DNA from: Blastococcus atacamensis | Lineage (GTDB): Bacteria; Actinomycetota; Actinomycetes; Mycobacteriales; Geodermatophilaceae | Direction: 5' to 3' | NCBI RefSeq assembly: GCF_002938425.1 | Contig: NZ_POQU01000041.1 | Span: 1 to 32,532 of the forward strand | Length of the DNA: 32,532 nt | Part shown: positions 1-32,532 of the stretch, in pieces | How positions within the stretch are numbered: the stretch's first letter is position 1 | Layout: every line of letters starts with the position of its first letter | Notes under the pieces: model-generated | What the model was told of the DNA's origin: nothing | Database searches by the model: none | What the model saw: the letters and a program-made list of their open reading frames with translations, nothing else | Translations under genes and position numbers: made by a program

Positions 1-12
1 TCTCATCTCATT

Positions 13-45
13 TTGTTGGCAGCGTTAGATTGGTAGAAGAGACCG
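13..45 (+). other. Degraded Nextera Read 1 adapter at left contig end
   Basis: By eye, 26 of these 33 bases match the Illumina Nextera Read 1 transposase adapter, including the blocks GGCAGCGT and AAGAGAC at the right spacing. The AT-rich stretch before it (1-12) is also unlike the GC-rich genome that follows. The same adapter, reverse-complemented, lies at the other end. This is library sequence, not genome. Match counts are from memory of the adapter sequence. Confidence 0.85.
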
Positions 46-97
46 CTCCTGCGGTCCCCGACGTTTCGCCACGGCTCCGGCCGCTCATGCACTCGGG

Positions 98-1375
98 ATG
101 ACTCCCGAGCATCGCGCGCGCCGCACGGACGAGCAGGCGCCCCCGGAAGGGTTCGCCGACGGCGGCGGGACCGTGGTGCCCGAGGAGAGCCTGGGGGAAC
201 GCCTGCTCGGCTCGTTGCTGGACCGCGCCCACCTGGTCCCGCCTCGCCTGGTCGGACCGCTCGTGGCGCAGGAGCTGGTGCGCGTCGGCGCCTCCGACAT
301 CAGCATCCACCTGCAGGACCTCGACCAGATGACGCTGCAGCCGCTGTCCGGTCGGGGCCTGGTCGGCGAGCCCGAGAGCATCGCGGGCAGCTCGGTGGGC
401 CAGGCCTTCGCCACCGACAGCCCGGTAGAACGCGACGTGATCGGCGGTATCCGACTGCACCTGCCGATGCTCGACGGCTCCGACCGCGTCGGCGTCCTGT
501 CGTTCACCCTCCCAGCGGTCGGCGAGCACGACCGGCGGCTCGCGCAGCGGGTGGCCGGGCTGGTGGCCGACCTGGTCGTGACCAAGAACGAGTACACCGA
601 CACCTTCGAGCGGGTGCGGGCGACGCAGGAGCTGACGCTCGCCGCCCAGCTGCAGCGCCAGAGCCTCCCGCCGCTGGCGATGACGACACCGGACGTCAGC
701 CTGGCCGGCATGCTCGAACCGGCCTACTCGGTGGGCGGGGACAGCTTCGACTACGCGTTGAACGAGCACGTGCTGCACCTGCTCGTCCTCGACGCCATGG
801 GCCATGGGTTGGAGGCGGCGACCATGGCGACCGTGGCCCTCGCGGCCTACCGACACGGCCGACGCCAGGACCTCTCCCTCGTCGACCTGTACGCGGCCAT
901 GGACGACGCGGTGGCCACGACCTTCCCCGGCCGGTTCGCCACCGCCCACCTGGGAGAGCTCGACACGATGACCGGGCGGTTGAGCTGGGTCAACGCCGGC
1001 CATCCGCCGGCATTGTGGGTGCGTGAGGGCGCGGTGATCGGCGAGCTGACCGGACCGGTCAGCCGGCCGCTGGGTCTGGGCAGCGGGCAGCCACCGGTGC
1101 AGGCCCAGCAGCTGGAGCAGGGCGACCGGCTCCTGTTCTTCACCGACGGCGTCGTCGAGGAGCGGCTGGGTGGCGGCGAGCAGTTCGGCGAGAAGCGCCT
1201 GCGCGAACTGCTGGAGGAGACGACCACCGCGGGGCTGCAGCCTGCCGAGAGCGTCCGCCGGCTGTCGCACGCCCTGATGGACGCCCGGCGGGGACTGACC
1301 AGCGACGACGCGTCACTGCTGCTGGTGGAGTGGCAGTCACCGCCGAAGGACGACGAGCTGGCACCGAGCCCCTGA
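98..1375 (+). CDS. SpoIIE/PP2C-family serine phosphatase with GAF-like sensor
   Basis: A 425-residue PPM-type (SpoIIE-like) protein serine/threonine phosphatase. Residues about 40-165 look like a degenerate GAF-type sensor domain. A linker helix with the QLQRQSLPP motif (about 184-192) leads into the phosphatase domain. Metal-binding and fold motifs are GGDSFD (213-218), DAMGHG (232-237), NAGHPP (299-304), FFTDG (347-351) and TSDDAS (401-406). Members usually dephosphorylate STAS anti-anti-sigma proteins, freeing them to bind an anti-sigma kinase. No STAS partner is adjacent; the only STAS/RsbW pair is 24 kb away. The ATG at 98 has only a weak ribosome site, and the frame stays open upstream to the adapter, so the N-terminus may be truncated by the contig end. 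Faces the SDR gene tail to tail. Confidence 0.9.
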   Translation: MTPEHRARRTDEQAPPEGFADGGGTVVPEESLGERLLGSLLDRAHLVPPRLVGPLVAQELVRVGASDISIHLQDLDQMTLQPLSGRGLVGEPESIAGSSVGQAFATDSPVERDVIGGIRLHLPMLDGSDRVGVLSFTLPAVGEHDRRLAQRVAGLVADLVVTKNEYTDTFERVRATQELTLAAQLQRQSLPPLAMTTPDVSLAGMLEPAYSVGGDSFDYALNEHVLHLLVLDAMGHGLEAATMATVALAAYRHGRRQDLSLVDLYAAMDDAVATTFPGRFATAHLGELDTMTGRLSWVNAGHPPALWVREGAVIGELTGPVSRPLGLGSGQPPVQAQQLEQGDRLLFFTDGVVEERLGGGEQFGEKRLRELLEETTTAGLQPAESVRRLSHALMDARRGLTSDDASLLLVEWQSPPKDDELAPSP

Positions 1376-1449
1376 TCGGCCGAGGTCCTGCCGCGCGGGG
1401 GCCGGACGGCGCCTCGGGGCACGGACAGGGAGGCCGGCCGTGGCGGAGT

Positions 1450-2346
1450 TCAGATGCTGCGCCAGTGCGCCTCGGTGGCGTTGCCCTCCTCGTGGGTGCG
1501 GAAGACGTTGCCCTCGGTGGCCGGCGCCGGCTCGTTCGAGATGGCCATCTTCTGCAGCAGCGGACCGACCAGGACGTCGTACAGGCCCGGCAGCAAGCGG
1601 AAGCCGGCGGTGATCAGCGGGTTGAACAGGCCGGCCTGCACCACGCGGCGCGGCTGGTCCAACGTGGTCAGGATCCGCCTGGCGACCCGCTGCGGGGAGT
1701 ACACCGGCGGCGGCGGCCGCCCGGTGCTGCCAACGTAGGAGGCGCCCTGCGAGTAGATCGGGGTGTTCACCCCGCCGGGCTGGACGACCGTCACCGAGAT
1801 GCCGGGCACGTCCCGGACCTCCTGCTGCAGCACGCGGGCCAGCCCGAGCTGACCGAACTTGGCCACCACGTAGCTGCCCATGAGCGGGGCCGTGACGTTG
1901 CCGAGCAGCGAGTTGACGATCACCAGGTGGCCCGCGCCCTGCTTCCGGAACACCGGCAGCACGTGCCGCGCCACGGTCGCGGTGCCGTGGACCGCCGTGT
2001 CCACCACCCGCTCGTAGACCTCCTTGGGCACGTCCTCCACCCGCCCGTAGGCCATCACCTGGGCGGCGTGGACGACGAGGTCGAGCCGGCCGAACTCCGC
2101 GACGGCGGAGTCGACCACGGCGCTGAAGGCGTCCTCGTCCAGGACGTCGGCCGGGCACGCGGTGACCGCGGCGGCCCCGGCCTCGCGGACCTCGCGCGCC
2201 GCGGCCTCCAGGGACGCGCGCCCGCGGGCGACCAGCACCACGCGGGCGCCGCGCTCACCCAGCTGCACGGCGGTCGCCCGGCCGATGCCGCTGGATGCCC
2301 CGGTGATCAGCGCGGTGATGGGTCCTGGGTGCTCAGGGATCGGCAC
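1450..2346 (-). CDS. Short-chain dehydrogenase/reductase (SDR)
   Basis: A 298-residue classical SDR, an NAD(P)-dependent oxidoreductase. The Rossmann nucleotide loop TGASSGIG is at 15-22, and the catalytic Ser146, Tyr159 and Lys163 are all present (NSLLG, then SYVVAK). The usual NAG motif after strand 4 reads HAAQ (93-96), so the structural Asn is replaced. The C-terminal 80 residues resemble the extension of membrane-associated SDRs. The GTG at 2346 was chosen because GAGGAGA sits just upstream and the SDR fold begins right after it; the open frame extends further upstream but with low-complexity Arg/Ala sequence. Substrate cannot be inferred. Transcribed alone, facing the phosphatase gene. 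Confidence 0.88.
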   Translation of the reverse strand: MPIPEHPGPITALITGASSGIGRATAVQLGERGARVVLVARGRASLEAAAREVREAGAAAVTACPADVLDEDAFSAVVDSAVAEFGRLDLVVHAAQVMAYGRVEDVPKEVYERVVDTAVHGTATVARHVLPVFRKQGAGHLVIVNSLLGNVTAPLMGSYVVAKFGQLGLARVLQQEVRDVPGISVTVVQPGGVNTPIYSQGASYVGSTGRPPPPVYSPQRVARRILTTLDQPRRVVQAGLFNPLITAGFRLLPGLYDVLVGPLLQKMAISNEPAPATEGNVFRTHEEGNATEAHWRSI

Positions 2347-2405
2347 GGGCTCTCCTCGCCGCAGGCAGGGACGGCGCGGGTGCGACGTCCGTCGTGCACG
2401 ACCGA

Positions 2406-2825
2406 CTACCCGGGGCCGGCGTCGGTCATGCCGTCGCCGGCGTCCAGCCGCTGCCGCAGCCAGCCGGGGCCGGCGCACCGCACTCCTCCGGGCAGCCGCG
2501 CCCGCAGCCCGCGGTCGGCCGTCACCACGAGCACGTCCTCCCCCGCGGCGGCGATCTCGTCCACGGCCGCGACCAGGGCATCGTCACCACTGCCCGGAGC
2601 CCGCACGAGCCGGACACCGACCGGTTCCGGAACCGCGCGGGCGGCGCCCTCCACGACGGCGACGACCGCACCGATCCGCAGCGACCCGCCGTCTGGCCCC
2701 GGCACCCCGGCGGGGAGCGCGACGAGGGCCGCGAGCAGCCGCTCGGCCGCTCCGGCGCGGTCGCGCCACCACCCGTCGGGACGGGCCCCCATGACGTTGG
2801 CCAGGTCCACCACCAGCGCAGTCAT
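2406..2825 (-). CDS. NYN/PIN-like domain protein
   Basis: A 139-residue protein opening with MTALVVDLANVMGARPDGWW, the acidic strand-1 signature (VVDLANV) of NYN/YacP-like PIN-fold proteins. Further acidic strand motifs follow: GSGDDALVAA and VVTADRGLRARL, the latter typical of the second metal-binding site. Proteins of this fold are candidate ribonucleases. The C-terminus (WLRQRLDA) is short and the protein is about minimal size for the domain. The ATG at 2825 has AAGGGTGG upstream. It is divergent from the membrane protein at 2937. The fold call is from motif reading; RNase activity is inference. Confidence 0.75.
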   Translation of the reverse strand: MTALVVDLANVMGARPDGWWRDRAGAAERLLAALVALPAGVPGPDGGSLRIGAVVAVVEGAARAVPEPVGVRLVRAPGSGDDALVAAVDEIAAAGEDVLVVTADRGLRARLPGGVRCAGPGWLRQRLDAGDGMTDAGPG

Positions 2826-2849
2826 CCGTCCACCCTTCCGGTTGGTCTC

Positions 2850-2875
2850 GTTTCTCCCTCCGACGGGCCGGGCAT
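2850..2875 (+). promoter_or_regulatory. Candidate sigma-B/SigF-type promoter
   Basis: GTTT (2850-2853), a 16-nt spacer and GGGCAT (2870-2875) differ by one base from the actinobacterial sigma-B/SigF consensus GTTT-N14-17-GGGTAT. It lies about 60 nt upstream of the membrane protein gene at 2937. Prediction only. Confidence 0.4.
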
Positions 2876-2936
2876 GGAACCTGATCACCGCCCCCGGGGG
2901 ACAGCAGGCGGCTCCATTCGGACGAAGGGAACCACC

Positions 2937-3569
2937 ATGGCCGGGCACGACCACACCAGGCACGACCACGACGCGGGCCTCGGCGCCACCGAGGGCGCCT
3001 CGGTGTCCCGCGGCGCGGCACGCGACGCGATCAGCGCACAGCACGACCGCTTCGGCGGGATCAAGTGGGGCGCGGCCTTCTTCGGCTGGCTCTCGGCCAA
3101 CGGCCTCGCCGTCATCCTGATCGCGCTGCTGTCGGCAGCCGGTGTCGCGCTGGGCCTGTCGCAGGGGCTCGATTCGGCCGACGAGGCCGCGGACGAGGTC
3201 ACCAGCGGCATCGGCATCGGGGGCGGCATCGCCGTCCTCGTCATTCTCTTCCTCGCCTACCTGGCCGGCGGCTACGTGGCCGGCCGGATGGCCCGCTTCG
3301 ACGGCGTGCGCCAGGGCATCGCCGTCTGGGTGATCGGGCTGCTCGTCGTGCTCGCGCTCGCCGCAGCCGGTGCGGCCCTCGGCTCGCAGTACAACGTGCT
3401 GCAGCAGCTGAACCTGCCGCGCATCCCCATCGACGAGGGCACCGCGACCACCGCCGGCATCATCACGCTGGTCGCCATCCTGCTCATCACGCTGCTGGGC
3501 GCGATCCTCGGCGGCAAGCTCGGCGAGCGCTACCACCGCAAGGTCGACCGCGCGGGCTTCGACCTCTGA
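2937..3569 (+). CDS. Four-helix membrane protein, unknown function
   Basis: A 210-residue integral membrane protein. The N-terminus is His/Asp-rich (HDHTRHDHD, 4-12) and cytoplasmic-looking. It is followed by predicted transmembrane segments at about 47-74, 91-113, 126-149 and 171-192, and a charged tail (GERYHRKVDRAGFDL). Segments 2 and 4 carry glycine-rich faces (YLAGGYVAGRMARFDG; GAILGGKLGERYHR), a pattern seen in actinobacterial TIGR04086/YrzE-like membrane proteins; I do not recognise a precise family. ATG at 2937 has GAAGGGA eight bases upstream. A sigma-B-like promoter candidate upstream suggests stress-linked expression. The His-rich tail could bind metal, but that is inference. Confidence 0.8.
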   Translation: MAGHDHTRHDHDAGLGATEGASVSRGAARDAISAQHDRFGGIKWGAAFFGWLSANGLAVILIALLSAAGVALGLSQGLDSADEAADEVTSGIGIGGGIAVLVILFLAYLAGGYVAGRMARFDGVRQGIAVWVIGLLVVLALAAAGAALGSQYNVLQQLNLPRIPIDEGTATTAGIITLVAILLITLLGAILGGKLGERYHRKVDRAGFDL

Positions 3570-3621
3570 GCGAACGCACCCTCGCAGGCGTAGGGCTGTG
3601 CCCCGGACGGGGTTCCCGCCC

Positions 3622-3627
3622 TACGCT
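3622..3627 (+). promoter_or_regulatory. -10 element for leaderless DUF2277 transcript
   Basis: TACGCT fits the actinobacterial -10 consensus TANNNT and lies exactly 7 nt before the ATG at 3635, while no Shine-Dalgarno sequence is present. This is the geometry of a leaderless mRNA. Confidence 0.45.
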
Positions 3628-3634
3628 GCGCGGC

Positions 3635-3904
3635 ATGTGCCGCAACATCCGGCCCCTGGCGAACTTCGAGCCGCCCGCTGCGGACGACGAGATCCAGGCC
3701 GCCGCGCTCCAGTACGTCCGCAAGATCAGCGGGACCGTGAAGCCGTCCCAGGCGAACACCGAGGCGTTCGACCGCGCGGTCGCCGAGGTGACGGCCGCGT
3801 CAGCCCGGTTGCTCGAGTCGCTGGTCACCTCCGCCCCGCCGAAGGACCGCGAGGTGGAGGCCGCCAAGGCCCGGGCCCGCGCCGCCGCTCGCTACGGCAC
3901 CTGA
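3635..3904 (+). CDS. DUF2277 family protein
   Basis: An 89-residue protein matching the conserved DUF2277 pattern from end to end: MCRNIRPLANFEPPA at the start, then ALQYVRKISG, KPSQANTEAFDRAV, and the terminal APPKDREVEAAKARARAAAR. The family is common in actinobacteria and has no established function. The highly conserved Cys2 sits right after the initiator Met, which makes the start at 3635 certain. The mRNA is probably leaderless. It is a single gene followed by an inverted repeat at 3918-3939. Confidence 0.92.
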   Translation: MCRNIRPLANFEPPAADDEIQAAALQYVRKISGTVKPSQANTEAFDRAVAEVTAASARLLESLVTSAPPKDREVEAAKARARAAARYGT

Positions 3905-3917
3905 CCGGCGCGGCGAA

Positions 3918-3939
3918 TCTCGATTGCGCACAATCGGAA
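3918..3939 (+). terminator. Inverted repeat, possible terminator or operator
   Basis: CGATTG (3921-3926) and CAATCG (3931-3936) are perfect inverted copies around CGCA. Pairing continues outward through one G-T wobble and two more pairs, giving a 9-bp stem. There is no T-run. It lies between the DUF2277 gene and the PGPGW gene, so it could terminate the former or be an operator for the latter. Confidence 0.35.
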
Positions 3940-3970
3940 TGAGCGACGGCCACCGGGGTAGTGACGACGC

Positions 3971-4483
3971 ATGTCGCCAGCGCCGCAGACCACCCGCTCG
4001 ACCGAGTACCGCGTCACGGGTAACCGCACCGCCGACGTCCCACGGTCGCAGGGGGTCGGCGGCGGTGCGACCGTGTGCGCGGACTGCACCGACGGGCTGG
4101 GCAAGCCGCGCGAGCTCGAGCCGGGCTCCTTCCGCGCCCGGGTGCACGGCAACCCAGGGACGGCGATCGCCTGGCGGGTGGCCGTCTTCACCGCCGGCCT
4201 GCTGCTGGTGATGCTCGGGGTCGCGCTCACCGTGCTGCCCGGACCGCTCACCATCCCGCCGGTGCTGGCCGGGCTGTGGGTCTGGTCGACCGAGTTCGAC
4301 TGGGCGCGCCGGTTCTTCGCCAGCTTCAGGCGCAAGGCCGTAGCCGCCTGGCGGCACGCCAAGCAGCACCCGGTGAGCTCGCTCGCGATCACCGTCGGCG
4401 GCCTCGCCGCGGCCGGCGTCGCCTTCTGGGCCGTCGGCCACTTCCAGCTGGTCGACAGGGCGACCACGGCCCTGGGCTTGTGA
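3971..4483 (+). CDS. PGPGW / TIGR02611-type small membrane protein
   Basis: A 170-residue protein. A polar, probably disordered N-terminus (1-65) precedes two hydrophobic blocks at about 70-95 and 138-160. The first contains LPGPLTIPPVLAGLWV followed by EFDWARR, the hallmark of the PGPGW/TIGR02611 putative transmembrane family, with the terminal GW replaced here by LT. Family function is unknown. The start is uncertain: ATG 3971 has only a weak ribosome site, and a GTG at 4072 would still keep the conserved core. Two N-terminal cysteines (CADC) could be a metal site or chance. Followed 41 nt later by the GT-C gene. Confidence 0.8.
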   Translation: MSPAPQTTRSTEYRVTGNRTADVPRSQGVGGGATVCADCTDGLGKPRELEPGSFRARVHGNPGTAIAWRVAVFTAGLLLVMLGVALTVLPGPLTIPPVLAGLWVWSTEFDWARRFFASFRRKAVAAWRHAKQHPVSSLAITVGGLAAAGVAFWAVGHFQLVDRATTALGL

Positions 4484-4512
4484 CCGTCGTGGATCCGGCA
4501 GGGAGGGTCGCC

Positions 4513-4518
4513 TAACCT
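4513..4518 (+). promoter_or_regulatory. -10 element for leaderless GT-C transcript
   Basis: TAACCT matches TANNNT and is followed by exactly 6 nt before the GTG start at 4525. No Shine-Dalgarno sequence is visible, so the mRNA is probably leaderless. Confidence 0.45.
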
Positions 4519-4524
4519 GGGCCG

Positions 4525-5958
4525 GTGAGCACGGTCGCGGTGGAGGATCGTTCTGCGCCGGCCGCACCGGCTCCGGTCCGCTGGACGGCGGTCGAACTGC
4601 TGCCACCCCTGCTGCTCGTCGCGTTCGGCGTCGTGCTGCTGCTTCCGGGGCACGGGCTGTGGTTCGACGAGCTGTTCACCGCCGAGGTCGCCCGGCTGCC
4701 GCTGAGCGAGATCCTCGGCGCCATCGGCTCCGGCCGGGGCACCACCAGCTACCTGGAGAACGTCCCGCCCGCGTACAACTCGCCCTACTACGTCGTCGCG
4801 CACGCCTGGATGGCGCTGCCCGGGCTGGGCGGCGACACGGCGCTGCGGATGTTCTCCCTGCTGGCCACCGCCGGTGGACTCGCACTGGTCACCCGCGCCG
4901 TGGCCCGCCTCGCCGGACGGGCCACCGGCGTCCTGGCCGGGGTGCTGCTCGCCTGCAGCCCGCTGCTGCTCGAGCAGTCGGTCGAGGCGCGCAGCTACGG
5001 GCTGGCGGTGCTGGCCACCGGCGGCGCGGTGCTCGGGTTGGTGCGGTGGCTGCAGGAGCCTCCACGGGGCCTCCTGCTGCTCGGCCTGGCCGGTGCGGGC
5101 ATGGGCCTGGCCCACTGGTACGCCCTGACGGTCCTGGCCGCCTTCGTCACCGCGGCCGTGCTGCTGCGCGGGCGCCGCGCGCTGCCGGTGGTCGTCGGAG
5201 GATTCCTCGGTACCCTTCCGGCACTGGCCTTCGTCGCCCTCGCGGCGCTCAACGGCACCGGCGGTCGCAACGCCGAGCACCTCAACGACACCGACGGCCG
5301 GCTGGTCGGGCTGGCGATCGAGGCGTGGGCCGGTGGCCGCACACCGATGCTCTGGGCGGTCGTGGTCCTCGCCGTCGTCGGTGCCGCCCGCGGTGCGGGC
5401 GTCCGGGTGCTGGCGACGTGCTGGGTCGTCGTCCCCCTGCTGCTCCTGGTGGCCGCCGAGCTCGTGCGCCCGGTGTTCCTGCCGCGCTACCTGCTGGCCG
5501 CTCTGCTCGGCCTCGCGGTCCTGGCCGCGGCGGGCGCCATGGCCCTCCCCCGGCCGACCCGGGTGCCGGCCGCGGCCGTGCTGATCGGCTGCTGCCTGCT
5601 CGCCGCCGCGCCGCTGGCCGAGCGTGGTCCGCGGGAGCGCGCCGACGACGCGGTCGCGCTGTTGGCCGAGAGGCACCGCAGCGGCGAGCCCGTGGTGGCC
5701 GCCGATCAGCGCTCGGCCCTCGGCCTGGACCACTACGTGCGCGTCCTCGCCCCGCAGCTGCGTCCCGACGTCGTGCTCCCCCCGGACGACGCGCCCGCCG
5801 ACGCCGACCGGGTCTGGCTGGTCCGCCGGGTGATCGACGGCGAACCGGTGCCCACCGATGACGACGCGATCCTGGCCGACGCCGGCCTGGAGGTGGTCCA
5901 GGAGTTCGCCCTGGAGGGCAGCAAGACCCAGCTGGTCGTCCAGCTCTGGACGCGCTGA
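4525..5958 (+). CDS. GT-C family glycosyltransferase (GT39/PMT_2-like)
   Basis: A 477-residue polytopic membrane protein with about nine to eleven hydrophobic segments. The first extracytoplasmic loop holds WFDELFT (46-52); the acidic D48/E49 pair after the first helix is the catalytic signature of GT-C enzymes that use polyprenyl-phosphate sugars. PPAYNSPYYV and EARSYGLAVL (EQSVEARSYG) are typical of the ArnT/PMT-like subgroup. The C-terminal 120 residues form a soluble-looking domain. It probably transfers a sugar from a lipid donor to a cell-envelope acceptor outside the membrane; donor and acceptor are unknown. The gene ends 7 nt from the stop of a GT2 gene on the other strand, so two glycosylation loci converge here. 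Confidence 0.85.
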   Translation: MSTVAVEDRSAPAAPAPVRWTAVELLPPLLLVAFGVVLLLPGHGLWFDELFTAEVARLPLSEILGAIGSGRGTTSYLENVPPAYNSPYYVVAHAWMALPGLGGDTALRMFSLLATAGGLALVTRAVARLAGRATGVLAGVLLACSPLLLEQSVEARSYGLAVLATGGAVLGLVRWLQEPPRGLLLLGLAGAGMGLAHWYALTVLAAFVTAAVLLRGRRALPVVVGGFLGTLPALAFVALAALNGTGGRNAEHLNDTDGRLVGLAIEAWAGGRTPMLWAVVVLAVVGAARGAGVRVLATCWVVVPLLLLVAAELVRPVFLPRYLLAALLGLAVLAAAGAMALPRPTRVPAAAVLIGCCLLAAAPLAERGPRERADDAVALLAERHRSGEPVVAADQRSALGLDHYVRVLAPQLRPDVVLPPDDAPADADRVWLVRRVIDGEPVPTDDDAILADAGLEVVQEFALEGSKTQLVVQLWTR

Positions 5959-5965
5959 CCCGGCC

Positions 5966-6655
5966 TCAGCGCCGCGAGCGCAGCGCCCACCGCAACGAGC
6001 GGACCGACTGGCGCAACCGCGCGCCCGACGTCCAGGCCGACCGCCCCACCGGGCGGCGGTCGCGGACGACCGGGACGCTGGCGACCGGCCGACCGGACCG
6101 GCCGACCGCGAGGACGACGCTCGGCGCCCCGTCCTCCCCCACGGCCGTCACGACCGCGTCCCGGACTCCCCGCCCCATCGCCAGGAAGGCCCCGGCGTCC
6201 GGCGGCAACCCGGTGAGCCGCGCGGCCACCCGGCGGTGGGCGGTGCCGGTGAGCCGGCGCAGCGGCGACTCGTAGCTGCCCCGCCGCCCGGCAAAGACGG
6301 CGTCCACGTCGCCCTCGGCGAGCCGGTCGAGCAGCACGGGCACGGCCTCCGGCGGGTCCTGCAGATCCGCGTCCAGGCACACCCAGACGTCGGCATCGGG
6401 CTCGTCGGCCAGACCGCGGGCCAGCGCCGCGTGCTGCCCGCCGTTGACGGTGAGCCCGGTGACCGACAGGTGCGGCCGGTCCTCCGCCAGCGCCATCGCC
6501 ACCGTGGCGCTGTCGTCCGGGGAGGCGTCGATGACCAGGCGCAGCCGCCAGTCGCGCCCGGCCAGGGCGGCCGCGAGCCGGTCGGTGAGCTCGGCCAGCG
6601 TCGCCTCGTTGCCGTACACCGGCACGACGACGGCGATGCGCGGGCCGGGAGTCAT
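5966..6655 (-). CDS. GT2 family glycosyltransferase
   Basis: A 229-residue GT-A fold transferase, third gene of the aldolase-epimerase-GT2 operon. The fold starts with IAVVVPVYGNEATL. The metal/nucleotide-sugar motif is DADLQDPPE (95-103), as in DPM1/DesI-like polyprenol-phosphate glycosyltransferases. The first acidic motif reads VIDASPDDS instead of the usual VDDGSxDxS. NGGQHAALARGL matches the acceptor-side motif of this group. There are no C-terminal membrane helices, so it is probably a cytosolic or peripheral enzyme making a lipid-linked sugar, a possible donor for GT-C proteins such as the convergent neighbour (inference). The ATG at 6655 overlaps the epimerase stop by 4 nt (ATGA), indicating translational coupling. 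Confidence 0.87.
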   Translation of the reverse strand: MTPGPRIAVVVPVYGNEATLAELTDRLAAALAGRDWRLRLVIDASPDDSATVAMALAEDRPHLSVTGLTVNGGQHAALARGLADEPDADVWVCLDADLQDPPEAVPVLLDRLAEGDVDAVFAGRRGSYESPLRRLTGTAHRRVAARLTGLPPDAGAFLAMGRGVRDAVVTAVGEDGAPSVVLAVGRSGRPVASVPVVRDRRPVGRSAWTSGARLRQSVRSLRWALRSRR

Positions 6656-7503
6656 CCGGCCGCCCACGTGCGTGCCAGCCCCTCGGCGAGGTCGACCGTG
6701 GGCGACCACCCGAGCAGCTCCCCGGCCCGGGTGGGGTCGCAGACCCAGTCGGCGGTGTCCCAGCTGCGGCCCGGGTGCGCCCCCGGCTCGGTGGTGATGG
6801 GCCGGCCGGTCACCCGCTCGGCGGTGGCCACGAGCTCCTCGGTGCTGGTCTGCACGCCGGTGCCGATGTTGACCACCACCCCAGGCGGCAGGTCGTCGTC
6901 CGTTGCGGCGCGCACACAGGCGTCCACGACGTCCCCCACCCACACCCAGTCGCGACGGCTCAACCGGGCCGGGAGCGGCACGGTCGCGCCGGTGCGGGCC
7001 GCCGAGAGCACGACGGGCACGAGCCGGGTGGGGTGGTCGCCGGGCCCGTACACCTGGAAGGCGCGCAGCACCGCGGCCCGCACGCCCCGCTCGGCCGCGG
7101 CGGCCTGCAGCAGCAGCGAGCCGGCGGCCTTGGTGGCGCCGAAGAAGCCGCGCGGTTCCAGCGCGGCGTCCTCGGCCAGCGGGTGCGGCGCCGCCGCGTA
7201 TTCGGTGGAGGAGCCGAGCCGGACGACGGACCGGCAGGTGTCCGGCAGGGCGTCGACCAGCCACGGGGTGGTGTTGACCGCGGTGGTGGCGGCGCGCTCG
7301 GCCGGCGTGGCCTTGGCGCGGCCGGCGACGAGGCCGAAGACGACGTCGGGAGCCGCGGCGCGCACCGCGGCGGCGCCGGCGACCGGGTCGGCCAGGTCCA
7401 CCTCGCGCCGGGTGAGGGCGGTGACCTGCCAGCCGTCGGCCTGCAGGCGCGCCACCAGGTGCCGGCCCACGAAGCCGCCCGCCCCGGTCACGAGGGCTCT
7501 CAC
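6652..7503 (-). CDS. NAD-dependent epimerase/dehydratase, catalytic Tyr replaced
   Basis: A 283-residue extended SDR (nucleotide-sugar epimerase/dehydratase type). The NAD loop GAGGFVG is at 7-13, LGSSTEY (96-102) marks the active-site Ser/Thr strand, and the C-terminal half has WVWVGDVVDA, VVNIGTG and a terminal GWSPTVDLAEGL typical of the family. The YxxxK pair reads F121-G-A-T-K125: the catalytic Tyr is Phe (codon TTC), with the Lys kept. That should impair classical hydride-transfer chemistry, so it may catalyse something else, bind only, or use another residue. GTG 7503 overlaps the aldolase stop by 4 nt, and its own stop overlaps the GT2 start, so the three genes are translationally coupled. 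Confidence 0.85.
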   Translation of the reverse strand: MRALVTGAGGFVGRHLVARLQADGWQVTALTRREVDLADPVAGAAAVRAAAPDVVFGLVAGRAKATPAERAATTAVNTTPWLVDALPDTCRSVVRLGSSTEYAAAPHPLAEDAALEPRGFFGATKAAGSLLLQAAAAERGVRAAVLRAFQVYGPGDHPTRLVPVVLSAARTGATVPLPARLSRRDWVWVGDVVDACVRAATDDDLPPGVVVNIGTGVQTSTEELVATAERVTGRPITTEPGAHPGRSWDTADWVCDPTRAGELLGWSPTVDLAEGLARTWAAG

Positions 7504-8297
7504 GCCGGGTGCGCCACCGGCGCGCGACCGGACGCGCCCTCCACCGCGGCGACGAACCGCTCCCGAGCGTCGGCGATGTCGGGGCCGGCCGCGTCGCGGA
7601 GTGCGCGGAGGGCGGCCAGCAGCCGGGGCACCTCGACGAACGGGTCGCGACCGGCCATGTCGGCGGTGAACGACCGGCGCAGGAACGTGAAGTCGGTGCC
7701 CAGCCGCACCAGTTCGGCGGCCAGCAGGTCCCCCGGGACGGGGAAGCCGCCTCCGGGGAGCGTCAGGCCGCCCACGCCGAAGGCCGTGCCGACCTCGGAC
7801 CGCACCGCGTCGACCGTCCCGTCGACGAGCGGGCGGAACAGCTCGGGAGAGCCGCGGTCGATGCGCAGGTCGTTGAGGCCCACGTAGATCCGCGACAGCG
7901 GGCGCGCGGCCAGCTCGGCGGCCCGGTCCACGGCGTCCTGGGTCTCGATCAGAATTCCCAGGCCGCACCGCCCCGCGACCGCCTCGAGCGTCCGGTCGAC
8001 CTCCTCGGCGGTGCGGACCATCGGCAGCAGGATCTCGTCGGCGCCGCGGCGGACGGCCTCGTCGACCTCATCCGCCGTCCATGGCCCGGCCCCGTTGATC
8101 CGGCAGAGCACCCGCCCGGAGGTCGCGGCGCGCACGGCCGAGAGGTCGTCGGCGGTGTCGGCGTTGACCTGCGTCCCCTCCCCCGCCTGCCGGCGCAGCT
8201 TGCCGCGGTTCTCCCAGTCGACGACGACGCCTGCCGCACCCGCGGCCACGACGTCGGCGCCCCAGCGCGGGTCGACGGTGAAGAGGAACAGGTCCAT
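7500..8297 (-). CDS. HpcH/HpaI (CitE-like) aldolase
   Basis: A 265-residue TIM-barrel protein of the HpcH/HpaI aldolase / citrate lyase beta family, which makes or breaks C-C bonds next to an oxo-acid carboxylate using a divalent metal. Visible motifs: VVVDWEN (strand 2, CitE-like), LCRINGAG (substrate Arg), LILIET-type GILIETQDAV (metal Glu) and YVGLNDLRID (metal Asp). First gene of an operon with an epimerase and a GT2 enzyme, so the substrate is more likely a sugar acid or polysaccharide precursor than citrate (inference). ATG 8297 has no ribosome site but a TAAGCT -10 element 7 nt upstream, so the transcript is probably leaderless. An IdeR-like box overlaps that promoter. Confidence 0.85.
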   Translation of the reverse strand: MDLFLFTVDPRWGADVVAAGAAGVVVDWENRGKLRRQAGEGTQVNADTADDLSAVRAATSGRVLCRINGAGPWTADEVDEAVRRGADEILLPMVRTAEEVDRTLEAVAGRCGLGILIETQDAVDRAAELAARPLSRIYVGLNDLRIDRGSPELFRPLVDGTVDAVRSEVGTAFGVGGLTLPGGGFPVPGDLLAAELVRLGTDFTFLRRSFTADMAGRDPFVEVPRLLAALRALRDAAGPDIADARERFVAAVEGASGRAPVAHPA

Positions 8298-8307
8298 GCC
8301 GGGCAGC

Positions 8308-8326
8308 TTAGGCTTTCCTAACCCTT
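8308..8326 (-). promoter_or_regulatory. IdeR/DtxR-like iron box over aldolase operon promoter
   Basis: On the minus strand the site reads AAGGGTTAGGAAAGCCTAA, about 13 of 19 positions matching the IdeR/DtxR consensus TTAGGTTAGSCTAACCTAA. Its last bases run into TAAGCT (8305-8310), a TANNNT -10 element 7 nt before the ATG at 8297. A repressor bound here would block the promoter of the aldolase-epimerase-GT2 operon. A second such box precedes the iron importer. Confidence 0.45.
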
Positions 8327-8352
8327 GAGTGAGAGCGGGGCCCAGCGCGTCG

Positions 8353-9417
8353 TCACACGACGGGTTCGGGAACCGGCCCGTCAGCGGCCGCCGGGTAGGC
8401 CAGAGCCGATCCGGTCACCTCGATGGCGACCTGCTCCCCGACCGCCGGGAGGTCCACCCCGCCCAGCCGTGCGGCGACGCTCCCGCCCCCGGGCAGGTCC
8501 AGCCGGACCCGAGAGTCGTGCCCGTAGAAGTCCACCGCGCTGACGCGGGCGGTCAGCGCGGCCGGGGTCGGCGCGACCAGCCGCAACTGCTCGGGCCGCA
8601 GCAGGATCCGGGCCGGGCCGTCGGGCTGCGCGCCCGTCACGGCGAGGTCGCCGAGCACGCAGCGGGCCAGCCCGTTCCGGACGTCGGCGTCCAGGACGAC
8701 GGAGTCCCCGACGAAGGCGGCCACGTCGAGGTCCGTCGGCTGCCGGTACAGGGTCCGCGGGTCGGTGAGCTGGACCAGGTGCCCGCCGCGCAGCACGGCC
8801 ACCTGGTCGGCCATCGACAGCGCCTCCGCCTGGTCGTGGGTGACCAGCACCGCGGTCGCCCCGGTCGCGGCCAGCGCCGTCGAGACCGCCTGCCGGGTTT
8901 CCTCCCGGAGGCCGGCGTCGAGCGAGGAGAACGGCTCGTCGAGCAGCACCAGCGAGGGCTCGGGTGCCAGGGCGCGGGCCAGGGCGACGCGCTGCTGCTG
9001 CCCACCGGAGAGCTGGTTCGGGGAGCGGTCGGCGAGGTCGCCGTCCAGGCCGACGAGGGCCAGCAGCTCGCGCACCCGGGTCCGGTCCGAGCGCAGCCGC
9101 CGCGGCAGGCCGAAGGTGACGTTCCCGGTGACGCTCAGGTGCGGGAACAGCCCGCCCTCCTGCGGCACGAACCCGATCCCCCGCTTGGGAGCCGGCACGC
9201 CGCGTCCGGCGCCCACCACGATGCGGTCGCCCAGCGCGACGACGCCGCGGTCGGGGTCGTCGAAGCCGGCCACCAGCCGCAGCAGCGTCGTCTTGCCGCA
9301 GCCCGAGGGGCCGAGCAGCGCGGTGAGGCTGCCGGCCGGCACGTGCAGGTCGATGCCGTCCAGCACCTGGGTGGCGCCGTAGGCCTTGGTCAGGCCGGTC
9401 ACGGTCAGGGAGCTCAT
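8353..9417 (-). CDS. fbpC: Ferric iron ABC transporter ATPase
   Basis: A 354-residue ABC ATPase. Walker [10 protein letters not shown] (36-44), a Q-loop in [14 protein letters not shown] (83-96), signature LSGGQQQR (136-143), Walker B LVLLDEP (156-162) and the switch His in THDQAEAL (193-200) are all intact. Residues about 235-354 form a TOBE-type C-terminal domain, as in FbpC/AfuC/PotA. It powers the importer made with the fused permease and the lipoprotein upstream. Its ATG overlaps the permease stop by 4 nt. The symbol is by analogy with the Fbp/Sfu/Afu systems; the iron assignment rests on the binding protein and the iron box. Confidence 0.9.
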
Positions 9418-10931
9418 GTGGTCAGACCTCGTCGGGTGTCGCGGGAGAGCAGCACGGTCGCCGGCGCCGAGAGCAGCACCATGACCAGGGCGTAGGGAGC
9501 GGCCGCCCCGTACTCCAGGGCACTGCTCGCCGACCAGAACGCCGTGGCGAGCGTGGACGTTCCGGTGGGCGCGAGCAGCAGGGTCGCGGTCAGCTCGGTG
9601 ACCACGGCCAGGAACACCAGCGCCGCGCCGGCACCCAGGCCGGGGGCGAGCAGCGGCAGGGTGACCCGGCGCAGCCGGTCGGCGCCGGCGGAGCCCAGGG
9701 AGGCGGCGACGTCGTCGTAGAGCGGCGGGAACTGCTCCACGGCCGCCCGCACGGTCACGATCGCCCGGGGCAGGAAGAGGATCGCATAGGCGACCAGCAG
9801 CACCGGCACGGTTTGGTAGAGCCACGGCGTCGCGCGGATGCTCAGGGTCACGAGCGCCAGGGCGACGACGATGCCCGGCACCGAGCTGCCCACGTAGGCG
9901 GCCCGCTCGAGAAGCGTTGCGAGCCGGCCGCGGGCGCGCACGGCGAGCCAGCCGACCGGCAGCGCCATGGCGGTGGTCAGGGCGGCGGCCGCCGCGGCGA
10001 GGACGAGGGTGGTGCCAGTGGTGGCGGCCAGGTCGCCCCCGTCCAGGCCGGCCGAGGCGCCGCTGCCCAGCCAGTACGCCAGGCTCCCCAGCGGCACCAG
10101 GAGGGCCAGGCCGACGAGTGCGGCGAGCCCCAGCAGCGCCGGCGCGGTGAACCAGCGCAGCGCGACCGGGCGCACCGGCCGGGCCGCGCCGCGGCCACTG
10201 CCGGCGAAGCCGCGGGAGCCGCGCAGCCGCAGCTCGGCGAGCAGCAGGACCAGGCACAGCAGCACCAGGACACCGGCGAGCATGGTGGCGCCGGGCCCGT
10301 TGAACGTGGCCCGGTACTGGTCGTAGATGGCCGTGGTGAAGGTCGGGTAGCGCAGCATCTGCAGGGCACCGAACTCGGCGAGCAGGTGCAGCGCGACCAG
10401 CAGGCTGCCGCCGAGCAGCGCCACCCGCAGCTGCGGCAGCTGCACCCGGCGGAACACCGCCCAGCCCGACAGCCCGAGCCCGTGAGCGGTCTCCTCCAGC
10501 GCCGGGTCCAGGCCGCGGAAGGCCGCGACCGCGGGCAGGTAGACGAACGGGAAGTAGGACAGCGACACCACCAGCAGTGCGCCGGCGTAGGTGTCCAGGC
10601 CGGGCAGCAGCGAGATCCAGGCGTAGCTGTTGACGAACGCCGGCACCGCCAGGGGCGCGACCAGGAGCACGTGCCAGAGCTTCCGGCCGGGCACCGAGGA
10701 GCGCTCCACCAGCCAGGCCGCTCCCACCCCGAGGACGCCGCAGACCGCCACCGTGCCCAGGACCAGCCGGGTGGTGTTCCACAGCAGCTCGCCGACGCGC
10801 GGGCGCAGCACCAGCTCGCGGATGCCGGTCCAGCCGACGTCGAGGGTGTACCCGGCGATGTAGCCCAGCGGCAGCAGCGCCAGCGCCGCGACGCAGGCGG
10901 CCAGCGCGAGGGTCACCGGAGCCCGTCGCAA
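9414..10931 (-). CDS. fbpB: Ferric iron ABC transporter permease (two fused halves)
   Basis: A 505-residue permease with two MetI-like halves in one chain, as in FbpB/SfuB. Each half carries a coupling-helix EAA-type motif: GLDPALEETAHGLGLSGWAV in the first, and DDVAASLGSAGADRLRRV in the second. About twelve transmembrane segments are visible. The start is uncertain. TTG 10931 (giving MRRAPVTLAL) and GTG 10916 are the only standard starts before the first helix. However, the frame remains strongly coding-like right up to a CTG at 11021 that overlaps the lipoprotein stop, so a CTG start is possible. Its stop overlaps the ATPase start. Middle gene of the iron importer operon. Confidence 0.88.
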   Translation of the reverse strand: MRRAPVTLALAACVAALALLPLGYIAGYTLDVGWTGIRELVLRPRVGELLWNTTRLVLGTVAVCGVLGVGAAWLVERSSVPGRKLWHVLLVAPLAVPAFVNSYAWISLLPGLDTYAGALLVVSLSYFPFVYLPAVAAFRGLDPALEETAHGLGLSGWAVFRRVQLPQLRVALLGGSLLVALHLLAEFGALQMLRYPTFTTAIYDQYRATFNGPGATMLAGVLVLLCLVLLLAELRLRGSRGFAGSGRGAARPVRPVALRWFTAPALLGLAALVGLALLVPLGSLAYWLGSGASAGLDGGDLAATTGTTLVLAAAAAALTTAMALPVGWLAVRARGRLATLLERAAYVGSSVPGIVVALALVTLSIRATPWLYQTVPVLLVAYAILFLPRAIVTVRAAVEQFPPLYDDVAASLGSAGADRLRRVTLPLLAPGLGAGAALVFLAVVTELTATLLLAPTGTSTLATAFWSASSALEYGAAAPYALVMVLLSAPATVLLSRDTRRGLTT

Positions 10932-11017
10932 CCGCCGTCGGCCCGCGGGCGCGCCGGAGCCCCGGGGGTCCGGCGCGGCCGGCGTCCCGGGGCTCGAGGG
11001 GCGGAGAACGGGAGCGG

Positions 11018-12037
11018 TCAGAGCAGGCCCGCTTCCTGCATCAGCTCGGTGACCGTGGGGGCATCCAAGCCGCTGGGGTCGACGGCAGGCGCGCCCAGCT
11101 CCTCCAGCGGCGGGAGCTCCTCCGCGGAGGCGGTGCCGGTCCCGACGGCGTACTCGAGGGCCGAGCTCGACGCCAGCTTCTCCTGCGCGGCGGTCGCGGT
11201 CAGGTAGGCGACCAGGCGCTGGGCCTGCTCCTTCTGGTCGGAGGAGGCGAGCACCCCCGCCCCGGAGACGCTGACGAAGGCACCGGGGTCCTGGTTGCCG
11301 AAGTAGTGCAGCCGGGCGTCGTCGCCGACGAGCCCGCCCTCGGCCTGATCGCGGTACCAGTAGTAGTGGTACATGACCCCGAGATCGACCTGTGCCTCGT
11401 CCACGGCCTTCATGACCGCGGTGTTGCTGGCGTAGATCTCGGCGTTGCGCTCGAGCCCTTCCAGCCACGCGCGGGTGGCCTCCTCGCCCTCCAGGGCGAG
11501 CACCGCGCTGACGATGGCCTGGAAGTCCGCGCCTCCGGCGGCGATGCCGACCCGGCCCTCGTACTCGGGCTCGGCCAGCTCGAGGATGGAGGCGGGCAGC
11601 TCGGCCTCGGGGACCTTCTCGGGGTTGTAGGCCAGCACGGTGGAGCGGGCGGCGAAGCCCACCCAGTTCCCCGTCGAGGCCCGGTACTGCTCCCCCACCT
11701 GGCCCAGGGTCTTCTCGTCCAAGGGGGCCAGCAGGCCCTCGCGGTCGACGACGCCGATGGCGGGGCTGTTCTCGGTGAGGAAGACGTCGGCCGGGGACGC
11801 CTCGCCCTCCTCGATGATCTGGTTGGCCAGCTCGGAGTCGTTCGCGTCGCGGAACTCCAGCTCGATCCCGGTCTCCTCGGTGAAGTCCTCGAGCATCGTC
11901 CGGACCAGGCTCTCGTGCTGGGCGCTGTAGACGGTGAGCGTGTCGGCGTCCGAGCCGGCGGAACCGCACCCGCTCAGGGCCGAGGCGAGGGTGAGGGTGG
12001 AGACGACACCGGCGGTCGCGCGCCCGAGCCTGGTCAC
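11018..12037 (-). CDS. fbpA: Iron(III) ABC transporter substrate-binding lipoprotein
   Basis: A 339-residue periplasmic-binding-type lipoprotein. The N-terminus has charged residues, a hydrophobic stretch and the lipobox LSGC (21-24), with Cys24 as lipidation site. The mature protein begins with LTVYSAQHESLV and contains FRDANDSELANQI and YHYYWYRDQA, whose paired tyrosines are the Fe(III)-coordinating motif of FbpA/IdiA/SfuA proteins. SGAGVLASS near the C-terminus also fits the family. Start GTG 12037 has a strong GAAGGAGG ribosome site. It is the first gene of the importer operon and lies directly downstream of an IdeR-like box, which supports ferric iron as substrate. Confidence 0.92.
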   Translation of the reverse strand: MTRLGRATAGVVSTLTLASALSGCGSAGSDADTLTVYSAQHESLVRTMLEDFTEETGIELEFRDANDSELANQIIEEGEASPADVFLTENSPAIGVVDREGLLAPLDEKTLGQVGEQYRASTGNWVGFAARSTVLAYNPEKVPEAELPASILELAEPEYEGRVGIAAGGADFQAIVSAVLALEGEEATRAWLEGLERNAEIYASNTAVMKAVDEAQVDLGVMYHYYWYRDQAEGGLVGDDARLHYFGNQDPGAFVSVSGAGVLASSDQKEQAQRLVAYLTATAAQEKLASSSALEYAVGTGTASAEELPPLEELGAPAVDPSGLDAPTVTELMQEAGLL

Positions 12038-12056
12038 GTGTGCGTTCCTCCTTCAA

Positions 12057-12075
12057 GTAGGCAAGGCACACCTAA
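12057..12075 (-). promoter_or_regulatory. IdeR/DtxR-like iron box before iron importer
   Basis: The minus strand reads TTAGGTGTGCCTTGCCTAC, about 13 of 19 positions fitting the IdeR/DtxR consensus. It ends in TACTTG, a plausible -10 element, and lies 20 nt before the start of the substrate-binding lipoprotein. Iron-loaded IdeR would repress the importer when iron is plentiful. Confidence 0.65.
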
Positions 12076-12138
12076 GCATGCCTGCCCCTCGCCACTGCCG
12101 GCGGAGGGCCCGTCGACGCGAGCTCGCGCCGCAGGAGG

Positions 12139-12366
12139 TCAGCTCGCGTCGGGGCGGAGCTCACGCGGGTCCGGCGTCCGGAACGGCGGATCGTCCGCTC
12201 CCGCGGCGGCCGGGGACGCGGCGGTGCCCTCCTCCGGGCGGTCCGGTTCCTCCCCGCCCACCCCGAAGCCCTCGGCCGGCGGAGGCGCTCCCGCGCCGGG
12301 GTCGGCGGCCGGGATGCCCTCGTCGGGGCGACCGAGGTGCGGTTCGAAGGGGCTCGACATCGACAT
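12139..12366 (-). CDS. Small disordered Pro/Ala-rich protein
   Basis: A 75-residue acidic, Pro/Gly/Ala-rich protein with almost no hydrophobic residues (starting MSMSSPFEPHLGRPDEGIPA). It is almost certainly intrinsically disordered, and I recognise no domain. ATG 12366 has GGGGAGA upstream. It is monocistronic and followed by the iron box of the importer operon. Small proteins of this composition are common and poorly conserved in related actinobacteria. It could be a spurious ORF, but the start context and the spacing favour a gene. Confidence 0.5.
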   Translation of the reverse strand: MSMSSPFEPHLGRPDEGIPAADPGAGAPPPAEGFGVGGEEPDRPEEGTAASPAAAGADDPPFRTPDPRELRPDAS

Positions 12367-12462
12367 GGGTCTCCCCTACCCCACGGGTCGACGCCGACCC
12401 GGTCCGGAGGGCCGGCGTTCGGCCGACCGACGGCCGCCGATCGGTCACCGGCCACCCTGGGT

Positions 12463-12468
12463 TAGAAC
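12463..12468 (+). promoter_or_regulatory. -10 element for leaderless ElaA-like transcript
   Basis: TAGAAC, followed by exactly 6 nt and then the ATG at 12475, without a Shine-Dalgarno sequence. It differs from TANNNT only in the last base. Confidence 0.4.
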
Positions 12469-12474
12469 TCCTCC

Positions 12475-12921
12475 ATGACCGACGCCGAGCCGCGCCTGCG
12501 CCGCGCCGCCTTCGCCGACCTCACCCCGTTCGAGGTCTACCGGCTCTGCCGGTTGCGGGTCGACGTCTTCGTCGTCGAGCAGCAGTGCCCCTATCCCGAG
12601 CTGGACGGGCGGGACCTGGAGCCGGCCACCGAGCACCTCTGGTTCGAGGCGGACGGCGACGTCCTGGCGACGATCCGCGTCCTGGACGACGACGGGAGCC
12701 GGGCCATCGGGCGGGTGGCCACCGCCGGTAGCGCCCGGAGCCGGGGCCTGGCGGCCCGCCTGATCGAGACGGCGCTGGAGAGCTACGGGGACGGGCCGCT
12801 CACGCTCGGTGCGCAGGCCCACCTCGAGGACTGGTACACCCGATTCGGCTTCCGGCGCAGCGGTCCCGGCTACCTCGAGGACGGCATCCCCCACGTGCCG
12901 ATGCGGCGCGAGCCGGCATGA
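12475..12921 (+). CDS. elaA: ElaA-type GNAT acetyltransferase
   Basis: A 148-residue GNAT-fold N-acetyltransferase of the ElaA group. The family's opening is clear: FEVYRLCRLRVDVFVVEQQCPYPELDG, with DGRDLEPATEHLW following. The acetyl-CoA loop (motif A) is RVATAGSARSRGLAARLIE, and the C-terminal YTRFGFRRSGPGYLEDGIPHVPM matches the ElaA end. Substrate unknown. Probably leaderless. Its stop overlaps the next gene's start by 4 nt (ATGA), so the two are coupled. The symbol is by family resemblance. Confidence 0.88.
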   Translation: MTDAEPRLRRAAFADLTPFEVYRLCRLRVDVFVVEQQCPYPELDGRDLEPATEHLWFEADGDVLATIRVLDDDGSRAIGRVATAGSARSRGLAARLIETALESYGDGPLTLGAQAHLEDWYTRFGFRRSGPGYLEDGIPHVPMRREPA

Positions 12922-13235
12922 CCGCCGAGGACGCGCGGACCCTCCGGGCCGCCGCCGACCGGCTGGAGGACCTGGCCGCACGGACCACACCCGGCGACTG
13001 GCGGGGAGGTGGGCTGCTCGCCAGCCGTCCGGAGGTGATCGCGCACGCGCCCGACGGGAGCACCGAGCACGTGGCGGAGGCCCGCGCGGCGACGGCGGCC
13101 TGGATCACGGCAATCTCCCCCGCCGTCGCGGGGCCCTTGACGGCCTGGCTGCGCGCGACCGCCGACTCCCCTGCGCCTGACCGCTCCGCCGTCGCGGTGG
13201 CCCGTGTGCTGCTCGGCCGACTGCCCCGGCCCTGA
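12918..13235 (+). CDS. Small conserved actinobacterial protein, unknown function
   Basis: A 105-residue helical protein. An N-terminal helix (EDARTLRAAADRLEDLAA) leads to TTPGDWRGGGLLASRPEVIAH, a beta-like section seen in small actinobacterial hypothetical proteins, then an Ala-rich helical C-terminus. I do not recognise a named family. It is translationally coupled to the ElaA-like gene by a 4-nt overlap and ends just before a strong hairpin. Confidence 0.75.
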   Translation: MTAEDARTLRAAADRLEDLAARTTPGDWRGGGLLASRPEVIAHAPDGSTEHVAEARAATAAWITAISPAVAGPLTAWLRATADSPAPDRSAVAVARVLLGRLPRP

Positions 13236-13240
13236 GACGG

Positions 13241-13274
13241 CGAGTGCCCCGCCGGCGGACCGGCGGGGCACTCG
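13241..13274. terminator. Strong bidirectional terminator hairpin
   Basis: A perfect 15-bp GC-rich stem (13241-13255 with 13260-13274) around a CGGA loop, without a T-run. It lies 5 nt after the stop of the plus-strand gene and 14 nt past the presumed original stop (13289) of the minus-strand gene, the usual place for a shared terminator between convergent genes. Confidence 0.7.
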
Positions 13275-13288
13275 TGGACCAGACGAGA

Positions 13289-13572
13289 TCAGGCGGGCTC
13301 GCGCAGTGGACCGTGCCGTCCTCGTCATCGCCGGGAGGGCCGTACCAGAGTGCGGACGATGCGCTGGCGAAGTCGAGGCAGACCTCCTGCTCCATGAACT
13401 CGTCGTAGGTCATCTCGTCCTTCTCGATCCCCACGACCTTGTTCTCGGCCTCGTCCGACCCGCAGTCGACGGTCTCGACGTCCTCGCCGCCGAAGCCGCC
13501 GCACCACGGGCCCCAGCCGCATCCGCCGTGATTCCGCGTGCCTCTGCCCGGTCCGGGGTAGGGGCCGGACAT
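13289..13572 (-). pseudogene. Damaged fragment of an LppU-like small Cys-rich protein
   Basis: The reading frame from ATG 13572 gives a Gly/Pro-rich start (SGPYPGPGRGTRNHGG) and then DVETVDCGSDEAENKVVG, a cysteine, ALWYGP and TVHC. These Cys spacings resemble the repeat domain of LppU/SCO3897-type actinobacterial membrane or lipoproteins. The membrane segment such proteins have between the Pro-rich tail and the Cys domain is missing. Past TVHCA the frame has no stop and runs through the terminator and antisense into the next gene, to 13105. One extra base near 13300 would instead give a stop at 13289, just before the hairpin. The start codon also overlaps that of the divergent hotdog gene by 2 nt. 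Family resemblance is tentative. Confidence 0.45.
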
Positions 13573-13954
13573 GGGTGACGACGTGGCCACGGGTGGGTTC
13601 GCCGAACGACTGGGAGCGCGACCGGAGGCCGCCGAGGACGGCTCGGCCCGGCTCGGGTTCGAGGCGACCGAGGAGCACCTCAACGCCGCGGGCACGCTGC
13701 ACGGCGGTGTCCTGGCGACGCTCGTGGACACCGCGATGGGACTGGCCGTGCGCACCACCACCGACGACGGCGAGGTGCCGGCGACCAGTCAGCTGACCGT
13801 CACCTACCTGCGCCCGGGCAAGCCGGGGCGGGTGGAGGCGACGGCGCGGCTGCGGACCCGTGGCGAACACCTCACCGTCTGCGAGGCCGACGTCGAGCAG
13901 GACGGGAAGTGCCTGGTGCACGCCGTCGCCACGTTCGCCCTGCTGCAGCGCTGA
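13571..13954 (+). CDS. Hotdog-fold thioesterase (PaaI type)
   Basis: A 127-residue acyl-CoA thioesterase of the PaaI/4HBT superfamily. The motif NAAGTLHGGVLATLVDTAMG carries the catalytic-site HGG and the Asp on the hot-dog helix; TSQLTVTYLRPGKPG and the closing FALLQR complete the domain at the normal length. It hydrolyses an acyl-CoA in the cytosol; the acyl group is unknown. Start ATG 13571 has TAGGGG 6 nt upstream, consistent with a leaderless mRNA. The same bases form part of the opposite-strand ATG. Confidence 0.88.
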   Translation: MGDDVATGGFAERLGARPEAAEDGSARLGFEATEEHLNAAGTLHGGVLATLVDTAMGLAVRTTTDDGEVPATSQLTVTYLRPGKPGRVEATARLRTRGEHLTVCEADVEQDGKCLVHAVATFALLQR

Positions 13955-13977
13955 GCCCGCGGGTGGAGCATCGGCCC

Positions 13978-14259
13978 ATGACCACTGCTACCTGGAACGG
14001 CGCCGTGATCGCCGAGTCCGACGACATCGTCACCGTCGAGGGCAACGCCTACTTCCCGCTGGAGTCCGTCCGCGAGGGCGTCCTGCGCCCGTCGGACACC
14101 TCCACGGTGTGCCCGTGGAAGGGGACGGCGTCCTACTTCGGCCTGGAGGTCGACGGCGAGGTCAAGGCCGACGCCGCCTGGACGTATCCGGAGCCGAAGG
14201 ACGCCGCGAAGGAGATCACCGGCCGGGTCGCCTTCTGGAAGGGCGTCGAGGTCCGCTGA
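13978..14259 (+). CDS. DUF427 family protein
   Basis: A 93-residue protein covering the whole DUF427 domain: TATWNGAVIAESDD, VEGNAYFPLESV, DTSTVCPWKGTASYF (the conserved CPWKG), AAWTYPEPKDAAKEI and VAFWKGVEV. The fold is a small beta barrel, and no biochemical function is established. ATG 13978 follows GGTGGAG. It lies 24 nt after the thioesterase, so the two are probably co-transcribed. Confidence 0.93.
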   Translation: MTTATWNGAVIAESDDIVTVEGNAYFPLESVREGVLRPSDTSTVCPWKGTASYFGLEVDGEVKADAAWTYPEPKDAAKEITGRVAFWKGVEVR

Positions 14260-14268
14260 CCCGCCCGC

Positions 14269-14679
14269 TCAGCGAGCGGGGCGGGAGCCGGCGAGCTCGC
14301 GGGCGGAGGCCGCGGCCTCGGCGTCCAGCTGGGAGGCGACCGACTCGGTGTAGGTGTCCCAGGCCTGCTGCGGGGTGACGTCCAGGGCGGCGGCGATCTG
14401 CTCCCAGTCCGCACCACCGCGCAGCGCGGCGCGGATGCCCACCAGCTGGCTGTCGTGCGCCTTGCGGGAGACCACCTCGCCGAGGGCGAGCAGCTCCAGC
14501 GACTCGTGGACGTCGAGCTGGGTCTGGTCGTGCAGGAGTGAGGTCCAGGAGTCCGCGTCGTCGTCCCGCACGGTGTTGAGGGCGGTGTCGCCGTTGTCGC
14601 GTCGGCTGAGGAAGTCCAGCCGGGTCGCGGCCGTCGTCAGCGAGAACTCCGCCTCGAGGGCTCGGGGTGTGATGCTCAT
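14269..14679 (-). CDS. Hypothetical protein with HTH-like segment
   Basis: A 136-residue mostly helical protein. The segment RGGADWEQIAAALDVTPQQAWDTY (about 87-110) has the helix-turn-helix pattern seen in small actinobacterial proteins (GGA-W-xIA-ALGV-xxQ-A). I recognise no named family, and the acidic rest of the protein argues against strong DNA binding. It converges with the DUF427 gene 9 nt away. A GTTT/GGGGAA pair just upstream (14689-14715) is a candidate alternative-sigma promoter, leaving a very short leader. Confidence 0.75.
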   Translation of the reverse strand: MSITPRALEAEFSLTTAATRLDFLSRRDNGDTALNTVRDDDADSWTSLLHDQTQLDVHESLELLALGEVVSRKAHDSQLVGIRAALRGGADWEQIAAALDVTPQQAWDTYTESVASQLDAEAAASARELAGSRPAR

Positions 14680-14688
14680 GCCTCAGGC

Positions 14689-14715
14689 TTCCCCGGTCTC
14701 CTCGGCGTGGCAAAC
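14689..14715 (-). promoter_or_regulatory. Candidate sigma-B/SigF-type promoter
   Basis: On the minus strand: GTTT (14715-14712), a 17-nt spacer, and GGGGAA (14694-14689), 9 nt before the ATG at 14679. It shares GTTTGCC and GACCGGGGAAG with the site at 17097-17124, although the genes are unrelated. Confidence 0.4.
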
Positions 14716-14741
14716 CCCGAGGACGCGCGATCCTGAGCACG

Positions 14742-14779
14742 CGGAGGGCCCGCACCCCTGATGGGATGCGGGCCCTCCG
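14742..14779. terminator. Hairpin terminator after ferritin-like gene
   Basis: A 13-bp perfect GC-rich stem (14742-14754 with 14767-14779), extended inward past one mismatch by three more pairs around a TGAT loop. It begins 15 nt beyond the stop of the minus-strand ferritin-like gene. No T-run. Confidence 0.7.
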
Positions 14780-14794
14780 GGCGTGGCGCGGGTG

Positions 14795-15766
14795 TCAGGA
14801 CTCGACGCCCACGGCCTCCTTGGCAACCGCGGCGAGCGCGGTCTGGGCGGCGCTGATCACGCTGGTGCGCGCCTTGTGGGTCTCCTCGTAGCGGATGACC
14901 ACGCGGATGTCGTGCGGCTCGGTGAGCCCCTTGACGGCCTTGGCGGCATCCGTGGTGTTGAGCGAGTCGTACCCCTTGATGGGCAGCTCGTCGGCGGTCA
15001 CGTCGCCGAGCTCCTCGCGGGCCTCGCGGGCCACCTCGGCGGCGTCCTTGTTGCCCTCGCGCTGGGCGATCCGCTCGGCGCGGCGCAGCGAGGCGGCGCG
15101 GCCGACGGTGAGGGTCTCGCGGACGGCGCCGGTGAGGGCGGCGGCGCGGTCGGCCACGGAGCCGAGGCGCTCGGTGGTCTCCTCGCCGGCGTGCTGCACG
15201 GTGTCCACGGCGTTGTTCACGGTGTTGGCCAGGAAGCGCACCGGGGCGTTGACCGCGCGAGCCGCCGCACCGGCGACGCGCTGGACCGGGGTCGGCACCA
15301 GGGCGGCGGGGCCACCGAGGGCCTCCTCGGCCAGAACCACGGTCAGCCACTCGACGGTCGCCTTGTGGGCGTCGATCAGCTTCTCGGCCAGACGCTGGGT
15401 CTTGGTCTCACCGGCGGCCTGCGCCAGGACCTTGACGTAGGTGGCGCGGTCGAGCAGCTGGTGCTCGAGCTGGAGGTCGGTCAGCAGGGCCTCCTCCAGC
15501 GGAGCGGCCTGCTCGAAGGTGGCCTTGAGGACGGCGGAGAGCCGGCCGATGGCCGGGGTCACGACGTCCGGGACGCCACCGAGGGTGCGCAACTGCTCGG
15601 TGATCTCGATCGAGCGTGCCGCGGCGTTGTCGGCGTTCTGCGTGAGCTCGCGACGGACGGCGTCGGTGCGAGCCTGGGTGATCCGCGTCCGTGCGACCTG
15701 CTCCTCGGTCTGCGTGAGCAGGACGAGGGCGCGCAGCTGGTTGATGATCTTGGTGTTGTCGGTCAT
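14795..15766 (-). CDS. Ferritin-like four-helix domain protein
   Basis: A 323-residue almost all-helical protein. Residues about 1-150 resemble a ferritin-like four-helix domain (TRITQARTDAVRRELTQNAD, then the acidic EEALLTDLQLEHQLLDRA). A middle section of amphipathic helices (about 150-260) follows. The last 65 residues, with ELPIKGYDSLNTTDAAKAVK, LTEPHDIRVVIRYEETHKAR, recall the LPI-x-YD-x-L...YE-x-x-H-x-x-R module found at the end of several actinobacterial envelope or stress proteins. Function unknown; metal ligands are not obvious. ATG 15766 was chosen over an upstream in-frame start because coding character begins there. Monocistronic, with a hairpin downstream. Confidence 0.75.
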   Translation of the reverse strand: MTDNTKIINQLRALVLLTQTEEQVARTRITQARTDAVRRELTQNADNAAARSIEITEQLRTLGGVPDVVTPAIGRLSAVLKATFEQAAPLEEALLTDLQLEHQLLDRATYVKVLAQAAGETKTQRLAEKLIDAHKATVEWLTVVLAEEALGGPAALVPTPVQRVAGAAARAVNAPVRFLANTVNNAVDTVQHAGEETTERLGSVADRAAALTGAVRETLTVGRAASLRRAERIAQREGNKDAAEVAREAREELGDVTADELPIKGYDSLNTTDAAKAVKGLTEPHDIRVVIRYEETHKARTSVISAAQTALAAVAKEAVGVES

Positions 15767-15891
15767 GACGAAGAACAGCTCCAGAGATTGGGGATGACCT
15801 GACGGTCTTCTCCATGCCCCGGAACCCGCGAGTGCTAACTCCTGCAAGCAGATTGCTAGCAGTGAGCCTCGTCACCGAGCGGGGGAATGCG

Positions 15892-15924
15892 CGAGGGCGC
15901 CACCCCGGAGGAGTGGCGCCCTCG
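15892..15924. terminator. Hairpin terminator after zinc-ribbon gene
   Basis: A perfect 12-bp stem (15892-15903 with 15913-15924) with a 9-nt loop, starting 11 nt past the stop of the minus-strand zinc-ribbon gene. No T-run. Confidence 0.65.
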
Positions 15925-15935
15925 GGCGGCGGGGC

Positions 15936-16154
15936 TCAGCCGGCGGACGCCGACATCCGGGCCGGGACCACCGGGCGCCGCGGGGCGACCTCGAAGCGCA
16001 GGACCGGCTGGGTCATGTCGTCGGTCGTCTCGAAGGAGGGGCGCGGCGCCAACCGCACGCGACGGGGCGGCAGGGGCGACGGGGGCATGAGCTTGCCGCA
16101 GCCGATGCAGTAGCGGCCGCGCTGATGCTCGGCTCCGCAGTGCGCACAGTTCAT
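15936..16154 (-). CDS. Small zinc-ribbon protein
   Basis: A 72-residue protein. The N-terminal 20 residues form a zinc ribbon: CAHC (3-6) and CIGC (16-19). The rest is Pro/Arg-rich and probably disordered. Such single-ribbon proteins may act as adaptors; no specific role can be assigned. ATG 16154 follows an excellent GGAGGAGG ribosome site. The 139-nt upstream gap has an AT-rich patch (about 16250-16290) with TACGGT and CATAAC on the minus strand that could hold the promoter, but nothing clear enough to call. Confidence 0.8.
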   Translation of the reverse strand: MNCAHCGAEHQRGRYCIGCGKLMPPSPLPPRRVRLAPRPSFETTDDMTQPVLRFEVAPRRPVVPARMSASAG

Positions 16155-16293
16155 GTCGACCTCCTCCGCACGCCCCGGGGCGGGGCGGACGAGGAGACCC
16201 TCGCAGCTCCGCGGCGCCGGCGGCAGACCGTCCTGGCTGGAGTGACGAGCCGTTATGCGACCGTAATGGAACCATATAGTCTCGATTGAGTGC

Positions 16294-17085
16294 TCACCGG
16301 CCGGCCCATCGGGGCGGGCGCTTCTCGAGGCGGGCGGCGATGCCCTCCTTGCGGTCCTCGCTGAGATAGGGGTTCGGCCCGACGTCGAGCCGCAGCCCCT
16401 GCCAGAGCGGCAGCTCCAGTGCCTTGACCGCGGTCTCCTTCATCCGCCGCACGGAGACGGGCGCGTTCGCGGCGATCCGGTCAGCGAGCTCCAGGGCGGT
16501 CGCCAACACGGCGTCGGGCTCGACCAGCCGGTTGACCAGCCCCCACCGCTGCGCCTCCTCGACGGTCAGCCGATCACCGGTGAAGAGCGCTTCGAGCGCG
16601 ATTCCCATCGGGATGCGCTTCGGCAGCACGACGGAGCCGAAGTTGGCCCCCATGCCGATCGCGGCCTCGGGCAGCGCGAAGTGCACCGCGGGCGAGGCCA
16701 CCCGGAGGTCGCAGGCCAGCGCCAGCTCGAACCCGCCGGCCACCGCCGGGCCGTTGAGCGCCGCGATCACCGGGACCGGGACCTCGGTGACCACCTCGAA
16801 CACCGCCCGGACGGGCCGGTCCATGGGCGGCCGGAACCGCTCCCCCCGCTCGTCGGCGGCGCGGATCTCCTTGAGGTCGAACCCGGCACAGAACGCCGGC
16901 CCGGTACCGGTGACCACCACCGCGCGGACACCGTCCTCGGGCACCCGCAGCAGCTCCTCCACCAGGTCGGCCTGCAGCTCGGTGGAGAGCGCGTTGCGGC
17001 GGTCGGGCCGGTCCAGCGTGAGCACCCTGACGTGCTCCCGATCCTCGACCCCCAAGCCCGAATCGTGCCGTCGCGCGTTCTCCAT
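16294..17085 (-). CDS. Enoyl-CoA hydratase/isomerase family protein
   Basis: A 263-residue crotonase-fold protein. The oxyanion-hole segments are AFCAGFDLKEI and NGPAVAGGFELALACD. The two catalytic glutamates of classical enoyl-CoA hydratases are both present, in GGFELA and in LPEAAIGMGANFG. WGLVNRLVEP and the C-terminal EDRKEGIAARLEKRPPRW complete the family pattern. It probably hydrates a 2-enoyl-CoA in fatty or aromatic acid breakdown, but the crotonase family is catalytically diverse. ATG 17085 has GGGAAGGG upstream; 39 more open codons before it are low-complexity. Single gene. Confidence 0.9.
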   Translation of the reverse strand: MENARRHDSGLGVEDREHVRVLTLDRPDRRNALSTELQADLVEELLRVPEDGVRAVVVTGTGPAFCAGFDLKEIRAADERGERFRPPMDRPVRAVFEVVTEVPVPVIAALNGPAVAGGFELALACDLRVASPAVHFALPEAAIGMGANFGSVVLPKRIPMGIALEALFTGDRLTVEEAQRWGLVNRLVEPDAVLATALELADRIAANAPVSVRRMKETAVKALELPLWQGLRLDVGPNPYLSEDRKEGIAARLEKRPPRWAGR

Positions 17086-17096
17086 GCCGAGCACCC

Positions 17097-17124
17097 TTCC
17101 CCGGTCGCCGCCGGGGAGGCAAAC
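17097..17124 (-). promoter_or_regulatory. Candidate sigma-B/SigF-type promoter
   Basis: Minus strand: GTTT (17124-17121), an 18-nt spacer, GGGGAA (17102-17097), then 11 nt to the ATG of the enoyl-CoA hydratase. The GGGGAAGGG also serves as ribosome site, so the two readings compete. Confidence 0.3.
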
Positions 17125-17272
17125 CGGTGCGGGCGCGGCCCATCGGCAGGACTGCCCGGGGCCGGAACCGGCCGGCGGCAGGAGAGCTGTGATCCGCGCC
17201 AACGATCAAGCTCTCCCGTCACATCCGCCCCACCCGTCGGGGATCATGGGCGGACCAGTCCGTCCGACCCGG

Positions 17273-17278
17273 TAGACA
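17273..17278 (+). promoter_or_regulatory. -10 element for leaderless helicase transcript
   Basis: TAGACA lies exactly 6 nt before the ATG at 17285, with no good ribosome site. It differs from TANNNT only in the last base. Confidence 0.35.
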
Positions 17279-17284
17279 GGTGAC

Positions 17285-20200
17285 ATGGAGAGCACTGCCG
17301 ACACTCCGCGCGGCGACGTCGTCGCGCCGGCGCCGACGGTCTCCATCGAGCTCACCTCCACCCCGGTCCTGAGCTACGCGCTGGCGCACAACCGCATCCC
17401 CGTCGTCTCCCGGCTGGCGCTGACCGGGCAGTCCTCCCTGCGCGGCGTCACGCTCCGCCTGTCCGTGCGCGACGCCGAGGGCCCGATCGCGCAGACGGTC
17501 GAGCTCCTGGCCGACATCGACGCCGGGCGCACCACCGTGCTCACCGACCTCGGCCTGGTCATGGACCCGGCGGCGATGCTGCACGTCGAGGAACAGCGCC
17601 CGGGCGTCGTCGACGTCGAGGCCTGGCTCGACGACACCCTCGTCGGCGAGGCCACCGCGCCGGTGCAGGTGCTCGCCGCCAACCAGTGGCTGGCCACTCC
17701 CCTGCCGCTGGCGCTGGAGATGCTCGCCGCGCACGTCATGCCCAACCACCCGGCCGTCACCGGGCTGGTCGCCGAGGCCTCAGCGCTGCTCGAGGAGCGG
17801 ACCGGCAGCGGCGCGATGGTCGGCTACGCCGCCACCTCCGAGCGCGTGGACGAGGTGGTCCAGGCCCTGGCCGCCGCCCTGCAGCGCCGCGGGATCCGGC
17901 ACTCCGAGCCCCCGGCCAGCTGGGCCGACCTCGGCCAGCAGGTCCGCTCCCCCGGCGACGTCCTCACCTGGCGGGTGGGCACCCCGCTGGACACCGTCGT
18001 CGTCCTCGCCGCGGCGTGCGAGCAGGCCGGCATCCGTCCGCTGCTGTGGCTGGCCGACGGTCACGCGTTCCTGGGGTACTGGCGGGAGGAGCGGAGCTCG
18101 GAGAGCGCCGCGACCACCGACGCCTCGGCGCTGGTGAACCTGGTCGACCTCGGCCTCGTCGGCCTCGTCGAGACCACGCTCCTGACGAGCTCGGCGGAAC
18201 CGGTCGCCGACCTGCACACCCCCGCCTACCAGGGGTGGCTCACCGGCGAGCTCGACCGCATCGTCGGCGTCGCCGACGTGCACCGCGCCCGCCGGGACGG
18301 CATCGTGCCGCTGCCGGCCCGCGCGCGGACGCCCGAGGGCATCCTGCAGGTGGTCGAGTACCGGCCGGCCGAGCACAGCATCGCCGCGTTCCCGACAGGG
18401 ACGACGGCCCAGCCCGGCACCCGCCCCGAGGCGCCGGCGCGGGTCCAGCAGTGGAAGAACGCGCTGCTGGACCTCAGCCTGCGCAACCGGCTGATCAACT
18501 ACAGCGAGCGCTCCGGCCTGCACCTGACGCTGCCGCCGACCGCGCTGCCGATCCTCGACAACCTGGTGCAGGACGGCACGCCGGTCACGCTGCTGCCCGG
18601 CGACCAGCTGGCCGCGGTCCAGAAGGAGCGCGGGCTCACCGCCGCCGCGGACCTGCCGCCCGACCAGCTCACCGACCTCCTGGTCGAGCGGCGCGAGGTG
18701 CACGCCGACGTCACCTCCGGCGGCTACCTGCCCCGGCTGCGCAACCTCGCCTACCGCGCGAAGACGGTGCAGGAGGAGACCGGCGCGAACAACCTGTACC
18801 TGGCGCTGGGCTCGCTGGTGTGGGAGCTCGACGGCCGGCCGCTGCGCTCGCCACTGGTACTGGTGCCCGTCGTCCTCACCCCGGTCGGGCGCACCGGCTC
18901 CTACCGGCTGGCGCTGGACGAGTCCGGCTCCAGCACCCCGAACTACTGCCTGTTGGAGAAGCTCCGCCAGGTGCACGGGCTGGTCGTCCCGACCCTGGCG
19001 GAGTCGGCCGAGAGCACGGTGGACGTCGAGGGCGCCCTGGAGGCGCTGCGCGTCGGGCTGGTCGGCCACGGCCTGCCCTACCGGGTGGAGGCCACGGCGG
19101 ACCTGGCGATCCTGCAGTTCGCCAAGTTCCGGCTCTGGAAGGACCTCGACGAGCACTGGGCCGACTTCGCCCAGAACCCGCTGGTGCACCACCTCGTGCA
19201 CGAGCCCACCGAGCCCTTCGTCGACCCCGCCCGCGACACCGGCGCCTACGTCGACCTCGACTCCGTGGGCGCCGAGCTGCCCGTGCCCGCCGACGCCTCC
19301 CAGCTGCGGGCGATCGCCGAGGCAGGTGCCGGACGCACGTTCGTGCTGGAGGGCCCGCCCGGCACCGGCAAGTCCCAGACCATCACCAACGTGCTGACCC
19401 GGGCGATCGCCGACGGCAAGCGGGTGCTGTTCGTCGCCGAGAAGCGCGCGGCGCTCGACGTCGTCGCCCGCCGACTGGACGCGGTCGGCATGGGCATGTT
19501 CGCCCTCGACCTGCACGACAAGGGCAGCCGCGCCTCGATGGTGCGCGCCCAGATCCGGCTGGCGATGGAGCACGCGATCGCCGTCGACTCCCAGGGCCTG
19601 GCCGCGGAGTCGGAGACCCTGCGGTCGACCCGCCGCCAGCTGGCCCGCTACGCCGACCGGCTGCACGAGGAGAACGCCGTCGGGCTGTCGCTGTACTCGG
19701 CGCGCACCGCCGAGCTGGCGGCCGGCACCGACGTCGAACCGCTGCCCATGCCGCTGCCGTTCGTCGCCAACGCGCCCACCGAGGTGCTGACGGCGGTGCG
19801 CCGGGCCCTGGCGCTGCTGCCCGACATCGCCGACCTCACCCGCCCCTCGCCCCGGCACCCGTGGGCGTTCGTCGACTCCCCCGAGGTCGACCTGCCCGCG
19901 GCCCGCGAGGCCACGAACGCGGTGGACGCGGCGCTGCGCGAGGTCGCCGGCATCGCCGAGCTCGGCGGCGTGATGCGGCACGCGCGCACCCCCGAGGACC
20001 TCGACGCGCTCTCCCACCTGCTGTCCGGGCCGCCGGTCGGCATCGGCGTCCTCGACGAGACGTTCAGCAGCCGCTGGACCACCGCGACCGGCGCGATCCT
20101 GGGCGAGGTCGCGGCGTTCACCGCGTTCCGCCACCCCGGGCTCGACGTCGCCACCCCCGAGGTGCTGGCGCTGCCGCTGGCCGACATCTACGTCCGCGCC

Positions 20201-23200
20201 CAGACGGCGGCGGCGTCGAGCTGGTGGGGCCGGCGGAAGCGGCTGACGGCGGTCCGCGACGAGATCGGGTCCTGCCTGCGGCCAGGTGCCAAGGTGCGCC
20301 CCAAGGACGTCCCGCTGCTGGTGGAGAACCTCTGGCGGGTGCAGACGGCGGTGCAGGGCATCGTCGCCCGCGTCGACTCGGTGCCCGGCCTCGCCGCACC
20401 CGCGGGCTGGAACCCCTTCACCGACCCCGGCCTGCTGGAGCGCGAGGTCAGCTGGCTGCGCCGTGCCGGCATCGCCGTCGACGGCCGGTCGGCCTTCCAC
20501 GTCGCCCTGCGCAAGCTGATCGTCGCCGGCATGCCGTCCACCCCGTCGGCCGCCGCCGCGGTGGCCCGCCTGCGCGACGCCGTCGTCGACCTGCTGGAGC
20601 TGTGCGGCAGCTCCGCGGACCAGCTCGCGACCTGGGCCGGGGACGACGGCTTCGCGCTGCGCTGGTCGATGACCCGCCCCGAGCGCGGCGTGATCACACC
20701 GCCCGGGTCCGGCGGGGAGGGCACCGTGCTCATGTCGCTGCGCCGGTGGGTCTCCTTCCTCGACACCCTGGAGCCGCTGCGCTACGCGGGGCTGTTCGAC
20801 GCCCGCCGGCTGCTGGTCACCGGTGAGATCGCCGCCGACGACGCCGTCCGCGCCCTCGACCGCGGCCTGGCCATCGCCTCGGTCGCCGAGCGGCTGGACG
20901 CCACCGGGCTGGACACCTTCGACGCCGAGGCGCACGAGCGGGCGATCGACCGGTTCACCGCGGCGTCCCACGCGGTGCGCGAGCACCTCACCGCTGCCCT
21001 GCCCGCGTCGGTACTCCGCTCCCGCCCCTTCGACGCCACCATGGGCACCGGCCAGGTCGGCGCCCTGCAGCGCGAGCTGGCCAAGCAGCGGCGCGGCCTG
21101 GGCGTGCGGCAGCTGCTCGCCCGCTACGGCGAGCTGATCACCGCCGTCATGCCGTGCGTGCTCGTGTCACCGGACTCGGTGGCCCGGTTCTTCCCGGCCG
21201 CCGCCGGCCAGTTCGACCTGGTGGTCTTCGACGAGGCCAGCCAGATCCGGGTGGCCGACGCCGTGGGTGCACTGGGCCGGGCCCGCGCCGCGGTGGTGGT
21301 CGGTGACTCCAAGCAGATGCCGCCGACGTCCTTCCTGGAGCCGACGACGACGTCCGCCGACGACTCGGTCGAGGTGGAGACCGCGGTCGAGGACGAGGAG
21401 TCGATCCTCAGCGAGTGCGTGCAGGCGCGGGTGCCGCGGCACTGGCTGTCGTGGCACTACCGCAGCCAGGACGAGTCGCTGATCGCCTTCTCCAACGCCC
21501 AGTACTACGAGAACCGGCTCTCCTCATTCCCGGCGCCCACCCACGGCCGGGCCTCGTCGGAGCCCGACGGTCGCGGCGTCTCGCTGGTCCGGGTTCCCGG
21601 CACCTTCCACCGTTCCGGGGCCGGCCGGCTGCTGCGCACCAACCCGGTCGAGGCCAAGGCGATCGTCGCGGAGATCCGCCGCCGGTTCGACGCGCTGCCC
21701 AAGTGGGACGGCATGACCGGGGTGCCCTCGATCGGCGTCGTCACCTTCAACGCCCAGCAGCGCTCCTACATCGAGGCGCTGCTGCGCGACGCCGACGACG
21801 ACCGCCTGGCCGCGGCGCTGGACCGCTCCGACGGCGAGGGCCTGTTCGTCAAGAACCTGGAGAACGTCCAGGGCGACGAGCGGGACGTCATCTTCTTCTC
21901 CACCGGCTTCTCCCCCGACGCCTCGGGCAACCTGCCGCTGAACTTCGGCCCGCTGAACCGGATGGGCGGTGAGCGCCGGCTCAACGTCGCGATCACCCGC
22001 GCCCGCCGCCAGGTGGTCGTCTTCTCCTCCTTCGACCCCGAGCAGCTGCGGGCCGAGGAGACGTCGTCGGTGGGCATCAAGCACCTGCGCGCCTACCTCG
22101 ACATGGCCGACCGGGGCACCGACGTGCTGCCGCGGTCGGCCCGGTCCGCCGCGGTCGTCGACCGGCACCGGGAGCAGATCGCGGCCGAACTACGGGGGCG
22201 TGGCCTGGTGGTGCGCACCGACGTCGGGCTCTCGGAGTTCCGGGTCGACCTGTCGGTCTCCCGGCCCGCAGATCCCGAGACGCCGCTGATGGCGGTGCTG
22301 CTCGACGGCCCCGCGTGGGCGCGCCGCGGCACCGTCGGCGACCGGGACGCCGTCCCCGTCGAGGTGCTCGGCGGGATGCTGCGCTGGCCGGTGGTCGAGC
22401 GCGTGTGGCTACCGACCTGGCTGGCCGACGCCTCCTCCGTGGTCGACCGGCTGGCGGCGGCCGTGGACGCCGCCCCGGTGGTCGCACGACCGGTGGCCGA
22501 GCCGGTGCAGCTGCCGACCGCCGCGGTCGAGTCGTTCAAGGGCGTGGCGGCGCTGCGCTCGGCGGTGACGGCGTCGGTGGCGGTGCCGGCCACTCCCCCG
22601 GCCCGTCCGGCAGCTCGGCCGGCCGCGCCGCGCACCCCCGCGAAGCCGGCCGCGCTGGAGGGCGAGACGCCCTTCGTGCCGTGGATCCCCAAGGCGGCCG
22701 GTGAGAAGACCGTGCTCGACGAGCTGCCCGCGTCGAAGCCGGCGCGCGCGGTGCGCCGGGTGCTGCAGGCCGGCGTCAGGGCCGAGGGGCCGATCCACGT
22801 CGACCGGCTGGCCAAGCTGACCGTCGGGGCGTTCGGGCTCAACCGGGTCACCGAGTCGCGCAAGCAGACGCTGCTCTCACTGCTGCCGCCGTCGGCCGTG
22901 GACGGCGACTACCTGTGGCCCGAGGGCATCGACCGGGCCTCCTGGTCCGGGTTCCGCCGCCAGGTGTCCAGCACGGACCGGCCGATCGACCACGTGGCAC
23001 CGGAGGAGATCGCGAATGCGATGGTGGCGCTGTGCCGGGCCGCGGCGGGCATGCGCCGCGACGAGCTGCTGACGGCGACCGCCTCGGTGTTCGGCTACAA
23101 GCGGCGGGCGGCGTCGGTGACCCCGGTGCTCGAGAAGGCGCTGGCGTCCGCCCTGGACTGCGGACGGCTCACCGAACAGGGCTCGGGTCTGCTGACGGCC

Positions 23201-23203
23201 TGA
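17285..23203 (+). CDS. Giant DUF4011-SF1 helicase-Vsr-like nuclease-DUF3320 protein (Hhe-like)
   Basis: A 1972-residue multidomain protein. Domains in order: an N-terminal beta-rich region (1-370); DUF4011 starting at WKNALLDLSLRNRLINYS (about 390-600); and an SF1 helicase split by a long helical insertion. Helicase motifs: Walker A GPPGTGKS (690-697), DEAS box (1316-1319), motif III GDSKQMPP (1340-1347), motif IV WHYRSQ (1390-1395), VQGDERD (1528-1534) and LNVAITRAR (1566-1573). A Vsr/MTES_1575-type nuclease fold follows (about 1620-1745; D1655 in FRVDL, D1674 in LLDG), then a Pro/Ala linker and DUF3320 (about 1800-1960; EGPIH 1834-1838). The DUF4011-helicase-Vsr order is that of the single-gene Hhe anti-phage system. 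It acts on nucleic acid; a defence role here is inference, as neighbours are housekeeping genes. Monocistronic, probably leaderless. Confidence 0.9.
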   Translation: MESTADTPRGDVVAPAPTVSIELTSTPVLSYALAHNRIPVVSRLALTGQSSLRGVTLRLSVRDAEGPIAQTVELLADIDAGRTTVLTDLGLVMDPAAMLHVEEQRPGVVDVEAWLDDTLVGEATAPVQVLAANQWLATPLPLALEMLAAHVMPNHPAVTGLVAEASALLEERTGSGAMVGYAATSERVDEVVQALAAALQRRGIRHSEPPASWADLGQQVRSPGDVLTWRVGTPLDTVVVLAAACEQAGIRPLLWLADGHAFLGYWREERSSESAATTDASALVNLVDLGLVGLVETTLLTSSAEPVADLHTPAYQGWLTGELDRIVGVADVHRARRDGIVPLPARARTPEGILQVVEYRPAEHSIAAFPTGTTAQPGTRPEAPARVQQWKNALLDLSLRNRLINYSERSGLHLTLPPTALPILDNLVQDGTPVTLLPGDQLAAVQKERGLTAAADLPPDQLTDLLVERREVHADVTSGGYLPRLRNLAYRAKTVQEETGANNLYLALGSLVWELDGRPLRSPLVLVPVVLTPVGRTGSYRLALDESGSSTPNYCLLEKLRQVHGLVVPTLAESAESTVDVEGALEALRVGLVGHGLPYRVEATADLAILQFAKFRLWKDLDEHWADFAQNPLVHHLVHEPTEPFVDPARDTGAYVDLDSVGAELPVPADASQLRAIAEAGAGRTFVLEGPPGTGKSQTITNVLTRAIADGKRVLFVAEKRAALDVVARRLDAVGMGMFALDLHDKGSRASMVRAQIRLAMEHAIAVDSQGLAAESETLRSTRRQLARYADRLHEENAVGLSLYSARTAELAAGTDVEPLPMPLPFVANAPTEVLTAVRRALALLPDIADLTRPSPRHPWAFVDSPEVDLPAAREATNAVDAALREVAGIAELGGVMRHARTPEDLDALSHLLSGPPVGIGVLDETFSSRWTTATGAILGEVAAFTAFRHPGLDVATPEVLALPLADIYVRAQTAAASSWWGRRKRLTAVRDEIGSCLRPGAKVRPKDVPLLVENLWRVQTAVQGIVARVDSVPGLAAPAGWNPFTDPGLLEREVSWLRRAGIAVDGRSAFHVALRKLIVAGMPSTPSAAAAVARLRDAVVDLLELCGSSADQLATWAGDDGFALRWSMTRPERGVITPPGSGGEGTVLMSLRRWVSFLDTLEPLRYAGLFDARRLLVTGEIAADDAVRALDRGLAIASVAERLDATGLDTFDAEAHERAIDRFTAASHAVREHLTAALPASVLRSRPFDATMGTGQVGALQRELAKQRRGLGVRQLLARYGELITAVMPCVLVSPDSVARFFPAAAGQFDLVVFDEASQIRVADAVGALGRARAAVVVGDSKQMPPTSFLEPTTTSADDSVEVETAVEDEESILSECVQARVPRHWLSWHYRSQDESLIAFSNAQYYENRLSSFPAPTHGRASSEPDGRGVSLVRVPGTFHRSGAGRLLRTNPVEAKAIVAEIRRRFDALPKWDGMTGVPSIGVVTFNAQQRSYIEALLRDADDDRLAAALDRSDGEGLFVKNLENVQGDERDVIFFSTGFSPDASGNLPLNFGPLNRMGGERRLNVAITRARRQVVVFSSFDPEQLRAEETSSVGIKHLRAYLDMADRGTDVLPRSARSAAVVDRHREQIAAELRGRGLVVRTDVGLSEFRVDLSVSRPADPETPLMAVLLDGPAWARRGTVGDRDAVPVEVLGGMLRWPVVERVWLPTWLADASSVVDRLAAAVDAAPVVARPVAEPVQLPTAAVESFKGVAALRSAVTASVAVPATPPARPAARPAAPRTPAKPAALEGETPFVPWIPKAAGEKTVLDELPASKPARAVRRVLQAGVRAEGPIHVDRLAKLTVGAFGLNRVTESRKQTLLSLLPPSAVDGDYLWPEGIDRASWSGFRRQVSSTDRPIDHVAPEEIANAMVALCRAAAGMRRDELLTATASVFGYKRRAASVTPVLEKALASALDCGRLTEQGSGLLTA

Positions 23204-23318
23204 CGCGCCGCTTCAGCTTCTTCGCACATCGGTCGATCAGAACCATGACGACCTCGTCTACCTCGGGAGCGGAAACACAGTGCGCATCAGTTGCCGATCA
23301 GCGGTGCCTGCCACGGGC

Positions 23319-23615
23319 ATGGAGATCGCGTCCGCGGTCCAGCAGCTGCTCGACCGGCGCGGCTCCATGGCGCACGCCCCGGTGAGCCTGACCATCCCCG
23401 ACAACGTGGCCGTGGGCATCGCCGGCGGCTACGTGAGCGCCACCGAGTCCGGGCAGCTCATGGAGCGCTTCTTCCGCGGTGGCGACGTCGACAGCACCGA
23501 GATGCTCGAGGCCATCCGGTTCGAGCAGGGCTACGCCTCCCCCGAGGGGCACGCGGCGCTGTACTGCCTGTCGGGCTGGGTCGCCGCACAGGTGCACAAG
23601 GGCGGCGGCGCCTGA
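23319..23615 (+). CDS. Hypothetical protein next to phytochrome locus
   Basis: A 98-residue protein (MEIASAVQQLLDRRGS start) with a predicted helix, a short beta section (VSLTIPDNVAVGIAGGYVS) and a longer acidic helical half ending VAAQVHKGGGA. No family recognised. An in-frame GTG at 23280 has a better ribosome site (GGAGCGG), but the 13 codons it would add use rare codons (AGT, CGA, TCA, CCT), so ATG 23319 is preferred. It converges with the phytochrome-phosphatase gene with a 3-nt gap. Any link to light sensing is only positional. Confidence 0.6.
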   Translation: MEIASAVQQLLDRRGSMAHAPVSLTIPDNVAVGIAGGYVSATESGQLMERFFRGGDVDSTEMLEAIRFEQGYASPEGHAALYCLSGWVAAQVHKGGGA

Positions 23616-23618
23616 CCC

Positions 23619-25808
23619 TCAGGTACGGGCGACCCCGAGCAGCGTGACGTCGTCGGTGCTCGGCGGGTTCAGCACGCCCAGCACGGCGTCCAGCAGCTGC
23701 TCCGGGTCGACCGGCCCCGTGCTGACGGCGCTCTGCAGCGCGTCCAGCCCTGGGGCGAGTCCGGCGGCGGACCGCTCCACCAGGCCGTCGCTGAACAGCA
23801 GCAGGCGGTCGTCGCCGGCCAGCGTCAGCCGGGTCTCGGTGTAGGAGGGCGCGTCCAGCATGCCGAGGGCGGGGCCGCGCCCTGCCATCACGTACTCGGC
23901 CCCGCCCGAACCGGCATGCAGCACCGGCAGGTGCCCGGCACTGGCGACCACGACGTCGCCGCTGTCGGGATCCAGCTCGGCCACCACGACCGTCGCCATC
24001 TCGCCCGGCAGCAGCGCGCCGATCACCTCGTTGAGGCCGTCCAGCGCCGCGGCCGGACCGGCGGCGCGCAGCAGATGGGCCCGCAGCGCGTGCCGCAGCT
24101 GGGCGGTCACCGCGGCAGCGGCGAGACCGTGGCCGGCGACGTCGCCCAGCACGATCGACACCCGACCGCTCGGCAGCGGCACCAGGTCGTACCAGTCACC
24201 GCCGACGACGTCCTCCTCGCTGGGCCGGTAGCGGGCGGCCAGCGCGACGCCGGGAACCTTGGGCAGCTCCTCCAGCAGCAGGGTGCGCTGCAGGACGCCG
24301 GCCAGCCGGTTGTCCTCCGAGGCCCGGCTCAGCGTGGCGGCGGTGAGGTGCTCGGCGAGCGCGCGAGCCGCAGCCACCTCGTGCTCGCGCCAGGGCCGCG
24401 ACGTCTCGCGGACCGTCTCGCTCCAGGCGTCGAACGACCGGCGCGGGCTCAGCCGCGGGCCGTCGTCGGTCTGCGCCGTCTTCGACTGGTAGGGGTTCCC
24501 GCCCCAGGTGACCTCGCGCAGCGTCTCCGGCCGGAACCAGGCGAGGAAGTCCTCGGCACCGAGGGGGACGGCGAGCACGCCGCTGGCCGTCTCCGCGAGG
24601 TCGGAGACCCCGGGGACGACGGTGGAGGCAGCGTCGGTCGCGCCGATGCCGGCGTCCAGCAGGTCGCGCACGAGCGGAGCCACCCGCTCGGCGGGCGGCG
24701 TGCTGCCGAGCAGCCGCAGCTGACCGTCGAGGCGGACGGCGGCACCGGCGGCGGGCAGCAGGTCCAAGACGGTCAGGTCCCGCTCGGTGAGCGCCGCACC
24801 GAGGGCGCGCGGGGTGCGCCCGACGGCGGAGGTCAGCTCGGCGGTGCGGCGGGCCACCTCGACCACGCCGTCGGTCTCGCCCGCGGCCACCTTGGTGTGC
24901 AGCAGCAGCGAGGCGGTGCGGCCCAGGAATTCGGCGGCCGCGCGGTCGGGGTAGGACGGCCGGTGCGGACCGGCGTAGTGGTGGCAGGAGATGAGGCCCC
25001 ACAGCTTTCCCCGGTCGAGAAGCGACACCGACATCGACGAGACCACGCCCATGTTGGCCAGGTACTCCAGGTGCACCGGCGAGACGCTGCGCAACATCGA
25101 GCCGGAGAGGTCCAGCGGCCGGCCGGTCAGCGGGTTGCCCGGCGGGTCGAGCGGTACCCGGGAGTAGCCGGCGTCGGGGATGATCCGCATCCAGTTGGTC
25201 GTGTACAGGGCGCGGGCCTGGGCGGGGATGTCACTGGCCGGGTAGCGCAGTCCGAGGAAGGGCTCGAGGTCCTCGCGCCGGTCCTCGGCGATCACCTCGC
25301 CGTTCCACCCCTCGTCGAAGCGGTAGACCATCACCCGGTCGAAACCGGTGAGGGTGCGCACGTCGCGGGCGAGCACCTCGCCGAGCTCGTCGAGCGTGGC
25401 GCTCGCGGAGAGGCGCTGCAGCACGTTCGGCAGCCGTCGGTGCCAGGCGGCACCGGCCTGCTCGGCACCGGCGACCGGCTCCCACTCGGTGATCAGCAGC
25501 CCGTCGGCGCGGTGCAGGACGACGTCGACGTCGGCCCCGGCCACCCGGACGCGGAGCGGGTTGACCTCCGTGAGGTCACCGGCGAGCGCCTCGCGCAGGC
25601 GGGCGGCGTCGTCATCGGCCAGGTACTGGTCCAGGGTCCCGCCGGTCCGGCCGAGCACCGCTTCCGCGTTGGCCGAGGCGACGACGACGGCGAGGTCGGG
25701 CTCGGTGACCGCCAGCAGCACGCCGTGGGGCTGGACGGCGCCGGGAACGGCGATGGGCTCGTCGGCGCAGCGGAGCAGCGCGTCCTCGTCGACGTGGGGG
25801 GCGATCAC
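23619..25808 (-). CDS. Bacteriophytochrome fused to SpoIIE/PP2C phosphatase
   Basis: A 729-residue red/far-red photoreceptor with a phosphatase output. PAS (1-115) has Cys14 followed by EPIAVPGAVQPHG, the biliverdin-attachment site of bacteriophytochromes. GAF (130-305) holds PASDIP (190-195), H246 (PVHLEYL) and H276/H277 (ISCHHY), the chromophore-pocket residues. PHY (310-485) holds the PRxSF tongue motif (PRRSF, 455-459). The PP2C domain (510-729) has GGDWYD (536-541), GDVAGHG (555-561), SAGHLP (623-628), FSDG (672-675) and STDDV (717-721), so both ends look functional. Light would change dephosphorylation of a target, most obviously the STAS protein encoded 9 nt upstream in the same operon. 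GTG 25808 lacks a clear ribosome site, consistent with coupling to the STAS gene. No heme oxygenase gene is in view. Confidence 0.93.
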   Translation of the reverse strand: MIAPHVDEDALLRCADEPIAVPGAVQPHGVLLAVTEPDLAVVVASANAEAVLGRTGGTLDQYLADDDAARLREALAGDLTEVNPLRVRVAGADVDVVLHRADGLLITEWEPVAGAEQAGAAWHRRLPNVLQRLSASATLDELGEVLARDVRTLTGFDRVMVYRFDEGWNGEVIAEDRREDLEPFLGLRYPASDIPAQARALYTTNWMRIIPDAGYSRVPLDPPGNPLTGRPLDLSGSMLRSVSPVHLEYLANMGVVSSMSVSLLDRGKLWGLISCHHYAGPHRPSYPDRAAAEFLGRTASLLLHTKVAAGETDGVVEVARRTAELTSAVGRTPRALGAALTERDLTVLDLLPAAGAAVRLDGQLRLLGSTPPAERVAPLVRDLLDAGIGATDAASTVVPGVSDLAETASGVLAVPLGAEDFLAWFRPETLREVTWGGNPYQSKTAQTDDGPRLSPRRSFDAWSETVRETSRPWREHEVAAARALAEHLTAATLSRASEDNRLAGVLQRTLLLEELPKVPGVALAARYRPSEEDVVGGDWYDLVPLPSGRVSIVLGDVAGHGLAAAAVTAQLRHALRAHLLRAAGPAAALDGLNEVIGALLPGEMATVVVAELDPDSGDVVVASAGHLPVLHAGSGGAEYVMAGRGPALGMLDAPSYTETRLTLAGDDRLLLFSDGLVERSAAGLAPGLDALQSAVSTGPVDPEQLLDAVLGVLNPPSTDDVTLLGVART

Positions 25809-25817
25809 GCCGCGACG

Positions 25818-26183
25818 TTACGTGCCGGCGTCCTTGCGGGCGACGGCCGTGCCGATCTCCGAGACCGCGGCGACCACGGGCACCGCGCTGCCCAGATCGA
25901 GCAGGTCGATGGGCAGACGCACCGGCCGGTTGCTGTGCGGCGCCAGGACGTGCAGCTCGACGCCGGACTCGCGTGCCCGGCGGGCCAGGCGCATGAGCGT
26001 GCGGGCACCGGAGGAGTCGAGGAACTTGGTGGGGCTCAGGTCGATGACGATGCCCTCCGGTGAGGACTGCATCAGCGCGGCGGCGGCGGTCTCCAGCTGC
26101 GCGGCTGTGGCCAGATCGAGCTCACCCCGTACGGTGAGGGCCGCGCGTCCGGCGACCGTCGTACGTCCGATGTCGAACAGCAC
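25818..26183 (-). CDS. STAS-domain anti-anti-sigma factor (RsbV-like)
   Basis: A 121-residue STAS protein. The fold runs from TVAGRAALTVRGELDLATA to the phosphorylation loop IVIDLSPTKFLDSSGARTL, with the kinase-target serine in DSSG (56-59; Ser58 by analogy with SpoIIAA). The rest is normal for RsbV/SpoIIAA, with a short C-terminal extension. Unphosphorylated STAS binds the anti-sigma kinase and frees its sigma factor. It is the first gene of an operon with the phytochrome-phosphatase, which probably dephosphorylates it, and is divergent from an RsbW-like kinase gene. GTG 26183 has GGGAGG upstream. Confidence 0.9.
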   Translation of the reverse strand: MLFDIGRTTVAGRAALTVRGELDLATAAQLETAAAALMQSSPEGIVIDLSPTKFLDSSGARTLMRLARRARESGVELHVLAPHSNRPVRLPIDLLDLGSAVPVVAAVSEIGTAVARKDAGT

Positions 26184-26258
26184 CGTGTCGCCTCCCTCAC
26201 CATCGCCGCCGCCGGTGGAACGAGCGTAGGCCACGCGAATCCGAGGAGGTGCGCCGCG

Positions 26259-26690
26259 GTGAACATCGAGTTCAGCGTGCGGCTGCCGACCGACGCGCAG
26301 AGCGTGCCCCTCATGCGGGGGCTGCTGCGGCAGGCGCTCGAGCACCTCGGAGTGGCCGAGTCCGGCATCGAGGAGATCGTGCTGGCGCTGACCGAGGCGT
26401 GCGCGAACGTCGTCGACCACGCCGGCGAGGCCGAGGAGTACCAGGTCGACGTCTCGATCACCGACGCGCTGTGCCGGATCAGCGTGCTCGACGAGGGCCA
26501 GGGCTTCGAGTTCGACCAGGCCTCGCACGGCTCGACCCGCTCACCGCTGGAGGACCGCGGCCGCGGCCTGATCCTCATGCAGGCGCTGGTGGACCGGTTG
26601 CAGTTCGTGCAGGCCGAGGACGGTCGGCACCGCGTGACGCTGGAGAAGCGGCTCTCGCCGCAGCCCCGCCTGCGCCTGCTCGCCGACTGA
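26259..26690 (+). CDS. RsbW-like anti-sigma factor / serine kinase
   Basis: A 143-residue GHKL-type ATPase of the RsbW/SpoIIAB group (HATPase_c_2). The N box is EACANVVDHA (N50), the G1 box DEGQG (78-82) and the G2 box GRGL (101-104). In the family it binds a sigma factor and phosphorylates its STAS antagonist. The STAS gene lies 75 nt away on the other strand, and a light-regulated phosphatase follows that, so the three form a partner-switching unit. GTG 26259 has a strong GAGGAGG ribosome site. No sigma factor gene is in the window. Confidence 0.92.
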   Translation: MNIEFSVRLPTDAQSVPLMRGLLRQALEHLGVAESGIEEIVLALTEACANVVDHAGEAEEYQVDVSITDALCRISVLDEGQGFEFDQASHGSTRSPLEDRGRGLILMQALVDRLQFVQAEDGRHRVTLEKRLSPQPRLRLLAD

Positions 26691-26732
26691 CCCGCGTCCG
26701 GGGCCGGCGCGGCCGTCGTCGACGATGAGCAC

Positions 26733-27986
26733 GTGACCGACGAGACCTTCTCCGCCGAGGTGGACGCGGCGGTGGCCCGGCTGGCCGGCGTCGCCGAGCG
26801 GACGCCGCTGCAGCGCAATGCCCGGCTGTCGGCGCTGACCGGTGCCGACGTGTGGGTCAAGCGCGAGGACCTGCAGGTGGGTCGCTCGTACAAGATCCGC
26901 GGCGCGTACAACACCATCAGCCGCCTGTCCCCCGCCGAGCGCTCGGCCGGGGTCGTCTGTGCCAGTGCCGGCAACCACGGGCAGGGTGTGGCCTACGCGT
27001 GCCGGGCACTGCAGGTGCACGGCCACGTGTTCGTGCCGGGGACGACGCCGCGTCAGAAGCGCGAGCGGATCGCGGCGCTCGGCGGCGACATGGTGCAGCT
27101 GGTGATCGTCGGCGACTCCTACGACGAGGCGGCGGCCGCCGCCGCAGCGCACGCGGCGGGCACCGGGGCGACGCTGGTCCCGGCGTTCGACGCGATGTCC
27201 ACCGTGACCGGTCAGGCGACCGTGGCGGTAGAGGTCCTCGAGCAGCTCGGGTCCGCGCCGGACGTCGTCGTCCTGCCCGTCGGGGGAGGTGGGTTGCTGG
27301 CCGGGTGTGCGACCTGGCTGCGGGAGCACTCTCCCGGCACCCGGCTGGTCGGCGTGGAGCCCGCGGGTGCGGCGAACATGGCGGCGGCGCTGGCCGCCGG
27401 GGAGCCGGTGGACCTGCCGGAGATGGACACCTTCGTCGACGGCGCCGCGGTGCGCCGGGCCGGAGCGGTCACCTATCCCCTGGTGCGGGACTCCGGTGCC
27501 GAGCTCGTCGCCGTGCCCGAGGGGCAGATCTGCACGGAGATGCTGGACCTGTACCAGGCCGACGGGGTCATCGCCGAGCCCGCCGGAGCGCTGGCGACGG
27601 CCGCCCTGAGCGGGGGGCTGGTCACCGTGGAGCCCCGGCAGACGGTGGTGTGCGTGCTGTCGGGCGGCAACAACGACGTCAGCCGGTACGCCGAGGTGAT
27701 CGAGCGCTCGCTGGTGCACCGCGGGCTGAAGCACTACTTCCTGGTCGAGTTCCCGCAGGAGCCGGGCGCGCTGCGGCGGTTCCTCGACGAGGTGCTCGGT
27801 CCGGACGACGACATCGTGCTGTTCGAGTACATCAAGCGGGACAACCGCGAGACCGGGGCGGCGCTCACCGGCATCGAGCTGGGCCGGGCCGAGGGCCTGC
27901 CGGAGCTGCTGGCCCGCATCGAGGCCAGCCCGCTGCGCATCCAGCACGTGGCCCCCGGCTCGACGGCCTACCGCTTCCTGGTTTGA
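26733..27986 (+). CDS. ilvA: Threonine ammonia-lyase (threonine deaminase)
   Basis: A 417-residue PLP enzyme converting threonine to 2-oxobutanoate and ammonia, the first step of isoleucine synthesis. PLP lysine K54 lies in SYKIRGAYN; CASAGNHGQGVAYAC and the phosphate-binding PVGGGGLLAG are intact. The C-terminal 85 residues (HYFLVEFPQEPGALRRFLDE onward) form one ACT-like regulatory domain, so this is the shorter biosynthetic type, presumably subject to isoleucine inhibition. GTG 26733 has no ribosome site and may be leaderless. It ends 1 nt before the stop codon of the opposite-strand PHA depolymerase. Confidence 0.93.
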   Translation: MTDETFSAEVDAAVARLAGVAERTPLQRNARLSALTGADVWVKREDLQVGRSYKIRGAYNTISRLSPAERSAGVVCASAGNHGQGVAYACRALQVHGHVFVPGTTPRQKRERIAALGGDMVQLVIVGDSYDEAAAAAAAHAAGTGATLVPAFDAMSTVTGQATVAVEVLEQLGSAPDVVVLPVGGGGLLAGCATWLREHSPGTRLVGVEPAGAANMAAALAAGEPVDLPEMDTFVDGAAVRRAGAVTYPLVRDSGAELVAVPEGQICTEMLDLYQADGVIAEPAGALATAALSGGLVTVEPRQTVVCVLSGGNNDVSRYAEVIERSLVHRGLKHYFLVEFPQEPGALRRFLDEVLGPDDDIVLFEYIKRDNRETGAALTGIELGRAEGLPELLARIEASPLRIQHVAPGSTAYRFLV

Positions 27987-27987
27987 G

Positions 27988-29070
27988 TCACCCGCCGAGG
28001 GCGTCGACCATGGCCATGACGGTGCGCATCTGCGGGCCCAGCTTGTTCGCGTAGTCGACGTCGCCCGGGCCGAGGTAGCCCCACCAGTCCCAGCAGCCCT
28101 TGGGGTTGACGATGGCCGGGCCTGGGTCGGGGCGGGCCTGCGGGTAGAGGACGACGAAGCGGTTGGTGTCGGCGTAGGCGTTCAGGCCGGAGTTGCGGGC
28201 GAAGGTGTCACCGATCTGCTCCGCCGTCTGCTGGCAGCCGTGCAGCGCGAGGACGACGGCGCACTCCGTGCCCCGGGCGCAGGAGTCGGGCACGTACACG
28301 TAGCCGGTGCTGCCCATGCCGACGGCCGGCCCGCCGGTGCGGGTGACGTCGCCGTTGCCCGGCTGCGGCGCCACGGCGTAGCGGTCCTGGTCGAAGGTGC
28401 GCAGCGTGCCGCGCGGCGTGCCGGGGTTCGGCGCCTTGACCGAACCGAACATCGTGGCCAGCGAGTCGGCCTGCGCGTCGTAGGGGGAGCAGTCGTTGAG
28501 GTACGGCGGCGAGGTCTCGCCGCAGGCGACCGGGCCGAGCGGGCTGATCCAGCCGTGCCCGGCGGCCAGCTGGTCGCGGTAGGCCAGCGGCACGCCGTAG
28601 TGGCGGTAATACGCGGCCAGGTCGTCGGCGACCGGCCGCACGACGGTCGGGTCGAGCGTGCCGTGGAAGAGGTAGGTGCGGCTGTCGGCCAGATTGGCCA
28701 GCGGGTCGATCTTCCCCTCGCGCTCGTACCGCTCGGTGGTCTCGTAGAGCACCGGCATGGGCCGCGGCGTGGTGGAGGCGGCGCAGGACTGCAGGGCGAC
28801 GGCGACGTCGTTCATCGCGCACCAGTACGGGCCGGCGCTGAAGACCGCTGCTCCGGCGATGCGCTCGGAGAAGGCCACCTGCAGCTGGGTGGCCATGTAG
28901 CCGCCGGAGGAGATGCCCGCGACGTAGTTCTCGCCGATGTCCAGCCGCGGCAGCCCGCCGTCCCCGGGCGCCGTGGTCGGCGTCGCCGCAGCCGTCGTGG
29001 TGGAGCCGGCGAACGCGAGGAGGCAGGCGGTGAGGACGGCGGCGAGGCGCCGTCCGGCGGTCGGGCGCAT
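27988..29070 (-). CDS. Secreted short-chain PHA (PHB) depolymerase
   Basis: A 360-residue secreted esterase of the type 2 extracellular PHB depolymerase group, an alpha/beta hydrolase. A signal peptide covers about 1-29 (RR near the start, hydrophobic core, cleavage near TAAA-T). The nucleophile Ser54 sits in GISSGG, close to the mature N-terminus as expected for this group. YLFHGTLDPTVV supplies the likely acid and AGHGWISP the likely His. Later segments (VVLALHGCQQ, GCWDWWGY) and paired cysteines fit the family. It would release hydroxyalkanoate monomers outside the cell. ATG 29070 has GGGAGAA upstream. Convergent with ilvA with a 1-nt gap. Confidence 0.88.
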   Translation of the reverse strand: MRPTAGRRLAAVLTACLLAFAGSTTTAAATPTTAPGDGGLPRLDIGENYVAGISSGGYMATQLQVAFSERIAGAAVFSAGPYWCAMNDVAVALQSCAASTTPRPMPVLYETTERYEREGKIDPLANLADSRTYLFHGTLDPTVVRPVADDLAAYYRHYGVPLAYRDQLAAGHGWISPLGPVACGETSPPYLNDCSPYDAQADSLATMFGSVKAPNPGTPRGTLRTFDQDRYAVAPQPGNGDVTRTGGPAVGMGSTGYVYVPDSCARGTECAVVLALHGCQQTAEQIGDTFARNSGLNAYADTNRFVVLYPQARPDPGPAIVNPKGCWDWWGYLGPGDVDYANKLGPQMRTVMAMVDALGG

Positions 29071-29195
29071 CGGTTCTCCCGTAGGCGTCGTCGAGCACAG
29101 GTTGTCCGGCCCGGACGGGCTGTCGTGGTCAACGACGCACGCACTGGCGAGTCACGCTCCGACGGGCAGCAGCCGGTAAGGCCGGCCGCCGAAGT

Positions 29196-29211
29196 CCCGG
29201 CCCTGGCCGGG
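29196..29211. terminator. Short GC hairpin after 50-residue gene
   Basis: CCCGGCC and GGCCGGG pair around two bases, 42 nt past the stop of the minus-strand small gene. In a GC-rich genome this is weak evidence. The rest of the 183-nt gap (29071-29253) shows nothing clear. Confidence 0.25.
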
Positions 29212-29253
29212 CCGCGGCACCGACGCCGCGGGCCCGGGCGGGAGCCGACGGGC

Positions 29254-29406
29254 TCAGACGCGGCCGGTGCCGCCGCGTCGGTCCTTGTTCTTGTTGGTGA
29301 AGCTGGCGATCGCACTCTTGATCCGGCGCTGGTTCTCCGGCTTGCGAGCCTCGTCCGCCACCTGCTTGGCCACACCGGCCTTGGTGAGCTTGCTGAGCAG
29401 TCCCAT
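29254..29406 (-). CDS. 50-residue basic helical protein
   Basis: A 50-residue strongly basic protein beginning MGLLSKLTKAGVAKQVADEA and ending in a charged tail (NKNKDRRGGTGRV). The N-terminal part can form an amphipathic helix. No family recognised. ATG 29406 has an ideal GAGGAGG ribosome site, and the family-like pattern starts there; 18 further open codons upstream overlap a hairpin. A membrane- or nucleic-acid-associated small protein is possible but unproven. Confidence 0.7.
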   Translation of the reverse strand: MGLLSKLTKAGVAKQVADEARKPENQRRIKSAIASFTNKNKDRRGGTGRV

Positions 29407-29434
29407 GCTCGCCTCCTCGTATCGGGTTCGCTCT

Positions 29435-29455
29435 CCCTGCCCGTTCCGGGCAGGG
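29435..29455. terminator. Hairpin between channel pseudogene and small gene
   Basis: A perfect 9-bp stem (29435-29443 with 29447-29455) with a 3-nt loop. It could terminate the upstream minus-strand gene, or form a leader structure 29 nt before the start of the 50-residue gene. Confidence 0.5.
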
Positions 29456-29504
29456 GCCATCCGCCGGCGAGCCGACCGTCACGCGACCGTCATGCCGGAC
29501 GTGG

Positions 29505-30141
29505 TCAGGCCGGTCGGACGGCGTCGTCGTCCGTGTCGGCGCCGCTGCCGGTGTCGCGGGCCAGCAGGTACGTCGCAACCCCGAGGACGACCCCCGCCAC
29601 GGCGGACAGCGCGACGATGACCGCCGTGTCGATTTCCCCGAGGACGGCGGTCAGCAGGTCGCGCGACCGCGACGTCGGGTCGGCGAGGACGACGCCGACG
29701 AAGACGGCCACGAGCACCCCCGCAGCGGCGGCGAGCAGCTGGGAGAGCCGGCCGGTGAAACCGTGCCGCAGCCCACCGACCGGGCGGCCTTGACGATCCG
29801 CCCGGCGCGGAGGATGCGCAGGGCGCCGACGGTGCGCGCCAGCCGCAGCACCTGCACCGGGCCGAGCGCGAGCACCACGGCGACGACCACACCACGGTCA
29901 GGACGATCAGGCCGAGGTGCCCGCGGATCCAGGCGCGCTTGTTCTCGACGACGACGAGCAGGATGACCGTCTCGGCGACGAGCACGGCGCCGCTGACGAT
30001 GTCGATGACGTGCCCGGCCGTGCCCAACGCCCCTTCGGCGACGGTGAGGAACATCGCCGGGATGGATGCGAGCGCGGCGACGAGGACGGGCAGGGCGAGC
30101 CGCTCCTGCCAGCACTCCTCCCTGGTCTTCACCGCGGTCAA
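29505..30141 (-). pseudogene. Ion-channel-like membrane protein broken by two frameshifts
   Basis: One membrane protein is readable only by changing frame twice. Frame one (30141 to about 29890) gives MTAVKTREECWQERLALPVL and two helices ending in HLGLIVLTVV. Frame two (about 29890 to 29770) gives VVAVVLALGPVQVLRLARTV and RILRAGRIVKAARSVG, an Arg-rich S4-like helix. Frame three (about 29770 to 29505) gives FTGRLSQLLAAAAGVLVAVF and a final helix ending in an acidic tail. The layout resembles the voltage-sensor half of small actinobacterial ion-transport proteins. Each shift is repaired by adding one base, so these are two 1-nt deletions, either real inactivation or sequencing error. Confidence 0.65.
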
Positions 30142-30199
30142 CGTAATCCCGGCCCGGGACGAGCACCCCTCGCGGACCGGCTGGCCCGCCGCGACAGCC

Positions 30200-30234
30200 G
30201 GTGCCGGGACCCGGGTGCCGAGACCCCGGTGCCG
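30200..30234. repeat. Short 14-bp tandem repeat
   Basis: Two 14-bp units, GGTGCCGGGACCCG and GGTGCCGAGACCCC, followed by a partial third (GGTGCCG). It lies in the 113-nt gap between the channel-like pseudogene and the 74-residue gene. Probably replication slippage; no function evident. Confidence 0.6.
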
Positions 30235-30254
30235 ACTGTCGCCCTGCCTGAGGG

Positions 30255-30479
30255 TCAGCCGGTCGGGCCCGTGGCGTCGGGCCCGCCGGCGGCCTTGCTG
30301 TCCGCACCGCTCTCGGGGACGCGGGTGACGTCGTCGGACATCCCGCCGCCCTGCGCCGCGCGGGGCGTCGTCTCGGGAGCCGCGGTGACCTCACCGGGCT
30401 CGGAGGTCTCGCCGGGCAGGGTGTCGGGATCGTCGGGGCGCTCGTTGGCGCCGCCGTAGGGTCGGTTGGCCTGGGTCAT
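30255..30479 (-). CDS. Small disordered acidic protein
   Basis: A 74-residue polar protein (start MTQANRPYGGANERPDDPDT), rich in Pro, Gly, Asp and Glu and free of hydrophobic clusters, hence intrinsically disordered. No family recognised. ATG 30479 has a strong GAGGAGG ribosome site. Upstream, GTTC, 14 nt and GGCTAC on the minus strand are a weak match to a sigma-B-type promoter, so stress-linked expression is a guess. Confidence 0.65.
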   Translation of the reverse strand: MTQANRPYGGANERPDDPDTLPGETSEPGEVTAAPETTPRAAQGGGMSDDVTRVPESGADSKAAGGPDATGPTG

Positions 30480-30544
30480 GGCAGTCCTCCTCGCGGGTCC
30501 GTGGACCCGGGTTGTAGCCGCGAGAGCCGGGTCGAACCGTCCTG

Positions 30545-31495
30545 TCAGGCGAGCACCCGGATCGGGCTGCCCGCGACGAACGCGGCGACGTCCTCGACCG
30601 CCTCCCCGTAGAACACCTCGTACGTGCCGCGGGTGACGTAGCCCAGGTGCGGGGTGAGCACCGTGCGCGGCGCCGTCCGCAGCGGGTGGTCGGCCGGAAG
30701 CGGCTCCTCGTCGTAGACGTCGAGGGCAGCTCCGGCGATGCGGTCCTCGGTCAGGGCGTCGATCAGCGGCTGCTGCCGGACGATCGGTCCTCGGCTCGTG
30801 TTGACCAGCACCGCGGTGTGCTTCATGAGCGCGAGGTCGTCGGCGCCGATCAGACCACGCGTCCGCTCGGACAGCAGCAGGTGGATGGTGACGACGTCGG
30901 CGGTGGCGAACAGCTCCTCGCGCTCGACCCGCCGCACACCGACCTCGGCGGCGCGCTCGTCGGTGAGGTTCTGGCTCCAGGCGACGACGTCCATCCCGAA
31001 CGCCTGGCCGATCGTCGCCACCCTGCTGCCGAGCCGGCCGAGCCCGACGACGCCGAGCCGCGCACCGGCGAGGTCCGTGCCGATGGTCTGCTGCCATCCA
31101 CCGGCTCGCATGCCGGCGTCCTCGCGCGGGATGTGCCGGACCGCCGCGAGGATCAGTCCCCAGGTCAGCTCGACCGTGGCGGTCGCGCCGGAGCCGGTGC
31201 CGCAGACGGTGATGCCGCACTCCGCGGCGGCCTCGGTGTCGATGGACTTGTTCCGCATGCCGGTGGTGACCAGCAGCTTCAGGTTCGGCAGCCGCTGCAG
31301 CAGGCCGCGCCGGAACTCGGTGCGCTCCCGCATGGCGACGACGACGTCGAACTCCAGCAGCGCGGCGGCGACGGCGTCCTCGTCGCCCAGGTGCTGGGAG
31401 AACTCGACGACGTCGACCTCGCCGGGCACCTGCGACCAGTCGCAGAAGTCGGCGGCGACGGACTGGTAGTCGTCGAGGACGGCGATGCGGATCAT
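30545..31495 (-). CDS. D-2-hydroxyacid dehydrogenase family protein
   Basis: A 316-residue NAD-dependent oxidoreductase of the D-isomer-specific 2-hydroxyacid dehydrogenase family. The NAD loop GLGRLGSRVA starts at 151. The catalytic Arg235 (NTSRGPIV), Glu264 (DVYDEEPLP) and His283 (TPHLGYVT) are all present. The N-terminal substrate domain (VLDDYQSVAADFCDW) is typical of the DUF-free actinobacterial and fungal subgroup with unknown substrates. ATG 31495. It lies 9 nt after the stop of the DUF3048 gene on the same strand, so the two may be co-transcribed. Confidence 0.9.
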   Translation of the reverse strand: MIRIAVLDDYQSVAADFCDWSQVPGEVDVVEFSQHLGDEDAVAAALLEFDVVVAMRERTEFRRGLLQRLPNLKLLVTTGMRNKSIDTEAAAECGITVCGTGSGATATVELTWGLILAAVRHIPREDAGMRAGGWQQTIGTDLAGARLGVVGLGRLGSRVATIGQAFGMDVVAWSQNLTDERAAEVGVRRVEREELFATADVVTIHLLLSERTRGLIGADDLALMKHTAVLVNTSRGPIVRQQPLIDALTEDRIAGAALDVYDEEPLPADHPLRTAPRTVLTPHLGYVTRGTYEVFYGEAVEDVAAFVAGSPIRVLA

Positions 31496-31504
31496 GCGCA
31501 GGTC

Positions 31505-32413
31505 CTACCCGACGGTGACCGATCCCGTGCGGTTGGGGACGAGCTCCACCCAGGTGTTCCCGGGCGCGAGCAGGATCGGGGCGCCGTGGGCATCGGTGAG
31601 GACGACGCGGTCGCTCTCCGACGCCTTGGTCCAGTTCGCCTGCAGCGTGCGTCCGCCGCTGGCGACGAGCGCCTGCCCGCCTCCCACCATGTCGGTCTCC
31701 GGCACGGGGTTGCCGGCGGGGTCGGTGTAGCGGGTGTCGACCACGTCCACGCGGAGGACGACGACGTTCGTCGCGCTGAGCTGCTGGCCGTCGGCCTGGA
31801 CGGCCGGCGCGTTGCCCTCGAAGCGCAGCCAGGCCTGCTTCGCGGGGTTCCAGCCCCACGTCGGCGTGCTCACCCCCGACAGCTTCAGCCTGAGGACGGA
31901 GGCCGGCGTGCCGGTGCCGAGGGCACTGGGCTGGTCGGCTGCGCTGGCCATGCGGAACTGCTCGATCGGGTCGGCCACGTGCGTGGCGTCGGCCTGGGCG
32001 AGGAAGTCGGCCGGGTTCGCGTAGAGGTTGTGCGGGGCGTAGCGGGTGGGGATCCGGTAGAAGCCACCGTCGCCGGCGTCGGGGCTGACCACCTGCAGTC
32101 CGGCGTCGGACACGGCGGCGACGAACGGCGGCTGCCCGCCGGCGAAGGCGAGGAGGCCACGCAGCGGGGCGGCGATGGGGGCGTCCATGGGGCGGACCGA
32201 GCGGATCGGGCCGATCTCCGGCGGCAGCGTGGAGTGGTAGACGGCGACGAAGCGGGTGATGCCACCCTCGACGACCTCCTCCCACACCATGTCGGCGGCG
32301 TCGAGCCCGGACTGCGGACGCGACTCGGGCGAGTTCTCGATCTTCACCGCGAGTGCGGGGCGCTCGACCGGATCGGTGGTCTCCACGCCGGTGAGCGGCC
32401 ACGGGAAGGTCGG
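31505..32413 (-). CDS. DUF3048 (YerB-like) protein, 5' end missing
   Basis: At least 303 residues of a DUF3048 protein. The conserved opening PLTGVETTDPVERPALAVKI is followed by NSPESRPQSGLDAADMVWEE, GGITRFVAVYHS, IGPIRSVRPMD and APHNLYANP, all diagnostic. Family members are lipoproteins with an N-terminal signal; here that part is lost, because true sequence ends near 32413 where an inverted copy of the gene's own interior and then adapter begin. The GTG at 32386 is inside the conserved domain and is not the real start. Function is unknown (an extracytoplasmic role is assumed from related lipoproteins). Confidence 0.85.
   Translation of the reverse strand, partial: PTFPWPLTGVETTDPVERPALAVKIENSPESRPQSGLDAADMVWEEVVEGGITRFVAVYHSTLPPEIGPIRSVRPMDAPIAAPLRGLLAFAGGQPPFVAAVSDAGLQVVSPDAGDGGFYRIPTRYAPHNLYANPADFLAQADATHVADPIEQFRMASAADQPSALGTGTPASVLRLKLSGVSTPTWGWNPAKQAWLRFEGNAPAVQADGQQLSATNVVVLRVDVVDTRYTDPAGNPVPETDMVGGGQALVASGGRTLQANWTKASESDRVVLTDAHGAPILLAPGNTWVELVPNRTGSVTVG
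32083..32141 (+). repeat. Left arm of exact 59-nt inverted repeat
   Basis: This interior part of the DUF3048 gene reappears, reverse-complemented and exact, at 32414-32472. This copy is the genuine one, since it encodes the conserved FVAAVSDAGLQVVSP segment in frame. Confidence 0.9.
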
Positions 32414-32472
32414 CGGCGGGCAGCCGCCGTTCGTCGCCGCCGTGTCCGACGCCGGACTGCAGGTGGTCAGCC
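32414..32472 (-). repeat. Right arm of inverted repeat, probable chimeric junction
   Basis: Exact reverse complement of 32083-32141, placed between the 5' part of the DUF3048 gene and adapter sequence. It replaces the expected N-terminal coding region, so it is best read as a chimeric read or amplification artefact. Confidence 0.85.
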
Positions 32473-32505
32473 ATGGCCCTTATACCCACCTGACGATGCC
32501 GACGA
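32473..32505 (-). other. Degraded Nextera Read 1 adapter at right contig end
   Basis: By eye, 27 of 33 bases match the reverse complement of the Nextera Read 1 adapter, including CTTATAC and TGCCGACGA at correct spacing. The following 27 bases (32506-32532) are also unlike the genome and are probably index or flow-cell sequence with errors. Confidence 0.87.
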
Positions 32506-32532
32506 CAAGGACAGTTAACACAGCTGTGGGCA

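Follow-up and report, generated by a model that had tools for sequence, protein, structure and literature searches.

A phytochrome-phosphatase fusion linked to STAS and RsbW-type genes in Blastococcus atacamensis, a probable red/far-red-light input to partner switching

Partner switching is textbook knowledge, and the most familiar bacteriophytochromes are histidine kinases and cyclases. In Bacillus subtilis, sigB sits with its regulators, unlike the unit described here, near which we found no sigma gene. Rv1364c and RsfB belong to the SigF network of Mycobacterium tuberculosis; Rv1364c is the closest solved protein to the phosphatase part of our fusion, and RsfB (8ih8) is one of the two closest solved relatives of the neighbouring STAS protein, the other being the anti-sigma factor antagonist 4qtp. 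A PP2C-RsbW-STAS fusion also exists in B. atacamensis, beside sigF. In Rv1364c one polypeptide holds a PAS sensor together with the phosphatase, anti-sigma and antagonist domains (PMC12143880), whereas our unit has a phytochrome as its sensor and distributes sensor-phosphatase, STAS and RsbW over separate genes. The RsbP-RsbV-RsbW-SigB energy branch of B. subtilis is likewise built from a STAS antagonist, the RsbW kinase and a PP2C phosphatase to which a helical linker ties the sensor (PMC12143880); however, the sensor of RsbP is a single PAS domain, and RsbQ activates the protein. Red light is reported to act through RsbP/Q (Avila-Perez 2010, as cited in PMC3019169), and PMC3019169 also notes that no phytochrome-like proteins were detected in Bacillus.

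Regarding other light inputs, the YtvA/stressosome route to SigB also brings light into partner switching, although its photoreceptor YtvA, a blue-light LOV protein, belongs to a large complex placed upstream of RsbT-RsbU and is not fused to the phosphatase (PMC4844311 and PMC3019169, passages on this route). The photocobilin of Saccharothrix is a B12/bilin photoreceptor proposed to interact with STAS, SpoIIE and PP2C-like proteins; nevertheless, the relevant passage of PMC10979010 describes a separate non-phytochrome photoreceptor and a proposed interaction, with no fusion. The phytochrome-SpoIIE fusion itself is already catalogued: the passages of PMC9587094 considered here show SpoIIE/PPM output as a bacteriophytochrome effector class with the same domain architecture as our protein, and they place this architecture in a tree and give no partner genes, substrate or function. 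We found no description of the linked phytochrome-PP2C/STAS/RsbW unit in our searches of the open-licence PMC literature, subscription papers and preprints being outside the scope of the search, and the six partner-switching terms looked for in the review PMC9614035 were absent from it. The statement in the preliminary description of this DNA that no well-described pathway was known for the unit fits these searches, but the fusion itself is a listed effector class.

The window that we analysed is the whole stretch of 32,532 nucleotides from B. atacamensis, an actinobacterium of soil. On its reverse strand, the fusion gene (23619 to 25808, 729 aa; GTG start at 25808, stop at 23619) encodes a PAS2-GAF-PHY-SpoIIE/PP2C protein and lies downstream of the STAS gene (25818 to 26183, also reverse strand, 121 aa; GTG at 26183, TAA at 25820-25818), with a gap of 9 nt (25809-25817) from the STAS stop to the fusion start. 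The RsbW-type HATPase_c_2 kinase/anti-sigma gene (26259 to 26690, forward strand, 143 aa, GTG start at 26259) is divergent, and 75 nt (26184 to 26258) separate its start from that of the STAS gene. The coordinates and both spacings in the preliminary description hold to the base, and the motifs that it had named (Cys14, PASDIP, pocket histidines, PRxSF tongue, PP2C and DSSG) are all present in the translated sequence.

All four Pfam domains of the fusion are encoded on the reverse strand. The PAS_2 domain (25473 to 25769, residues 14-112, E-value 8e-21) has the biliverdin-attachment Cys14 at its edge, and the GAF domain (24909 to 25394, residues 139-300, 6.3e-17) carries, by alignment, PASDIP at 190-195, Arg240, His246, Tyr249 and His276. 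They are followed by the PHY domain (24324 to 24806, residues 335-495, 4.3e-45), with W435-G-G and the tongue motif PRRSF at 455-459, and by the SpoIIE/PP2C domain (23628 to 24173, residues 546-727, 1.8e-39), just before whose match there is a GGDWYD motif; the metal-binding acidic residues of the phosphatase are D538/D541, D556, D674 and D719/D720. The PAS2-GAF-PHY module, N-terminal Cys, DIP motif, pocket His and PRxSF tongue are those of a bacteriophytochrome, and the phosphatase domain and its acidic residues are those of a SpoIIE/PP2C (PPM) protein. The closest solved proteins to the N-terminal part are phytochrome photosensory modules. However, the fusion scores 310 bits against the NCBIfam BphP equivalog, the cut-off being 1040, and matches model positions 11-503 of 622.

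The motif positions are largely conserved across 81 aligned fusions, 31 STAS rows and 33 RsbW rows, so that, judging from these alignments, their retention exceeds chance. The Cys14 column holds Cys in 28 of the 31 Geodermatophilaceae rows (one Ser, two gaps) and in 49 of the 50 other rows (one gap). Among the relatives, the two middle residues of PASDIP are variable, and the acidic residues depart in one row at D674 and in two rows at D719. For five pairs, NG86 gave dN of 0.061-0.182 and dS of 0.351-0.468, which we counted in favour of a light-STAS-RsbW module, these dS values being probably too low at this G+C content.

Regarding the biliverdin source, a point absent from the preliminary description, we found a heme oxygenase homologue in all the 24 family genomes searched (23/23 of the genus and one of a sister genus), including three genomes without a listed second phytochrome-phosphatase. 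A putative source of biliverdin thus seems to be present in the genome, although the Pfam match of the heme oxygenase-like gene is weak, at 27.3 bits against a cut-off of 23.

The STAS protein matches STAS_2 (8.8e-12) and STAS (9e-12), and the DSSG phosphorylation-site motif, with its putatively phosphorylatable Ser, is found in 31/31 family rows, as in a partner-switch antagonist. The RsbW-type protein matches HATPase_c_2 (1.2e-20) and has the boxes of a switch kinase, namely the N-box E46/N50/H54, G1 D78xGxG and G2 G101xG, with N, G1 and G2 kept in all the 33 rows. Its closest solved relative is the RsbW 6m36. The equivalent in SpoIIAB of an Arg of 6m36, with which Arg20 of our protein aligns, has a role in binding sigma and antagonist. 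Nevertheless, the STAS protein reaches 45.3 bits against TIGR00377 (cut-off 53.45) and the RsbW-type protein 52.6 bits against PRK04069 (cut-off 145); since these two and the fusion are below curated NCBIfam cut-offs, 'STAS' and 'RsbW-type' are family-level and not orthologue-level names. Furthermore, there are 9 STAS and 21 HATPase_c_2 matches in the B. atacamensis genome, so partners are not fixed by mere presence.

The linked unit is real and conserved. The preliminary description had made its proposal depend on the gene order being found in some relative, and this order is kept in Blastococcus and Geodermatophilus loci. In a first set of Geodermatophilaceae loci, STAS was beside the fusion in 23/23 and RsbW in 21/23; in a second set of named loci, which overlaps the first in species, the counts were 30/30 and 29/30. 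RsbW was not found at the L017, L021 and L039 loci, where STAS and the fusion are kept, and therefore it is not strictly required there. Outside the family, STAS and/or RsbW lay within 2 kb of the fusion in 19 of the 50 loci (194,136 bases scanned) and farther out in 2/50 (269,805 bases). This linkage was seen in Mycobacteriaceae, Cellulosimicrobium, Quadrisphaera and another actinobacterial class, and the 19 loci together with one genome of another class showed six other arrangements. Of 296 genomes sampled from the phylum and searched at E<=1e-100, two had a full-length match, that of B. atacamensis and genome G070, in which STAS and RsbW genes adjoin the fusion.

A predicted monomer model of the fusion joins PHY to the phosphatase by a single helix (residues 475-510, 24279 to 24386, reverse strand; pLDDT about 78-94), which would be a continuous sensor-to-phosphatase helix as in linkers of the RsbU/RsbP type. 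In PadC, one of the phytochrome-activated diguanylate cyclases, PAS-GAF-PHY likewise acts on the output domain by way of a helical linker, the length of which is important (PMC9587094); however, its output is c-di-GMP and its linker lengths differ between subfamilies, whereas the W473-Q507 spacing of the fusion is 34 in 81/81 homologues and in G070. The F459-W473 spacing is identical in the same proteins, and Q507-D538 is off by one residue in one of the 81 rows. Constant linker length is nevertheless a weak argument, because 38.5% of the 34-residue windows of the fusion are also without length change (76 rows, after L058, L062, L064, L067 and L095 were dropped), further length-constant stretches being in the GAF and phosphatase regions. 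The heptad signal in the linker was not significant, the best of two near-equal phases being matched by 1226 of 5000 shuffles.

We favour, with a probability of about 0.65, the reading that the three genes encode a partner switch based on serine phosphorylation and fed with red/far-red light through a single chain. Biliverdin from the heme oxygenase encoded elsewhere would be attached to Cys14, and the light-driven change in PAS-GAF-PHY would travel along a single helix of constant length to the SpoIIE/PP2C phosphatase and alter how active this enzyme is towards phosphorylated STAS from its own operon. Opposing it, the kinase of RsbW type encoded divergently would phosphorylate STAS and be bound by unphosphorylated STAS. 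As output, a sigma factor with its gene elsewhere would most likely be set free, and the single SigB/F/G-type sigma is the best candidate. A stress-type gene switch would thus probably be under light control and bypass the usual histidine-kinase step; that no such step is needed, as had been proposed before, fits a sensor and phosphatase in a single chain. We infer the light dependence, the pairing of the fusion with STAS as substrate, the sign of the light effect and, since the only SigB/F/G-type sigma above cut-off in the genome is on another contig and none is nearby, the sigma target.

Regarding this target, no sigma-like ORF was found at the fetched phytochrome loci, that of G070 included, with one SigF query, which would miss ECF sigmas and which detects four other sigma-70-type genes of the B. 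atacamensis genome. A cognate sigma gene linked to the switch was thus not found with this query, and this lowers its membership among partner switches only in part, because known switches also act at a distance. SigF as the target of the module is a tentative and somewhat doubtful assignment. Its locus could be reached in another way, which we hold to be possible though somewhat doubtful: the RsbW-type protein would be only the switch kinase and not an anti-sigma factor, and dephosphorylated STAS would act on a separate anti-sigma protein encoded just upstream of sigF, by a gene overlapping it, and STAS would thereby carry the light signal to SigF. That protein has a HATPase_c_2 fold; judged by eye, its sequence has lost two features that the RsbW of our locus keeps, the Asn of the N-box and the DxGxG box, and these losses may abolish kinase activity. 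This route agrees with the place of our STAS near RsfB, a named SigF-factor antagonist, with the absence of RsbW from some loci where STAS and the fusion persist, and with the one SigBFG match (E<=1e-50) in each of the 23 genus genomes, one of them partial and below the curated cut-off. However, the sigF locus already has partners in its PP2C-RsbW-STAS fusion and its own STAS, and we found no physical or regulatory link between the two loci. It is unlikely, on the other hand, that the output is something other than a sigma factor, with STAS and RsbW acting on some other protein, as many of the numerous actinobacterial STAS and RsbW-like proteins probably do. The failure to find a sigma gene in the flanks and the excess of HATPase_c_2 and STAS matches over the one SigBFG sigma would fit such an output, but Arg20 of RsbW is kept in 33/33 rows.

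The light input and the linkage may also be doubted. A photosensory part that senses redox, heme or temperature, or is constitutive, would suit the family row with Ser at the Cys14 column; we consider it improbable, given that the Cys, P-x-x-D-I-P, the pocket His/Tyr/Arg and the tongue residues show few departures from conservation over the 81 rows and that heme oxygenase homologues are present in all the 24 family genomes searched. Even more improbable is an accidental neighbourhood with a phosphatase acting on a different substrate. Neither STAS nor RsbW was within 2 kb in 31 of the 50 distant loci, some with short flanks; nevertheless, in the family the linkage is near-complete though other neighbours move, and outside it recurs in several arrangements that sit on separate branches of the gene tree.

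If the light-input reading is true, red light enters partner switching without a phosphorelay, with the likely substrate and the opposing kinase next door, and non-photosynthetic bacteria of soil and rock would have their readiness for stress tied to light. Because all its parts are in three genes, the unit can be rebuilt in vitro and used to study how a single kind of helix lets the same sensory module govern kinases, cyclases and phosphatases alike; it could also offer a red/far-red-controlled phosphatase for optogenetics. A broader proposal, which for now we regard as rather unlikely, is that units of this kind recur in actinobacteria as a way for red/far-red light to reach the general stress response of the SigF type. 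The photoreceptor would then set STAS phosphorylation directly via a constant-length helix, STAS would act on a kinase-degenerate SigF anti-sigma protein, and the link would have been made several times with the switch genes in different orders.

The 75-nt intergenic region showed by eye no clear SigB/SigF-type promoter. It has a conserved GTGnC-cTAnnCT core in the alignment of 29 named loci and the B. atacamensis locus. Judged by eye, TAnnCT resembles a -10 of the form TAnnnT read towards STAS more than it does the GGGTA-type -10 of SigF promoters, and we discarded SigF autoregulation of the unit on this resemblance.

The three genes that the preliminary description had proposed as a light-gated partner switch lie together as it described, and its account of strands and gaps was accurate. 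The phytochrome-SpoIIE fusion gene (25808-23619, minus strand, 729 aa) lies 9 nt after the STAS gene (26183-25818, minus strand, 121 aa), which precedes it, and the RsbW-type gene (26259-26690, plus strand) diverges from the STAS gene, with 75 nt between the two starts. Pfam assigned PAS_2, GAF, PHY and SpoIIE to the fusion protein, STAS to the 121-aa protein and HATPase_c_2 to the RsbW-type protein. The NCBIfam matches of all three proteins were under the curated cut-offs, therefore we keep their names at family level. The divergent intergenic region (26184-26258) has a GTGnC-cTAnnCT core which is conserved across the family.

Regarding the linkage within the Geodermatophilaceae, conservation of the triad in relatives, a check put forward in the preliminary description, was found: STAS was beside the fusion in 23/23 fetched family loci and RsbW in 21/23. 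RsbW was not found within the fetched DNA of loci L017 and L021; these two, together with locus L039, retain STAS and the phytochrome-phosphatase, and an adjacent RsbW was not found in any of the three. Among 30 named family loci, whose species overlap with those of the fetched set, STAS was within 2 kb in all 30 and RsbW in 29. One of these 30 (L062) is labelled Bacillus sp. AZ43 and was placed inside the Geodermatophilaceae in the tree; it is probably a mislabelled or contaminated assembly. The closest named loci to the window, among the best 80 of 129 hits, were from Blastococcus (88-89%), which places the window in this genus or near it. The fusion was present in 22 of the 23 genomes of the genus, the window's own included, with a best piece of at least 76% identity; in two of them (G001 and G005) it was in pieces, and the remaining genome (G007) had no more than a 45% relative. 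The rest of the neighbourhood was less constant, genes such as those for the threonine dehydratase and DUF4011 helicase being present at some loci and absent from others.

The chromophore and PP2C motifs, earlier read as intact, and the DSSG site are present and largely kept across homologues. In the alignment of 81 fusions (31 from Geodermatophilaceae, window included, and 50 others) 77 rows had Cys in the Cys14 column, one had Ser and three were gapped there. Wherever a letter was present, Arg240, His246, Tyr249, His276, Trp435, Gly437, PRxSF and the P, D, I and P of PASDIP were invariant, the second residue of the latter being A or S and the third S, T or G. The phosphatase acidic residues were unchanged but for a Gly at D674 and a Gly and a Glu at D719, each in a row from Geodermatophilaceae. 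All 31 STAS rows had DSSG, and in all 33 RsbW rows the positions checked in the N, G1 and G2 boxes were conserved. In five pairwise comparisons (NG86) dN was 0.061-0.182 against a dS of 0.351-0.468.

Outside the family we found other arrangements among the 80 named loci, a non-random sample, namely the top 80 among 129 pattern-seeded hits. In 19 of the 50 non-family loci there was STAS and/or RsbW within 2 kb (STAS in 16, RsbW in 8, both in 5), versus 2/50 farther out, while 31 had neither within 2 kb, some flanks being short. The arrangements in the 19 were a divergent RsbW only (two Quadrisphaera loci and one labelled Streptomyces), a convergent STAS then RsbW (four loci of M. gordonae and M. 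asiaticum), a divergent STAS (six mycobacterial loci), a convergent STAS (five Cellulosimicrobium loci) and, in M. parafortuitum, an upstream GAF-PP2C-RsbW fusion with STAS. Domains were verified by Pfam in one example per arrangement, except for the type with a divergent RsbW only. The arrangement groups sit on separate branches of a gene tree that was built with a quick method from 82 rows, 31 of which belong to no group. Of 296 genomes sampled evenly across the phylum, 5 matched the fusion at E<=1e-100, three of them only over about positions 1-515 of 732; the two with a full-length match were the window's genome and G070, from another class. In G070, a STAS-RsbW pair is divergent from the fusion, with a 209-aa ORF without Pfam match between them. 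Since gene orders and strands differ among arrangements, we infer that the fusion was joined to switch genes in separate events.

Regarding the sensor-to-phosphatase linker, the spacings from Phe459 of the tongue to Trp473 (14) and from Trp473 to Gln507 (34) were the same in 81/81 rows and also in G070, an argument limited by the 38.5% of equal-sized windows elsewhere in the protein that are equally constant in length. The AlphaFold model of the fusion (51 sequences, mean pLDDT 84.1, pTM 0.60), of low confidence at residues 1-20, the PASDIP loop and the tongue, predicted a single helix (475-510, pLDDT about 78-94) linking PHY to the phosphatase. A heptad pattern in the linker was not significant, a second limit on this point. 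For RsbU and RsbP, PMC12143880 proposes that dimerising helical linkers activate such phosphatases. Signal passage through the predicted helix is plausible here.

As for the output, a SigF query detected no sigma-like ORF in the phytochrome loci that were fetched or in 15 kb around the G070 fusion. The window's genome has a single SigB/F/G-type sigma factor (SigF) above the cut-off, on another contig, and all 23 genus genomes have one match each at E<=1e-50, one of them partial. The sigF locus (L121:7540-12766) encodes SigF, a HATPase_c_2 protein whose gene overlaps sigF, a PP2C-RsbW-STAS fusion and a STAS protein; by sequence, the overlapping HATPase_c_2 protein is without the N-box Asn and the DxGxG box. 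Light could reach SigF in either of two ways: the triad RsbW could serve as an additional anti-sigma factor, or the triad STAS could act on the HATPase_c_2 protein whose gene overlaps sigF.

Regarding chromophore supply, the window's genome has one heme oxygenase match, a weak one (27.3 bits, Pfam cut-off 23), on another contig and directly adjoining the gene of a second phytochrome-SpoIIE protein. The generic model matched in only 14/23 genus genomes; a search with the protein's own sequence found a homologue in 15/15 and 8/8 further genus genomes and in one of a sister genus. Three genomes (G017, G020 and G022) keep the homologue without a second phytochrome-phosphatase among the matches listed, which suggests that the triad phytochrome uses this putative heme oxygenase. 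The second phytochrome-SpoIIE protein (G000:C1:22541-24829; L111:5518-8022) is 44% identical to the fusion and clusters with the mycobacterial branch (support 87); its gene also adjoins a PucR-type HTH regulator.

The fusion architecture was already known: PMC9587094 presents phytochrome-SpoIIE fusions as one of the effector classes. PMC4844311 refers to flavin photoreceptors that have SpoIIE outputs, and PMC10979010 proposes that a photocobilin interacts with STAS and SpoIIE proteins. In B. subtilis, red light is reported to act on SigB through RsbP/Q, no phytochrome being found there (PMC3019169). Our searches of open-licence literature gave no account of a phytochrome-phosphatase whose gene is linked to STAS and RsbW genes.

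Among the other genes of the window, a 111-aa ORF (23280-23615, plus strand), convergent with the phytochrome gene and without match in Pfam, NCBIfam or PADLOC, is retained nearby in some Blastococcus loci. A second SpoIIE/PP2C protein (98-1375, plus strand, 425 aa) has no other domain recognised by Pfam. The 1972-aa DUF4011/AAA/MTES_1575 helicase-nuclease (17285-23203, plus strand) has a strong PADLOC match to the candidate defence family PDC-S37.
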